DNA from: Planctomycetaceae bacterium | GTDB lineage: Bacteria > Planctomycetota > Planctomycetia > Planctomycetales > Planctomycetaceae | Length of the DNA: 64,000 nucleotides | NCBI GenBank assembly: GCA_019636285.1 | Contig: JAHBXV010000001.1 | Span: forward strand, 186,001 to 250,000 | Reading direction: 5' to 3' | Shown here: piece by piece, positions 1 to 64,000 of the stretch | Layout: every line of letters begins with the position of its first letter | How positions within the stretch are numbered: position 1 is the first letter of the stretch | The notes under the pieces: generated by a model | What the model saw: the letters and a program-made list of their open reading frames with translations, nothing else | What the model was told of the DNA's origin: nothing | Databases searched by the model: none | Program-made: the position numbers and the translations under genes

Positions 1-10
1 GGCGTGCGGC

Positions 11-808
11 ATGACGATGATGCCCGCATCTGGACCCTGGGATCGCCTGCGCGAGCGACTCGACGGCCGCGCACTGCCGCCGCTCGGCTACGGTGCCTTC
101 AAGATCGGCAGGAATCAGGCGATCAAGTACGACGCATCGTACGATTTGCCAGCCGACCGGGACGCCGCTCATCTGCTCAATACCGTTGTCGACATGGGCA
201 TGTCCTGGATCGATACCGCGCCCGCGTATGGCCTCAGCGAAGAACGTATCGGTGCCGCGTTGTCGACACGTCGCGATGAATTCATCCTCAGCACAAAGGT
301 CGGTGAGATCTTCGAGAACGGCACCTCTCGCTATGACTTTTCGTCCATCGGCGTTCGTGACAGCCTGAAACGAAGCCTCGAGCGACTGCGGACCGATGCG
401 GTCGACTTCGTGCTGATTCATGCTCCCGCGAATGACGTGGAAGTCCTCCAGCAGACGGATGTCGTGGCGGGACTCCTCGAAGCGCGATCCCGAGGACTGA
501 CACGTGCCGTCGGATTGTCGGCAAAGTCTGGGGAGGCGGCTGAACTCGCTCTCGAATGGGCCGACGTGCTGATGCTGGAGTACAACCAGGAAGCCGTCGA
601 AATGTGGTCGATGATCGCGCGCGCGAGAGAAGCCGGAGTCGCGGTTGTCGTGAAGAAAGGACTGGCTTCCGGTCGATTGCCGGCCGAGCAGGCGATCGAG
701 TTCGTGTTGGCGGAACCGGGTGTTCAGAGCCTGACCGTCAGCAGCCTGACGCTAGGCCACCTGCGGACGAACCTCGCGATTGCCCGACGCTGTCGCCCGA
801 ACGGCTGA
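11..808 (+). CDS. Aldo/keto reductase family protein
   Basis: A 265-residue protein with the layout of a NAD(P)H-dependent aldo/keto reductase, which reduces carbonyl groups to alcohols in the cytosol. The four catalytic positions are visible: Asp68 and Tyr73 in SWIDTAPAYG, Lys96 in STKVG and His137 in VDFVLIHAP. A late segment LTVSSLTLGHL corresponds to the usual cofactor-phosphate-binding end of the barrel. At 265 residues it is shorter than many family members (about 310-330), so some loops are probably reduced. Two in-frame ATGs (11 and 20) are possible starts. It converges on the histidine kinase gene 19 bases downstream. The substrate cannot be inferred. Confidence 0.85.
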   Translation: MTMMPASGPWDRLRERLDGRALPPLGYGAFKIGRNQAIKYDASYDLPADRDAAHLLNTVVDMGMSWIDTAPAYGLSEERIGAALSTRRDEFILSTKVGEIFENGTSRYDFSSIGVRDSLKRSLERLRTDAVDFVLIHAPANDVEVLQQTDVVAGLLEARSRGLTRAVGLSAKSGEAAELALEWADVLMLEYNQEAVEMWSMIARAREAGVAVVVKKGLASGRLPAEQAIEFVLAEPGVQSLTVSSLTLGHLRTNLAIARRCRPNG

Positions 809-827
809 CACTTCGTCAGGCTTTTCG

Positions 828-1586
828 TCAGGACGGCCGATCCTCGGAAATGGGGAGTTCCAGGCGAAACTTCGTTCCCCGGCCGACGGCGCTTTCGCAG
901 GCGATCGTTCCGTGATGTGCGGCGATGATCTTGCGAACGGTGGGAAGCCCCAGCCCGTTCCCGTTGGGCTTGGTCGAGTAGAAGGCCTCGAACATCCGGG
1001 TGCGCGTCGCGGTATCCATGCCCGACCCGGTGTCGATAATTTCAATGATGACCGACCGACCGCATGGAGACGTATAAGTCAGGAATTCCAGTGAACCGCC
1101 ATTCGGCATGGCGTCGACGGCATTTCCCGCGAGATTGAAGAGAACCTGCCGCCAGAGTTTCTCATCAAGACAAACGTGAGGCAGAGATGCCGCGAGGTGC
1201 AGCCTAACTTCGACGTTGCGTTCCTGCGCCTGGGGCTGAAAGAAGGCCACGAAATCCCGCAGCGTCGCGTTGACATCGCAGGTGCAGGGCTCCAGGTGCC
1301 CGGCGCGTGCGAACTCCAGGAAGCTTTCGAGAATCATCTCCAGGCGGCGGCATTCGGTGCGCACGGTACGCGCCCGTTTGAGCATCCGGCGGTCACGCGG
1401 AGCTTCACTCTCCGCGAGATCTTCCTCGATGAGCTCGAGATTGAGCGTCATCGTGGAAAGGGGATTGCGAATCTCATGCGCGAGACCGCCAGCCAGGGCC
1501 GCGATCTCCGCGTATCGAAATTCTGAATCGCTCAATGCTTCTGCGGTCGGCGGCGACTTCGGTTGGGTCAATTCCGGTGTATTCAT
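828..1586 (-). CDS. Soluble sensor histidine kinase
   Basis: A 252-residue kinase made only of a dimerisation/phosphoacceptor domain and an ATPase domain. The H-box is LAHEIRNPLS with His37; the N-box follows near Asn151-Asn155, the G1 box DTGSGM is at 185-190 and the G2 box GNGLGL at 209-214. There is no membrane segment or sensor domain, so the input must come from a partner or through the roughly 25-residue N-terminal leader. It follows pnp on the same strand but is separated by about 195 bases containing a large inverted repeat, so it is probably transcribed separately. No cognate response regulator is adjacent. Family assignment is secure; the signal is unknown. Confidence 0.9.
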   Translation of the reverse strand: MNTPELTQPKSPPTAEALSDSEFRYAEIAALAGGLAHEIRNPLSTMTLNLELIEEDLAESEAPRDRRMLKRARTVRTECRRLEMILESFLEFARAGHLEPCTCDVNATLRDFVAFFQPQAQERNVEVRLHLAASLPHVCLDEKLWRQVLFNLAGNAVDAMPNGGSLEFLTYTSPCGRSVIIEIIDTGSGMDTATRTRMFEAFYSTKPNGNGLGLPTVRKIIAAHHGTIACESAVGRGTKFRLELPISEDRPS

Positions 1587-1678
1587 GAGAGAATCCGGAA
1601 AAGTCGAACGACCGGCTCCACGAACCGGTCGTTCCCTCGCCGCCTTTACTTCTCAGCTTGTCACAGCTTCACTTCAGG

Positions 1679-1750
1679 GTGCCACTGGCTCTGCCAGTGT
1701 GCCTTGATTTGATCGGCCGCAACACGATGCACTGGCGGAGCCAGTGGCAC
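1679..1750. repeat. REP-like nested inverted repeat
   Basis: Two 21-base arms (1679-1699 and 1730-1750) are inverted copies of each other with one mismatch and a 30-base spacer. Each arm is itself palindromic, with CACTGGC and GCCAGTG flanking three bases. The unit can therefore fold as one long or two short hairpins. It lies between the pnp stop and the start of the histidine kinase gene, where it could stabilise or terminate the pnp transcript, but the repeated architecture also resembles REP/BIME-type dispersed repeats. Confidence 0.6.
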
Positions 1751-1780
1751 ACAATCCCTCTATTTCACCGTGACAAAGCA

Positions 1781-3901
1781 CTATTCGCCTTCAGCCGGAA
1801 CTTCTTTTGCCGCGGCCTCGGCCAGCACGGCCTTGCGTGAGAGCTTGACGCGATTCTGTTCGTCGATCGCGATGACCTTCACCTGGATCTTGTCGCCAAG
1901 CTTGACCACGTCATCGATCGACTTCACGAAGCTGTCGGACAGCTCGCTGATGTGGCACAATCCGTCCTTGCCAGGAGCAATCTCCACGAAGACCCCGAAG
2001 TCCTTGATCGAAGCGACCGTGCCGTTGTAAATCCGGCCGACCTTGATTTCTTCGGCCATCGCCTCGACACGGGCCAGAGCGTCGGCAGCCCCTTCCGCAT
2101 TCGGGCAGGCGATCAGAACCGTACCGTCGTCCTCGATGTCAATGGTCGTTCCGGTTTCTTCCTGAATGGCACGGATGGTCTTGCCGCCAGGGCCAATGAG
2201 GAGACCGATCTTCTGCGGGTCGATCTTGGTCCGCAACAGCCGGGGAGCGAAGGACGAGATTTCGCCACGCGGACGGCGGATTTCCGAGAGCATCGTTTTG
2301 AGCAGTTCGATACGGGCGATTCGTGCCTGTTCCAGCGTGCGGGTGATGATCTCTTCGTTGATCCCCGCAATCTTCAGGTCGAGCTGAATGCCGGTGACCC
2401 CCTTCTGGGTGCCCGCCACCTTGAAGTCCATGTCGCCGAAGTGGTCTTCGTCGCCCATGATGTCGGTGAGCAGAACATAGCGGTCGCCGTCTTTGACGAG
2501 ACCGATCGAAATCCCCGCGACCGGCTGCGTGATGGGCACACCGGCGTCCATGAGCCCCAGCGTGGCACTGCAGACCGAGGCCATCGAGCTGCTGCCGTTC
2601 GATTCCATGATGTCGGAGATCACGCGAATCGTGTATGGGAAGCGTTCTTCGTTCGGGATCACCGAGCGAACCGAACGCTCGGCCAGACATCCGTGCCCAA
2701 TTTCACGTCGACCCGGCCCGCGAATCGGACGGCATTCCCCGACCGAGTAGGGGGGGAAATAGTAATCGAGCATGAACCGCTTGGCGTACTCTTCGAACAA
2801 ACCATCGACGCGCTGGGCATCGCGAATCGTTCCCAGGGTAATGGTTGCCAGCGATTGAGTTTCGCCACGGGTGAAGACAGCCGAACCGTGGACCCGCGGC
2901 AGCACGCCAACCGAGCAGTTGACGGCTCGCAGATCGGCCGGAGCGCGGCCATCGAGACGGCGGCCTTCGAAAATCAGGTCGCGGAAGACGCGATCTTCAA
3001 GCTGATAGAACGCCGCTCCGAATTGCTCTTTCGTCAGGCCGTCAGCGGTCTTTTCGGCTCCGGCGGGGAAGAACTCTTCGAGCAACTGCTTCTTCAGATC
3101 GGACCGGGCTGATCCACGATCCTGCTTGAGATTCTGCTGCTTGGCAGCCTTCAGGCGGTCGTATGCCTTCTCTCGCAAGATGGGGAAGAAGGGGTTCTCG
3201 GCAACCTTCACGGCTTCCGCGCGCGGACGTCCGGCCTTTTCCTGCAACTCAATCTGCATCTGGCAGATCTCGACGATGGCCCGATGAGCGAACATGATGG
3301 CTTCGACCATTTCGCTTTCGGGAAGCTGCTGGGCAAAGCCTTCGATCATCAGGACCGAATCCTTGGACCCGGCGACGATCAGGTCGAGGATGCTCTCGGC
3401 CATCTGGGCCTGGGTGGGCATCAGGATCAGTTCGGTTCCGATCCGTCCCACGCGAACGGCGCCGATCGGCCCATGAAACGGAACCGGCGCGAGGGACAAT
3501 GCCGCGCTCGCGCCGATGATCGACAGGACGTCGGGATCGTTCTCTCCATCCACGGAGAGGACGTTCGACATAATCTGAACTTCGTCGACGTAACCTTCCG
3601 GAAACAGCGGGCGAATCGGCCGGTCCGTCAGGCGGCAGGTCAGGATTTCCTTGGTGGTCGGACGGCCTTCACGCTTCAGGAACCCACCGGGAAACTTGCC
3701 GGCTGCGGCCGAGCGTTCGCGATAATCGACAGTGAGGGGGAAGAAGTCCTGGCCAGGCCGGGCGGGACCGTCCTGTGCGGCGACAAAAACAACGGTTTCA
3801 GCAAACTGAACAAACACCGAACCGGCGGCCTGCTTGGCAATTTCACCGGTTGTCAGAGTGAGAGTGCGGCCAGCGATCTGGCGCTCAACGGTAACCTTCA
3901 C
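1781..3901 (-). CDS. pnp: Polyribonucleotide nucleotidyltransferase (PNPase)
   Basis: A 706-residue full-length PNPase, the phosphorolytic 3'-5' exoribonuclease of RNA turnover. Order: first RNase PH-like domain (about 1-230), an alpha-helical linker, second RNase PH-like domain (about 320-545) with GPGRREIGHG and the conserved SNGSSSMAS segment, a KH domain with GPGGKTIRAI near 565, and a C-terminal S1 domain with NGTVASIKDFGVFVE. The start is GTG at 3899-3901 with AGGA about nine bases upstream. It lies 159 bases downstream of rpsO on the same strand, the arrangement known from many bacteria. The spacer can form a CGGGAG/CTCCCG hairpin, a plausible mRNA processing site. Confidence 0.97.
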   Translation of the reverse strand: MKVTVERQIAGRTLTLTTGEIAKQAAGSVFVQFAETVVFVAAQDGPARPGQDFFPLTVDYRERSAAAGKFPGGFLKREGRPTTKEILTCRLTDRPIRPLFPEGYVDEVQIMSNVLSVDGENDPDVLSIIGASAALSLAPVPFHGPIGAVRVGRIGTELILMPTQAQMAESILDLIVAGSKDSVLMIEGFAQQLPESEMVEAIMFAHRAIVEICQMQIELQEKAGRPRAEAVKVAENPFFPILREKAYDRLKAAKQQNLKQDRGSARSDLKKQLLEEFFPAGAEKTADGLTKEQFGAAFYQLEDRVFRDLIFEGRRLDGRAPADLRAVNCSVGVLPRVHGSAVFTRGETQSLATITLGTIRDAQRVDGLFEEYAKRFMLDYYFPPYSVGECRPIRGPGRREIGHGCLAERSVRSVIPNEERFPYTIRVISDIMESNGSSSMASVCSATLGLMDAGVPITQPVAGISIGLVKDGDRYVLLTDIMGDEDHFGDMDFKVAGTQKGVTGIQLDLKIAGINEEIITRTLEQARIARIELLKTMLSEIRRPRGEISSFAPRLLRTKIDPQKIGLLIGPGGKTIRAIQEETGTTIDIEDDGTVLIACPNAEGAADALARVEAMAEEIKVGRIYNGTVASIKDFGVFVEIAPGKDGLCHISELSDSFVKSIDDVVKLGDKIQVKVIAIDEQNRVKLSRKAVLAEAAAKEVPAEGE

Positions 3902-4060
3902 GTTTTGATTCCTGCAAAGATGGGTACGGCAGCAGGACGGACGATGAGCCCGTCGCGCCAGGTGATTGGCCGGCTGTTGTCAAAGATCGATCGGCCAGAT
4001 CCGGGAGATGGCAAGGAAAGCCTCCCGAACAAAACCCCGAAGTCGAAGGCTGGCGAAGGG

Positions 4061-4330
4061 TTACTTCCGCAGATTCAAGCGATCCAAGAGCTGGAAGTAG
4101 AGCGCGGAATTCGTGCTCTTGACGTAATTCAGAAGACTCCGGCGCTTGCTCACGAGCATCAGTAGCCCGCGTCGGCTGGCATGGTCCTTGGAGTGCTTCT
4201 TGAAGTGCTCGGTCAACTGAGCAATTCGATGACTCAGAACCGCGATCTGGACTTCCGGCGAACCGGTATCCTGTTCGCTGCGTCGGTAATCCTGGATTAA
4301 CTGAGCCTTCGTTTCCTTCGTGATCGACAT
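4061..4330 (-). CDS. rpsO: 30S ribosomal protein S15
   Basis: An 89-residue protein of exactly the usual S15 length. It has the family signature: [21 protein letters not shown] in the first half, [12 protein letters not shown] in the 16S-binding middle and [13 protein letters not shown] near the C-terminus. S15 binds the central domain of 16S rRNA early in 30S assembly. The ATG is preceded by AGGAA at normal spacing. It is the first gene of an rpsO-pnp unit on the minus strand and is divergent from the HAD hydrolase gene. Confidence 0.98.
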
Positions 4331-4663
4331 CTCGAGTTTCCTGGGACTGCTGGTGTCGTTCTGTCACCCTGACCGCTCAGCCTGCGATCGATCCACACGG
4401 ATCGGGCCGAACAGTGGTCGGAACGTCCTGATTCAGTCCGGTCAAAAAAGTTTTTCGCTCTTCGTCAAAGGGTCAGAGTCTAGCAACCAGCCGTAAACTT
4501 TCAACGGCAGGGGGTTCGCCCGCCATTGGGGCTCCTCAGAATTTCCGTAACCAATTGTCCGGCTTGCCTCTTGCCGCCGTGAGCCATAAACTACGCCCCA
4601 ACTCGCCCCGATCCTCCGCTCAGCCTCGCGATCCCCGCCCTTTTGCCATCGTCCACAAAACAT
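4331..4663. other. Divergent intergenic region, rpsO / HAD hydrolase
   Basis: This 333-base spacer separates the minus-strand rpsO-pnp unit from the plus-strand HAD-PfkB pair, so it should contain two divergent promoters. I see no convincing ORF and no clear consensus promoter. A short A-tract followed by a T-tract at about 4443-4456 is the only conspicuous element. Confidence 0.4.
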
Positions 4664-5554
4664 ATGACCACTCATCAGCCGACTTCCGAAGCGAGATCGA
4701 CGCTCTCCTGGACTCGAAAATGGGAGGGAACGGCTCCATTTCGGACGGCGATCTTCGACTTTGACGGAACTGTCAGCCTGCTACGTGGCGGATGGCCCGA
4801 CCTGATGGTTGAGCTGATGCTCCAGGAACTGCATCCGGTGCGCTATCCCGGCGAAACCGACGCCACCGTTGTCGCGCAGCTCCTCTCCGTCATCCGGCCC
4901 CAGATTGGCCGTGCCACGATTTACCAGATGATTCGGCTTGCCGAGGAAATCCAGAGGCGCGGCGGAACTCCTCGGGATCCGGCGGCGGTCGAGAAGGACT
5001 TTGATGAACGGCTGTGCCGGCTGGTTGCCTCGCGGCGCGAGGCGGTGGCTCGCGGCGAAGAGCGGGTCGACCGATTCTTGGTCCCGGGCGTTCAAGCCAT
5101 GCTGGAGGCGCTGCAGCAGCAGGGTATTTCGCTAGTGCTGCTCAGTGGAACGCGGTTGGTCGATCTTCAGGAAGAAGCCGAGTTCCTGGGAATTGCAGAC
5201 TATTTTGACGGCGGAATCTTTGGACCGGGACTGAATCCTGCGGAATTCTGCAAGGGACGTGTCATTGCCGAAATTGTGGCGCGTGAACCTGGCGGAGCGA
5301 CCGCGATTGTGGGCTTTGGCGACGGCGTGACGGAAACTCGTGAGCTGGCGGCGGCCGGAGGCTGCGTCATTGGGATCGCGAGTGATGAAGAGCATCGTTC
5401 GGGCACGATCGAATCGTGGAAAAGTGAACTGCTGATTCAATCGGGCGCGCACCTGGTGGCGCCGGACTTCGCCGATTGGTTGAATCTGGTGGAATGGATC
5501 GGGAATCACGCTCTCACGCGGAGCGCGGTCCCGAACGCACGGCGGGCTGGCTGA
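4664..5554 (+). CDS. HAD-superfamily hydrolase
   Basis: A 296-residue haloacid-dehalogenase-type phosphatase. Motif I is IFDFDGT (Asp32, Asp34), motif II is LVLLSGT near residue 155, and GFGDGVTETRELAAAGG near the C-terminus matches motif IV and the following region. A helical cap lies between motifs I and II. An upstream TTG (4643) keeps the frame open, but the ATG at 4664 is the more natural start and leaves about 30 residues before motif I. The PfkB-family kinase gene begins 13 bases downstream, so the two are probably one transcript acting on a sugar phosphate. The substrate is not determinable. Confidence 0.8.
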   Translation: MTTHQPTSEARSTLSWTRKWEGTAPFRTAIFDFDGTVSLLRGGWPDLMVELMLQELHPVRYPGETDATVVAQLLSVIRPQIGRATIYQMIRLAEEIQRRGGTPRDPAAVEKDFDERLCRLVASRREAVARGEERVDRFLVPGVQAMLEALQQQGISLVLLSGTRLVDLQEEAEFLGIADYFDGGIFGPGLNPAEFCKGRVIAEIVAREPGGATAIVGFGDGVTETRELAAAGGCVIGIASDEEHRSGTIESWKSELLIQSGAHLVAPDFADWLNLVEWIGNHALTRSAVPNARRAG

Positions 5555-5567
5555 AAGGGACTTCCCA

Positions 5568-6617
5568 GTGACTCCCTCGCGACTGGACGAGTTGCTGCAT
5601 CGGTTTCAGGACTTACGCATCCTGGTACTTGGTGACTTCATCCTGGAGATCCTGCTGGAAATCAATCCGGCGGAAGAGTCTTCCAGCCAGAATACGGGGC
5701 GACGCGTTCATCAGATCGACGACGTGCAGCGCACCGTGTCCGCCGCTGGTACGGTCACCGGAATTCTTGGCGATCTGGGCGTAGGCACCCGGCATGTCAT
5801 GGGCCTGGTGGGCGACGATGCCGACGGCCGGGAACTCGTGCGCTTACTGCAGGAACAGGGCTGTCACACCGACGGCTTGTCGTGTCATGCGAACATCACC
5901 ACGCCGCTGTCGGTCCGTCCATTCGACCGACTGGCGGGCGGAATGACGGGACGATATCCCAAATACGATCGCCGCGTCCGGCAGCCGACACCGCCGCGAC
6001 TGGTCAGCCTGATGGCAGCGGCGCTCGACCACCTTCTGCCCGCCGTCGATGCGGTGATCGTGCTGGACGAATCGACCACCCGCGACCATGGGACGGTGAC
6101 GGCTGCGCTGCGCGATTTGCTCGCGGAGCAAGCCGAACGGCATCCGCGCGTCTTGTTCTGGGCCGACAGCCGACGTTACGTCCGTCAGTTCCGCAACATG
6201 ATTATCAAACCGAATCAGTTCGAAGCGGTCGGCCGAACGCACGCGCTGCCCGGGGACGAAATTCCGCTGACCGACCTGCACGCGGTCGTGCCGCGGATTC
6301 GTCAGGAAACAGGCGCGCCCGTGTTTGTCAGTTGCGGCATTCAGGGGATGCTGACGAGCGACCCGGTCCTGACTCTCGTACCGCCGGTTCCGTTGCAGGG
6401 ATCGATCAATCCCCACGGGGCAGGCGATGCGGCCACGGCCGGCGCGGTCGCCGCGCTCTGCGCCGGCGCGACGTTTCCGGAGGCGGCCCTGTTCGCCAAT
6501 CTCGTCGCGTCCCGCGCCGTTCAGGGAATCGATCATCCGGGATCGGTCACATCGGAGTCGATTCACGACGCCCTGCGGGACTGGCTGGGCGTGAACGAAT
6601 TCGCGGCCGCTGGCTGA
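5568..6617 (+). CDS. PfkB-family carbohydrate kinase
   Basis: A 349-residue kinase of the ribokinase/PfkB fold. The N-terminus has LRILVLGDFILE, followed by the AAGTVTGILGDLG segment that typically contacts the sugar. The C-terminal ATP-site motif is INPHGAGDAATAGAVAA, whose GAGD aspartate is the expected catalytic base. It resembles the kinase half of the heptose-phosphate enzyme RfaE/HldE, but the match is not specific enough to name the substrate. The start is GTG at 5568. It is 13 bases from the HAD phosphatase gene, and phosphatase-kinase pairing is typical of nucleotide-sugar precursor pathways. Confidence 0.82.
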   Translation: MTPSRLDELLHRFQDLRILVLGDFILEILLEINPAEESSSQNTGRRVHQIDDVQRTVSAAGTVTGILGDLGVGTRHVMGLVGDDADGRELVRLLQEQGCHTDGLSCHANITTPLSVRPFDRLAGGMTGRYPKYDRRVRQPTPPRLVSLMAAALDHLLPAVDAVIVLDESTTRDHGTVTAALRDLLAEQAERHPRVLFWADSRRYVRQFRNMIIKPNQFEAVGRTHALPGDEIPLTDLHAVVPRIRQETGAPVFVSCGIQGMLTSDPVLTLVPPVPLQGSINPHGAGDAATAGAVAALCAGATFPEAALFANLVASRAVQGIDHPGSVTSESIHDALRDWLGVNEFAAAG

Positions 6618-6667
6618 AAGCGAGCCCTCGTTTTTCCCAGGTCGACTGGTCACACATTGAGCGCCCG

Positions 6668-8026
6668 TTACCAATCGCCGCTTGTCGGAAAAATACCGCC
6701 GCGCTGGGTCATCGGCCGGGACCGGCCAATCCCGGCGACATCCAGAATGGACGCTTCGCCCAACATGCTGCCGTAGGTGACTCGCTCGCCCGCTCCGCGG
6801 CCGGGAATCGGAATGACGCGGACCGATCCCGTCTGTCCACGACTGACCGAGAGCACCATCTGGTCGGCAATGATCGCCGACAGGGTATCGGCATCGACGG
6901 CCCCCGGAATGGGAATCAGATCGAGTCCACACGCACCGGCGGCCGCAAGCAACTGCAAGCGGTCGAAGGACAGGCCCTGATGGGTGGCTTCCGCGAGAGC
7001 CGGGTCTTCCAGCACGGAAAGCATCACCCGCGCTTCAAGGTGCCGACCCGGACTCGCGAACCGGGCAGCCCGCTGCATCACATCGCGCAGCAGCGTCAGC
7101 ACGGCGACGGTTCCAGGCGCTCCGAACGATTCGACCCCCAGCAGCGGGAACAGGCCGACGACGCTATCGCCACCGCGAATCGTGGGGGCGAGAGTCGGAT
7201 CGACGAATCCGAACGTCACGCCCATTCGCTTGGCGACTTCGCGACCGATAATTTCGGCCGCCTTGATGGAGCGGTATCCAGCGGTCTGCAGGATTTCCGC
7301 GATCGTTGTCCATGCCAGGTCGCCCCGCTGGACGGACGCGACTTCCAGCGCATGTTTGAGAACCGCGGCGGCCCCGACGCTGACATGAATCGACCGATCG
7401 ACCCAACCGGGCTGAGTCGTGCAACTGGTCAGATGGGGATGTCCCAGACAGTCGTTGGCAACAACCGTCAGCCGCGCGGAGGCATCGGCGTTCTTGTCGG
7501 CACTGGCATCGGCCGCCTCGCGCATCTTCTGAGCTACCAGCGCGACGGCACTCATGTTCACGCCGGTCTGCGTCGCCGCCACCTGCACGGCCGCGCGAAC
7601 GCGCGTGGTCTCCGCGAGCACCACGGGCAGACTGGCGATGACCTGGCTGGCCGCGTTCGACAAGCCGAACCGGGCATCGGCCGAAAAGCCGCCAATGCGC
7701 TCGGCATGAACCTGTGCCGCGGCTCCGTCGAGCGTGCGCGCGACGTGCAGCAGGTCTTCCGGTCCGAAGCCGTCCGCGATCTCCGAGACGCCGGACACGG
7801 CAAGCCGCCGCTGTAAGATGGGAACTCCGTACTCGGCGGCGACGTCGCCCGCGATTTCGGCAAACCGCGCGGCTCCCCGAGTGACCTTCTGGTAGATCCC
7901 GTCGCACAGGCGATGGAGACTGCGGTCCGCGCAGTCGGCCACGTTGATCGCGAGGGTCATCGACCTCACTTCGAGCGGCAACTGAGCGACCAGACAGCCT
8001 TCGACAAGATCGGAATCGGCGAGCAT
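6668..8026 (-). CDS. DUF711 / UPF0210 family protein
   Basis: A 452-residue conserved protein of the UPF0210 (DUF711) family, recognised by RSMTLAINVADC near the N-terminus, ERIGGFSADAR, ATQTGVNMSAVALV, GFVDPTLAPT with GDSVVGLFPLLGVE, and the C-terminal MTQRGGIFP. The biochemical role is unsettled. I chose the ATG at 8024-8026 because it gives about 22 residues before the conserved RSMTL, as in family members; a TTG 48 bases further upstream is possible. It follows the double-ACT gene on the same strand after 106 bases. The ACT-DUF711 pairing (UPF0237-UPF0210) is also found in Firmicutes, suggesting a conserved functional link. Confidence 0.85.
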   Translation of the reverse strand: MLADSDLVEGCLVAQLPLEVRSMTLAINVADCADRSLHRLCDGIYQKVTRGAARFAEIAGDVAAEYGVPILQRRLAVSGVSEIADGFGPEDLLHVARTLDGAAAQVHAERIGGFSADARFGLSNAASQVIASLPVVLAETTRVRAAVQVAATQTGVNMSAVALVAQKMREAADASADKNADASARLTVVANDCLGHPHLTSCTTQPGWVDRSIHVSVGAAAVLKHALEVASVQRGDLAWTTIAEILQTAGYRSIKAAEIIGREVAKRMGVTFGFVDPTLAPTIRGGDSVVGLFPLLGVESFGAPGTVAVLTLLRDVMQRAARFASPGRHLEARVMLSVLEDPALAEATHQGLSFDRLQLLAAAGACGLDLIPIPGAVDADTLSAIIADQMVLSVSRGQTGSVRVIPIPGRGAGERVTYGSMLGEASILDVAGIGRSRPMTQRGGIFPTSGDW

Positions 8027-8132
8027 CCGGTGGATTCCATGCTGCGGAGGGTAACGATCACAAATACGTTTCAAGTCCCGATTGATGTTTCGAGAACATC
8101 ATTTTTATCAGTGAATGTTCCATGACCGGTCG

Positions 8133-8723
8133 TCAGGACGGTCCATTGAAGGAACGCAAACTGGTGACGGCGTCCATCAAGCGGCCGTGCTGGATGTGGA
8201 CGGAGAGGGCACAATCTTCGCCAATCTGCTGCAACTCATTCTGCAACACCAGCATGGAAACTCCCTCCGGCACAGAGAGCGACATGACAAACAGAAATCT
8301 CGACTTCTCGTCGGTCTGCGTGGCCCGGACGTTCGTGACATCGATACCGTGCTGAGCCAGTTGACGCGTCAAGAGTCGCAAGATCCCCGGTCGATCGTTG
8401 CCCGTCATCGTCAACAGAAACGGAGTCCGCTTCTGATCGGGCATGGCATCGAGCGACTCGACATCGCACGGATCCGCGGTCACGTCCATGATTGTCAATT
8501 CGGCGCCGAACGGACGGCAGACGTCGCGAATATGCGACTGAATCACTCCGGGATCGCGCGATTCCGCGAACTCGGCAAGAATAAGCATCATGAAATAGGG
8601 GGGAAGGCGCGTCTGACTGATTTCGGAAAGGTTTCCGCCCAATTCATCCAGCGCTTTGGCAAAAGCGGCCAGAAACCCCACGCGGTTCTTCGCGCTGACG
8701 GAAATCAGATAGCGTCGCGTCAC
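8133..8723 (-). CDS. Tandem ACT-domain regulatory protein (GcvR-like)
   Basis: A 196-residue protein with two ACT domains: the first about residues 3-75, starting RYLISVSAKNRVGFLAAF, the second about 102-178, starting FLLTMTGNDRPGILRLLTRQL. ACT domains bind amino acids or similar ligands and control partner proteins. The two-ACT layout without a catalytic domain matches GcvR and UPF0237-type proteins. It lies directly upstream of the DUF711 gene and is probably co-transcribed with it. No ligand can be predicted from the sequence. Confidence 0.85.
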   Translation of the reverse strand: MTRRYLISVSAKNRVGFLAAFAKALDELGGNLSEISQTRLPPYFMMLILAEFAESRDPGVIQSHIRDVCRPFGAELTIMDVTADPCDVESLDAMPDQKRTPFLLTMTGNDRPGILRLLTRQLAQHGIDVTNVRATQTDEKSRFLFVMSLSVPEGVSMLVLQNELQQIGEDCALSVHIQHGRLMDAVTSLRSFNGPS

Positions 8724-8805
8724 GTTGACGATCCCTCCCGGTGCGGCCCCTGTCAGTTATCTGGCGGAAGGGGCACCGTCAGTTTCCACCCGGCCAACAA
8801 GACTT

Positions 8806-8816
8806 CCCCCCCCCCC
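8806..8816. repeat. Homopolymeric C tract (11 Cs)
   Basis: Eleven consecutive cytosines lie in the spacer between the lipoprotein gene stop (8894) and the ACT-protein start (8723), about 85 bases upstream of the latter. It is not in a coding region. Such a tract is prone to slipped-strand length change, and also to sequencing or assembly error. Confidence 0.7.
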
Positions 8817-8893
8817 TTATTGAAGCATGACGGGGAGAGCGTGTCTCTGGCAATTCGAACGACCGGACTGCTCTTGCCGGTGGCATGCTCCGA

Positions 8894-9532
8894 TTACGGA
8901 GACTGCATGCGGCCCGAGCGAACCAATTCGAGAAACTGTTCACGAAGGTCCGAGACCGATTTCGACGGCCCGGTTAGCTTGCAGAAGTAGGCTGCATCGG
9001 GTTCGTCCAACGGAATGGCGACCCCAATCAATCGAGCCGACTCGATTTCTTCGTTTTGAAACGGATTGCGGAAGGTTCCGGTCAAATCGAGCAGGCGACA
9101 CTCCTTGCCAGCGACTTGCAGGGTTTCCTCTCGAGGCGCCGGATCGTTGGCACCACGGGTAAACTGCCCCTGCCAGCGCTCGAAGTTCGCGTCGACGCCT
9201 CCTCGGGCGGTCGACAAGGTCAGCCGGGCTTCACCGTCGCTTCCATCGATCCGCAGATCGGCCAGCAGAAACTGGGAATCGAGCGATCGCGACTGCCATT
9301 CCTTGGGAATGACGAACGACATCGGACCGAACGTCGTTTCACCAGCCTCCGACTCGGCATTACCGCGGGAAGACGTCTTCTCCTCGGCCGATTGAGAATT
9401 TTCGCTGGGTGCCAGCGGTGGTTCCGTCTTTGCCTGGTCCACCGAGGGGGCGCAACCCACCAGCGCCACGCCAAGCATCATGGCTTGAAGTGAGGCTCGG
9501 TTTCTCCAGAATCGTCGTGTCAACGTGGTCAT
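8894..9532 (-). CDS. Putative exported lipoprotein
   Basis: A 212-residue protein with a basic N-terminus, a hydrophobic stretch and a lipobox-like LVGC (Cys27), so it is probably a lipid-anchored envelope protein. A low-complexity Ser/Glu-rich linker (about 30-68) precedes a folded domain containing FGPMSFVIPKEW and RGGVDANFERWQGQF. The domain resembles secreted planctomycete proteins of unknown function; I do not assign a family. It lies 47 bases downstream of purK on the same strand and may share its transcript, although no functional tie to purine synthesis is evident. Confidence 0.75.
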   Translation of the reverse strand: MTTLTRRFWRNRASLQAMMLGVALVGCAPSVDQAKTEPPLAPSENSQSAEEKTSSRGNAESEAGETTFGPMSFVIPKEWQSRSLDSQFLLADLRIDGSDGEARLTLSTARGGVDANFERWQGQFTRGANDPAPREETLQVAGKECRLLDLTGTFRNPFQNEEIESARLIGVAIPLDEPDAAYFCKLTGPSKSVSDLREQFLELVRSGRMQSP

Positions 9533-9579
9533 TAGGCTCTCGATCGGCTTGTGCGGGAAATCGAATTGGAAATCACGGC

Positions 9580-10725
9580 TCAGGGCGGTTCGGGGAGCAG
9601 TGCCTTGCGGGCGGTCCGGACTCGTGAAATCGCTTCCTCGACCGTGGTGCCGAGGCAGGTCAGGTGGCCCATCTTACGCCCGGGCCGCGGATCGGCCTTA
9701 CCATACAAATGCAGCCGGATTTCGTTGTCGCTCAGCGCGTGAACCCAGCGTGGCTGGCCGTGCGACCACAGGTTCCCCAACAGGTTGGCCATGGCTGCCG
9801 GTCCCAGCGAGTCGGCACTCCCCAGGGGCAACCCGCAAATGGCCCGCACCTGCTGTTCGAATTGCGACGTCACATTTGCATCAATCGTCAGGTGGCCAGA
9901 GTTGTGAGGACGGGGCGCGGTCTCGTTGATGAGCAGCCGCTGGTCGCGTGTCAGAAAGAATTCGACGCACAACACACCAACGACATCCAGTGACTCGAGA
10001 ACTTCTCGCGTGATCTCAACGGCTTCGCGGCAAACCTTCTCGGGAAGCAGCGACGGATACGATGTCACGTCGAGAATATGATTGTGGTGCTCGTTTCGCA
10101 GGGGGCCATAACTGACAAAACTGCCGTCGAGTCCTCTCACGCCGACCACCGAAAGTTCGCAATCAAAGTCGATGAACGTCTCGAGAATTCCCTCGTCCGT
10201 CTTGAGCGCGGTCCAGGCCACGTCCACATCGGTATCGGCCTTCACGGCAATTTGACCTTTGCCGTCGTACCCCCACGACGCCGTCTTCAGGACACCCCTG
10301 CCTCCGGCGCTGGCGATCGCCGACGCGAGTTCTTCGGTTGAATGAACTGGCACGAACGGCGTGACCGGCAGACCATGACTCTGGAGCGTCGACTTTTCCC
10401 GCAAACGGTTCTGGCTGATATGCAGAACGCTGCCACCCGGTCGAACGGGCACCAGTTCTTCACAGGCCCTCGCCGTGGGAGCGGGGACATTCTCAAACTC
10501 AAACGTCACCACATCGACGGATCCGGCAAACTCGCGGATCGTGTCGAGGTCATCGTACTCCCCCTGAAACTCACGATCGGCCACCGCCCCGGCGGGAGTC
10601 TCCTTCTCCGGAGAATAGACATGAACGCGATAGCCCAACTGGCGGGCCGCGATCGCGAACATCCGTCCCAACTGTCCGCTGCCAAGAACTCCCAGCGTGG
10701 AGCCGGGATTGATCGCACCACTCAT
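9580..10725 (-). CDS. purK: 5-(carboxyamino)imidazole ribonucleotide synthase
   Basis: A 381-residue ATP-grasp enzyme. It uses ATP and bicarbonate to convert AIR to N5-CAIR in de novo purine synthesis. The N-terminus carries [12 protein letters not shown], the usual PurK opening, then TFEFENVP, the ATP-binding [12 protein letters not shown] and the C-terminal [11 protein letters not shown] signature. Length is typical. Its ATG overlaps the purE TGA as ATGA (10722-10725), so translation of the pair is likely coupled. Confidence 0.96.
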
Positions 10726-11207
10726 GGAAGCTGGTCCCCCACGACGCGATCGTGCTGTTCGCGGTGAAAAGTTTCGAGTTTTTGAGCGACATCTTCGTCA
10801 TGCAAGGCGAGGATTCGAGCCGCCAACAGCCCGGCGTTTTTCGCGCCGGCTTCGCCAATGGCCAGTGTTCCCACGGGGACGCCTCCAGGCATCTGGACAA
10901 TCGAGAGCAGCGAATCGAGTCCCTGGAGCGCCTGGCTCTTCACGGGGACTCCCAGCACCGGGAGACGTGTCTGCGCCGCAAGCATGCCGGGAAGGTGTGC
11001 CGCGCCCCCAGCCCCCGCGACGATCACGCGCAAGCCCCGATCGGCCGCCGTGCGGCCATATTCGTGCATTTCGTCCGGCGTCCGATGGGCGGAAACGATC
11101 CGGCATTCATGCGGAATCTGAAAGTCGGTCAAAATGGCAGCGGCATGGCGCATGGTTTCCCAATCGCTACGACTCCCCATCACGATGCCAACCAGGGGCG
11201 AATCCAT
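10722..11207 (-). CDS. purE: 5-(carboxyamino)imidazole ribonucleotide mutase
   Basis: A 161-residue class I PurE that isomerises N5-CAIR to CAIR, the step after PurK. Signatures are [14 protein letters not shown] at the start, the active-site [23 protein letters not shown], and [12 protein letters not shown]. The frame stays open a further 315 bases upstream, but that extension lacks PurE character; the ATG at 11205-11207 gives the family N-terminus. It ends in a 4-base overlap with purK. Confidence 0.95.
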
Positions 11208-11703
11208 GTTCGCTGACCTCGGGTGAACGCGGTAGCCCCGGCAAGCCACAATCGCTGGCACGGGAAGAACGCCGGACAAATAACGATTGGTTACGGGTCG
11301 GTTTGATGACTTTCCGTCCTGGAACGACCGTTCGCCGACCCGCATGGTAATGACTTGGCGACAAATCGCGAGTCCACGATGGTCGCCGGAATCATCAAGG
11401 GCAACGGCAACCATGACGAATGTGCCGTTCGCGCGGAACCCCGCCCCGTCGCGGGAGCCATTTTGAGGGTCTTTCACCGGCGGGGTCTTCTGACCGCCTT
11501 GCAATTGCGTTATGCTTGACACCCGCGAACGGGGGTTTCAGAATCCTTCGGTTGTCACGCAGCGGTCGTGGCAGACGTTGCAGTTCCGGGAATCCGCCAT
11601 CCACTCTCCCGATTTTTCCGGCTCCGGGGCGCGGACGTTCGACAACGACTTTCGAATAGCCGGTTAGCTCGTTCGCTCTTCCTTTACCCTGCAGGAACTG
11701 ACC
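11208..11703. other. Divergent intergenic region, purE / STAS gene
   Basis: This 496-base spacer separates minus-strand purE-purK from plus-strand STAS-anti-sigma genes. ORFs crossing it lack recognisable protein features. It probably contains promoters for both sides, but I see no clear consensus box or riboswitch-like structure. Confidence 0.35.
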
Positions 11704-12060
11704 ATGTCGACGGCACAGCGGCGCCTGGACATCGAAGAGGTCGGCGATGTGACGGTCGCCCGATTCATCGACAAGAAGATTCTGGACGAAACGAACATCC
11801 AGATCATTGGCAATCAGATGTTCGGCCTGGTCGACGAGGACGGCCGCAAGCGGATCGTTCTGGACTTCACGAATGTTGAGTATCTGTCGAGCGCCGCGCT
11901 CGGCAAACTCATCACGATGGATAAGAAAGTGAAGGCCGCCAAGGGAAAACTGCGGCTGTGCTGCATCCGGCCCGAAATCTATGAAGTTTTCGAGATCACT
12001 CGTCTAAACAAGATTTTCGATATCAAGAAGACTCAGGAAGAGGCCCTGGAAGGTTTCTAA
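11704..12060 (+). CDS. STAS-domain anti-sigma factor antagonist
   Basis: A 118-residue single STAS domain of the SpoIIAA/RsbV type. These proteins bind an anti-sigma kinase when unphosphorylated and release the sigma factor. The switch region is DFTNVEYLSSAALGKLI, where Ser62 or Ser63 would be the phosphorylated residue. The ATG is preceded by AGGA at good spacing. A HATPase anti-sigma-type gene starts about 220 bases downstream, completing a plausible partner-switching pair; no sigma factor gene lies nearby. Confidence 0.9.
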   Translation: MSTAQRRLDIEEVGDVTVARFIDKKILDETNIQIIGNQMFGLVDEDGRKRIVLDFTNVEYLSSAALGKLITMDKKVKAAKGKLRLCCIRPEIYEVFEITRLNKIFDIKKTQEEALEGF

Positions 12061-12279
12061 GACCTCCTTCAGGACCGCCGGGAACGACGAGAGTCTTGCT
12101 CAAGCTCCCCTTTCCATCCGATTCCCTCGACAGTTCCCCGTAGGCAGCCCGTGAGAGCCGGTCTTGTTGAGGTGGGCTCTCTCGTCCCGTTCCAACTGAA
12201 GCGGTGGGATCCGCAACCCTGTGGCGAGCCGCGTCGGCCTGCCGAACCTGAAAAGTCGCCCCTTGAGTTTGCGCAGGAA

Positions 12280-12702
12280 ATGACGGATCGAGAGCAGTTC
12301 GAGATCTTCATCCCGAGCGAGACTGCGGCGGGTCAGGCAGTCCAGGATCGAATTATCCAGCGGCTGGAGGCGCGCGGCTTCACGGACCGCGATGTCTTCG
12401 GGATACGCCTGTCGCTGGAGGAAGCGCTCGTCAACGCCATCAAGCATGGCAATGGCATGGATCCCTCCAAGAGCGTGCGGGTCTGCTGCCAGATCGACAC
12501 CGAGACAGTCGTCGTCGAAATCGAGGACGAGGGAGACGGCTTCCAGCCGGAAGAGGTTCCCGACCCGACGGCGGAGGAAAACCTCGAACGCCCCTGCGGA
12601 CGGGGCATCATGCTCATGCGGGCGTTCATGACGCGCGTGGAATACAGCGACCACGGCAAGTGCGTCACGCTCGAAAAACGCCGTTCCGTGGAAGGCGAGT
12701 GA
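12280..12702 (+). CDS. RsbW-like ATP-binding anti-sigma regulatory protein
   Basis: A 140-residue HATPase_c protein of the RsbW/SpoIIAB class, a serine kinase that sequesters a sigma factor or phosphorylates an STAS partner. The N-box is SLEEALVNAIKHGN, the G1 box IEDEGDGFQPEEVPDP and the G2 region ERPCGRGIMLMRAFM. The frame is open from GTG at 12151, but ATG at 12280, preceded by AGGA, starts directly at the fold and gives the usual family length. With the upstream STAS gene it forms a partner-switch module. Confidence 0.88.
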   Translation: MTDREQFEIFIPSETAAGQAVQDRIIQRLEARGFTDRDVFGIRLSLEEALVNAIKHGNGMDPSKSVRVCCQIDTETVVVEIEDEGDGFQPEEVPDPTAEENLERPCGRGIMLMRAFMTRVEYSDHGKCVTLEKRRSVEGE

Positions 12703-12934
12703 GCCGTTCGCCTGGCTGTTCCCGCCCTGTGAGGGCATCGTCACGGCCGATGACGAGCCGGGCTCGCGTTTGCCTCTGATCTGGCCACGTCCCGCCGGGT
12801 CGGTTAGGGTGGACGTCCGTTATTGACTGGTGTCCCGAGGTAACGCCTCTCTGGCGGGGTCGTTATTCGCAGCCCGATGTTTTTTCTTGCGCGCCATCCC
12901 GAGTGCCGCAATTTTGACGAACTGGAGTCATTCG

Positions 12935-14239
12935 ATGCGCTCAGCGAATCGCCGTGAGTTCCTGACCACCACCGTTGCCGGGCTCGGATCGGCGTTTTCG
13001 GCGGGCCTGTTCGTCAACCGGGCGAGGGCGCAAGAGAATCCCCGATCGGCGAACGAGCGCCTGGGAATCGGCGCGATTGGCCTGCGATACCAGGGAACAG
13101 TGATTACCGAGAAAGCCCGCGCCTTTGGCGACATTGTCGCCGTGTGCGATGTCGACCGGCATGTGCGCGAGCAGGCACGTGCCAGCTTCGGCAGCACGCC
13201 GGCAATTTTCGAAGACTACCGCGATCTTCTGAAGCAGAAGAACGTCGACGTGGTCCTGATCGGCACGCCCGATCATTGGCATACGAAGATGCTCATCGAC
13301 GCTTGCCGGGCCGGAAAAGATGTCTACTGCGAAAAGCCCCTCACGCTGACGATTCAGGAAGGTCAGTTGATTCGTGACGTAGTCGCTGCGACGAATCGCG
13401 TGGTTCAGGTCGGTTCGTGGCAGCGGAGCGATCATCGCTTTCGAACAGCCGTGGAAATGGTGCGACAAGGGCGGATCGGACAACTCCAGGAAGTCGAAGT
13501 CGTGCTGGGAAAGAACGTCACCGGCGGCCCGTTCCCTACGACAACGCCTCCCGGCAACCTGAACTGGAATCTCTGGCAGGGTCAGACACCCGATGTTCCC
13601 TATATTCCCGAGCGATCCCACTACACCTTTCGCTGGTGGTACGAATACTCGGGCGGCCAGATGACCGACTGGGGCGCGCACCATGTCGACATCGCCCAAT
13701 GGGCCATCGACTCGCTCCCGGTCGAGATTACCGGCAAGGCGAACTATCCGGGTGTGGAGAACGGCTATAACGTCGCGATCGACTTCGAGGCCCACTACCG
13801 CTATGCGAACGGGGTCAAGATGTCGATTCTGGACCACGGCCGGAACGGCATTCTCTTCACGGGAACAGAAGGTCGCATATTCGCGAATCGCGGGTCGATC
13901 ACAGGCAAGCCGGTCGAAGACCTGGCCACGTCCCCGCTGGGACGCGAGCAGTTCCAGATTTATGACTTCGACAACTTCGACCGCCCCGAGCGATCGGGCA
14001 AACTCGACGCGATCATTAACCACATGGGGAATTTCTTCGACTGCATCGCGACTCGTCGAACGCCAATCTCCGATGTGGAAAACCAGCATCGCAGCATCAG
14101 CACCTGCCACCTGGGGAATCTCGCGATGAAACTGGGGCGTCCCCTCAAGTGGAATCCCGATCGCGAAGAGTTTATCGATGATGACGAGGCCAACCGCCTG
14201 CGTTCACGTCCGCAACGCGAGGGGTTCGAGATCGGATGA
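12935..14239 (+). CDS. Tat-exported Gfo/Idh/MocA-family oxidoreductase
   Basis: A 434-residue protein beginning with a twin-arginine signal: NRREFLTTTVAGLGSAF followed by a hydrophobic stretch and ARAQE. The mature part has a Rossmann NAD(P)-binding domain (IGAIGLRYQG, DIVAVCDVD) and the family EKPLTLT motif with the conserved lysine, then a C-terminal alpha/beta domain with GGQMTDWGAHHVDIAQW. Tat export implies folding with bound cofactor before secretion to the periplasm, typical of the large planctomycete set of such enzymes acting on carbohydrates. The frame opens at GTG 12830, but ATG 12935 places the Tat motif correctly. The substrate is unknown. Confidence 0.9.
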   Translation: MRSANRREFLTTTVAGLGSAFSAGLFVNRARAQENPRSANERLGIGAIGLRYQGTVITEKARAFGDIVAVCDVDRHVREQARASFGSTPAIFEDYRDLLKQKNVDVVLIGTPDHWHTKMLIDACRAGKDVYCEKPLTLTIQEGQLIRDVVAATNRVVQVGSWQRSDHRFRTAVEMVRQGRIGQLQEVEVVLGKNVTGGPFPTTTPPGNLNWNLWQGQTPDVPYIPERSHYTFRWWYEYSGGQMTDWGAHHVDIAQWAIDSLPVEITGKANYPGVENGYNVAIDFEAHYRYANGVKMSILDHGRNGILFTGTEGRIFANRGSITGKPVEDLATSPLGREQFQIYDFDNFDRPERSGKLDAIINHMGNFFDCIATRRTPISDVENQHRSISTCHLGNLAMKLGRPLKWNPDREEFIDDDEANRLRSRPQREGFEIG

Positions 14240-14391
14240 GTGGGCCACACTGTGTCGTCGCGGAGTTTTGACGCCTTGGAATGCAACAACGCATTCTCAT
14301 GAGCGGATATCTACCTTGCGAAATCCATCAATGGACGCGAAAATAGAGATCTCGCCTGGCCTCCCGCCCGCCACTGCCGATGGAGCCTGAG

Positions 14392-16824
<2,433 letters not shown>

Positions 16825-16880
16825 ACCCAATGTCAGCGGATTGCGATTTCGACCGCCTCATCAACATGGAATGATTTCAA

Positions 16881-18293
16881 ATGTTTAATCAGCCCCTGAC
16901 ACGCCGACACATGTTGCAGCAATCGGCCGTCGGATTCGGCTCGCTGGCGCTGGCCGGGCTGCTGCATGAACAAGGCCTGGCTTCCGGCGGCAACACTAAT
17001 CCGCTGGCCCCGCACATGCCGCACTTTGCGCCACGGGCCAAGCGGGCGATTTTCCTCTTTATGAAGGGCGGGCCGTCGCAGGTCGATACGTTCGATCCCA
17101 AGCCGTTGCTCGACCGCGACGACGGGAAGCCGTTGCCGTTCGACAAGCCGCGCGTGCAGTTCGCGCCGACCGGCAACCTGCTGAAGTCTCCGTGGAAGTT
17201 CCAGCAGTACGGCGAAAGCGGTCTGCCAGTCAGCGAATTGTTTCCACACGTGGCCCAGCACGTTGACGATCTGTGCATGATCCACTCGCTGCACGGTTCG
17301 AACCCCGCACACGGCGGGGCGCTCATGAAGATTCATACTGGCAGCGATAACTTCGTCCGCCCCAGCCTGGGGGCCTGGCTGTCGTATGGATTGGGAACCG
17401 AGAACCAGAATCTTCCCGCGTTCGTGACGATCTGCCCGACGCTCGCTCATGGCGGCGTGAACAACTGGGGTTCGGCGTTTCTTCCCGCCACCTACCAGGG
17501 GACGCCGATCGGAAATGCCAGCATTCCCGCAGCCGACGCCAAGGTGAAGTACATCGCCAATTCGCGACTGCCTCGCGCTGTGCAGGAGTTGCAACTGCGA
17601 CAACTGCAAGCGGTTAATCGGTCACACATCGATCGCTCCGGTCCGGACGATTCGCTCGAAGCGCGCATCAACTCGTTTGAACTCGCATTCCGGATGCAGA
17701 CGGAACTGCCTCAGGTGGAAGACCTGTCCGACGAAACGCCCGCGACGCTCGCCATGTATGGCATGGACGATCCGGTCACCGAGAACATCGGCCGGATGTG
17801 TCTCCTCGCGCGACGCTTCGCCGAAGCCGGTGTCCGCTATATCCAAGTAACTCATAGCGACAGTTTGGTGCAGTGGGACCAGCATGGCGATCTCAAGAAC
17901 GGCCATGCGGCGAAGGCCCGCGAAGTCGACAAGCCAATCGCCGGCCTGCTCGCCGATTTGAAGCAGCGTGGGCTGCTGGAAGACACCCTCGTCTGGTGGG
18001 GCGGGGAATTCGGACGGACACCGACCGCCCAGGGCAGCGACGGACGCGACCATAACCCGGAAGGCTTCACGCACTGGCTCGCCGGGGCGGGTGTGAAACC
18101 CGGCTTCCGGTACGGCGCGACTGACGACTACGGTTACTATGCCGTCGAGAACAAAGTCCACGTACATGACCTGCACGCGACGATACTGCACATCATGGGT
18201 CTGGACCACGAACGCCTGACTTACCGCCACGCTGGCCGCGACTTCCGACTGACCGACGTCGAAGGGAACGTGGTCCACGAAATTCTCGCGTGA
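16881..18293 (+). CDS. Tat-exported DUF1501 (sulfatase-fold-like) protein
   Basis: A 470-residue protein with a twin-arginine leader ([23 protein letters not shown]) and DUF1501 features: [49 protein letters not shown] and the C-terminal [15 protein letters not shown] with [12 protein letters not shown]1501 proteins have an alkaline-phosphatase/sulfatase-like fold and in planctomycetes almost always accompany DUF1549/DUF1553 proteins, as here. The pair is believed to act in the periplasm or cell surface, possibly on polysaccharides, but no activity is established. Confidence 0.93.
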
Positions 18294-18325
18294 CCGGTTC
18301 TGGCCTCACGTGCCGAAAGCGCGCG

Positions 18326-19222
18326 ATGAAGACATGCATAACGGCGTCGCTCGTCTTCCTGGCAATCATTTGCCAAGGCCGCTGGGTGTCGGCAGCCGAT
18401 CGTGAACTCGACTGGATTTTCCTCGAGAACGATCACATCAAGGTCGGGCTGCTCAAATCTCACGGCGGCGCGATTGGCTGGCTCTCGAGGTCTGGTTCGA
18501 AAGCCAACGTCCTCAATCACTTTGACCACGGCCGATTGATCCAGCAGTCGTACTACGGCGACGAGGATGGTTCGCGGTGGGGTAAGAATCCTTGGCGGTA
18601 CAACCCCGTTCAGGGCGGCGACTATCACGGAAAAGCGGCGGAAGTCATCGAGATCACTTCCGACAAAACGTCTGCCAAGGTTCGCACGATCCCACGCCAT
18701 TGGGCCTCGGGAGAATTGCTCCGTGAATGCGAAATGACGCAGTCCCTCAAGTTGAACGGGGAACTTCTCGAGGTGAACTACGGGTTTACCTATCGGGGAG
18801 AAAAGGCCCACGCGGCCCGGCATCAGGAATTGCCGGCCGTGTTCGTCGATGCCAGGCTGGCGACGCTCGTCCATTACGAGGGTGGTCAACCGTGGACCGG
18901 CGGCGAAGTCTCACGACGAACTCCCGGCTGGCCCAACGAATACATTCAGACGACGGAAGCGTGGGTCGCTTATGTCGATGAGTCCGGGCGGGGACTGGGC
19001 GTCTTCGTCCCGTCAGCGACCGAAGCCACCTGCTACCGATTCCGCGGCCGAGGGGACTCTGCTTGTTCCTATGTGGCGCCCATCAAGACCTTTGCCCTCA
19101 CGCCGGGGTTGGAATTCACCTACACTGCATGGTTGACGCTCGGCGACGTGCCGACCATTCGCGATCGCTTCCGAGAGCTGCGCCTCGAACAGGCCAGCCA
19201 ACAACCGGCAACCAATCCCTGA
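18326..19222 (+). CDS. Secreted protein of unknown function
   Basis: A 298-residue protein with a cleavable signal peptide (MKTCITASLVFLAIICQG... ending near WVSAADR). The mature part is rich in aromatic and beta-strand-like segments such as DHIKVGLLKSHGGAIGWL and FDHGRLIQQSYYG. The pattern recalls the beta-sandwich of sugar mutarotase-like or carbohydrate-active proteins, but I see no definite family motif. The start at ATG 18326 was chosen for the signal peptide; the frame is open from a GTG overlapping the DUF1501 stop. It is 32 bases after the DUF1501 gene and likely in its operon, which supports a role in polysaccharide handling. Confidence 0.7.
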   Translation: MKTCITASLVFLAIICQGRWVSAADRELDWIFLENDHIKVGLLKSHGGAIGWLSRSGSKANVLNHFDHGRLIQQSYYGDEDGSRWGKNPWRYNPVQGGDYHGKAAEVIEITSDKTSAKVRTIPRHWASGELLRECEMTQSLKLNGELLEVNYGFTYRGEKAHAARHQELPAVFVDARLATLVHYEGGQPWTGGEVSRRTPGWPNEYIQTTEAWVAYVDESGRGLGVFVPSATEATCYRFRGRGDSACSYVAPIKTFALTPGLEFTYTAWLTLGDVPTIRDRFRELRLEQASQQPATNP

Positions 19223-19227
19223 GCGAG

Positions 19228-21264
19228 TCAATCAGTCTCGCCGATCATTTCCAGAAACTGGTCTTCGGTGAGCACCTCGATCCCCAGGCTTTGGGCCTTG
19301 TCGAGTTTGCTGCCCGCCTTATCACCGGCGACAACGTAACTCGTCTTCTTGGAGACGCTGCTCGCAGCGTGTCCGCCGTGGCGCTTGATGAGGGCTTCCA
19401 TCTCTTCCCGCGTTCGCCGAACCATGGCTCCCGTAACCACCAGCGTTTTCCCCGCCAGCACACCAGCCGCTTCGTCGGCCACGCGCTGGGCGGCTTCCTC
19501 GGCGGAACCGAAGTTGAGGCGGGCCTCGCGCAGTTCCTCGACAATCCGTCGACCAATCTCGCTGTGAAACCAGTCATGGATCGATTGGGCGCTAATCGGG
19601 CCGATCTCTTCGACTTGCTCCAACTGTTCGGGCGTTTGCCCTGCCAGAACATCGAGGGATCCAAAGCGGTCCGCCAGTATCTGAGAGGTCCGCGAGCCAA
19701 CGTGACGAATGTTGAGAGCGGTCAACAATCGCCAGAGCGGCTGTTTTTTCGACGTCTCGATTCCAGCCAGCAGATTGTCGACCGACTTTTGGCCTAGTCG
19801 TTCCAGTTCCAGCAGGTCCGAGCGTCGAGCGGCGAGCCGGTAGAGATCGGAGAAACTCGTCAAGAACCCTTCCTGGACCAGTTGAAGAATGAGCTTTTCG
19901 CCGAGACCTTCAATGTCCATCGCTGCCCGCGAACAAAAATAGCGCAGGCTTTCGCGCAGTTGGGCCGGGCACTGCGGATTGGGGCAGCGGATGTAAACAC
20001 CCCCTTCGTCCCGCAACACTTCCGTTCCGCAATCGGGGCAATGGGTGGGAAAGTGGAACTCGGTTTCGTCACCCGTCCGGCGGTGCTCCTCGACCCGCAC
20101 CACGTGCGGAATGATCTTCCCGGCCTTCTCGACAACAATCCAGTCGCCGATTTTCAGGCCCAGCCGTTCGATCTCGTCTTTGTTGTGCAAACTCGACCGC
20201 GACACCGTTGTCCCGGCGATCTCGACGGGCGCCAGATGAGCTACGGGAGTCAACGTGCCCGTCTTGCCAACCTGAATCTCGATCGACTCGATCCGCGTGA
20301 CGGCCTCGTACTTTTCCCACTTGTAGGCGACGACCCAGCGGGGACTCTTGGACGTCGCCCCCATCTGCTCGCGAAGTTCCAGGTCGTCCACCTTGAGAAC
20401 AATGCCGTCGACCTCGAAGTCGAGCGCGTGCAGTTCCTCCATCATGCCGTGCAGATGTTCGCAGGCGGCTGTCCACGAGGGCTTGGCAACGGTTCCCGGA
20501 ACGGGAGACAGGCCCAGCCGGCGAACGAGGTCCAGGAACTCGGCATGCGTACGGAATTCGACTCCGGTCAACGCGCCGACGCTGTGCGCGAAGAACCGCA
20601 GGCGACGTTTCGCGCAGAACTTCGGATCGAGCAGCTTGAGCGCCCCCGCTGTCGCGTTGCGGGGATTCTTGAGCGGTTCCGCCCCCCTTGCCTCGTGTTC
20701 CGCGCGCAAGTGGGCAAAGTCGCTGTTGGCGATGAAGGCTTCACCGCGAATCTCGATCAGTTCCGGAAACGGCGGCTCCAATTGCAGCGGCACTCCTTTG
20801 AGAGTGCGGGCATTGTGCGTGACATCGTCCCCCATGCGGCCATCGCCGCGCGTCACGGCCTGGACGAGTCGCCCCTGCTCGTAAATGAGCGACAAGGCAA
20901 CGCCATCGACTTTGAACTCGACGATCCAGGCTACGTCACCCGCCCCGGCCAGCTTCGCCGCGCGGACGCCGAACTCGGCGAGTTCCTGGTCGTTGAAAAC
21001 GTTCTCGATCGAGAGCATCGGCACGCGATGCGCGACCTGGACGAAACCCTCGATCGGCGCTCCGCCCACTTTTTGGGAAGGGCTGTCCGAGGTGACAAGC
21101 TCCGGATGTTGCGCCTCCAGTTCCTGCAAGTCGCGCATCAGCCGATCGTATTCCAGATCGCTGATCTCGGGAGCGGCCTGTTCGTAATAGAGGCGATCGT
21201 GGTGCCGGATCGCGGCTCGCAGGCGGTCGATTTCCTCGGCGGCGCTGGTCATTTCGGCTGACAT
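19228..21264 (-). CDS. ligA: NAD-dependent DNA ligase
   Basis: A 678-residue LigA, essential for joining Okazaki fragments and repair nicks. The N-terminal Ia domain carries YYxxxAPEISDLEYD for NMN/NAD recognition, and SIENVF precedes the adenylation domain with Lys118 in VEFKVDGVA (the usual form is K(I/V)DG). Further on are an OB-fold, a four-cysteine zinc finger (CPDCGTEV, then CPNPQC), HhH repeats and a C-terminal BRCT domain starting GVLAGKTLVVTG. All parts are in order and full length. A second Met five residues in is an alternative start. It converges on the secreted-protein gene, stop to stop five bases apart. Confidence 0.97.
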   Translation of the reverse strand: MSAEMTSAAEEIDRLRAAIRHHDRLYYEQAAPEISDLEYDRLMRDLQELEAQHPELVTSDSPSQKVGGAPIEGFVQVAHRVPMLSIENVFNDQELAEFGVRAAKLAGAGDVAWIVEFKVDGVALSLIYEQGRLVQAVTRGDGRMGDDVTHNARTLKGVPLQLEPPFPELIEIRGEAFIANSDFAHLRAEHEARGAEPLKNPRNATAGALKLLDPKFCAKRRLRFFAHSVGALTGVEFRTHAEFLDLVRRLGLSPVPGTVAKPSWTAACEHLHGMMEELHALDFEVDGIVLKVDDLELREQMGATSKSPRWVVAYKWEKYEAVTRIESIEIQVGKTGTLTPVAHLAPVEIAGTTVSRSSLHNKDEIERLGLKIGDWIVVEKAGKIIPHVVRVEEHRRTGDETEFHFPTHCPDCGTEVLRDEGGVYIRCPNPQCPAQLRESLRYFCSRAAMDIEGLGEKLILQLVQEGFLTSFSDLYRLAARRSDLLELERLGQKSVDNLLAGIETSKKQPLWRLLTALNIRHVGSRTSQILADRFGSLDVLAGQTPEQLEQVEEIGPISAQSIHDWFHSEIGRRIVEELREARLNFGSAEEAAQRVADEAAGVLAGKTLVVTGAMVRRTREEMEALIKRHGGHAASSVSKKTSYVVAGDKAGSKLDKAQSLGIEVLTEDQFLEMIGETD

Positions 21265-21291
21265 CAGGAATAGCGAAGAACGGGCGAACGC

Positions 21292-21909
21292 TTAATTGCC
21301 GGTCGGCTCTCCGCCGGCACGCTGTTCGATCTCGAGCAGATGCTGCTTGAGAACAACGCCGCGCGGTGCTGAGAACCCGACCAACTGTCCGCAGCTTCCT
21401 ACCACGCGATGACAGGGCACCAGCAGCGGAACCTGATTGGTGGCCATCACCCGCCCGACGGCCCGCGCGGCCCCTGGACTCCCGACTTTCTTCGCGATTT
21501 CGCCATACGTGCGGGTTTCGCCGGGCGGAATGGCGCGCACGGCCTTGCGAACCTTCCGCTGAAACGGCGTTCCCGAGTCCGTGTCGATGGGAATCCGGTT
21601 GATGTCGACCGCCTCGCCATCGAGGAACCGCCGCAAGAGGTCGGCCGCCTCGTTGAGCCACGCAACCGGCTCCGACGAGGCGCCGTCCGTGCCCAAAGCT
21701 TGTCGGACATCGGCTTCCGAGCTTTGTCCCATGGTTGTCCGCGTGACGACACCCTGCTGCCCCCGCAGACCTACCCAGCCGCACGACGTGCGAACCACGG
21801 CGATCGAGGCCAACCCAACGGCGGAGCCTGATGCGACTAGGAGGGGGTTTTGACCGAGTTTGTCGCTCTGGTTAGACTTATGTTTCCGGCGAACCAATTG
21901 AGTGGTCAC
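21292..21909 (-). CDS. ogt: Methylated-DNA-[protein]-cysteine S-methyltransferase
   Basis: About 205 residues. The C-terminal half is a clear alkyltransferase domain with TPFQRKVRKAVRAIPPGETRTYGEIA, then VPLLVPCHRVVGS, whose Cys accepts the O6-alkyl group in a suicidal DNA repair reaction. The N-terminal half (VVRTSCGWVGLRG...GVV) fits the Ogt-type N-terminal domain. The start is uncertain: GTG at 21907-21909 has GGAGG just upstream, giving a 30-odd-residue basic extension, while TTG/GTG codons nearer the fold are also possible. It is 27 bases upstream of ligA and may share its transcript, linking two repair functions. Confidence 0.85.
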   Translation of the reverse strand: MTTQLVRRKHKSNQSDKLGQNPLLVASGSAVGLASIAVVRTSCGWVGLRGQQGVVTRTTMGQSSEADVRQALGTDGASSEPVAWLNEAADLLRRFLDGEAVDINRIPIDTDSGTPFQRKVRKAVRAIPPGETRTYGEIAKKVGSPGAARAVGRVMATNQVPLLVPCHRVVGSCGQLVGFSAPRGVVLKQHLLEIEQRAGGEPTGN

Positions 21910-22027
21910 GGAGCCTCCCGTCTGACAAGGACTGGCGGACGAAATTGGCGACATTCCCCGGCAATCTTCGCGGATGTCACGGATTTGACCGGACACATGC
22001 CCGAGTACCGGGGACAAGGAACCTTCG

Positions 22028-22771
22028 ATGATTGATTACGCGGCTCTGGCGGACGATTTCTACGTCAATCTGCATCTGAACACCGAGATGCAGCTCCCCG
22101 GCGCCCGCGAAACCGTTCTGGGCTTTTTCGAGCGGGTTCAGAAACAATATCCGACGATGCGGAATTTTTACACGCGCGACGAGGGTCACTTCGTTCTCGA
22201 AGAGGACAAGGATCAGCCGCAGCAGCGCTGGGTGACGCTGGAAGCTCGGCGAATTTGCAGTGGTTCGGCCAACCCCAATTCGCCCGATCAGGCCTTCGAA
22301 CAACATCGCCTGGTCATGCAACTGGTTCCCTACATGCTGTCGGTCAGCCCGCTCGACTGCGAGGCGCTCGATTACATGGTTGGCTTCGACTACACGTACC
22401 GCGGCAATCACGATGAGCTGGTCGCCGAGGTGCTGGGCGTGAGCCCGGCGCTGGAGGGGATGATTGATGTCCCTGGCTCGCAGATCCTCAATTACGAGCC
22501 ATCGATGACGATCGCGCTCGATGAATCGTGCCGTCGGCAGGCTCGGCTGCTCATCGAAACCCGCACGAATGCCTACCAGGTTCGGCGCGGGGAATTTCCC
22601 GAAGATCACATCAGCGTCTACTTCACCGTCCGACAATATGGCAGCCTCGATTCGCAATCGTCGTACGAGCAGGCGCTGGCCGAATTGCGGGAAACCTCAG
22701 AACACCTTCTGGAACGCTCGGTGGTCCAGCAGGTGTTGCGTCCGCTCCAGCAGGCGATTTCCGCCCGCTAG
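22028..22771 (+). CDS. Conserved protein of unknown function
   Basis: A 247-residue acidic soluble protein without a signal peptide or membrane segment. The N-terminal half contains LHLNTEMQLPGARETVLGFFERVQKQYP and the centre YMVGFDYTYRGNHDELVAEVLG; the C-terminal part ends in a helix (SSYEQALAELRETSEHLLERSVVQQVL). I do not recognise a named family. A good AAGGA precedes the ATG. It is divergent from the alkyltransferase and 75 bases upstream of the aminotransferase gene. Confidence 0.75.
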   Translation: MIDYAALADDFYVNLHLNTEMQLPGARETVLGFFERVQKQYPTMRNFYTRDEGHFVLEEDKDQPQQRWVTLEARRICSGSANPNSPDQAFEQHRLVMQLVPYMLSVSPLDCEALDYMVGFDYTYRGNHDELVAEVLGVSPALEGMIDVPGSQILNYEPSMTIALDESCRRQARLLIETRTNAYQVRRGEFPEDHISVYFTVRQYGSLDSQSSYEQALAELRETSEHLLERSVVQQVLRPLQQAISAR

Positions 22772-22846
22772 GCTCGTCGCGACATGTCCGGGTGCGGGCG
22801 ACTTCACGATTTCTGATCCCGTTCTTCACTCTCGAAAGACAGCAAC

Positions 22847-24112
22847 GTGAGCGTGCAACTGAGTTCGTTTGCCAAGTCGTTGACCGTCGAGACAGCTTTC
22901 AGCGTTCTGGCGGTCGCCAAGGGATTGAAGGCCAAGGGAAAAGACGTCGTTGAACTGGAAATCGGCGACAGCCCCTTCGACAGCACGGCTTCCGCGAAAT
23001 CGACCGGCGTCGAAGCGATACAGCAGAATCAGTCGCATTACTGCCCGTCGCCGGGTCTCCCTGTCTTTCGTGAAGCGGCGGCCAAGTTCGTCCGCGACGA
23101 ATTTGCCATTCCGGCCCAGGCCGAGAATGTCGTCGTCGGCCCCGGGGCCAAGGTCTTCGAGCAGTTCTTTTGCGAAGCGTTCCTCAACCCCGGCGATGGC
23201 GTGCTGGTCTTCAGCCCGTACTTCCCCACATATGTGCCCAACATTCTGCGTCGGGGTGCGCGACCGGTCTTTGCGTCGCTGAAGCAGGCCAACGAATTCC
23301 GCCCGCTGATCAGCGATATCGAGAACTTCCTGAAGACCGATCCCTCGCCGCGGGCCGTGTTCCTCAACTCGCCCCATAACCCGACCGGCGGCGTGATGAC
23401 TCGCGAGGACAACGAGGCCATCGCGAATCTGTTGCGAGGGAAAGACATCGCGATCTTCAGCGATGAGCCCTACTGCCACATGGCCTGGAAGGGTCGCCAC
23501 GAATCGATCCTGGCCCAGCCGGGAATGATGGATCAATCGGTCGCGGCTTACACCTTCAGCAAGAGCTACAGCATGTCGGGCTGGCGGCTCGGGTTCGCGG
23601 TCGCGGGAACGGCGATTGCCGAATCGATCAGCAAGATGATCAACACGACCCTCTCGTGCACGCCGCCGCTGGTGCAATTAGCGGGGAAGGCAGCTCTCGA
23701 ACGCGACGCCAAAGAGCGCGACGAGGTGATGCAGAAATTCCGCAAGAAGGTCGAACTGCTAACAGCCGGGCTGAACAAGATCGAGGGGATCAAAACGCTC
23801 GACCCGGCCGGGACGTTCTACGTGTTTCCGAACGTCGCGAGCATCTGCAACCGCCTGGGCATCACCAGCCATGGTCTGGCGCTCTACCTGCTCGAAGGAG
23901 CCGACGACCAGTTCGGCGTGGCCTGCCTGGGAGGCGAATGTTTTGGCGAGGCGGGGGGCGGGTTTCTGCGGTTCAGTTGCGCCGAGCCCGACGATCGCCT
24001 GGAACAAGCGCTCGCCTTCTTGCCGAAGGCGTTTGCCCGGACCGACCGCGTGACGGCTTATCTCGAAACACATCCACAGTTTCGACTGAAAGCTCCGTAT
24101 GCCGAAGCCTAG
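22847..24112 (+). CDS. Class I/II pyridoxal-phosphate aminotransferase
   Basis: A 421-residue fold-type I PLP enzyme. HYCPSPGLPVFREAAAKFV at the start of the large domain, NSPHNPTGGVMTRED for the conserved Asn that contacts PLP, FSDEPYCHMAW for the Asp/Tyr pair, and TFSKSYSMSGWRLGF with the Schiff-base lysine are all visible. A C-terminal RFSCAEPDDRLEQAL supplies the carboxylate-binding Arg. It probably transfers the amino group of an aromatic or branched-chain amino acid; specificity is not readable. The start is GTG at 22847. Confidence 0.92.
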   Translation: MSVQLSSFAKSLTVETAFSVLAVAKGLKAKGKDVVELEIGDSPFDSTASAKSTGVEAIQQNQSHYCPSPGLPVFREAAAKFVRDEFAIPAQAENVVVGPGAKVFEQFFCEAFLNPGDGVLVFSPYFPTYVPNILRRGARPVFASLKQANEFRPLISDIENFLKTDPSPRAVFLNSPHNPTGGVMTREDNEAIANLLRGKDIAIFSDEPYCHMAWKGRHESILAQPGMMDQSVAAYTFSKSYSMSGWRLGFAVAGTAIAESISKMINTTLSCTPPLVQLAGKAALERDAKERDEVMQKFRKKVELLTAGLNKIEGIKTLDPAGTFYVFPNVASICNRLGITSHGLALYLLEGADDQFGVACLGGECFGEAGGGFLRFSCAEPDDRLEQALAFLPKAFARTDRVTAYLETHPQFRLKAPYAEA

Positions 24113-24181
24113 TCGGCAGGGATGACAGGGATCGTCCACATCGATTGAAATGGATGTCTCATCGGGAGTCGTGGTCGCAGG

Positions 24182-24622
24182 ATGTCGTTACCTCACGATC
24201 CTCGCCGAAACGCCAGGGAATGGCGCTGGGGGGCCGTTTCGGTCCTGGTCATCTACTGGGTGATCATGTTCGCGGGAACGCACGCGCCGTCGTTCGGACC
24301 GCGCGGGACAGGCTATTCGGACGACGTGCTGCACTTTGCCGGCTTCGCGGGTCTCGGGTTCCTGTTGGGAATCTGCCTGGCGCCGCGCACCTGGAAGGGC
24401 GTCGTGGCCATCTGGCTGTTGTGCGTTGCCTATGGGGCGTTTGATGAATTGACACAGCCGCTCGTGGGTCGTGATCGCGAACTCACAGACTGGATTGCCG
24501 ATTGCTTCGGCGCGGGAATGGGGCTGGCACTCTCGTTCGCGGCTCGGGTCGTCTGGTCTCGCGGAAAACTCTGGATCGGGTCGCGCGGCACCTCCTCGCG
24601 GGCCTTTGCCGAAACCGAATGA
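24182..24622 (+). CDS. VanZ-like membrane protein
   Basis: A 146-residue membrane protein with about four transmembrane helices. Family hallmarks are SDDVLHFAGFAGLGFLLG (the conserved His after an acidic residue) and YGAFDELTQPLVGRDRELTDWIADCFGAGMG (the DE.xQ...GR...D pattern). VanZ-like proteins are small inner-membrane proteins of mostly unknown role; the founder affects teicoplanin sensitivity. The gene lies 69 bases downstream of the aminotransferase and 19 bases upstream of the mutase. Confidence 0.82.
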   Translation: MSLPHDPRRNAREWRWGAVSVLVIYWVIMFAGTHAPSFGPRGTGYSDDVLHFAGFAGLGFLLGICLAPRTWKGVVAIWLLCVAYGAFDELTQPLVGRDRELTDWIADCFGAGMGLALSFAARVVWSRGKLWIGSRGTSSRAFAETE

Positions 24623-24641
24623 CGTCTCGAAAGGATGCAGC

Positions 24642-25997
24642 ATGACGCAGCGGATTCTCAGTATCTCGGGACTGCGCGGAATCATCGGCGACGGTCTCGA
24701 TCCCGAGTATGTCACGCACTTCGCGGCGACGCTGGGAACGCTGGCGGGTCCGGGACCGATTGTCGTCGCGCGCGATGGTCGCGAAACCGGTCCGATGCTG
24801 TGGCATTCGGTGGTCGCCGGACTGATGGCAACTGGCCGGCGCGTGCTGGACCTGGGAATCGCATCGACGCCAACCTGCGGCGTGATGGTGCGGCACCTCG
24901 AGGCCGCCGGCGGGTTGCAGATGACCGCCAGCCACAATCCCCCCCCTTGGAATGGCCTCAAGCCCTTCCTGCCGGCCGGTTCGGTCTTCGATGCGGCAAC
25001 TGGTCAGAGCCTGCTTGCCGCGTTGGAACAGTCGCCAGCCTGGAAGGCGTTCGATGGCCTGGGCGAGGTCGAACGTGTCGACAACGCCAACGAAGTTCAT
25101 TTGGGAAAAATTCTGCCGCTCATCAATCTTGCAGCCATCCGCGGTCGTAAGCTGCGGGTTGTCTTGGACTGCAATCATGGTTCGGGTGGTGTGCTGGGAC
25201 CGGTCCTGCTCCGCGAACTGGGCTGTGACGTCACCGTGTTGGGGGAGACACCTGACGGAAAGTTCGAACATACCCCCGAGCCGCTCCGCGAGAATCTGAC
25301 CGGCCTAGTGGACGCCGTCCGAGAGCATTCCGCCGACGTCGGGTTTGCCCAGGATCCCGATGCCGACCGGCTCGCCATCGTCGACAATCGCGGCCGCTAC
25401 ATTGGCGAAGAATTGACGCTAGCCCTGTGCGCCGATCATCGGTTGAGCCAGCACAAGGGCCCGGTGGTCGTGAATGGCTCCACCAGCCGTGTGACAGCCG
25501 ACCTGGCCGAAAAGCATGGCTGCCCGTTCCATCGGTCGCATGTCGGCGAAGCCAATGTCGTTTCGCTGATGCGGCAGGTCGGCGCGGTGCTGGGGGGAGA
25601 AGGGAACGGCGGCATCATCGAACCGCGCGTGGGCTACGTGCGTGACAGCTTCGTCGGTATGGCCTATGTTCTCGACGCACTGGCGAGTCGAGATGGTACA
25701 CTCGCCGACTGGGTCGACACCCTGCCCAAGTATTCAATCGTGAAGGACAAGGTGACCTGTCCGCAGTCAGCGGTTGCCCCCGCGTGCCGTGCGCTGGTCG
25801 AGAAGTTCACCGACGCGCGAGCCACCGAAGGCGATGGCCTGCGGCTCGACTGGAATGACTCGTGGGTGCAGGTCCGGGCGAGTAACACGGAGCCCATCAT
25901 TCGCGTGATCGCCGAAGCCCCGCGCGACGAAACCGCCCGGCAACTCTGTCAGTCGGCACTCGACATCGTCCGCCAGGTGGCGAGCGCCGCTTCGTAA
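24642..25997 (+). CDS. Phosphohexomutase, GlmM-type
   Basis: A 451-residue alpha-D-phosphohexomutase. The phosphoserine loop is MTASHNPPPWNGLK (Ser97), the metal loop DPDADRLAIV, the sugar-specificity loop GEGNGGIIEP and the phosphate-binding loop RASNTEPIIRV. The short SISGLRGIIG opening and total length fit phosphoglucosamine mutase-like enzymes of UDP-GlcNAc synthesis better than phosphoglucomutase, but glucosamine versus glucose/mannose specificity is not certain. The ATG at 24642 follows AAGGA; an in-frame upstream extension is a shadow inside the VanZ gene. The last 49 bases overlap the convergent mobA gene. Confidence 0.9.
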   Translation: MTQRILSISGLRGIIGDGLDPEYVTHFAATLGTLAGPGPIVVARDGRETGPMLWHSVVAGLMATGRRVLDLGIASTPTCGVMVRHLEAAGGLQMTASHNPPPWNGLKPFLPAGSVFDAATGQSLLAALEQSPAWKAFDGLGEVERVDNANEVHLGKILPLINLAAIRGRKLRVVLDCNHGSGGVLGPVLLRELGCDVTVLGETPDGKFEHTPEPLRENLTGLVDAVREHSADVGFAQDPDADRLAIVDNRGRYIGEELTLALCADHRLSQHKGPVVVNGSTSRVTADLAEKHGCPFHRSHVGEANVVSLMRQVGAVLGGEGNGGIIEPRVGYVRDSFVGMAYVLDALASRDGTLADWVDTLPKYSIVKDKVTCPQSAVAPACRALVEKFTDARATEGDGLRLDWNDSWVQVRASNTEPIIRVIAEAPRDETARQLCQSALDIVRQVASAAS

Positions 25998-26584
25998 TCC
26001 TCGGGCGTATTGATATTGGCCAGAGCGTAGAGTTGCGGATCGATCCGCTGCAAATCCTCGAATGGAACGAGCCGTGTTCGCAGATGGGACACCACCGCGC
26101 GAAGCCGTCGTACTCCAGCGGCGACAAGTTCTTGAACGGGCCGCGCGCAAGCGGCTGGACGATAGACGGCCGTCAGCGGACGAGGCAGGCCGTCCTCACC
26201 GGTCAACATGACCGCGTCGAAAGTCTCCAGTCGCTCGAAAAGTTCGCGAACCACGATCCCCGGCAGGAGGGGATTGTCGCAGCCTGTCAGGAAGACCGCG
26301 TCCGCCGTGCCCATAAGTTCTGACACTGTCAGGCCCAGCGCCACCAACGGCCCCTCGTGCTGGCTCTCATCCCGCAAAATCCGCACGGTCGGCGGCAAGT
26401 CTCCAAGGGACTGCTCAGCAGCTGCCACGGCTACCCGCTCATCGACGATCGGCTCCAGCGTCTCCAGGATGTGAGCCAGGAACGTCCGTCCTCCCCACGC
26501 AAGCTGTGCCTTGGCCTGGCCCATGCGCCGGGAGGCGCCGCCGCAAAGAACCACACCGGCCCGCTTCATCCTTAGCGCGTTCAT
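25949..26584 (-). CDS. mobA: Molybdenum cofactor guanylyltransferase
   Basis: A 211-residue nucleotidyltransferase that attaches GMP to molybdopterin to form the MGD cofactor. The N-terminal GTP-binding signature is VVLCGGASRRMGQAKAQLAWGG, followed by LRDESQHEGPLVALGLT and the metal-site FLTGCDNPLL. ANINTPEDYEAA closes the domain as in other MobA proteins. The start codon overlaps the upstream GNAT gene stop (ATGA), so the two are translationally coupled. The 3' end overlaps the convergent mutase gene by 49 bases, unusually long for a convergent pair. Confidence 0.88.
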   Translation of the reverse strand: MNALRMKRAGVVLCGGASRRMGQAKAQLAWGGRTFLAHILETLEPIVDERVAVAAAEQSLGDLPPTVRILRDESQHEGPLVALGLTVSELMGTADAVFLTGCDNPLLPGIVVRELFERLETFDAVMLTGEDGLPRPLTAVYRPAACARPVQELVAAGVRRLRAVVSHLRTRLVPFEDLQRIDPQLYALANINTPEDYEAALATWRTMSSAD

Positions 26585-27066
26585 GGCAGCGACCCGCCGG
26601 GCTCTAAATTGGGAACGTCGCGCCAGACCGACTCCATCACCTGATAGCCAGCCGGGACCATTCCCAATCGGTGGTACGTCTCGATGGCAGACTGATTGTG
26701 GTGTTCGACGTAAAGACGGAGTCCCACGACGTCGGAATCACGCCGCGCGAGGTTTTCCACATGGCGATAGAGGGCGCGGAATACCCCCTGACCGCGGCAT
26801 TCGGGCCAGACGTAAACGCTCTGTAGCCACCAGAAATCGCCGTTGCGCCAATCGCTCCATTCACGAGTGTGCAGCATTTGACCAGCTACGCGGCCATGAC
26901 TAATCGCGAGGAAATACTGGCCTCGAGACGGATCCGACAGAAGTCGACGAACCCCGGCTGCGACCACATCCGGGTCGAGTCGTTTCCGCTCGGTTTCCCA
27001 GGCCAGACGCTGGTTACCGTCGACAAGGTAGGGGTGATCAGCCATCTCGGCAGGCCGCACCGTCAT
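26581..27066 (-). CDS. GNAT-family N-acetyltransferase
   Basis: A 161-residue acetyl-CoA-dependent acyltransferase. The acetyl-CoA-binding motif A is LQSVYVWPECRGQGVFRALYRHV (R/QxxGxG/A-type), followed by GLRLYVEHHNQSAIETYHRLGM for motif B. The start MTVRPAEMADHPYL at 27064-27066 matches where such proteins begin; the frame is open to an ATG at 27135. It precedes mobA with a 4-base overlap. The acceptor is unknown. Confidence 0.85.
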   Translation of the reverse strand: MTVRPAEMADHPYLVDGNQRLAWETERKRLDPDVVAAGVRRLLSDPSRGQYFLAISHGRVAGQMLHTREWSDWRNGDFWWLQSVYVWPECRGQGVFRALYRHVENLARRDSDVVGLRLYVEHHNQSAIETYHRLGMVPAGYQVMESVWRDVPNLEPGGSLP

Positions 27067-27374
27067 CGTGTTCAAGAACTTCTCCCGGAAATTTCCCCTA
27101 CCGAAATGTGGCCTCGACTCGCCGTGAAACGCCATGTCACTGCCGCTTTGGAGCGGATCGCGTCATCGCGCTCACTCGACGACATCGAACAACCTGAACG
27201 CGAAGTGTGAATTGTCGGAGGAGGGACCGCAATCGGCAAAGTTTGCCGACTCAACTTGGCGATATTAGGCAACACAGGGAGAGTGCTCATTCGGGGAAGG
27301 ATTTGCCGCCCCTTGTTCCCTGCTCCCATCGATGGGGGCAGTTTGTTCGGGTCTGTTTTCTCGGAGAGAACAAC

Positions 27375-28616
27375 GTGTATACCTCTGAAGCCGCCCAGCT
27401 TCGATCTCTTGAGTCGCAACTGCGCGATCAGTATCGATTCAGTTGGGCCATGTTGATTGTCGGGATTACGACGGGATTGCTGGGAATGCACTTCCTGGTT
27501 TCCCGTCCCATGATGCAGGAGATGTCGCGGGTCAAACGCGACCTCGCCATGGTGGAATCGCGGATGCTGGAACTGGCCGGAACCGGCCAGGAAGTGTGGG
27601 AAGCGAACAGCCTGCTCGCCAGCCTGCGAGCCCAGCAGAACCAGTTGGCCGAAGCTCGCCGCTCGCTCGAAGCGATTCGCAACTTCCGGGTGAATGTGGA
27701 ATTGGAAGCTGAAAATGTCGCCGCGGCCCGCGAATCGCTGACCGCCGTCGCCGAGTTGCAGTCGAGCCTGATCGAGCAGAAAGTAGCCATCGACGAAGCG
27801 CGTCGAATCGCCGACAGCAGCCTGGCCGCCATCAAGTCGCTGGAAAAGCGGCTGCTGGATCAGGAGCCCTCGCATGGCGTCGCGATGACGGCGGCCAGCC
27901 AGCTCATCGAACTCAAGAAGCTGATCCGTGACGAATCGAACGACATCGACCTGGTCGAACTGTCGGCTCGCCGACTGATGGATATGGGGCGTCAGCTTCG
28001 CGAACAGATCGACGGGCTCGATCAGTCGCAGCTTGGCCTCGGCGGACTGGCTTCGCTGAAGACGATGATTCTTGACGCCGCCGCGAACGTGGAAGTGGCC
28101 CGGGTCGTTGGCGACGAACTGATCGGCCTGCAGGACGATCTGGCCAACGCCGGACAGGTGGAAGCCGCCCGCGGCCGCGCCAACGAACTGATGGCTCTCA
28201 ACCAGGATCTGATGGCATCCGACATGAACCTGGTGACCGCCCGTAACAACTTCGACCAACTCATCGCGATGCGAGACGCCCTGGCTGGCCAGACGACCGC
28301 GATTGTCGACGCGGTCAACACGCTCGAAATCCTCTCCGCGTTTCGCGAAGAATTCATGACCCAGGTCCAGGTTCTCGGCGAGATGCGCCGCAGCCTGACG
28401 GACATCGCCCTGCTGGAATCGACCTACGCCCGAGCCGTGCGGGCTCTCCAGCCCCTCACGGAACTGGCGAATCTGAAGAATCTCAGCGACCAGGAAATCC
28501 GCGAAGCCGCCCGCAACATCCTCGACACCCGCTCCGGCCGCATCGCGAATCTTCCCGAGAAGACGACGAACACCGAGCCGAAGGCCGAAGTCCCGATGCC
28601 GATTGACGCTGAATAA
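27375..28616 (+). CDS. Membrane-anchored coiled-coil protein
   Basis: A 413-residue protein with one N-terminal transmembrane helix (about residues 24-43, FSWAMLIVGITTGLLGMHFL) and then long heptad-patterned helices running to about residue 380, such as VKRDLAMVESRMLELAG and LEKRLLDQEPSHG. The C-terminal tail is Pro/Glu-rich. It therefore probably projects a rod into the periplasm or along the membrane. The GTG at 27375 has GGAGA at good spacing; further upstream frame is not coding-like. No enzymatic motif is present and no family name is offered. Confidence 0.78.
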   Translation: MYTSEAAQLRSLESQLRDQYRFSWAMLIVGITTGLLGMHFLVSRPMMQEMSRVKRDLAMVESRMLELAGTGQEVWEANSLLASLRAQQNQLAEARRSLEAIRNFRVNVELEAENVAAARESLTAVAELQSSLIEQKVAIDEARRIADSSLAAIKSLEKRLLDQEPSHGVAMTAASQLIELKKLIRDESNDIDLVELSARRLMDMGRQLREQIDGLDQSQLGLGGLASLKTMILDAAANVEVARVVGDELIGLQDDLANAGQVEAARGRANELMALNQDLMASDMNLVTARNNFDQLIAMRDALAGQTTAIVDAVNTLEILSAFREEFMTQVQVLGEMRRSLTDIALLESTYARAVRALQPLTELANLKNLSDQEIREAARNILDTRSGRIANLPEKTTNTEPKAEVPMPIDAE

Positions 28617-28664
28617 GGTCGACGAATGACCGAATGGTCAGAGGCTTGAGTCAGACATAACGAG

Positions 28665-28696
28665 GACCGCAAGAGCACTTCTCTCGCGGTCTTTTT
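28665..28696 (+). terminator. Rho-independent terminator
   Basis: GACCGC (28665-28670) pairs with GCGGTC (28686-28691), extended by AGAG/CTCT inside, and is followed at once by TTTTT. It lies 48 bases after the coiled-coil gene stop and should end that transcript. Confidence 0.85.
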
Positions 28697-28798
28697 CATT
28701 TGGATCCAACAAATCGCCGTTCTACGTCTTGGCCGACGCTGGTATTGTTATCTCGATTGTTCCCACTCAATCAATCGTCCGGAAACCAGGAGTCGACG

Positions 28799-29281
28799 AT
28801 GACGATTCGAGCCATAGCTGTCTTGGCAATTATCTCCCTCTGCGGAACAGACCTTCTTGCCAAGCAAAACGTGCCCGGAAACGGAGAACGGATTGTTCTC
28901 CAATTGTCCGGTAACCTCGCGAAGGAGTATGGACGCCGTACCGGTGCTTCGCAGAACGTCCTGAATGATCCCGGCCTGCGGATTGAGATTGTGGCCACCG
29001 TGGTACTAGCACTTGCCGACGGTCAGGTTCGCATCGAGCACTCATGCCCCGTCGGAGAAAACGGCAAACTGGCCCGCCTCATCACACTGATGGCAACCGT
29101 TTCACCAGACAAAATAACGAGTAGCGAAACACCGAGCGGCACGATTGTGTTTGCTTCGCCCGGAGATGGTGCGTCTCAGACTTTGACTGTAGCGGCATCG
29201 AGAATATTTCGGACGGAACTGTCGGATCTCAAAGGCGTCACGCTGCGTACATGGTCGCTTGTTGAAGAGATTGGCAAGTGA
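28799..29281 (+). CDS. Small secreted protein of unknown function
   Basis: A 160-residue protein with a signal peptide (MTIRAIAVLAIISLCGTDLLA). The mature region contains RIVLQLSGNLAKEYGRR and IVATVVLALADGQVRIEHSC and looks like a single beta-rich domain. The ATG at 28799 has AGGAG seven bases upstream. It opens a patch of small genes (to about 31.6 kb) with no evident pathway link and accessory character. Confidence 0.65.
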   Translation: MTIRAIAVLAIISLCGTDLLAKQNVPGNGERIVLQLSGNLAKEYGRRTGASQNVLNDPGLRIEIVATVVLALADGQVRIEHSCPVGENGKLARLITLMATVSPDKITSSETPSGTIVFASPGDGASQTLTVAASRIFRTELSDLKGVTLRTWSLVEEIGK

Positions 29282-29396
29282 GGCCATATCGAACGTGCTG
29301 ATGAACAAGCGAAAGTATCTGAGGACTGCGTCGCGGCTTGTATACCCCCATGTTTTTTCTTTCGCTCGACATTCCTGAAATCAGACGCAACGGCAG

Positions 29397-29798
29397 ATGT
29401 ACGAGTTGACCGACGCGGACAGGATCTGGAATCGAGCTTGTGGCGACGACCCGCTACGCGCGTTGCCCGGCGATCGCGCGCTTGTTGATCTGCTGTACGC
29501 ACACGGACTCACGATGAATGGAGGAGTACTGCATGCGGTCGAGTGTATGACCGTCGAGGAACAATTGGACGCGGAATGCGGGTTTCGATACTTTGGATTT
29601 GATGACGTCGCATCACTGCTATCCCGCGCGAGAGAGATCTTCGAAGCAAGTGACGATCTCGGAAAGCATGAACAGCAATTGGATTACGAATACGCTCAAT
29701 TCATCCCGTCTGACAGTTCACTTGTTGAGCAATTCGAAAGTCGGTTGAAATCCAAGCCGCAGGACTTTGAGATGCTCCGTCCAAAGGACAGAGATTAA
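29397..29798 (+). CDS. DUF4375 (DMP19)-like protein
   Basis: A 133-residue soluble protein. GDRALVDLLYAHGLTMNGGVLHAVE followed by FRYFGFDDVASLLSRAREIF and LDYEYAQFIPSDSSLVEQFE resembles DUF4375/DMP19-type proteins, often found as small orphan genes with immunity- or accessory-like distribution. The assignment rests on pattern recognition only. The ribosome site is weak. The next gene is also a small accessory family (DUF1877). Confidence 0.6.
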   Translation: MYELTDADRIWNRACGDDPLRALPGDRALVDLLYAHGLTMNGGVLHAVECMTVEEQLDAECGFRYFGFDDVASLLSRAREIFEASDDLGKHEQQLDYEYAQFIPSDSSLVEQFESRLKSKPQDFEMLRPKDRD

Positions 29799-29922
29799 GT
29801 ATCTGCTCCGCACCTACGACAGACTGAAGAGCTTTCGGCGCCATTCCGGATATTTACGGAGCGAGACTCGTCCCGGTGATGATCCTGCTCGCTCGCCTGA
29901 AAAATAGGAATCGAGGCGCATT

Positions 29923-30414
29923 ATGGCTTGTCGAGGCGTTTTCTTCGCAATTTCGGATGAGCAAGCCGCCGCCCTGCTCGCCGCCAACGGAGACGATAGC
30001 CTCATGGCGGTAATCGCGGCCATTGAAGAGGATTGGGACGAAGACAACCTGTCGGAGTGCGATAAATCCTGGGACGCACTCCATCGAGCCCTCACCGACG
30101 GAAGGCTGGAGTACGGCAACGGTGAGTATCCGTTCAGCCACTGCGTGCTTGGGCCCCGGCAACTGCACGAGGGCGACGACTATATCGTCTCTTACGTCTC
30201 TCCCGACCAGGTGCGAGACGTAGCTGCGGCACTCCAGCCTCTCACCGAGGAGTGGTTTCAGGAGCGGTATCGATCAATAGTGCCCAAGGACTATGCTCCC
30301 GAGTACGGGGTGGAGGACCAGCAGTACACGTGGGACTGGTTCCAAGGCGTACGCGAACTCTACACGAAGGCAGCCGAGCGGGGCCGATCCGTGGTCTTCA
30401 CGGTGGATCAGTAG
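29923..30414 (+). CDS. DUF1877 (YfbM-like) family protein
   Basis: A 163-residue protein matching the DUF1877 pattern: MACRGVFFAISDEQAAALL at the start, CDKSWDALHRALTDG in the middle, YVSPDQVRDVAAALQPLTEEWFQERY, and the C-terminal FQGVRELYTKAAERGRSVVFTVDQ. Family members (for example E. coli YfbM) are small soluble proteins of unknown function with a patchy distribution. The gene stands alone in a region of small accessory genes. Confidence 0.78.
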   Translation: MACRGVFFAISDEQAAALLAANGDDSLMAVIAAIEEDWDEDNLSECDKSWDALHRALTDGRLEYGNGEYPFSHCVLGPRQLHEGDDYIVSYVSPDQVRDVAAALQPLTEEWFQERYRSIVPKDYAPEYGVEDQQYTWDWFQGVRELYTKAAERGRSVVFTVDQ

Positions 30415-30605
30415 CTCCGCAGCGTAACGACCATCGCTTGCATGACGCGAAAGCCGATTGAACAACTGAAAAGCGTCAGGCTTTCCGTTTCCCCAAACTC
30501 CTCGCAACCCGCACGTTCGCACGAGTTCGAAATCGCAGCCGCATCCCTACGCTTTACGCCAACTCGCTGTTGAAAAGAACCGGGATCCTGCGAGCGCCCT
30601 CATCG

Positions 30606-30630
30606 GAAACCGGCAGAAATTGCCGGTTTC
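30606..30630. repeat. Perfect 10-bp inverted repeat in a 331-base gap
   Basis: GAAACCGGCA (30606-30615) and TGCCGGTTTC (30621-30630) form a perfect stem with a five-base loop. It sits in the 30415-30745 gap between the DUF1877 gene and the beta-helix gene. No U-run follows, so it may be a transcript-end structure or a protein-binding palindrome. I see nothing else notable in the gap. Confidence 0.5.
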
Positions 30631-30745
30631 GAGTCATTCGTCGAGCCGACCGATGACGAATTTCCACGACAACGGACTTCTGTCGCCGAGCTGTCCCGCC
30701 TGGAGCGGCCAGGTCATGACAGCGCGATCCGTGGAGAAAACACCG

Positions 30746-31633
30746 ATGAATTTTTCCCATTCCAGCCGCGTCGCACGAATCTCCCTCGGCACGATGATGG
30801 CCGTGATTCTCACGACCGGTGTTCTCCAGGCGGGCGTCGTCTATGTTGACAACCGCCTGGGAAACGACCTTTTTGACGGAAGTCTCCCCGCGCCCACCGG
30901 TGGCAATGTCGGTCCAGTGCGAACATTACAGCGTGCGCTGCGCCTGGCCGACGGGTACGACACTTTACTCATGACGAACACAGGCGTCCCCTACACCGGT
31001 AGCATTTCGCTGGTCGGCGGTCGGCTTTCCGGCTCGGACGTGGCCCCGCTCACCATCGATGGCCAGGGAGCCACGCTCTCCGGCTGGCAAGAATTGCCGT
31101 CCGGGTCGTGGCGGCAGGAATCCGCGGATTTGTGGTCGCTGGCACTCACGCGGAAGGGGTACTACGTCTTCACGCGCGGCGAAGAGCTGCTTCCCGCGTA
31201 CGGGCTCGCACGGGGTGAGAGCCAGGCAACGATTCCCGATGGTCACTGGGGGACACGGGAGGGCCGCATCTATTTGAAGACCTCCGAAGATCGTCCTCCC
31301 ACCGACGACCAGTTCGGCTTCGCGGCCTATCAGACAGGAATCACCCTGCATCAGGTCCGGAATGTCCGCATCGCCAATCTGACCGTGGAATATTTTCGAT
31401 ACGACGGCATCCACGCGCAAAATGACTGTGCGAACATAGTCCTGGAGAATGTCACGCTCCGGCGTAATGGCCGGGCCGGGCTCGCGGTAACTGGTGCGGC
31501 AAGCCTGAAGATCATCTCGTCCACCATTCAAGAGAACGGCGAGGCTTCATTGCTGATCGGTCGTCCGGCTCTCGTTGAATCGGTCGATACGACCTTCGAC
31601 GTCGAACCAACCATTGCCGGCGACACCGAATAG
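30746..31633 (+). CDS. Secreted right-handed beta-helix protein
   Basis: A 295-residue exported protein. A signal peptide (about 1-28, ending TTGVLQAG) leads to VVYVDNRLGNDLFDG...PTGGNVGPVRTLQRAL, the opening of pectate-lyase-like parallel beta-helix proteins in planctomycetes. Later strands NVRIANLTVEYFRYDGIHA, NIVLENVTLRRNGRAGL and SLKIISSTIQENG are typical helix rungs. It is shorter than catalytic polysaccharide lyases and no catalytic site is evident, so it is best called a surface beta-helix protein. Start ATG 30746 (GGAG upstream) was preferred over in-frame upstream codons. It ends at a strong terminator. Confidence 0.8.
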   Translation: MNFSHSSRVARISLGTMMAVILTTGVLQAGVVYVDNRLGNDLFDGSLPAPTGGNVGPVRTLQRALRLADGYDTLLMTNTGVPYTGSISLVGGRLSGSDVAPLTIDGQGATLSGWQELPSGSWRQESADLWSLALTRKGYYVFTRGEELLPAYGLARGESQATIPDGHWGTREGRIYLKTSEDRPPTDDQFGFAAYQTGITLHQVRNVRIANLTVEYFRYDGIHAQNDCANIVLENVTLRRNGRAGLAVTGAASLKIISSTIQENGEASLLIGRPALVESVDTTFDVEPTIAGDTE

Positions 31634-31662
31634 GCATCGTTCTCACGATCTCGCAAAACAGA

Positions 31663-31704
31663 AACCCTCCGGAGGGCGAGCAGGCTCGCACCATCCGGAG
31701 GGTT
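31663..31704. terminator. Strong bidirectional terminator
   Basis: AACCCTCCGGA (31663-31673) and TCCGGAGGGTT (31694-31704) form a perfect 11-bp stem, with a second small hairpin (GCGAG/CTCGC) in the loop. T-rich sequence follows on the plus side. It lies between the convergent beta-helix and spoVG genes and likely serves both. Confidence 0.85.
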
Positions 31705-31769
31705 CTTCGTTTTCGATTTTATCGTCGGCGTTACCGGACATTCATCCGGACAGCGACTGCGACATCGCG

Positions 31770-32390
31770 CTACTGCACCAGGCCATCCCCAAAGGCCTCG
31801 CTGTCATTCGACTGTCCGTAAACGCGGGCCGCCCCCCCCACGGCCATCATCATGCCGGAGGACGGTGCGACGGGTTTCTGCATCGACTCACGACGGCGGC
31901 GCGTCTCTTCCACCGAAAGGATCGTCGGGAAATCGTGCGATTCGTCTTGGTCGTGGCTCAACCGGGCATAACACTCTTCGCCGTAATCATCGTACGTGCA
32001 GACATAGCCCGGCTGCTTCGCCCGTTCCTGCTCGCTATGGAAGGCTTCGACCACGGCTCGCTGAATCATGTCGCGGCACCCGGAATGAATGGGGTGCGCG
32101 ATGTCGGCATACAACTTGGCGCGGCCGTCGACGTCTTTCACCGCGCGTTCTTCGTCCAGCCGCACGCCGCAGTCATTGCAGAACCGGGCCCGGAGCTGAT
32201 TCTTCGAGGAACAACGCGGACATCGGTCCATCAGCTTACGGCTCGGCATCGCCACGAACGCGCCGCGCGTTCCCTGAATGATCTTCAGGTCGCGAATGAC
32301 GAACGAATGGTCGAATGTGATGGAACAGAACGCGAGCAACCGCTCGCTCGGGTCTTCCATCAGCTTGATTCGAATCTCGGTGATCTCCAT
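31770..32390 (-). CDS. spoVG: SpoVG-family protein with zinc-ribbon extension
   Basis: A 206-residue protein. Residues 1-60 match SpoVG (MEITEIRIKLMED, LLAFCSITFDHSFVIRDLKII, RGAFVAMPSRK), a small site-specific nucleic-acid-binding regulator. Directly after comes a four-cysteine ribbon, CPRC...CNDCG (about residues 63-85), then a tail with IAHPIHSGCRDMIQRAV. Classical SpoVG is about 85-97 residues, so more than half is additional. The ATG at 32388-32390 starts the SpoVG fold; open frame upstream overlaps ispE. It begins 16 bases after ispE, the same neighbourhood as in Bacillus, where ispE lies near spoVG. Confidence 0.88.
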   Translation of the reverse strand: MEITEIRIKLMEDPSERLLAFCSITFDHSFVIRDLKIIQGTRGAFVAMPSRKLMDRCPRCSSKNQLRARFCNDCGVRLDEERAVKDVDGRAKLYADIAHPIHSGCRDMIQRAVVEAFHSEQERAKQPGYVCTYDDYGEECYARLSHDQDESHDFPTILSVEETRRRRESMQKPVAPSSGMMMAVGGAARVYGQSNDSEAFGDGLVQ

Positions 32391-32406
32391 GGCTGCTTTC
32401 CTTGTT

Positions 32407-33324
32407 TCAAGCCACCGCCCGGCAATTTCCGGCAAAAACCCAGGGCCATCCACGCGCCCGCAGAACTCCCGCGCAGCGACGCGCCTGACACAGCGTGTCG
32501 CACAATCCAAACCACGTTGATCCGCTTCCGGACATGGCGTGGAACGGCAGACCGAATCGGTCGAAATCTCTTTGCAGACGTGTCACGTCCCGATTCAATT
32601 CGGCAGCAGGCCGCTGCAAGTCATTTCGCAAACTGCGTGCCAGTGCGCTCCACCGCCCTTCACGAAGTCCCGAGAGATCTCGTTCGGACAGCATTCCTCC
32701 GACACCGGGATGACACGCCCGAAACACGGCCGCTGTACTCAAACCGCTCGCCGGTTTCGCCATCACGATGGCCGGCGCATCCCCCGAGGAGAGCGTCTGA
32801 ATCCGTTCTCCCCGGCCATGACACAGCGCCAGGCCCGTCCTCATCGCGAAAAACGGCACATCACTCCCGAGTTGAGCTGCAAGTTCGACCAGATCGGCGG
32901 TTTGCAGGTTCAGGTTCCACAACCGGTTGAGACCCCATAACGTGGCGGCCGCATCGGTAGAACCCCCACCCAGACCCGCCTCGGTCGGGATCCGTTTTGT
33001 TAGGACGATCGACGCGCCCTCGGACGATTTCGCATAGTTCTTGAGCAAGAGTGCCGCACGAACGACCAGATTTCGGTCATCGGTGGGCATCAAAGCCGGA
33101 TCCAGCAACCGAATTCCAGTTCTGGCCAGCCCGGACTGCCAAAAAAACTCGATCCGACCGTCGTCGCGTTTCCCTAAGTCCAATGTATCAAACAAATTGA
33201 CGGTACTCATGACTGTTTCCAGCTCATGAAAACCGTCCGCACGCCGAGCCACGACCGCCAGGTGAAGATTCACCTTGGCGGGGGCCTCAACTCGCAGTTG
33301 TGTGGGAATGGCGCGGGAACGCAT
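32407..33324 (-). CDS. ispE: 4-diphosphocytidyl-2-C-methyl-D-erythritol kinase
   Basis: A 305-residue GHMP kinase, the fourth step of the non-mevalonate (MEP) isoprenoid pathway. AKVNLHLAVVARRADGFHELET is the IspE N-terminal signature; IPTEAGLGGGSTDAAAT is the ATP-binding glycine-rich loop, and HAMSGSGSTWFGL is the third GHMP motif. The ATG at 33322-33324 precedes the conserved start; the frame is open 75 bases further. It is followed 16 bases later by spoVG and is probably co-transcribed with it. Confidence 0.93.
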   Translation of the reverse strand: MRSRAIPTQLRVEAPAKVNLHLAVVARRADGFHELETVMSTVNLFDTLDLGKRDDGRIEFFWQSGLARTGIRLLDPALMPTDDRNLVVRAALLLKNYAKSSEGASIVLTKRIPTEAGLGGGSTDAAATLWGLNRLWNLNLQTADLVELAAQLGSDVPFFAMRTGLALCHGRGERIQTLSSGDAPAIVMAKPASGLSTAAVFRACHPGVGGMLSERDLSGLREGRWSALARSLRNDLQRPAAELNRDVTRLQRDFDRFGLPFHAMSGSGSTWFGLCDTLCQARRCAGVLRARGWPWVFAGNCRAVA

Positions 33325-33648
33325 CAGAACATTCCGCGATTCCTGAGGTGAAGACGGGGGAAAGGAACAGGCGACGAAAAACACCGGACGAGGCGACAAT
33401 GTCCAAATGGAGACCGTGGAGCCTCCAGCATCATCGGAAGGACGTTTAGGCGCCAGGCCGTCTTTGTGTCAAGAGGGGATTCGCGGCCGAATTGAATCAA
33501 GTCGGCGGTCAAGCGCCCCCTCGCGCGTCATCGTCTCGCCGATCGGAAAGTGGCATGCGCGACTCCGCGCGATGAGGCTCAAAAATCCCTGCGGGACATT
33601 CGAGCACCGTGAGACGAGATCGCGGGACGCTGAGAACCGTATTAACCA
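33325..33648. other. Intergenic region upstream of ispE
   Basis: A 324-base spacer between the FixJ-type regulator stop and the ispE start, both on the minus strand. It presumably carries the ispE-spoVG promoter. No ORF, RNA or repeat stands out. Confidence 0.35.
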
Positions 33649-34302
33649 TCAATTGCGCGAGGCGTCTTGCCGCACCGTAAGATACAGGCGGACCAGTTCC
33701 GGAACCCCGGCCGCATGCATCTTCCGCATGATCTTCGCGCGGTGCGCTTCAATCGTTTTGTAGCTGACACCCAGCATCTTGCCGATCTCTTTGCTCGAGT
33801 GTCCATTCGCGACATGATCCAGCACTTCGGACTCGCGGCGAGTCAAAGTCTGGTAGCGCTCGAGCACGGTCTGGCTGGAGTGTTGCGCCAGGCGCTGTTC
33901 CCGGTCTTTTGCCAGGGCCGCATTGATTTCGTCGATCAGCATCTGGTCGCCGACCGGTTTCTCGAAGACCTGAATGGCGCCGGAACGCATCGCGCGAACG
34001 GTCAACGGAATATCGCCGTGCGATGTCAGGATAATCACGGGCCAGGTGCACCCCTCGGCGCGAAGATGCTCCTGAAGATCGAGCCCCCCCATTCCCGGCA
34101 TGCGGATATCGAGAATCAGGCATCCCGGTCGGTTCTTATCGAACTTCTCGAGAAACTCGCGGGCCGACGCGAATGCCTCCAGGCGCAGGCCGACGGATTC
34201 CAGTAGCCAGCGAAGCGATTCGCGAATTCCAGGATCGTCATCCACGAAGAAGACTGTTGGTTCTTCGGCCGAGATCACCGGCTCTTCAATAATGGCGTTC
34301 AT
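33649..34302 (-). CDS. FixJ/NarL-type two-component response regulator
   Basis: A 217-residue regulator with an N-terminal receiver domain and a C-terminal LuxR-type HTH. The acidic pocket is FFVDDDPG, the phosphoacceptor is Asp65 in CLILDIRMPGMGG, and FEKPV holds the conserved lysine. The HTH is LTRRESEVLDHVANGHSSKEIGKMLGVSYKTIEAHRAKIMRKM. The arrangement and linker match FixJ-class regulators, which activate transcription when phosphorylated. No histidine kinase gene is adjacent; an orphan kinase lies at 828-1586. Confidence 0.92.
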   Translation of the reverse strand: MNAIIEEPVISAEEPTVFFVDDDPGIRESLRWLLESVGLRLEAFASAREFLEKFDKNRPGCLILDIRMPGMGGLDLQEHLRAEGCTWPVIILTSHGDIPLTVRAMRSGAIQVFEKPVGDQMLIDEINAALAKDREQRLAQHSSQTVLERYQTLTRRESEVLDHVANGHSSKEIGKMLGVSYKTIEAHRAKIMRKMHAAGVPELVRLYLTVRQDASRN

Positions 34303-34611
34303 CCAGCCCCCCTTGCTTCTTCTGGTACAGCAAGTCCCGGCAGTCTGCCCATTCAGCGGATCCAGTCACTCAATTCCGCCATCCGGTCGGCCGAACGAGT
34401 CGAACCGCCTGATGGACGCGGGATTCCGTTGAGTGATTTTTTGTCAGGATAACGAAAGTGACATGGGTTCAGCAAACCCCTCTTCGGTCCACCGAGCATT
34501 TGCGAACGAAAATTCGCGCGCCATGTTTATGAATCACACGCCGGCGCTTCCCCTGTCGGGTCATCCACGGCTTGTTCGTCCTGGGAAGCCATGACGGGCA
34601 ACACGCCACAA
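34303..34611. other. Intergenic region, DCC gene / FixJ regulator
   Basis: A 309-base spacer between two minus-strand genes, likely including the promoter for the FixJ-type regulator. ORFs reading through it are antisense or extensions and lack protein features; no repeats or RNA structures were seen. Confidence 0.35.
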
Positions 34612-35070
34612 TCAGGGTAGAAACCGTGCCCGCTCGGCAGGAGTCGGCATGCGACAGGCATCGTGTTTGCCGAACCAGCGATAGCGATTCGATGCCACCC
34701 AACGGTAACCCCAATCTCGTAAGGGAAGCGGGATCAGCCACAGGAAGGCTGCGAGAATGCGATAACCCCCGCCGAGTGTCCAAAGGATTCGCACGACGGC
34801 CGCGCTTCGCCGATAGGCTCGATCCTGATGCCAGAAAATCATTGAGCCTAATTCCTGGACATCCGCTGCGGGCAGCACCTGTCGCGCCGTTTCGCCCTGC
34901 AACGGAGCGAATAGGAGGATCTCCTTCCTATCCCATTTCAGGAGACGATTGACTGTTCGATCGCAGAGACCGCAGACGCCGTCGAAAAAGACAATCGGAC
35001 GAGTCGGAAGCTTCGCGACCTGAGCGAGATCGATTCCAAAGTCGGACGCTGAGACAGATGCGGAACTCAT
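34612..35070 (-). CDS. DCC-family thiol-disulfide oxidoreductase-like protein (YuxK-like)
   Basis: A 152-residue protein of the DCC family, named after its Asp-Cys-Cys motif, here VFFDGVCGLCDRTVN (Asp30, Cys33, Cys36) at the start of a thioredoxin-like fold. The rest includes PLQGETARQVLP and GGGYRILAAFLWLIPLPLRDWGYRWVA, as in YuxK-type proteins. It probably reduces or forms disulfides, but partners are unknown. ATG 35068-35070 has AAGG upstream; a GTG 54 bases earlier is possible. Confidence 0.85.
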   Translation of the reverse strand: MSSASVSASDFGIDLAQVAKLPTRPIVFFDGVCGLCDRTVNRLLKWDRKEILLFAPLQGETARQVLPAADVQELGSMIFWHQDRAYRRSAAVVRILWTLGGGYRILAAFLWLIPLPLRDWGYRWVASNRYRWFGKHDACRMPTPAERARFLP

Positions 35071-35460
35071 CGGCGACCTTTCGACAGCAGAACGCAGAGT
35101 CTTCCGCGACGCGTCATTTGTCACATCCTTCGTGACCGCCAGAAACGGGGATGGGCCTCAATCGTCACGATCAATCTCCCGTGATTATTGGACCGGGCCG
35201 CACATGCAAATTCGGGAAAATGGCCAACGAACCGGTTGGCAAAATCTGGCAACATTCTCATCTGCTGGATTTTGCTTTTCGGATGAACTCCCCATGTCTT
35301 TAATAGAGTCACGAACCGTCAATCTCCCGGCGATTTTCATTCTTCGATTGTAACGAGGATTCGCCGGGTCGACGAAGACCGTCTTCCGCCAATTCTTTCG
35401 AAGCCCGGCCCCGGCCGTTTCGGCACATGCCGAATTCGTTCTTCCGCGGAGTCACGTACC
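35071..35460. other. Divergent intergenic region, DCC gene / VWA gene
   Basis: A 390-base spacer between divergent genes, with a slightly AT-richer centre (about 35200-35350), presumably promoter DNA. No ORF with protein character, RNA gene or obvious repeat was seen. Confidence 0.35.
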
Positions 35461-36438
35461 ATGCCGCCGCGCGATCCCAGGTTCCCAGGCTTGCGGACCT
35501 CGGACTTGCCAAATGTTTACCGGCCGCCGACGGGCATCCGGAATCCGGCACTTCTGACTTCCACGGCAACGTCCGGCGCCATTCATGGCGTCTTGGGACT
35601 TCTGGCGGGTTTGCTGGTCATCACATCCACGGCATCCAGGACCATGCCGGACCTCGAATCAGCCTGGCAGTCGGCCGAATACGTCGAGGATCGACTTCCC
35701 GAGCAATTGATCGACACGACGACTTCCCCCGAGATCCCGCCGGAATTTCGGGCTGCGGACGCGTTACCAGCAAATACTCCGCTAGCAGAATCCGATTTTC
35801 CGCTCGAGCACGATACCGCGAGTTTCGCCGGGGCAATTCTCGACGCGGTCGCCGCGAGTGACTTTGCCGCCCCGGTCCCCCAACAGGCGACCGGCACGGG
35901 AGTTTCGGGCGCGGGTGATGATTTGGGCAGCGGCTTCTTCGGAAGTGCTGAGAGCGAAACCTCGGTTGTGTTCGTCGTGGACAATTCCCGCAGCATGAAT
36001 CGGCCGCACGACAGCCCCGCGAAAACACGGTTTCGACGGGTCAAAGTCGAACTGGTGAAGTGCGTCGCGGCGATGGCTGCTTCTCGAAGATTTTCGATCA
36101 TTTTCTTCGCGCGGGAAACCGTCCCTCTTTCTCAAACAGAATTGCTCCCCGCGACAGATGCCGTCAAAACCAGCTCACTGGAGTGGGTCGCCCGCATGGG
36201 TTCCGGAGGCGCGCCGACCGATCCACGATCCGCCCTGCGCGGGGCTCTCCGCATGCAGCCCGATCAGATCTACTTTCTCACTGACGGCGAATTCGACCGC
36301 CCGATCGTTCGGGACTTACTGAAGTTGAAGCAATCCGTGACGCGAATCGACACCTTCGCATTCGGCGATCAGGCCGGCGAAGCCGTTCTCAAAACGCTCG
36401 CGGAAAACAACCGCGGAACGTACCGCTTCATTCCCTGA
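35461..36438 (+). CDS. Membrane-anchored von Willebrand factor A-domain protein
   Basis: A 325-residue protein with one transmembrane helix (about 38-58, GAIHGVLGLLAGLLVITSTA), an acidic/proline-rich linker to about residue 155, and a C-terminal VWA domain. The metal-binding MIDAS motif is intact: VVFVVDNSRSMNRP (DxSxS), the threonine in GGAPTDPRSA and the aspartate in FLTDGEFD. The VWA domain would sit outside the membrane and bind a protein partner through a divalent ion. No MoxR ATPase or other VWA-system gene is adjacent. Confidence 0.82.
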   Translation: MPPRDPRFPGLRTSDLPNVYRPPTGIRNPALLTSTATSGAIHGVLGLLAGLLVITSTASRTMPDLESAWQSAEYVEDRLPEQLIDTTTSPEIPPEFRAADALPANTPLAESDFPLEHDTASFAGAILDAVAASDFAAPVPQQATGTGVSGAGDDLGSGFFGSAESETSVVFVVDNSRSMNRPHDSPAKTRFRRVKVELVKCVAAMAASRRFSIIFFARETVPLSQTELLPATDAVKTSSLEWVARMGSGGAPTDPRSALRGALRMQPDQIYFLTDGEFDRPIVRDLLKLKQSVTRIDTFAFGDQAGEAVLKTLAENNRGTYRFIP

Positions 36439-36604
36439 TCCCGGTGACGATTCCCGGCGAAGGGCAAAAGACCTCGCCGAACGCAAATTCCGCGAGGCTT
36501 TGGACTTGCCGCGCGTGATGTTTCGTGCGAATTTCCGCCTTCAGAGAGGAACGCTGGATCAAATGAGCTGATCTGGCGCCAGTCTCTCTCCGGGAGGAAC
36601 GTCC

Positions 36605-38932
36605 GTGTCGTCCGCGCTACTCATTGTCGGCCTGATCCTGAGCCTGATTCCGCTCGGAATCTTTCTGTGGTTCTGTTTTCCCGTTTTCTGTCTTTACTGG
36701 TCGACCTACATCATTGGTCGGATCGTTTATCGACTGCGCATTGTCGGCGTGAACAATGTTCCGCGCACCGGGGGAGCCCTGTTGACCCCCAATCATGTGT
36801 CGTGGATCGACGGTCTGATTCTCCTCGTGACGGTTCCCCGCCGGATTCGCTTCATCATTTATGCGGACTACGTCAATCTCCCGAGCCTGAACTGGCTCGC
36901 ACGCGCGTTCAATGTCATCCCGATCAAAAGCACCGGTGGACCCAAGGCCCTGATGCAGTCGCTGCGCGATGCGAAGGCGGCCATCGAGGCCGGCGATGTC
37001 GTCTGCATCTTCGCCGAAGGGGCACTGACGCGCACCGGCCAATTACAAGCCTTTCAGCCCGGATTCCTCCGCATCGTCCAGGGAACGGGCGCGCCGGTCG
37101 TTCCGGTTTGCCTCAATGGATTGTGGGGGAGTATTTTCAGTTACGAAGGGGGGCGATTTTTCTGGAAATGGCCCCGTCGGCAACGCCGCACCATCACCAT
37201 TCACTTCGGCGAGCCAATCATCGAGCCCAAATCCCCGTCCGGCATTCGATTCGCCATTCAGAGCCTGGGAGCCAACATCGTGGATCAGCAGAAAGATCAG
37301 TCACTTATTCCCGCCCGGAAGTTCCTGCGCGCCTGCCGGCAGGCAAAGTCGCGCTGGAAAATTGCCGATTCCACCGGGCTCGAACTCAACGGGGGGAAAT
37401 TGCTGGCCGCGACCCTGGTGTTTCGGCGGCAGTTGTTGAAGGTCATCGCGGCGGACGAGAAGCACGTGGGCGTATTCCTGCCCCCCACGGTCGGGGGCGC
37501 GCTGGCTAACTTGGCGCTGACGTGTGCCGAACGCGTGGCCGTCAATTTGAACTACACGCTGTCCGATGACGATCTGCGCTACAGCGTAAAGTCGGCGGGG
37601 CTCAAGCACATTGTGACCAGCCGCAAAATGCTGGAAAAGCGCCCATGCGAACTGGGAGCCGAGTGGGTCTTCCTGGAAGATCTCAAGGAGCAGGTGACAA
37701 GCTTCGACAAGGTGATGGCCGCCATCGGGGCATATGTCCTGCCAATTGGGATGCTCGAGCGCCGGCTGGGGCTCTTGAACGTGAAGCCCGACGACCTGCT
37801 GACAATCATCTTCACATCTGGCTCAACGGGTGAGCCAAAGGGTGTGATGCTCTCGCAGTACAACATTTCCGCTACCGTCGACGCCGTGAGCGAAGTCATC
37901 CACATCAACCAGGATGACGTTGTTCTGGGCGTAGTCCCGCTCTTCCATTCGCTGGGATACACGGCCGCGTTGTGGCTCCCCATGTGCGTTCCCGCCTCGG
38001 TCGTGTACCACGTCAATCCGCTCGATGCGCGAGTGATTGGCGAACTGGCCGACAAGTACGGCGCGAGCATCCTGTTCTCCACGCCGACATTCTTGCGCAC
38101 ATACCTGAAGCGCTGCACTCCCGAGCAGTTCCGCCGGCTTGACCTCCCAATTGTCGGCGCGGAAAAACTTCCGCGCGACCTGGCCGAACAATTTCACGAA
38201 AAGTTCGGCCGCTACCCACTTGAGGGCTACGGCGCCACCGAAAACTCAGGCCCCGTGTCGGTCAACATTCCCGATCATCGCTGCGACAATGTCGTGCAGA
38301 CGGGCTCAAAACTAGGAACCGTCGGCCGCCCCCTGCCCGGCTGCTCGATTCGGGCCAAAAACCCGGACACGGGGGAGTGGCTCGACGCGAACCAGGAAGG
38401 GCTGATCCAGCTTCGCGGGCCAAACATCATGCTGGGTTATTGGCAGCAACCTGAAAAAACAAAAGCCGTTCTGACGGATGGCTGGTACAACACGGGCGAC
38501 ATGGGCTTCGTCGACGACGAGGGCTTCGTCCACATCACGGGTCGTTTGAGCCGCTTCTCCAAAATGGGCGGCGAAATGGTGCCGCACATTCGGATCGAGG
38601 AAGTTCTCGTCCGCATTCTCGAGGAACGCGGCGTCGAGGAAACCGAACCGATGGTTGCCGTGACAGCCGTCCCGGACCCCAAGAAAGGGGAGCGGCTGAT
38701 CGTTCTGCACCGAAGTCTGCCGATTTCCGTCGCGGAGCTTTTGCGATCGCTCGAGGCCACGGGAATTCCCAACTTGTGGCTGCCGGCAGCCGACTCGTTC
38801 TTTGAAGTGGAAAAGGTTCCGCTGCTCGGCAGCGGGAAACTTGATCTCAAATCCTTGCGAGAAAGGGCGTTGGAGTTCGTCGCCAACGAAAAGGGAGGCT
38901 CCCGCCTGGCACACCCGCAAGCCTCGGCGTGA
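36605..38932 (+). CDS. aas: Fused 1-acyl-glycerophosphate-type acyltransferase / acyl-ACP ligase
   Basis: A 775-residue two-domain protein like Aas, which re-acylates lysophospholipids using acyl-ACP made by its own ligase domain. The N-terminus has a membrane helix, then a PlsC-type acyltransferase with NHVSWIDG (HX4D: His64, Asp69) and FAEGALTRTGQL. From about residue 240 comes an AMP-forming ligase: TSGSTGEPKGVMLSQ, GYGATENSGPVS, GWYNTGDMG and the C-terminal lysine region LGSGKLDLKSL. Unlike E. coli Aas it seems to lack an MFS flippase domain. The GTG start follows GGGAGG. It likely acts at the inner membrane. Confidence 0.85.
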   Translation: MSSALLIVGLILSLIPLGIFLWFCFPVFCLYWSTYIIGRIVYRLRIVGVNNVPRTGGALLTPNHVSWIDGLILLVTVPRRIRFIIYADYVNLPSLNWLARAFNVIPIKSTGGPKALMQSLRDAKAAIEAGDVVCIFAEGALTRTGQLQAFQPGFLRIVQGTGAPVVPVCLNGLWGSIFSYEGGRFFWKWPRRQRRTITIHFGEPIIEPKSPSGIRFAIQSLGANIVDQQKDQSLIPARKFLRACRQAKSRWKIADSTGLELNGGKLLAATLVFRRQLLKVIAADEKHVGVFLPPTVGGALANLALTCAERVAVNLNYTLSDDDLRYSVKSAGLKHIVTSRKMLEKRPCELGAEWVFLEDLKEQVTSFDKVMAAIGAYVLPIGMLERRLGLLNVKPDDLLTIIFTSGSTGEPKGVMLSQYNISATVDAVSEVIHINQDDVVLGVVPLFHSLGYTAALWLPMCVPASVVYHVNPLDARVIGELADKYGASILFSTPTFLRTYLKRCTPEQFRRLDLPIVGAEKLPRDLAEQFHEKFGRYPLEGYGATENSGPVSVNIPDHRCDNVVQTGSKLGTVGRPLPGCSIRAKNPDTGEWLDANQEGLIQLRGPNIMLGYWQQPEKTKAVLTDGWYNTGDMGFVDDEGFVHITGRLSRFSKMGGEMVPHIRIEEVLVRILEERGVEETEPMVAVTAVPDPKKGERLIVLHRSLPISVAELLRSLEATGIPNLWLPAADSFFEVEKVPLLGSGKLDLKSLRERALEFVANEKGGSRLAHPQASA

Positions 38933-39065
38933 ACCAGAACCGACTGGTCCATGTCCGCTCACTGATGAGTTCGTCGGTGGGCTGGAAAAACTGGATGGAA
39001 GCGGTTAAAACGCCGATCATACAGGGGCGAGACAAGCCACACGGCCTGCCTCGCCGTCCCAATGC

Positions 39066-40462
<1,397 letters not shown>

Positions 40463-40512
40463 TGGGTTCGTTCCTTCGGTGGGTGCCCGTTCAACCTGTT
40501 CTGATCGTGCTG

Positions 40513-40881
40513 CTACTGCCGTCGTCCGAGTGCCATCGCTTGAAACTGCAAGTCCGAAACCTGGGTCGTCAACTCCTGTGATCCCACGTGGACGTCGCTA
40601 GTGAGTGAGTACCGTTCGCAGAACTGCCGCGTGCAATCGAGGATGTTGCTGGCAACCGATGGGTTTCGGTTCGCAGCGAATGACGCAAACTGGATGGCAC
40701 TGATTTTGGCGGTCAAGTTCTGCCCCATTGCGACACGGTGATTCTCAGGCTGGCCTGCGTTCTCCAGTAGCTCATTCAGCGACTGCCGCATCAGAGCAAC
40801 AAAGTCAGCCGATTGGCACATCCTGATCGATCGCTCTACGAAGCTGACGCACAGGACGGTATCCGGATCGTAACCGCTCAT
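40513..40881 (-). CDS. Element protein of unknown function
   Basis: A 122-residue soluble protein (ends LQFQAMALGRRQ) with helical patterning, for example SADFVALMRQSLNELLENAG and LTAKISAIQFASFAANRNPSVASNIL. No family is recognised. A purine-rich AGGGGG lies about ten bases before the ATG. It sits between the presumptive origin and the integrase, 50 bases upstream of int, so a role in recombination or replication control is possible from position only. Confidence 0.6.
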   Translation of the reverse strand: MSGYDPDTVLCVSFVERSIRMCQSADFVALMRQSLNELLENAGQPENHRVAMGQNLTAKISAIQFASFAANRNPSVASNILDCTRQFCERYSLTSDVHVGSQELTTQVSDLQFQAMALGRRQ

Positions 40882-41270
40882 CGTGCTATCCCCCTTGATG
40901 GTGAATCTGTCGTTGCCCCGTCAGCGTCCAGGTTCAGCCTGTCAGTCGTCAAGCCTCGGGCCGTTGCCATCCTGCCCGCCGCCGCCCCGTTCGCCCCCAT
41001 CCCAGCAGAGTGGTAGGCCAATCGCGTGGGTCGAGTCGTCCGCGAGCGAGAGACGCAGCAGGCGAGCACTGGCGAAGCGTGGCGGGGCAATGCTCATGGG
41101 GGCGGGACCGGCAGGGTAGGGGGGGGGTAAATCTCTGGGGGGTTTGGAGCCGCATACCGCATTCCCCGTGCGCGTGTGCCTTGTCAGGTTTTGAGCAAGG
41201 GGGGGGCAAGCGGATGTTCAGCGGTTCGCGGTGCATCGTACGATACAAACTCGGTGGCTCGCGAATGGGT
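40882..41270. other. Non-coding G-rich region with G-quadruplex motif
   Basis: Part of a 673-base gap upstream of the 122-residue ORF. ORFs here on both strands are low-complexity and not convincing. At 41098-41127 runs of G (5, 3, 3 and 9) are separated by loops of 1, 7 and 2 bases, a textbook intramolecular G-quadruplex motif; further runs of six and seven Gs follow near 41137 and 41197. Confidence 0.55.
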
Positions 41271-41271
41271 C

Positions 41272-41550
41272 GGTGTCACGGTGTCCAAGTGGTGTCGTAG
41301 CTCAACTGAATCACTGAGACACGCCTAACCTGTTGCTGTGAAATCTCTTCTGAATCGGTGTCATGGTGTCATAGTAGATAGTTGGTGAATATCTCATTCA
41401 GAATGCTCCCCGCCTATTCTATCGCTTACATGAGAAGTGCGGCCATTTAGCGTGACACCGTGACATTCGGCATAACCTGCTGGGGTGTATTGCGATAGGT
41501 GTGTCAAAGTGGCCTGAAACGTCGTGACACGTAGTTGGACACATTGACAC
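41272..41550. promoter_or_regulatory. Presumptive replication origin with inverted iterons
   Basis: Five GTGTC words on the left (41273, 41281, 41292, 41358, 41366) and four GACAC words on the right (41454, 41526, 41538, 41546) point in opposite senses around an 80-base segment (41371-41450) that is about 57% A+T, against roughly 40% around it. The fullest units are GGTGTCACGGTGTC on the left and GTGACACCGTGACA on the right. This lies immediately 3' of the primase-helicase gene, as origins of SaPI-type islands do relative to rep. Confidence 0.6.
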
Positions 41551-41554
41551 AGTT

Positions 41555-44401
41555 TCAAAATCCCCCTGGAACCTCAAAGCTGAGAATCCACTTCAGTCCC
41601 TCGTATTTGCTCACGCGATTGCTGCGAGAGCCAAGTTTCCGCTTATTGATGAGGGGCTTCCATCTCTTGTTGAGAGCCTTGCCGAGTGCTGTCTTGTCCG
41701 GCAGTTCATTGCGCTTATACCCATTTGCGATGTGCCATTTATGGCACACTTCCAAAGCCTCTTCGAGCCACACGAAGTCGTCGGCATGGCCGGTCGCCTC
41801 GAAATGGTCTTCCAGGAATTCGTCAAGTGGGTTCGTGTCTTTTCGGTACTCCGCTTTGGCGTCGACACTGGCAGCCGATTCGACGAATCCATTTGCCCGC
41901 AGATCAGCCAGCCCTTGAAGCGACCAGTTGAGCAGCGCGCTGCCTCGGCTTCCGTACCAGAAATCGACGGTGTCCATGCGTTTAATCTTGTCCGCGTCCT
42001 GAATCTTTACCGTCATTGGGAGCAGCAGCAGTCGCCGCCAGATGCCATCCGACTTGTCATCAATTGGGGGTCGGTTGTTGACGGAAAACGTGAGTCTCGC
42101 GGTGGGTGTGGCGTTGACCGGGTCTTTGTTTTTCCGATCGAACGTCATTGAATTGCCGCCGGTGAACTCTTTGAGTTTGGATTCTCTTGCTTTGCCCAGT
42201 TCGCCGAACTCAGACGCAATGTTCGCAAGTTTCCCCATCGTGACGTACAGGCCGAATCCTCTATCGAAGGCATCAATCCCGACGTGAGAGACGTTCTGTT
42301 CGCCCAAGACGGCTTCCAGGGCCGCACAGACGACCGACTTCCCGTTCCCGCCGTCGCCCTCCAGCATCAGGAACTTTTGTTGGCTCGTGTCATGAGTAAG
42401 ACAGTAGCCGAACCACTGCCGCAACATTCGTCGCTCGTCATCGTTCTTAAAGCTGGTCGCGAGGAAATGGTTCCACTCGGCAGACTGAGCGGTGGGATCG
42501 TACGCGAACGGCAGAGCGGAGACCGAAAACCAGTAGGGTGAATGGTCAACTAGACATGGTCTGCCAGCGAGATACTCGCGCACGTCGAGAATCCCGTTCC
42601 GCACGGACACAAAGTCGCGAGGGTCTCGGTTTTGTTTGGCTTGCGGCGACTCTTTTACCCAGCATGGGGGTTCGATTTCCTCATTAATGATCGTTCGTGC
42701 GTCGATCCGGGAAATGACGCTGTTCCGGAGAGGAATCGTCACCTTCAACGTCTTGGGTGGCGGTTTGTCCGGATCGGCATTTGCCAGAGCATCGACCGCG
42801 AGTCGATCAAACTCATTCTTCATGCAATTACCGACCAAACCGCCGAACTGGTCTTCCTTGATTTCAATGTAGCAACGGTCTTCGGGCGACCATTGCCACC
42901 ATTCCTTGCGCCAGCGGCGGAGTGTCAGAAGTCCATCGCGATACAGGAATTTTTGTTGGAGACAGTCGCGGGCAAGGCGGTCCGGGTCGTCATCTGCTTC
43001 CAGGGCGGTTTTTGGCGTATCCAAGAGCCTCTTGGGGGCCGTTTGGTGAACCACTCCGCTTTCCGCTGGGAACCGCTCATCCGCTATCGCGCCGGCTTCC
43101 CCCTCGGTCGAGACGCCTGACGGAACTTCGAACGGGACGTCGTCGCCCTCGGTCAGCGGCGGCAGGTCGTGGGAATTGAACGCTCCCGGTTCGATTCGGT
43201 CGTCATCATTTTCGCCGGAGCGACCGTCCTTTATCCCACCCCCGGTGGTTCGCTTCTCTCTTTTCAGCCGGTATCCGGGTTCTCCGGTCGCTTTTTTTTC
43301 GGCATCGTCCAGCTTGTGGTTAATCTCCGCATCACGCCACGGTGGTTTGCACGTCAGGTTCCATTCGTCGAACAACTTCCGGGCAATGTCCCTTGGAAGG
43401 TTGAAGCCCCGTATAAGCTCACAGGCGACCTTGTAGGCTGGGTCTGAGCCTCCCTTTCCTGACTCGGAGCCTGGAATTTTTGCGATGTACTTTCTCGCGC
43501 GGTCGATGATCCATTCGTCGACAGGTTGCTGGGCAGCCATGGCAGCGTCCGCCGGAGCCGTCGCCGCGAGGCGTTCGAGTCGTTCCCTCGGAACGATTTC
43601 CAGCGGGCTTTTCGGTTGCCCCATTCCCGCCATGCGATGGGGCCGTTCCGTCGTGCTGTCCCCCTTTCGGCTGTACGTTCCGTACAGCTTGCAGATGCGG
43701 GCCGGGTTGAACACCTTCTGGTCGACCGTGACATTGCCGGAATCATGCCTCACGGCGAGCGCCCGCAGACAGTTCTTGACAATGTCGCCATCCTTTGGTG
43801 GAAGATCGATGCGATAGAGCAAGTGGGAGCCGTTGCCCGAGTCAGCGAAAATCGGATCGGGCCACCCAGCGGCTGAGAGTTCGGCTTTGATCGCGGATGC
43901 CGTCGATCGGCTGTCTTGCTTCTCTTTCTCGGTCGATGAAATGCCAGATAGCCGCTTCGGGTCACAATCGATCAGCAACCATCGTCTTTTGATGACGTCC
44001 GGGTCCGATGCCGCTTCGCCTTGTTTCATGAAGCCGACGCGGTTCATCCGTCGCGCGAGAAGATCGGGGTTGAGCGGATTCAATGTGAAATAAACGGCTT
44101 CCGCATTCCCTTGGTCATCCCCTGTTCCCTTCTGGCTCAGTCTGTGAGCCTCTTTGGCCGCATCGTCGATATGGTCGAAGTCGAAGAACCCGCCGCGTTG
44201 ATGGGATCGTCTGTTGTCGCTTGTCCGACAGCCCAATGCGAGGATTTCAAACACGCTCCCCGGTTCAATCAGAACACGCAGGGCATCGGCGATTCTCGCG
44301 ACGTGGGGGTTATCAATCGGGACTGCCGATGTAGCTTCGTGCGGTTCTTCCGCCCGCTGACCGCGAGCCGCTTGTTTGACTGTCGTCTTGTCGAACGCCA
44401 T
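41555..44401 (-). CDS. Primase-helicase (D5/P4-type replication protein)
   Basis: A 948-residue replication protein. The N-terminal third looks like an archaeo-eukaryotic-type primase: RWLLIDCDPKR (DxD, about residue 144), FADSGNGSHLLYRIDL and KVFNPARICKLYGTYSRKG. A middle linker leads to a D5_N-like region (FVSVRNGILDV) and a superfamily 3 helicase with Walker A EGDGGNGKSVV near residue 684 and the late FSVNNRPPIDDKSDGIWRRL near 779. It would prime and unwind the excised element. It is the largest gene of the element, and its 3' end abuts the iteron cluster, its probable target. It lies 18 bases after the 152-residue ORF. Confidence 0.9.
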   Translation of the reverse strand: MAFDKTTVKQAARGQRAEEPHEATSAVPIDNPHVARIADALRVLIEPGSVFEILALGCRTSDNRRSHQRGGFFDFDHIDDAAKEAHRLSQKGTGDDQGNAEAVYFTLNPLNPDLLARRMNRVGFMKQGEAASDPDVIKRRWLLIDCDPKRLSGISSTEKEKQDSRSTASAIKAELSAAGWPDPIFADSGNGSHLLYRIDLPPKDGDIVKNCLRALAVRHDSGNVTVDQKVFNPARICKLYGTYSRKGDSTTERPHRMAGMGQPKSPLEIVPRERLERLAATAPADAAMAAQQPVDEWIIDRARKYIAKIPGSESGKGGSDPAYKVACELIRGFNLPRDIARKLFDEWNLTCKPPWRDAEINHKLDDAEKKATGEPGYRLKREKRTTGGGIKDGRSGENDDDRIEPGAFNSHDLPPLTEGDDVPFEVPSGVSTEGEAGAIADERFPAESGVVHQTAPKRLLDTPKTALEADDDPDRLARDCLQQKFLYRDGLLTLRRWRKEWWQWSPEDRCYIEIKEDQFGGLVGNCMKNEFDRLAVDALANADPDKPPPKTLKVTIPLRNSVISRIDARTIINEEIEPPCWVKESPQAKQNRDPRDFVSVRNGILDVREYLAGRPCLVDHSPYWFSVSALPFAYDPTAQSAEWNHFLATSFKNDDERRMLRQWFGYCLTHDTSQQKFLMLEGDGGNGKSVVCAALEAVLGEQNVSHVGIDAFDRGFGLYVTMGKLANIASEFGELGKARESKLKEFTGGNSMTFDRKNKDPVNATPTARLTFSVNNRPPIDDKSDGIWRRLLLLPMTVKIQDADKIKRMDTVDFWYGSRGSALLNWSLQGLADLRANGFVESAASVDAKAEYRKDTNPLDEFLEDHFEATGHADDFVWLEEALEVCHKWHIANGYKRNELPDKTALGKALNKRWKPLINKRKLGSRSNRVSKYEGLKWILSFEVPGGF

Positions 44402-44419
44402 TCGTCGAATCCTTCGGCA

Positions 44420-44878
44420 TCAAAGAGCCGTCCATGGGTAGCTCGCGAGAAAACGTCTGATGGGGAATAGGGGTCGGGTAATCTTCGGTCGATTCGTGCG
44501 AGGGTTGAGAACGTGAAGGCAAGCCCGGTGGGACTGCCAGAAATCGCCAGGGATGGCATCGAGCCAGCACGGCAAGCGGTGAGCGAGTTCGATCAGGGTG
44601 TCGAGTTCCTCGAACTCATGGGACCATTCGCATTGGGGTTCGACGATCAGGGATTGACCGTACGTTCCCCAGCGGCGAAAGAGCCGGGAGCAACCGGGGA
44701 CACTCACGGCCTGTTCGACGGTCCAGGGCAACGTCAGCGGTTGTTGGTCGAGAGCGGCAACTTGAGTCAGCCGGTCATGCGGCAGAAGCAACGCGGCCAA
44801 CCGTTCCCGGAACCATGCCGGGACGGTGAACGGGGCGAACCTCGGGCCGTGGAGTTGCTCAAGCCGCGTTGCGATCAT
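44420..44878 (-). CDS. Element protein of unknown function
   Basis: A 152-residue protein with many Trp and Pro residues (PAWFRERLAALLLPHDRL, SHEFEELDTLIELAHRLPCWLDAIPGDFWQSHR). No family or metal site is recognised. Its ATG overlaps the stop of the excisionase-like gene by four bases and its stop is 18 bases before the primase gene, so it belongs to the replication operon. Confidence 0.65.
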   Translation of the reverse strand: MIATRLEQLHGPRFAPFTVPAWFRERLAALLLPHDRLTQVAALDQQPLTLPWTVEQAVSVPGCSRLFRRWGTYGQSLIVEPQCEWSHEFEELDTLIELAHRLPCWLDAIPGDFWQSHRACLHVLNPRTNRPKITRPLFPIRRFLASYPWTAL

Positions 44879-45150
44879 ACGGCAGTCCCCTCGGCAGTGG
44901 CGGGGGATGTCGCCGGGTTACGGATGACCTTGGAATCGACCCATGCCCGCAGGTCATCCGGTCGAAATAAAGCCCGGTTGCCAACTTTCACGACGGGCAA
45001 TTCGCCAGCCCGAACCGCGATTTCTAGACTCTTTTCGCAGAGTCCAACCAGTTGAGCCGCTCGGGCCTTGCTGATCGTAATCGCATCGTCCAGGCTGACC
45101 GGGACGGGCTTGCGCAGGGCGGGGGGCGTGTTCTGGAAACGCTTCGGCAT
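44875..45150 (-). CDS. Excisionase-like HTH DNA-binding protein
   Basis: A 91-residue protein with a MerR/excisionase-type winged HTH (HTH_17): ISKARAAQLVGLCEKSLEIAVRAGELPVVKVGNRALFRPDDLRAWVDS. Such proteins act as excisionases (recombination directionality factors) or AlpA-type activators of island excision. It is translationally coupled to the downstream ORF. It is one of two adjacent HTH_17 genes in the element. Confidence 0.82.
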   Translation of the reverse strand: MPKRFQNTPPALRKPVPVSLDDAITISKARAAQLVGLCEKSLEIAVRAGELPVVKVGNRALFRPDDLRAWVDSKVIRNPATSPATAEGTAV

Positions 45151-45183
45151 TTGTGTAATCCCTTCCGTTCGCCACGGAAACCT

Positions 45184-45217
45184 GAGAAACCCGCCGACTC
45201 ATCCCCGGCGGGTTCTC
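45184..45217. terminator. Hairpin between the two HTH genes
   Basis: ACCCGCCG and CGGCGGGT, extended by GAG/CTC, form a strong stem (45184-45217) with a nine-base loop. A short T-run follows on the plus side; on the minus (gene) side only TTTCTC follows. It may attenuate read-through between the two HTH genes. Confidence 0.5.
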
Positions 45218-45245
45218 GCTTTTGGTAGCCATCAAACAGAGCGGG

Positions 45246-45458
45246 CTATCGAACGAACTGGTTGAGCCACTCGACCAACGCTTCTCTCGTCACGAACCAG
45301 CAACCGCCAACGCGAGCAACCTTGAGTTCGCCGCGCTTCTCAGCCCGACTTAGGCTGCGTGGTGAGCAACCGACCAACTTCGCGGCTTCGGCCTTTCGGT
45401 ACGCGAGCCGCTCAGCCAACGGAACTTCAGGGGCATTCTGCATTGCCATCGTGGTCAT
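45246..45458 (-). CDS. Second excisionase-like HTH DNA-binding protein
   Basis: A 70-residue protein consisting essentially of one HTH_17 domain: AYRKAEAAKLVGCSPRSLSRAEKRGELKVARVGGCWFVTREALVEWLNQF. It is related in layout to the neighbouring 91-residue protein but clearly diverged. AAGGA precedes the ATG. One of the two may be the excisionase and the other an AlpA-like regulator; sequence alone does not decide. Confidence 0.8.
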   Translation of the reverse strand: MTTMAMQNAPEVPLAERLAYRKAEAAKLVGCSPRSLSRAEKRGELKVARVGGCWFVTREALVEWLNQFVR

Positions 45459-45672
45459 GATTCACATTCCTTCAATCGTGGGGACAATGGGGGCTGGGGT
45501 GTGCCACCTATGGACACCGAGAGCGTTTCCGTTTTCGCTGAATCCCGGAATGCGCCAATACCCGGCGAGCCGTTTGGCTTTCCAACAGTCGCCGCATGGT
45601 CAGTAGCGTTAACCGGTTGCGGAATTCCGGCAAAAATCTGACCGCAAAAAAAGTCGCTCGCCAAAATGGAAA

Positions 45673-45698
45673 GCCCCGGCAGCAAGAGCCACCGGGGC
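45673..45698 (-). terminator. Terminator after the zinc-protein gene
   Basis: Read leftward, GCCCCGG and CCGGGGC form a seven-base stem followed by CTTTCCATTTT. It begins 15 bases after the zinc-protein stop at 45714. The 214 bases from here to the HTH gene start (45459-45672) look like an untranslated leader or promoter region. Confidence 0.6.
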
Positions 45699-45713
45699 GC
45701 GGTCAGTGATCAT

Positions 45714-46157
45714 TCAGAACGCATGGTTCCGACACTCCGGAGCCGTCCAGGTCGTTGCGTCGCCGCTCTCCCGGAACTCTTGAAGTGCCCGGTTGCGGTC
45801 GTTCGGATCGACCGGGAATTGGCCGGCGCGTCGTCGCTCTTCCAGGGGACTCCAGCCCGTCTGAATCTTGCGACACTCCGCCGCGATCTCCGCCGGGGAC
45901 GGAATCCAGTAGCGGTTGGCCGCTTCGGGGATTTCCTCGAACGGAATTTCGATCAACGGCGGTTCGAGCCGAACCTTTTTGCGACAGCGGCGACACGCGA
46001 AACCATGCGGGATGGCGTGGGCGTAGTCACTCCCCGATGGGTCGTCGCGCTGCAACCGGCAACCGCAACCGGGGCAGAACGGCTGATACTCCAGCAAGTC
46101 GCCCGATGAGACGATTCCGGCCTCGGCACGGGCTGACGAAGCGAATTCAGTCCGCAC
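45714..46157 (-). CDS. Element zinc-ribbon protein of unknown function
   Basis: A 147-residue protein with two Cys pairs: CPGCGCRL near residue 28 and CRRCRKKV near residue 55, a probable zinc ribbon, followed by a helical region (PSPAEIAAECRKIQTGWSPLEERRRAG). The GTG at 46155-46157 has AAGGGGG upstream and overlaps the previous gene end by 11 bases. Nucleic-acid binding is likely from the ribbon, but function is unknown. Confidence 0.62.
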   Translation of the reverse strand: MRTEFASSARAEAGIVSSGDLLEYQPFCPGCGCRLQRDDPSGSDYAHAIPHGFACRRCRKKVRLEPPLIEIPFEEIPEAANRYWIPSPAEIAAECRKIQTGWSPLEERRRAGQFPVDPNDRNRALQEFRESGDATTWTAPECRNHAF

Positions 46158-46656
46158 GGTTGCCCCCTTTCGGCGTTAGGGCCGATTCGGGCAGCTTGAC
46201 CAGCGGACGCAGGGCGAGCGTCCACCGGCGGGGGATTTTGGCGAGTTCGAAGCGCGGGCCGTTTTCCTCGGCTGCGAATTGTAGAACCAGCGACTGGGGA
46301 GCCAGCCGGGTTCCAGGCGGGAACGCTGCGGGGTCGCTGGGCCATTGATCGGCCCGGCAGGGCAGCAGCAGAACCGCCCCGGAAATCAGCAGGACGGCCC
46401 GCCGCTCTTTGACCTTCGCGTATTCGCTGGCGTTGTGCAGCAGACAGTGATCGACCAGCAGATTTGACGTTCCGACCGGCATGCAACTGGGGGGCTGCGA
46501 ACTGATCTTGGACGGCTTCCAGTCGTTCAGATTGTCGACGGTCAGGAGACCATACGGTGGGGAGTCGAAGAGTTGTTCGGAATCTGGCGGGTTGCTGATG
46601 TCCGGTTCAACAGCCGTTGCGTGTTCTGACGATGGGAGTACAATTCGAAAATCCAT
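46147..46656 (-). CDS. Element protein of unknown function
   Basis: A 169-residue protein. MDFRIVLPSSEHATAVEPDIS and NLLVDHCLLHNASEYAKVKERRAVLLISGAVLLLP include a hydrophobic stretch (AVLLISGAVLLLP) that may be a buried strand rather than a membrane segment. No family is recognised. Start ATG 46654-46656 has GGAG upstream; the frame is open a further 54 bases. It overlaps the zinc-protein gene by 11 bases. Confidence 0.58.
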   Translation of the reverse strand: MDFRIVLPSSEHATAVEPDISNPPDSEQLFDSPPYGLLTVDNLNDWKPSKISSQPPSCMPVGTSNLLVDHCLLHNASEYAKVKERRAVLLISGAVLLLPCRADQWPSDPAAFPPGTRLAPQSLVLQFAAEENGPRFELAKIPRRWTLALRPLVKLPESALTPKGGNRAD

Positions 46657-46687
46657 TGAAAATCTCCAGCAGGGACAACGATGGACA

Positions 46688-46721
46688 GAAGCCCGGCCGT
46701 GTTGGCGCATGGTCGGGCTTC
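46688..46721. terminator. Hairpin between element genes
   Basis: GAAGCCCG (46688-46695) pairs with CGGGCTTC (46714-46721); GCTTTT follows on the plus side. It lies between the 78-residue HTH gene and the 169-residue gene, whose transcription runs leftward; there it has no U-run, so a structural or plus-strand terminator role is more likely. Confidence 0.45.
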
Positions 46722-46749
46722 GCTTTTGACGGGCTACTTCACCCGTCGA

Positions 46750-46986
46750 TCAGTTGGCTTTCTTTCTTGCTCCGCCGCGTGGCTTCCGGGGGGTTTGGCT
46801 CGGTTGCTGATACGGGACTGCTGCCCATAGGTCTTCAACGTCGATCCACATTTCGTCGCCGAATTGCTTGAATCGAACGTCGTACAGGTGGACCCAACGG
46901 CGGATCGTCTCAGCCGATTTCCCAATGACTCGCCCGAGTTCCTGCGTTGTCATGCGACCGACAAGAGGGAGATTGCCGGATTCCAT
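46750..46986 (-). CDS. Small HTH DNA-binding protein
   Basis: A 78-residue protein with a MerR-like helix-turn-helix: MTTQELGRVIGKSAETIRRWVHLYDVRFKQFGDEMWIDVEDLWAAV, followed by a basic tail (PRKPRGGARKKAN). It is divergently oriented from the ribbon-helix-helix gene across a 142-base control region, the typical place for the lysogeny-type switch of an island. It probably heads the leftward early operon. Confidence 0.72.
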   Translation of the reverse strand: MESGNLPLVGRMTTQELGRVIGKSAETIRRWVHLYDVRFKQFGDEMWIDVEDLWAAVPYQQPSQTPRKPRGGARKKAN

Positions 46987-47047
46987 TTGCCATCCTTCGA
47001 AAGTTCGTTATCCGAATCCGTTGAACAACGGCAGTCGCCACCGGGAA

Positions 47048-47076
47048 TTGATCGGGGCGACACTTTGTGGAATAAT
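47048..47076 (+). promoter_or_regulatory. Predicted sigma-70 promoter of the RHH regulator
   Basis: TTGATC (47048-47053), a 17-base spacer and AATAAT (47071-47076) match a vegetative promoter (4/6 and 5/6). Transcription would start near 47083, inside the first copy of the 16-base repeat, consistent with autoregulation. Confidence 0.5.
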
Positions 47077-47119
47077 GACCGCTCACAATTCAGACGTCAA
47101 TATTGACCGCTCATAATTC
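47076..47119. promoter_or_regulatory. Operator-like 16-bp direct repeats
   Basis: TGACCGCTCACAATTC (47076-47091) and TGACCGCTCATAATTC (47104-47119) differ at one base and are spaced 28 bases start to start. They overlap the predicted -10/start region and the ribosome-site side of the ribbon-helix-helix gene (47129), so they are likely its own operator. Confidence 0.6.
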
Positions 47120-47128
47120 GGGGAAGAA

Positions 47129-47362
47129 ATGTCGCCAGCAGGTAGACCGCCGCTCGCCGGAGAGCGAAAGAACGTGCGATTGATGATTCGTCTGACGGAC
47201 GAAGAAAAGGCGATTATCGATCTCGCGGCGGAAGTCGCGGGTCAGCCAACGGCAACGTGGGTCCGTGACGAGATTCTTCGACTGGCGAAGGCGACAGCCG
47301 CCCCGCAACCCGCCACGAAACCGGCATCCCCGGCGAAGCGCAAGGCCGCGAAGAAAGCGTAG
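47129..47362 (+). CDS. Ribbon-helix-helix regulator
   Basis: A 77-residue protein with an RHH fold: the strand KNVRLMIRLTDEEKAIIDLAAEV leads into helices AGQPTATWVRDEILRLAK, then an Ala/Lys/Pro-rich tail. RHH proteins bind tandem DNA repeats as dimers of dimers, fitting the two repeats just upstream. It is divergent from the small HTH gene and converges on the HNH gene (nine bases between stops). It may control the early/late switch of the element. Confidence 0.72.
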   Translation: MSPAGRPPLAGERKNVRLMIRLTDEEKAIIDLAAEVAGQPTATWVRDEILRLAKATAAPQPATKPASPAKRKAAKKA

Positions 47363-47371
47363 TGTCACCGC

Positions 47372-48061
47372 TCAGCTAGCCGCCCCACTGGGTTGCTTCC
47401 GCTCAATCCGTCCGACTTCCAGCATCGACACCCCGAAGTCGCTGGCGATGGTCTTCCGATCGTCGCCGCGTTTGATGCGGAACCGGACGAGCCGTTCCAG
47501 GTAGGGCGTCAGCGCTGGGCCGGACTCCGCGACGAACCGCCGCCTTGGCATATTCTCCGGCCGGGGGACATGCTTCCACGTTGCCCCGGCGGCAATCATC
47601 GTGACCGCGTGCCGAGTCACGCCGAACCGCCGCGCGATGGAACTGTGCGTCTCGCCCGCGACCAATCGGCGGATGATGTCTTCCACGTTCCCGATCGTCA
47701 GCTTCGGGCTATTCCGGTGCGTGTGACGGGCTTCCGACCGGGTTGCCCACGCAAGATTCTCCAACCGATGGTCTGACTTGTCGCGGTTCTTGAAGACGAC
47801 GACGTGTCCAGGCGGACGCGGGCCAATGAACGTCTCCAGCATCAGCGTGGCGATGTAAACCCGGCGAACCTTCTCGCCACCCCCTAGATAGACGTGATGC
47901 AGTTTCGCCACGCCAGATTGCGGCTTCAGCTTGTGCCAGCCGACCGCTTTGTGCGAGTTCCCCCGCCAGCAACTCCAGACGTTACCCATCTGGTCGACCG
48001 CATATCCGGGGTGGCCTTCGATCAGCGTCGCTTCAAGCGGTGAATCGGACGTGTCGGACAT
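47372..48061 (-). CDS. HNH endonuclease with HTH segments
   Basis: A 229-residue homing-type HNH nuclease. EGHPGYAVDQMGNVWSCWRG is a NUMOD4-like opening, and RVYIATLMLETFIGPRPPGHVVVFKNRDKSDHRLENLAWATRSE is the HNH_3-type core with HV.......N...N. Two putative HTH segments follow (GETHSSIARRFGVTRHAVTMI and DRKTIASDFGVSMLEVGRI). ATG 48059-48061 is preceded by GAGAGG; the open frame upstream is not protein-like. It sits where phages of this type place packaging genes. It may be a selfish nuclease or assist DNA packaging. Confidence 0.8.
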   Translation of the reverse strand: MSDTSDSPLEATLIEGHPGYAVDQMGNVWSCWRGNSHKAVGWHKLKPQSGVAKLHHVYLGGGEKVRRVYIATLMLETFIGPRPPGHVVVFKNRDKSDHRLENLAWATRSEARHTHRNSPKLTIGNVEDIIRRLVAGETHSSIARRFGVTRHAVTMIAAGATWKHVPRPENMPRRRFVAESGPALTPYLERLVRFRIKRGDDRKTIASDFGVSMLEVGRIERKQPSGAAS

Positions 48062-48231
48062 GGTCAACCTCTCTTGCGTAAAAACTCGCCCGCAAGACGT
48101 GCGTAGTTTCTCCCCCCGGACGCTGACACCCCATTTCGGCCGGAAACGATCCCCGTTCGCCGCAAAACGGAAACGCCATCCAGTCCGTAGCGGCCCATCA
48201 GGTGGGCCGTGCGAACTGAAGGGGATGGCGA

Positions 48232-49806
48232 ATGGCAATCGGCGATTTGGTCGTCAATCTGGTCGCGAGAACGAAGCAGTTCACCAACCCATTGGCTGCC
48301 GCGAGCAACAATCTGGCACGGTTCGCCGCGCGAGCCACCGCGTTGACCGGGGTCATCGGTGGGGCCTTGTCGGCGAAAGCAGCGGTCCAGGCTGCCGGGG
48401 TTCAGTTGCAGGCTGAACGAAAGCTGGCTGCCGTTCTCAACGCGACTGCCGGAGCCGCCGGGTTATCGGCAATGGAAATCGCTCGCTATGCCTCAGAACT
48501 TCAGTCCGTGACGAACTACGGGGACGAAGCCACCATCGCCGCCGCCGGTATTTTGGCCACATTCAAGAACCTCAAGGGAGACACGTTCAAAGAGGTGATT
48601 GCGTCGGCTCAAGACCTGTCCACGGTGATGGATCAGGATTTGAATTCATCGATCGTGCAGATCGGCAAAGCCATGAACGATCCGATTCAGGGGATGTCGA
48701 CCCTGTCTCGCGTAGGCGTCTCCTTCACGCAGCAGCAGCGCGACCAGATTCGGACTCTTCAGGAATCCGGCGACTTGCTGGGTGCCCAAGCCATCATCAT
48801 GGCCGAACTCAAGAGCGAATTTGGTGGGGCCGCGAAGGCGCTGGCCGATCCCTTCACGCAGATGAAAAACACCGTGGGCGATGCGTCCGAGTCGATCGGA
48901 ACGCTGCTCATTCCGACGTTGGAAGTCGCCGCACGCGGGGTCGACAACTTCTTCGTCAATCTCGCAAACGGCCGGGGCGGACTGGCTGAATTGGGGGTCG
49001 AGTTCGCGGCATTCTTCCAGAATATCGGCCTGTTCTTTGAGTACGCGGGAACGTCGGCAGCCGCGAGCTTTTACAAGATGGATGCCGATCTTGAACACAT
49101 TCTGCTTAACGCCATACCGGCGTACCTAACGTGGCTGAAAAACGAATGGTTTAACATCTTCACGGATATCACGAACTTCAAAACGGTCGTGATGATGAAC
49201 GCGGTCAAGAAAATGGCTTCCGCGTGGGACTGGCTGCTCTCTTACATTAAGGGAAATCCCATTAAGTGGGATGATAGCAGTCTCATGGACGGATTCGTCT
49301 CCAGCGTGAAAACGCTCCCGCAGCTTCCTGAGCGGGCGTTGACGGACATGGAGACTGAACTCAACTCGATGGTGTCCGAACTGAAGACGCGACTCGACGC
49401 GTCAATGGCTTCATCGCAGGCCGAACTTGGAAAGCGGTTCAACCCGACCGCGAACATGCCAGCGATTCCGGGCCTGGGCAAGTTGCAGGAAGACCTTTCC
49501 AGCCTGTCGGACATGGCGGAATCGTCGCAAGACTTCGCCGCCCCGTTCGTCGTGCCGGACAGTGAAGAGCGTTCGCCCCGCGAGAACGCCGGACCGAACT
49601 ACGCTGCCGCAATGACGCGAGGTAGCCAGGATGCAATTTCAACGATCAACCGGGGTATGTACGGCAGCGGGCCGGAGTCCCAAAAACAGCACAATTCGAA
49701 GATGGAAAAGCTGACGGCGGAAATGCTCAGCACGCTGAAGGGAATGCAGGGCCAGGGCGTGGACTATGACGACGGCGGGCAGGTCATCGACTTCGGCTAT
49801 GCGTAA
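48232..49806 (+). CDS. Phage tail tape measure-like protein
   Basis: A 524-residue protein with the core pattern of tail-length tape measure proteins: a hydrophobic GVIGGALSAKAAVQAAG near the N-terminus, ILATFKNLKG, IVQIGKAMNDPIQGMSTLSRVGVSF and LGAQAIIMAELKSEFGGAAKAL, then helical stretches, a hydrophobic middle and a low-complexity tail. In siphophages this protein sets tail length. Here it opens the late block upstream of the head genes, the reverse of usual order, with no tail-tube or chaperone genes. At 524 residues it would correspond to a short rod. ATG 48232 has AAGGGG about nine bases upstream. Confidence 0.82.
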   Translation: MAIGDLVVNLVARTKQFTNPLAAASNNLARFAARATALTGVIGGALSAKAAVQAAGVQLQAERKLAAVLNATAGAAGLSAMEIARYASELQSVTNYGDEATIAAAGILATFKNLKGDTFKEVIASAQDLSTVMDQDLNSSIVQIGKAMNDPIQGMSTLSRVGVSFTQQQRDQIRTLQESGDLLGAQAIIMAELKSEFGGAAKALADPFTQMKNTVGDASESIGTLLIPTLEVAARGVDNFFVNLANGRGGLAELGVEFAAFFQNIGLFFEYAGTSAAASFYKMDADLEHILLNAIPAYLTWLKNEWFNIFTDITNFKTVVMMNAVKKMASAWDWLLSYIKGNPIKWDDSSLMDGFVSSVKTLPQLPERALTDMETELNSMVSELKTRLDASMASSQAELGKRFNPTANMPAIPGLGKLQEDLSSLSDMAESSQDFAAPFVVPDSEERSPRENAGPNYAAAMTRGSQDAISTINRGMYGSGPESQKQHNSKMEKLTAEMLSTLKGMQGQGVDYDDGGQVIDFGYA

Positions 49807-49849
49807 GCGTACACCGGCAATTCCGTAACATCATTTGGAAGGCGACCCA

Positions 49850-50452
49850 ATGGATTTGGAAAAGCGTGTTATCTCCCGTCCGCTGGAACTGCGGAAGAAA
49901 GACGGCAAGACCTTCTTGGAAGGCTATTCCGCCGTTTTTTACAACGCTGCCCGGTCGGATGAGACTCAATTCGAGCTATGGGGCGGGACGTTCGAGCGGA
50001 TCATGCCGGGGGCTTTCGATGAGGCGTTGAAGCGGCCGGACGATGTCCGTTGCCTATTCAATCACGATGCCAGCAGCATCCTGGGCCGCTCCACTTCGGG
50101 AACGCTGACGCTGACCGTCGACGCCATCGGCCTGCGGTTCAGTTGCGAACTTTCTGACGACGAAGACGGACGCAGCATCGCCAGCAAGGTGGGCCGCGGC
50201 GACGTCTCGGGCTGTTCGTTCGGCTTCATCGCCGACAAGGTCGTTTGGCGCGAGGAAGGGGAACTGACCTATCGCGAGATTGAATCGGTTCGCCTGTACG
50301 ACGTCGGGCCGGTGACCTACCCGGCCTACAAGGGAACCGACGTCAGCTTGGCAAAGCGATCCCTCGGAGAACACCGGGCGGAACGTCGTCTGCCGAAGAC
50401 GCTGGCACAAGCGGAACTTCACGTCCGGTTGCAGCGAGCGTTGACGGCTTAG
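49850..50452 (+). CDS. HK97-family prohead protease
   Basis: A 200-residue serine protease that trims capsid protein N-termini during head maturation. Features are FEGYSAVFYN-like opening (LEGYSAVFYNAA), FERIMPGAFDEAL, catalytic His72 in CLFNHDASSILGR, and the catalytic serine in DVSGCSFGF (Ser123), then VGPVTYPAYKGT. ATG 49850 follows GGAAGG; a TTG 15 bases earlier is in frame. Its natural substrate, the capsid protein, is encoded two genes downstream. Confidence 0.92.
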   Translation: MDLEKRVISRPLELRKKDGKTFLEGYSAVFYNAARSDETQFELWGGTFERIMPGAFDEALKRPDDVRCLFNHDASSILGRSTSGTLTLTVDAIGLRFSCELSDDEDGRSIASKVGRGDVSGCSFGFIADKVVWREEGELTYREIESVRLYDVGPVTYPAYKGTDVSLAKRSLGEHRAERRLPKTLAQAELHVRLQRALTA

Positions 50453-50516
50453 GGAGAGAACGGCCGGTGAAGGTCATCGGCTATGGGTGGATGGTCGGCA
50501 CGGAAGGGGAGCTGCG

Positions 50517-50726
50517 ATGGCGACAAAAGAAGAGATACAGGAAATGGCTCGGCGGGCTGCGGAAGTTCGCTTGCGACTGAAGGAACTGGAGCATCGGCGG
50601 GCCTTGGAGCATCGGGAGTTCAGACCGGAAGAGCGCGAGGAAGTGGATCAACTGTTGGCCGAAGGGTGTTCACTTCGCAAACAGCGGCTGGCTGCCTTTC
50701 TGTTGGAGACGCAGGACGGTCAATAG
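50517..50726 (+). CDS. Small delta-domain-like (scaffold-like) protein
   Basis: A 69-residue, almost entirely helical charged protein (MATKEEIQEMARRAAEVRLRL, then RALEHREFRPEEREEVDQLLAE). It resembles the first ~50 residues of the major capsid protein encoded 60 bases downstream (there RVMENRDFTEPESQRAIQLVEE). It therefore looks like a stand-alone copy of the HK97 delta (scaffolding) domain. AAGGGGAG precedes the ATG. A scaffold or capsid-assembly modifier is the simplest reading, by inference. Confidence 0.65.
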   Translation: MATKEEIQEMARRAAEVRLRLKELEHRRALEHREFRPEEREEVDQLLAEGCSLRKQRLAAFLLETQDGQ

Positions 50727-50785
50727 GGGGCCACTTCAACAATTAGTAAGGGCCACGGGGCGACTCAATCAGGAAGGGAATCAAC

Positions 50786-52096
50786 ATGCCGCAAACCACG
50801 GCGGAACGACTGGCAGAGATCAAAACGGAACTGCGGCTGATGGAAGAGCGCCGCGTGATGGAAAACAGGGATTTCACGGAGCCGGAGAGCCAGCGGGCGA
50901 TCCAACTTGTCGAAGAACGGGAGCAATTGAGCATGACGCGAACCACCCCGCTGACTCCAGCGGAATTACGACACGCCCGCATCCAGGAATCCTTGCGGGA
51001 CTACGATCCGAACCACGTCCCATCGGACTACCCGGTTGGCGGGTTCGATCCCAAATGGGACAAGCGGTACAGCTTGCTCCGGGCTGTCTCCCGCAAGTTG
51101 GAGAAAGGGTACGTTGACGGCTACGAAGGGGAAGTGTCTGCGGAAATTGCCCGCCGCACGAAAAAGACCCCGAGCGGGTTCCTGATGCCGATGGGGCTGC
51201 CCATGGGTGGGGGAGAACGTCGCGACCTCGACACCACGGCCGGGGCCGGAGCCGTTCACACGAACTTCCTCGGCAGTCGGTTTATCGACGCGCTGCGGAA
51301 CAAGACGCTATTGCTCAGCATGGGGGCGACGTTGCTGACCGATCTGGTCGGCGACGTTCAGATTCCCAAGTTGACAACGACCAGTTCAGCCTATTGGGTC
51401 AACGAAGCCAGCCCCGTCACGGAATCCGCTCCCGCCGTGGGCAGCGTGACAATGGCACCGAAGACGGTCGGCACGTTCGTGGACATTACCCGCAAGCTGA
51501 TTATGCAGTCGTCCTATGACTGCGAAATGATGACCCGCAACGATCTGGTTCGCGTTCTGGGCCTTGAACTGGACCGCGTGGGCATCAATGGTTCGGGATC
51601 GGGAGCGGAGCCGCAAGGCATCCTTCAGAACTCGTCGATTCAGACGGTGGCCATCGGGACCAACGGCGGTGACCCGACGTGGGCGAAGATCGTCGAATTG
51701 GAATCCGTCGTCGCCACGGCCAACGCTGACGTTGGCAGCCTGGGCTACCTCACGTCCGCTTACGGACGGGGCAAGTTGAAGACCGTCACGAAGGGCGACG
51801 CGGGATACCCGATTCACCTTTGGTCGGAAAACAACACGGTCAACGGGTATCGGGCCGGGGCAACCGCTCAGGTTCCCAGCAACCTGACGAAAGGAACCGG
51901 CGAAGATTTGACAGCGGTCATTTTCGGCGACTGGTCGTCCATGGTCTTCGGAACATGGGGAGCGGTCGACATCAACATCGATCCGTACTCGCTCGGCACG
52001 TCCGGCGGGGTGCGAATCGTCGCGCTGCTCGACTGCCAGGTCAAATTCCGGCACGTCGAATCGTTCGCCAAGATCGTCGATATGAACCGGGCCTAG
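50786..52096 (+). CDS. HK97-type major capsid protein
   Basis: A 436-residue HK97 gp5-like capsid protein. An N-terminal charged coiled-coil delta domain (about 1-55) is followed by a linker and the capsid fold: SAYWVNEASPVTESAPAVGSVTM, KTVGTFVDITRKLIMQSS, the diagnostic GINGSGSGAEPQGIL and the C-terminal FGDWSSMVFGTWGAVDI. The delta domain is presumably cut off by the upstream protease. The gene is intact and well conserved at hallmark positions, indicating that a shell can be made. No portal gene, required for packaging through a vertex, is nearby. Confidence 0.93.
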   Translation: MPQTTAERLAEIKTELRLMEERRVMENRDFTEPESQRAIQLVEEREQLSMTRTTPLTPAELRHARIQESLRDYDPNHVPSDYPVGGFDPKWDKRYSLLRAVSRKLEKGYVDGYEGEVSAEIARRTKKTPSGFLMPMGLPMGGGERRDLDTTAGAGAVHTNFLGSRFIDALRNKTLLLSMGATLLTDLVGDVQIPKLTTTSSAYWVNEASPVTESAPAVGSVTMAPKTVGTFVDITRKLIMQSSYDCEMMTRNDLVRVLGLELDRVGINGSGSGAEPQGILQNSSIQTVAIGTNGGDPTWAKIVELESVVATANADVGSLGYLTSAYGRGKLKTVTKGDAGYPIHLWSENNTVNGYRAGATAQVPSNLTKGTGEDLTAVIFGDWSSMVFGTWGAVDINIDPYSLGTSGGVRIVALLDCQVKFRHVESFAKIVDMNRA

Positions 52097-52113
52097 TCAC
52101 GGTTCGTGATGAC

Positions 52114-52153
52114 GGCGGGGGCTTTGGATCGTCTACACCCTTGTCCCCCCGCC
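52114..52153 (+). terminator. Hairpin after the capsid gene
   Basis: GGCGGGGG (52114-52121) pairs perfectly with CCCCCGCC (52146-52153). It lies 18 bases after the capsid stop; no U-run follows, so it may partially terminate or stabilise the capsid mRNA. Confidence 0.4.
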
Positions 52154-52258
52154 ATGCCAGCCCGGTCGGCTGTTGGGTTTGTCAGCGTTTCCCCAGCAGT
52201 CGGCCGGGTTGGTTTTTCTAACCTCACTCACTCCCCATCGGACGAAGGATCGCAACCC

Positions 52259-52684
52259 ATGGCATCGCTCGTGGAACACGGTGGCGACGGACAGCAACTC
52301 GACTTGGGTCGGGACAGTTGGCTGTCAAACGAAGCCCAGCGTTGGTTGGCCGAAGCAATGAACGAACCGAAGATCGGTCGCCAGCGAGTGCTGACGATGA
52401 TCCTGCACAACGGTTTGGGAATCCCGCTGTCGATGATCGCGGAGCTTTTGGGCGAGACGAAGAACGTCATCGCGAAGAACGTCATCAGCGGCAAGAAGCG
52501 GATGAAGAAAGTTCGCTACCCGCAACGCGAAGTCGCAGTCGATGCCGGGGACGAAAACACCCACTCGGGTGGACCGGCGGATGTCTGCCCCTGTTGCGGC
52601 CGGCCGGTCGTGATTCATCAGCAGCACGGCGACGAGCCGCCATTGGGCCGCTTCATCGAACGCCGCACGGCCATCCCGGCGTAG
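52259..52684 (+). CDS. Element HTH / zinc-knuckle protein
   Basis: A 141-residue protein with a helical region holding a probable HTH (LGIPLSMIAELLGETKNVIAKNVISGKKRMKKV) and, near the C-terminus, VCPCCGRPVVIHQQH, a likely zinc site. It is the last late gene of the element. The ATG at 52259 has AAGGA upstream; the frame is open from 52106. The DNA-binding character and position next to capsid make a packaging-recognition or late regulatory role conceivable, but no family supports it. Confidence 0.6.
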   Translation: MASLVEHGGDGQQLDLGRDSWLSNEAQRWLAEAMNEPKIGRQRVLTMILHNGLGIPLSMIAELLGETKNVIAKNVISGKKRMKKVRYPQREVAVDAGDENTHSGGPADVCPCCGRPVVIHQQHGDEPPLGRFIERRTAIPA

Positions 52685-52762
52685 CCCGATTGGTCGCCTC
52701 GGGGAATCGCCGATCTTGCATCGTACGACATAACGTCACGGCGCGGGCGAACGGGCTACCCA

Positions 52763-52950
52763 TCACCGGCCGGGTGGGATGCGAGATTCCGCGAATTCCA
52801 GCACGGCCAGCCGCTCGGCATGCGACAGCCGATCCCATGCGACGACCAGACGACCCAAGAGGGGATCGATAGCCCTTCCCTCGGGGGTTACGGCGGTTTT
52901 TACGGCGGGTTGGTCCGAATCTTCGGTTTTCAAACTGGAATCCACCGACT
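52763..52950 (-). pseudogene. int: Stranded 3' end of the integrase gene
   Basis: Read leftward from the attR core, the frame that carries integrase sequence in the left copy continues into 62 codons and a TGA. The encoded tail contains RAIDPLLGRLVVAWDRLSHA and ERLAVLEFAESR, a protein-like amphipathic helix as found at C-termini of planctomycete integrases. The core sits at the same codon phase in both copies (offset 41 and 188 from the two stops, both 2 mod 3). It has no start of its own and should be silent until excision joins it to the integrase body. Confidence 0.75.
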
Positions 52951-52971
52951 GTTCAAATCCCCTACCCTCCA
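52951..52971. repeat. attR core (21-bp direct repeat)
   Basis: Identical to 39118-39138. On its right the host sequence continues with the original tRNA-Ala downstream region (terminator at 52987-53012). Only the T-arm/acceptor 3' part of a tRNA is present here, so it is not a second tRNA gene. Confidence 0.93.
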
Positions 52972-53433
52972 CTCGATTTTCACTCAAACCCCTTGGTAAC
53001 AAGGGGTTTTTTCGTTTCTGGGGCATCTTTCGGGGGCTTTCGCCCCGATTTTCCGACGGCGCATGCCGGATGCGGTGATCTCCCCGGGGCGTCGTCTCTC
53101 TCGCAGCCGAAATCTTGCCGGCGGACGGTTGTTCGCGACTTGCCATCACGTCATGGCAGGTCGACGCTTTTTCCGCCGCTTGGCCCCGCGAGTCGGAAGA
53201 GGAACGCTCTACTGCTCCCCCTCCGCTGACGCCCCGTTCTGGCATCACTTCCCAGTCAAAACTGGACATCCTGGTACGTTGCGTTCCTGCAACATTCCAC
53301 AACCCACTGAGGAAAAAGACGTTACGCGTGAAGTGTCAGTTTCCTGAAAAAAAACTGAACGCCACTCACTTATTCATGAAATAAGTTTCACCTAATGAAT
53401 CCGTAAATCTGTCGATCGCTCCGTGAGAGGGAA
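52972..53433. other. Chromosomal gap right of attR
   Basis: A 462-base spacer with the two terminator hairpins at its left end and an AT-rich segment (about 53335-53410), probably the promoter of the signalling operon. ORFs crossing it are not protein-like apart from the stranded integrase tail. Confidence 0.4.
52987..53012 (+). terminator. Original tRNA-Ala terminator, displaced by integration
   Basis: AACCCCTTG (52987-52995) with CAAGGGGTT (53000-53008) and TTTTTT. It nearly matches the hairpin next to attL. A second hairpin, TCGGGG/CCCCGA with TTTT, follows at 53030-53052. Confidence 0.8.
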
Positions 53434-53820
53434 ATGACGCGCATCCTCGTCATTGAAGACAACCCCGTGAATCAGGATCTGATTCAGCGGTTTCTCGAAC
53501 TGCATGGTCACGAAGTTCTCGTCGCTAGCGACGGCCTGGAAGGTCTGCACCGCGCCCGCGCCGATCGTGACTTCATCGACGTCGTTCTGATGGATTTGAG
53601 CATTCCGGAAATCGATGGGTGGGAAGTGGCACGACGGCTCAAGGACGATCCCTTGACCGCGTCCCTTCCCCTGATCGCGGTCACGGCGCACGCGATGATT
53701 GGCGATCGCGAAAAGGCGCTGGAGGCGGGCTGCGACGAATACGCGACGAAACCAATCGACTTTCCTTCTCTTTTTTCCAAGATTGAATCCCTGCTGACCA
53801 AGGCCTCCGTCAATGTCTGA
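53434..53820 (+). CDS. Single-domain response regulator (CheY-like)
   Basis: A 128-residue stand-alone receiver domain. Acidic residues Glu8-Asp9 in ILVIEDNPVN, phosphoacceptor Asp54 in VVLMDLSIPEIDGWE, the switch threonine in LIAVTAHAM and lysine in YATKPIDF are all present. It ends overlapping the start of the next gene by eight bases. The downstream histidine kinase of the same operon is a likely phosphodonor. Confidence 0.92.
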   Translation: MTRILVIEDNPVNQDLIQRFLELHGHEVLVASDGLEGLHRARADRDFIDVVLMDLSIPEIDGWEVARRLKDDPLTASLPLIAVTAHAMIGDREKALEAGCDEYATKPIDFPSLFSKIESLLTKASVNV

Positions 53821-55984
53821 TTCGACCTCGCTCGGGTTGTTGCTCGTTGTCGACGACGAAGAGTTCAACCGGGACATGCTGGGCCGGCGCCTCGAGATCG
53901 AGGGCTACTCGGTCATGCTCGCGTCCGGCGGAGCGGAAGCTCTCGGCCTGATCGCCGAGCATCCGTTCGATGCAATTCTGCTCGACGCGATGATGCCCCT
54001 GCAAAGCGGCTACGAAGTTCTCGCGGAAATTCGCAAGACCCGCTCGTCGATCGACCTGCCCGTGTTGATGGTCACGGCGAAGAGCCATAGCGACGACGTC
54101 GTGAACGCGTTCGAGGTTGGCGCCAACGACTACATCACCAAGCCGATCAACTTCCCGGTGGCCATGGCGCGCATCAATTCGCACATCGCCAGCCACAAGC
54201 TTTCGCATAAGCTGAAAGAAAGCGAATTGCGATACTCGCTTTCGGCACAGGGATCGAACGACGGCCTCTGGGACTGGGATCTGATCTCCGATCGCATTCA
54301 CTTCTCCGAGCGATGGAAGCGAATCGTGGGCTGTGAATCGCGCGACATCGGCGATCAGCCGTCCGAATGGCTTGGTCGCATTCACCCGGAAGACCTCCCG
54401 CACGTCCAGAAGGCATTGCTCGATCACCGCCTGGGCCGTACGGAACAGTTCGAAAGCGAACATCGGATCCTGCATTGCGATCAGTCGTACCGCTGGGTTC
54501 TGGCCCGGGGCATGGCCGTGCGCGACGCGGCCGGCAATGCCACCCGAATGGCCGGCTCGCAGACCGACATCACGCGAGGAAAGGCAGCCGATCCGCTGAC
54601 AGGACTGCCAAACCGCGTCCTGTTCATGGATCGTCTGAACGCGACGGTGCAGGCGGCGCGAACCGGCTCGACGGGGCACTATGCCGTTCTCTTTCTCGAT
54701 CTTGACCGCTTCAAGGTCGTGAACGACAGCCTGGGACATCTCGCCGGGGACGAACTTCTCGTCGTGGCCGCGCGGCGCCTCGAAGCCTGCATGCACGACG
54801 CGGAAGTAGCGACCCTGCTGGGCGATCGTTCCACGGTCTCGCGTTTCGGCGGCGATGAGTTCGTCGTGTTGTTAAACGGTCTGGAAGCGCCGGAACATGC
54901 CACGGACGTCGCCGAGCAGATCCTGAGCGGCCTCGCGGAGTCGGTGACGCTTCGCGGCCACGAAATGAGCCTCTCCGCGAGTATTGGAATCGCCATCGGC
55001 CATGCCGGTGAAGACTCGGCCGATGATCTGGTCCGCGACGCCGATACGGCGATGTACCAGGCCAAGTCGATGGGCAAATCGCGCTGGCGCATCTTCGATC
55101 AGTCGATGCGCAAGCAGGCTGTCGAGCGGCTCGCGCTGGAAGGCGATCTCGTGAGAGGGCTCGAGCGGGACGAATTCGAGGTCAAGTATCAGCCCATCGT
55201 CGAGATCCCCGAACAGCGCATCGTCGGCTTTGAATCGCTTCTGCGATGGAATCATCCCGTGCGGGGCCTCGTCTCGCCTCTGGAATTCATCCCGATCGCG
55301 GAAGAAACGGGATTCATCATCGATCTGGGAGAGTGGGTTCTGGAACAATCTTGCCGTCAACTGCGGGATTGGCGCGAGCGCTATCCGGAGCATGACGGTC
55401 TGTTCGTGAGCGTCAATGTGTCAACGCGGCAGTTCGCCGATCCGCAGCTTGTCGACCGTGTCATCACGTGCCTGGAGCGCACGGGCTGCGAAGGCCGCCA
55501 TCTGAAGCTCGAAATTACCGAGAGCGCGATCATGCTCGATCCGGAGACGGCATCGCGGCAACTTGAACAACTTCAGCAACTGGGAATCAAGATCAGCCTG
55601 GATGACTTTGGCACGGGTTACTCCTCCCTCAGCTATCTCCAAAGCTTCAACATCAACACGCTGAAGATCGACCGCTCGTTCATCTCGCGGTTGGGAGATT
55701 CCGAGGAATCGAACGAGATTGTCCGTACGATCGTGAACCTGGCTCACAACCTGGGCATGGAAGTGGTGGCCGAGGGGATTGAAGACCATAAGCAGCATGC
55801 CCAACTGAACGCCATGGCCTGCGAAGCCGGCCAGGGATACCTTTATTCCAAGCCCATCTCACAGACCAGCGTCGAAGTACTGTTGCAAGGTGGACCAGGC
55901 CGGTCGCTGCCGCGCGACGACATCGATCAGGCCATAGCGGCGACAACGCTCGCGCCCGTCGCGTCGCCCGTCGCCATGAAGTGA
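53813..55984 (+). CDS. REC-PAS-GGDEF-EAL cyclic-di-GMP signalling protein
   Basis: A 723-residue protein. Order: receiver domain (about 1-125, VVDDEEFNRD, phosphoacceptor in ILLDAMMPLQSGYE, KPINF), PAS domain with PAC-like end (about 145-262), GGDEF domain with an intact active site RFGGDEFVVLL, and EAL domain with the ESL variant GFESLLRW plus DDFGTGYSSLSYL and LKIDRSFI. It can therefore both make and break c-di-GMP in principle, under receiver control. It overlaps the upstream CheY-like gene and is 16 bases before the thioredoxin-like gene, so the four genes form one operon. Confidence 0.94.
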   Translation: MSDSTSLGLLLVVDDEEFNRDMLGRRLEIEGYSVMLASGGAEALGLIAEHPFDAILLDAMMPLQSGYEVLAEIRKTRSSIDLPVLMVTAKSHSDDVVNAFEVGANDYITKPINFPVAMARINSHIASHKLSHKLKESELRYSLSAQGSNDGLWDWDLISDRIHFSERWKRIVGCESRDIGDQPSEWLGRIHPEDLPHVQKALLDHRLGRTEQFESEHRILHCDQSYRWVLARGMAVRDAAGNATRMAGSQTDITRGKAADPLTGLPNRVLFMDRLNATVQAARTGSTGHYAVLFLDLDRFKVVNDSLGHLAGDELLVVAARRLEACMHDAEVATLLGDRSTVSRFGGDEFVVLLNGLEAPEHATDVAEQILSGLAESVTLRGHEMSLSASIGIAIGHAGEDSADDLVRDADTAMYQAKSMGKSRWRIFDQSMRKQAVERLALEGDLVRGLERDEFEVKYQPIVEIPEQRIVGFESLLRWNHPVRGLVSPLEFIPIAEETGFIIDLGEWVLEQSCRQLRDWRERYPEHDGLFVSVNVSTRQFADPQLVDRVITCLERTGCEGRHLKLEITESAIMLDPETASRQLEQLQQLGIKISLDDFGTGYSSLSYLQSFNINTLKIDRSFISRLGDSEESNEIVRTIVNLAHNLGMEVVAEGIEDHKQHAQLNAMACEAGQGYLYSKPISQTSVEVLLQGGPGRSLPRDDIDQAIAATTLAPVASPVAMK

Positions 55985-56000
55985 GCAGGTCGGCCTCCGA

Positions 56001-56618
56001 GTGAAGATTTTCCGCATGCGGAATTTTCCCAACATGTCGATTGGCTTTGCCGTCTGCATCTGGCTGTTCGCGATGGCGGCCGGAATGGTCGGGCTTGCCG
56101 ACTATTCGACACGGGCCGGAGTGGAAACGACTCCCCCCGCTGTCGCCCCGCCAGCCGCTCGCGGCTCCTCGGGGAAGTATCAGCTTTTGATGTTTGCCCA
56201 TCCCCGCTGCCCCTGCACGGCAGCCAGCCTCGCGGAACTATCGCGCGTGCTTGTTCGCTGTGGAGACCGAGTCGACGCCCAGATCTGGTTTTATCGCCCG
56301 GCGGACCAGTCGGACGAGTGGACTCGCACGGCCTTGTGGCGGACGGCGGCGGCCATTCCCGGCGTGAAGACGGCCGTTGACATTGATGGAGAGCTTGCCG
56401 ATCAGTTCGACGCGCGAACGTCCGGATCGATTGCCCTGTACGACGCGGCGGGAACTTTGCGCTATCACGGAGGAATCACGGCCAGTCGCGGGCACGAAGG
56501 CGACAATCTTGGAAAATCGGCCCTGCTCGGTGAAATCCTAGGAACTCGGTCTCATGTTGGCGGTTGCCCGGTCTTTGGATGCGTTCTTCGTCGCTCAGAC
56601 GATGCGACTGTGGAATAA
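56001..56618 (+). CDS. Membrane-anchored thioredoxin-like protein with CPC motif (RedB-like)
   Basis: A 205-residue protein with an N-terminal membrane anchor (about 13-33) and an extracytoplasmic thioredoxin-like domain: [23 protein letters not shown] contains the redox-like CPC motif; [32 protein letters not shown] follows the thioredoxin pattern. GCPVFGC near the C-terminus adds two cysteines. The family often travels with histidine kinases in planctomycetes (RedB name used from memory). It overlaps the kinase gene, suggesting that it conveys a redox signal to it. Confidence 0.75.
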
Positions 56619-58140
56619 GGTCTTTCCGTCGAACGGCAAGACGGCTCGCGACAGCGCGGCCGTTGCCGATTCGGCCGAATTGATCTACGCAGCCAGCATG
56701 CGCAAAACGTACGTCGATACCGATCGCACGTTCGCGTTTCTGTTCGTCATACAGTGGGTCGCCGGAATTCTGCTGGCCTGCCTGATTTCGCCACTAACAT
56801 GGATTGGCGACGCGGCCCAGGTCCACATCCATGTCTGGGCGGCGGTTTTTCTGGGGGGAGCAATCAGCGCCTTCCCGATTTTTCTGGCCTGGAAGCACCC
56901 GGGCGAAATTCTGACGCGCCATGTCATTGCCATGTCGCAGATGCTCTGGTCGGCGCTGCTGATTCATCTGACCGGGGGGCGAATCGAAACGCACTTCCAC
57001 GTCTTCGGTTCGCTGGCCTTTCTGGCGCTCTATCGCGATTGGCGCGTCATCGTCATCGCCACCGTGACCGTCGCCGCCGACCACTGCGTTCGCGGAATTC
57101 TGTGGCCGCAGTCGGTTTTCGGCATGCAGATCGAAAGTCCGTATCGCTGGATGGAACACGCGATGTGGGTGGTGTTCGAAGACATTATTCTCATTCGCAG
57201 TTGCCTGCGGGGTTGTGCCGAAACTCGCGAAATCGCCGATCGTGAAGCCAAGCTGTCGATCGCCAACGATCGCCTCAAATCGCAAATGTCGGAGCGGCTT
57301 CGCGCGGAAGCCGAAGTGCGACGCCTTTACGAAGATCTGGCGCTGGCGCACGATGCCGCCATTGAAGCCAATCGCGTCAAGAGCCAGTTCCTCGCGAACA
57401 TGAGCCACGAGCTGCGCACGCCGCTGAACGCCATCATTGGCTACAGTGAATTGCTGCAGCTCCTCGCGGCAAAGAAGAAGGATCTCACCTTCGTCCCCGA
57501 TCTCGAGCGCATTCACAAGTCCGGGCACAATCTGCTCACGCTCATCAACGACATTCTCGACATCTCGAAAATCGAAGCCGGGAAACTGGAACTGGAACTG
57601 GCCCTCTTCGATGTGCGACCGCTCGTCGAGGAAGTCCACGAAATCATTGCCCCGTTGGCAAGTCAGAACGGGAACACGCTCGACGTGTCGGTGACCCCGG
57701 AAGTCGGATTCGTGTTGGCCGACTCCGTTCGCCTGAAGCAATGCCTGCTCAACCTTCTCAGCAACGCCTGCAAATTTACCAAGGATGGTCATCTCGAATT
57801 CGCCGTCGCGACCGAACAGTTCGGAAACGCGGCGAGTCTTGTATTCCGTGTGCGGGATACGGGAATCGGTTTGTCGCCCGAGCAGGTGGCCAGGCTGTTT
57901 CAGCCCTTCACACAGGCCGATGCTTCGACCACTCGCAAATTTGGCGGAACGGGGCTCGGACTGGCTATCACCAAGAAGCTTTGCGAAGCCATGGGCGGCA
58001 CGATTGACCTGCAAAGCCAACTGGGAGCCGGGTCGACGTTCACCATCCGACTTCCCACCTACCAACCCCCGAACCCGTCGAAAGGCGGCCCCGAAATCGC
58101 AAGCTGGGAAAATGAAGCACTCGCGGCAACGGCTGGGTGA
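56602..58140 (+). CDS. Membrane sensor histidine kinase
   Basis: About 512 residues. Five or six transmembrane helices (up to about residue 195) form the sensor, then a coiled-coil linker and the kinase core: H-box [22 protein letters not shown]-box [18 protein letters not shown]1 [14 protein letters not shown]-box LFQPFTQAD and G2 [14 protein letters not shown]. The start is uncertain: ATG 56602 (MRLWNKVFP) overlaps the upstream gene by 17 bases, while ATG 56554 would overlap it by 65. The preceding thioredoxin-like gene and two receiver proteins in the operon indicate a redox-type input with c-di-GMP output. Confidence 0.9.
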
Positions 58141-58320
58141 TCCGTGTCTTGGTGTTCGCGGCGTGCCCGACCCGTTTCGACTCGCGTGGAGCTGGCGCGA
58201 TTGATGATTCGCTGGGTAGAATCGTGCGCGTTGAGTGCCTGCGATGCGGCGGATATTCTCGCTTCGAGGAAGATGCCCGCCATTCGCAGGCTCTGAACTC
58301 GCCTCTCCATTCGGTTGACG

Positions 58321-58806
58321 ATGCACACCGTGAACCCCCTGAGTGCCGACACCTCCCTCACGCTCGACCAACTTCGCGGTGAGGTCGCTTCTCTGTTGGA
58401 CGGAGAGCGGGACTTCATCGCGAACATGGCTAACGTCGCGGCCGCGCTGTATCACTCGTTACGCGATGTGAATTGGGCTGGATTCTACCTGCAGCGCGGG
58501 ACCGATCTGGTGCTGGGGCCATTTCAGGGAAAGCCGGCGTGCGTACGCATCGGCCCCGGACGTGGCGTGTGCGGCGCGGCGTTCGAGCAGCGGAAGACGC
58601 TGATCGTGCCAGATGTCCACGAATTCCCCGGCCACATTGCCTGCGACTCGGCATCGCAATCGGAAATTGTGGTACCGCTCCTCAAAGAGGGCCGGGCGAT
58701 TGGCGTTCTCGATCTCGACAGCCCTCTCCTGAATCGCTTCTCGGTTGAAGATGCCGCCGCGCTGGAGACCGTCGCCCGACTTCTTCTAGACGGTTCCGAC
58801 GTTTGA
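58321..58806 (+). CDS. msrC: Free methionine-(R)-sulfoxide reductase (GAF-domain fRMsr)
   Basis: A 161-residue GAF-fold enzyme that reduces free methionine-R-sulfoxide. The three family cysteines are present: Cys74 (FQGKPACVRI), Cys84 (GRGVCGAAF) and Cys108 (GHIACDSASQSEIVVPL). VNWAGFYL and IGVLDLDSP complete the signature. ATG 58321 is preferred over a TTG two codons earlier. It stands alone between the signalling operon and cydAB, both oxidation-related. Confidence 0.93.
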   Translation: MHTVNPLSADTSLTLDQLRGEVASLLDGERDFIANMANVAAALYHSLRDVNWAGFYLQRGTDLVLGPFQGKPACVRIGPGRGVCGAAFEQRKTLIVPDVHEFPGHIACDSASQSEIVVPLLKEGRAIGVLDLDSPLLNRFSVEDAAALETVARLLLDGSDV

Positions 58807-58910
58807 GAAAGCCCCTCTCAAACCACGGAATTCACCATCGCGCCGCCAACCTGCCCCTCCTTGCCAAGACTTGCCGAAAGCCGGACACTGTGGACGCGAA
58901 GAGCGAAACG

Positions 58911-58929
58911 CTGTCTTTAGAAAAGACAG
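58911..58929. promoter_or_regulatory. Inverted repeat upstream of cydA
   Basis: CTGTCTTT (58911-58918) and AAAGACAG (58922-58929) are a perfect eight-base palindrome with a three-base centre, about 90 bases before the cydA start. This is a possible operator controlling the terminal oxidase. Confidence 0.45.
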
Positions 58930-59016
58930 GTCGGCAAACGTGAGCCGGATTCCCGCTTTCGCAGGATGGCCGTATCGGTCGTCTCGAATCGACGGTGTCG
59001 CGGAATTGGCGGGACG

Positions 59017-60477
59017 ATGGATGTTTTAACGCTCTCCCGGATCCAGTTCGCCGGAACGATCATGTTCCACTATCTGTTTCCGCCCCTGACAATCGGGCTG
59101 GGAATGGTGCTGGTCTATCTGGAAGGGATGTTCCTGCGGACTCGCGATCCGATCTTCGAGCAGGCGGCTCGCTTCTGGACGAAGATCTTCGGTCTGAACT
59201 TCGCGCTGGGTGTCGTCACGGGCATCGTCATGGAGTTCGAGTTCGGCACCAACTGGGCCGCCTATTCGCGCTATGTCGGCGATGTCTTCGGATCGGCGCT
59301 GGCGGCGGAAGGCATTTTTGCCTTCTTTCTGGAGTCGGGCTTTCTCGCGCTGCTGTTATTCGGCTGGGATCGCGTTGGCCCCAAGATGCACTTTTTCGCC
59401 ACGGTCATGGTTGCCATTGGCGGGCTGTTCTCGTCGATCTGGATCACCGTAGCCAATTCCTGGCAGCAGACTCCCGCCGGGCATGAGTTGCGCGAACACG
59501 TTATTAATGGCCAGGTCTTCGTGCGAGCCGAGATCGTCGATTTCTGGGCAATGGTCTTCAACCCGTCGAGCGTCAATCGGCTGATTCATGTCTGGATCGG
59601 GGCGTTCATCCTGGGGGCTTTCTTCGTGATGAGCATCTCGGCGTGGTACCTGCTCAAGGGCCGCCACATCGAGTTCGCGCGGCGGTCGTTTACCGGGGCG
59701 CTCTTGCTGGCGACGGTGTCTTCGCTGGCCCAGTTGGGATCTGGGCACTTTCAGGCCGATGCCGTCGCGAAACATCAGCCCGCCAAACTGGCCGCGCTCG
59801 AGGGGCTTTACCACACGGAACGGGGAGCCCCGGCCTACCTGTTCGGCTGGCCGGACGATGAATCGCAAACAGTTCGGTACGGCCTCAAAATTCCGTATAT
59901 GCTCAGCATGCTCGTTCATTTCGATCCAGAAGCCGAGGTCCAGGGACTAGACGACCTGGAAGCCACGTGGGGGCGCCCGCCGGTCTGGCTCACGTTCCAG
60001 GCCTATCACATCATGATCGGACTGGGGATGCTGTTCATCGTCAGCACGCTGTATGCGTGCTGGCGGTGGTGGCGCGGCACCCTCTTCGAGTGCCGCTGGC
60101 TGCTGTGGTACTTCGTCTTCGCGGTCGCCTTCGCCTTCATCGCCAACGAAGTGGGCTGGGTGGCGGCCGAAGTCGGCCGGCAACCCTGGATTGTCTATCC
60201 GTCCTTAATCAACGGTCAGCTTGTCGGCGGTCTGCGGACAAGCGACGCCCTTTCCGAGGCCATCCGTGCCGAGCAGGTGCTCGGTTCGATCATTTTTTTC
60301 AGCATCATTTACGCGCTGCTGTTCGTCCTGTGGATCATGCTGCTGCACCAGAAAATCACGCATGGCCCGGACGACCACCTGGCATCGAGACCGGATGACA
60401 GCCATCCCCCGCTTCTCGACACCATGGCTCGGCTCCCCGGCCATGCCGACTCCATGACGCATGTGAATGAAAGCTGA
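59017..60477 (+). CDS. cydA: Cytochrome bd ubiquinol oxidase subunit I
   Basis: A 486-residue membrane protein, the quinol-oxidising, haem-carrying subunit of cytochrome bd. [22 protein letters not shown] has the haem-ligand His18 (E. coli His19); [19 protein letters not shown] has the second histidine ligand; the methionine-ligand region is [11 protein letters not shown], and [11 protein letters not shown] is the classic motif. The quinol-binding loop is of the short type. ATG 59017 starts the family N-terminus; the frame is open from 58966. cydB follows 99 bases downstream. Confidence 0.95.
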
Positions 60478-60576
60478 GAAAGATATTCTTACACAACTTT
60501 CCCGTAATGAGCGGGTTTGCCTGACTTTCCACGGATTCACGGCAGGCACGCCCGGTTGTGTCAGGGACTTTACTCC

Positions 60577-61593
<1,017 letters not shown>

Positions 61594-61981
61594 TTGTCGC
61601 GGCGGCAAGCTCCAGTTCGACCGGGATTTCATCGGCTATCGACTCGGGTCGTCCCAGCATCGCGACTCCGGTGACTCCGTGATGTTTCGCGACGAGATGG
61701 CACCTGCCCAGAACCCATGACCGGCAGAGTTCGTACAGCCCGTGGGCACGGGCGGCGAACTCCAACACGGTTGCGTCGGCCTGGTTCCTCTCCGCGCGGA
61801 TAGATTCATTATTTCTTCATATTTCCTGCACAACTCCTTCATGTTCTGCATGTATACAGCCCCACACTACTGATTCACCATCGTCGTGGTCTGAAGCTCG
61901 GAAACGGAGTCGCGACGTTTTTGCCATCTCGCCCGGCCGTCGGGCTGAATCGAGATGTGGATTTCGTGAAAGTCTGGCCGG
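61594..61981. other. Intergenic region after cydB
   Basis: A 388-base spacer between cydB and the next lipoprotein gene. A minus-strand ORF (61520-61768) overlaps the end of cydB and has a GTG start without a clear ribosome site; it was not accepted. An AT-rich patch (61800-61870) may be the downstream gene's promoter. Confidence 0.35.
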
Positions 61982-63679
61982 ATGAGGTTCTTCACAAAGC
62001 GTCCCCTACTGGTGTTGCTGGCGGTCACCTTGTTGACCGGCTGCGGCTCGGACGACGCCGCTTCCAACCGTCCGCTCCAGGTGTCGGTAGCCGCACCGTC
62101 CGGACCTTCGGATTCTGAACCATCGTCGACTTCCTCCGGGACAGTCCTGCCTGCTCCTCGCTCGCGGGGCGACGTCCACCTCACGCTAGTCGGGCGGTTT
62201 CATCACGGAAAGTTCACCACTTCCGCGGCGGAAATCTGTGCCTACGACGCGGCGTCGAAACGCCTCTTCGTCGTGAACGGCGAGACTCTGGCGATCGATG
62301 TTCTCGACATCACCGATCCTTCCCAGCCATCGCTCGTGAAAACGGCGACCGTGGGAGAACGCGGCTGGAAACCCAATTCCATTGCGAGTCGTGGAGGCGT
62401 GATTGTCGCCGCGTTTTCCGCGTACCCCAAGCAAGACCCCGGCGCGGCTGTTTTTCTGGACACCGACGGCAATACGCTGAAGACGATCCGCGTCGGCTCC
62501 GAGCCGGACATGGTGACCATCTCTCCCGATGGACGGTGGGTCCTGACGGCCAATGAAGGAGAGCCAACCGACGACTATTCGCGCGACCCGGAAGGAAGTG
62601 TCTCGCTAATCGATCTCAGCGCCGGAATCGAGAGTCTTACCGACGAACACGTGACGACCCTCGGATTCGATGCTTTCAACGCCCCCTTGTCGCGCGATGC
62701 CAGGATTCGGGTTTTCGGCCCGAGCGCCACGGCCGACCAGGACTTCGAGCCGGAGTACATCGCCGTGTCGCCCGATTCGAAGCGGGCCTGGGTGGCCTTG
62801 CAGGAAGCCAATGCGTTCGCCGTGATCGACCTGGAAACTCGTTCGATCAAGTCAATCGTCAGCCTTGGGTTCAAGGATTATTCGCTGCCCGAAAATGGCT
62901 TCGACGCCAGCGACAAACGCGACGAAGTCAACATTCGACCGTGGCCGGTCAAGGGGATGTACCAACCCGATGCCATCGCCGCCTTCGATCACAACGGCGA
63001 GACATTCCTCATCTCGGCCAACGAGGGCGATCACAGAAACTTCGCGGGGTTCCAGGAAGAAGCGAGAGTCAGCGACCTGAAACTTGATCCCAAGGCTTTT
63101 CCGAACGCGGCGGAACTCCAGCGAAAAGAGAACCTTGGGCGGTTGATGGTGACGAAGACGCTCGGCGACGCCAATGGCGACGGCGAGTACGAAGAGTTGT
63201 ACAGCTTCGGCGGACGGTCCTTCTCGATCTGGAGCGCGGCCGGCGAACTCGTGTTCGACAGCGGCAGCGAGTTCGAACGCATCATCGCCGAACGCCATCC
63301 CGGCACTTTGAATGCCGATCATGAATCCAACGACGCCAAGAACCGCAGCGACAACAAGGGTCCCGAGCCGGAAGGTTTGACGATTGGCCGGGTTGGCGAT
63401 CGCCTTCTCGCTTTCATCGGACTGGAGCGGCATAGCGGCATCATGATTTACGACCTGGCCGACCCTCGCCAGCCCACCTTCGTGGACTATGTGATCACTC
63501 GCGATTTTTCGCGGCCCCCCAACAGTCCCGATGCGGGAGACCTGGGTCCAGAGGGGCTCACTTTCATTCCCGCCGAGCAGAGTCCCACGGGCAAGCCGCT
63601 ACTGGCGGTTTCCTACGAGGTGAGCAGTACGACCTCGCTCTTTGAAGTCTCGGTGGATGCAAACGAACGGTCTCCATGA
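61982..63679 (+). CDS. Lipoprotein of the choice-of-anchor I beta-propeller type
   Basis: A 565-residue exported protein with a lipoprotein signal (LLTGC, Cys21) and a long beta-propeller-like body. [75 protein letters not shown] and [10 protein letters not shown] match proteins labelled choice-of-anchor I, related to alkaline-phosphatase-associated surface proteins. The many Asp-rich loops ([10 protein letters not shown]) suggest calcium binding. Enzymatic function is not evident. It stands alone. Confidence 0.85.
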
Positions 63680-63767
63680 ACGGAAGCGGCAGACTTCCGT
63701 CGAGCGACCCGCGTTTTCCGTGTTAACACAATCGTTATTGATTCCTTTTTTTCGAGGAGCCCACATC

Positions 63768-64000
63768 TTGACCAGTTCTGTCTCGCCAAACCGTCGCGGT
63801 TTCACGCTCATCGAGCTGCTGGTGGTGATCGCCATCATCGCCATCCTGATCGCCCTTTTGCTGCCGGCCGTCCAGCAGGCGCGTGAAGCGGCGCGGATGA
63901 CCCAGTGCCGCAACAACCTGAAGCAAGTCGGCCTGGCCCTCCACAATTATCACGACACGCATAACATCTTCCCGATCGGCGTCGTGACGATTCTGAAGAC
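63768..64000 (+). CDS. DUF1559 prepilin-type protein (partial)
   Basis: The first 77 codons of a DUF1559 protein, cut by the window edge. The prepilin cleavage/methylation motif [21 protein letters not shown] is followed by [35 protein letters not shown], the family signature. The start is probably TTG at 63768, preceded by GAGGAG. These pseudopilin-like surface proteins are very abundant in planctomycetes. Confidence 0.9.

Follow-up and report, generated by a model that had tools for sequence, protein, structure and literature searches.

What is the function of the repeat array that lies beside the primase-helicase gene of a mobile island in this planctomycete genome? The original prediction had taken the repeats for the replication origin of the element, by likeness to the SaPI-type islands. 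The position and layout of the array and the protein encoded next to it bore out the SaPI-type reading, and these data, together with a spacing template from a Streptococcus satellite and a SaPI5-like model of the helicase, support the array as the predicted origin. As judged from the sequence and the structural model, the array is almost certainly the replication origin of the island, of the PICI/SaPI kind.

The stretch of DNA analysed, hereafter the window, is 64 kb long and contains an island of 13.8 kb integrated at tRNA-Ala, in an assembly of 6.37 Mb. When a single chromosomal gene (36605-38932) was compared, the nearest named relatives were Planctomycetaceae assemblies with 52-53% identity, which makes a planctomycete host likely. 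The island is bounded by the tRNA-Ala gene and a 61-base direct repeat, and the following features were located around the array (coordinates are those of the window):

39066-39138, plus strand: tRNA-Ala (GGC), the integration target
39077-40462, minus strand: tyrosine integrase of the island
39118-39178, no strand assigned: left attachment repeat
41555-44401, minus strand: primase-helicase, 948 aa, matching TIGR01613 (phage/plasmid primase, P4 family)
41558-41830, minus strand: C-terminal domain of the primase-helicase, about residues 858-948, predicted to bind iterons (AlphaFold2 model)
44875-45150 and 45246-45458, minus strand: two small excisionase/AlpA-like HTH proteins (TIGR01764, below cut-off)
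52951-53011, no strand assigned: right attachment repeat, 77% identical overall, with the first 21 bases identical

Further products of the island are an HNH protein and, at 48232-52684, a tape-measure-like protein, an S78 prohead protease and an HK97-type major capsid protein. The hallmarks of a PICI detected in the island were an integrase, a specific att site, an excisionase-like protein and a primase/Rep. Among the island ORFs scanned, there was no clear candidate for a divergent master repressor (Rpr/Stl), and neither a terminase large subunit (TerL) nor a portal was recognised. PICIs have no capsid genes of their own, and the island departs from the typical PICI in carrying a capsid gene and a protease. 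Of the full set of terminase, portal, protease and capsid that marks a capsid-forming PICI, the protease and the capsid were recognised among the ORFs scanned. In other genomes, TerL and portal were found alongside two relatives of the capsid gene (L121 and L125), and a portal alongside two others that were checked for the portal only (L120 and L123). The 3' end of the integrase gene overlaps the tRNA-Ala gene and the left attachment repeat, so the protein would have one C-terminus when the island is integrated and another once it is excised, with a length of 461 or about 438 aa depending on the position of the crossover. A role of the array as arm sites for this integrase was rejected, as some 2.1 kb separate it from the attachment repeat.

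The array itself comprises two arms that flank a core:

41273-41296, plus strand: left arm, outer triplet (GTGTC at 41273, 41281 and 41292)
41318-41322, minus strand: left arm, inverted single iteron (GACAC on the plus strand)
41358-41370, plus strand: left arm, inner doublet (GTGTC at 41358 and 41366, 8 bases apart)
41371-41453, no strand assigned: core of 83 bases, about 56% AT, the presumed melting region
41454-41466, minus strand: right arm, inner doublet (GACAC at 41454, GACAT at 41462)
41501-41505, plus strand: right arm, inverted single iteron (GTGTC, mirror of 41318)
41526-41550, minus strand: right arm, outer triplet (GACAC at 41526, 41538 and 41546)

The exact GTGTC and GACAC words listed above were obtained by a word search of 41273-41550, and the twelfth site, GACAT at 41462, is one base off GACAC. 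GTGTC words had been described on the left of the core and GACAC words on the right; the clustering stood, whereas the pure split did not, as a GACAC (41318) is present in the left arm and a GTGTC (41501) in the right. These two sites are mirror images of each other and part of the layout, in which each arm consists of an outer triplet of direct iterons, a single inverted iteron and an inner doublet, with offsets in the window of 0, 8, 19, 45 (inverted), 85 and 93. The twelve sites form six mirrored pairs about a centre near 41412, each pair within 1 base, an arrangement that was reached by 0 of 20,000 random placements. When the gaps and orientations of the right arm were permuted, the mirror symmetry was supported with p = 0.0025.

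With 11 exact words per 279 bases, the array is the densest stretch of that length in the window for GTGTC/GACAC, the runner-up holding 5. The clustering was confirmed against shuffled sequence, as none of 5,000 shuffles of the array stretch itself reached 11 words (mean 1.65, maximum 8); random sequence of the composition of the window contained a mean of 0.58 and a maximum of 4. The core between the inner doublets was 55-56% AT compared to 40% in the surroundings, and it had originally been described as 80 bases long and about 57% AT; the top AT-rich 80-base segment near the array (61%) starts at 41325. The array ends at 41550, 4 bases 3' of the primase-helicase gene, whose stop codon is at 41555-41557. 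As the ORF spans 41555-44401 on the minus strand, the array is located directly 3' of it, just where it had been placed. Single-strand folding of the array was stronger than that of shuffled versions (z -2.4), although this is expected from inverted iterons and was not counted as evidence. No RNA families were found within 40400-41800. Three runs of G (9, 6 and 8 bases) are present at 41119-41206, in non-coding sequence between the array and the next gene.

The primase-helicase matched TIGR01613 (NCBIfam) with 177 bits, above the curated cut-off of 108.7, and also DUF5906, with D5_N below its cut-off. For residues 470-948, the helicase and C-terminal half of the protein, an AlphaFold2 model built from 37 sequences had a mean pLDDT of 92.8, and its top match among solved structures was the SaPI5 primase-helicase 7ola (Z 31.3, rmsd 4.0, 383 residues), with other D5-like viral primase-helicases ranking behind it. 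A phmmer comparison with 7ola gave E 7.8e-11, and profile comparison gave 99.7% for P4 alpha and 99.8% for the Javan634 primase. On the phmmer and structural matches, the predicted initiator belongs to the D5/SF3-type helicases and is a relative of SaPI Rep. By analogy with SaPI Rep and with Cch2 (PMC7581432), its C-terminal domain is predicted to bind the iterons. Two more ORFs of the same genome (L002 and L003, on contigs C77 and C102) match residues 298-385 of the primase only, with 34-38% identity.

The layout was searched for with a template lacking any site word, made up of twelve offsets taken from the Streptococcus satellite Javan634 alone and slid along the 64 kb. Its top position in the window was 41412, where 11 of the 12 slots were filled by the common word GTGTC; outside the array, and leaving aside overlapping registers of it, the score never exceeded 5 in the 64 kb. 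Directly 3' of the primase, at least 8 of the 12 slots were filled in 9 of 60 planctomycete loci (the window, L035, L045, L046, L050, L056, L065, L068 and L078) and in 22 of 79 IMG/VR loci, frequencies that are not a census since the template was run on homologues picked by helicase similarity. The respective background blocks, 1,048 in total and searched with equal effort, gave 0/574 and 0/474. Twenty-eight arrays scored at least 9, of which 19 had no extended DNA similarity to one another, and the core was richer in AT than its locus in 17 of these 19 distinct arrays. The usual arm across arrays had three outer, one inverted and two inner sites; in L046 and L050 the arms had 2, 1 and 3 sites, again six. 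All 12 slots were filled 3' of a D5-type primase in the IMG/VR loci L165, L170, L176, L183, L184, L191 and L198, with the words TGTCC, GTCCG, TCCGG, CCGGG or GGACC. No such array was seen in five phages that are not satellites but have homologous primases (phiC31, TG1, phiBT1, DrManhattan and Bas82). The inverted single iterons, the six sites per arm and the occurrence of the layout beyond satellites are refinements on the original prediction.

The conservation of repeats beside homologous primases was followed independently of any template. A primase homologue was found in 134 of the 398 genomes sampled in the class of the host at a threshold of E 1e-20 or better, with no close relatives of the primase among them, and single-protein searches of genome and viral contig collections with the primase likewise returned no relatives. 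Loci were obtained by fetching 60 planctomycete loci, to which the window was added, and by an alignment search of viral contigs, in which a helicase-half profile yielded the independent IMG/VR set (80 loci). When tiles at 500-base offsets were scored for the densest repeated 6-mer, the top tile lay just beyond the 3' end of the primase gene in 25 of 58 planctomycete loci (43%), against 0-10% (mostly 2-4%) at the other offsets, and in 42 of 77 IMG/VR loci (55%), against 0-8% elsewhere. A lack of the repeats in close relatives with the primase would have spoken against the original prediction; no close relative was found, and these distant homologues carry the 3' cluster at the frequencies given. 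As more than half of the planctomycete homologues had no detectable 3' cluster, the arrangement is not universal for the primase family.

The iteron words differed from element to element. Overall, similarity of the C-terminal domains did not predict similarity of the words (p = 0.11), so co-evolution of word and domain is not shown by these data; the near-identical pairs L046/L050 and L075/L076 have words in common. When loci were tested one by one for mirror symmetry, using iteron motifs that had been derived automatically, only 10 of 26 reached significance, the fixed spacing template being more sensitive. Dense iteron clusters were also seen away from the 3' site, about +2140 after the matched ORF in L058 (AGGTTCGG, 12 copies), about 3600 before the primase stop in L067 (AGGTCGGC, 8 copies) and at the gene 3' end in L042 and L044 (CCGTGGA, 8-9 copies); these are perhaps origins placed elsewhere.

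The reading that we favour, with a probability of about 0.93, is that the array is the origin of the island and that the D5/P4-family primase-helicase would bind its twelve iterons by means of the C-terminal domain, probably in the form of two hexamers, each of which would occupy a six-site arm if each iteron takes one subunit. Indeed, the presence of six sites per arm suggests one helicase hexamer per arm. The hexamers, opposed across the AT-rich core, would melt it and unwind outward, so that replication would be bidirectional, and DNA would be made by the N-terminal primase of the protein together with host polymerases. The origin would become active after excision of the island.

There is a small chance that the array is instead a cis-acting replication control site or enhancer, of the P4 crr or incompatibility-locus type, to which the primase-helicase binds, with synthesis starting at another place in the island. 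The region 3' of alpha in P4 is crr, which is required in cis, and the annotated origin with its six-site arm is about 4.5 kb away. However, the window has the two arms and the AT core at one site, as in PICI origins, the layout of P4 crr is unlike the window arm, and no second array above 5 was detected: a split origin of the P4 type was sought in the 64-kb window with the Javan634 and P4-arm templates, and neither revealed one. Even less probable is a cluster of operators that serves a regulator of the island and has no part in replication. Arrays of iteron-like sites can act as operators, and small HTH proteins are among the island products, but no promoter-like site was found in 40800-41700, the array follows the 3' end of a gene, and the same 12-slot spacing recurs in unrelated elements, in arrays on the 3' side of homologous primases. 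Finally, a chance cluster or a decayed, functionless remnant is scarcely credible, for although the island may be incomplete and in part decaying, given that no terminase or portal was found among the ORFs scanned, 0/5,000 shuffles reproduced the density and 0/20,000 placements the mirrored pairs, 11 of the 12 sites are intact, and the primase has kept an open reading frame.

Beyond the assignment of the array as the island origin, a general proposal, to which we give even odds, is that origins of the D5/P4 family follow an ancient blueprint independent of the word, with two mirrored arms of six iterons and one hexamer on each, P4 ori1 being a single arm. According to the computed layout, an arm is made of three direct, one inverted and two direct iterons, and the arms are about 80-110 bases apart. 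The analysis provides an origin prediction at the base-pair level for a planctomycete mobile element, and the spacing template finds such origins without knowledge of the binding word, and it links three systems so far treated apart, namely the PICI origins, P4 ori1 and the origins that phages have 3' of primase genes. Should a six-site arm be what one hexamer covers, the way in which a self-loading helicase assembles at an origin as an opposed pair could be put to the test.

In PICI origins, an AT-rich region is flanked by two sets of iterons, and the rep-ori of EcCICFT073 supports plasmid maintenance (PMC6092414). As in the window, PICI/SaPI origins are located directly 3' of the primase/Rep gene, with two inverted iteron sets around the AT-rich core. 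The iteron word is different in PICI/SaPI and in the Javan satellites, the host of the window is a planctomycete, and the island additionally has a capsid gene and a prohead protease compared to PICI/SaPI. In the Streptococcus satellite phages Javan634, Javan98 and Javan364, the iterons appear in the order of the window, 3' of the primase. The arm offsets of Javan634 (0, 9, 20, 41 inverted, 86 and 94) are close to those of the window, although its annotated primase ORF has 494 aa, whereas primase and helicase are fused in the window.

A parallel to a single arm is found in P4, where alpha is a homologous primase-helicase with crr directly 3' of it according to the record. The same record places six type-1 repeats in the replication origin, at 9310, 9320, 9331, 9353 (inverted), 9396 and 9406, and the resulting ori1 offsets of 0, 10, 21, 43 inverted, 86 and 96 match one arm of the window. 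In P4, the cis sites are split over about 4.5 kb, whereas the window has two mirrored arms together 3' of the primase. The best match of a one-arm P4 template in the window was the array (left arm 5/6, right arm 4/6), and 6/6 was reached in L068, L078, Javan634 and Javan611.

Among phages, the record of Streptococcus thermophilus phage Sfi21 places a replication origin immediately 3' of the primase, and in Sfi19 inner doublets flank a core as in the window, although the Javan634 template matched only partially (6/12). In SCCmec, Cch2 is a D5-type helicase whose C-terminal domain binds repeats downstream of its own gene (PMC7581432); unlike the window, its putative origin has three direct iterons only, and the polymerase/primase is separate. 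The array is thus identified with high confidence as a replication origin of a known kind, and what is new is the twelve-site blueprint, free of any fixed word, that recurs in satellites of Streptococcus, in elements of planctomycetes and in uncultured viruses, and of which P4 ori1 matches one arm.
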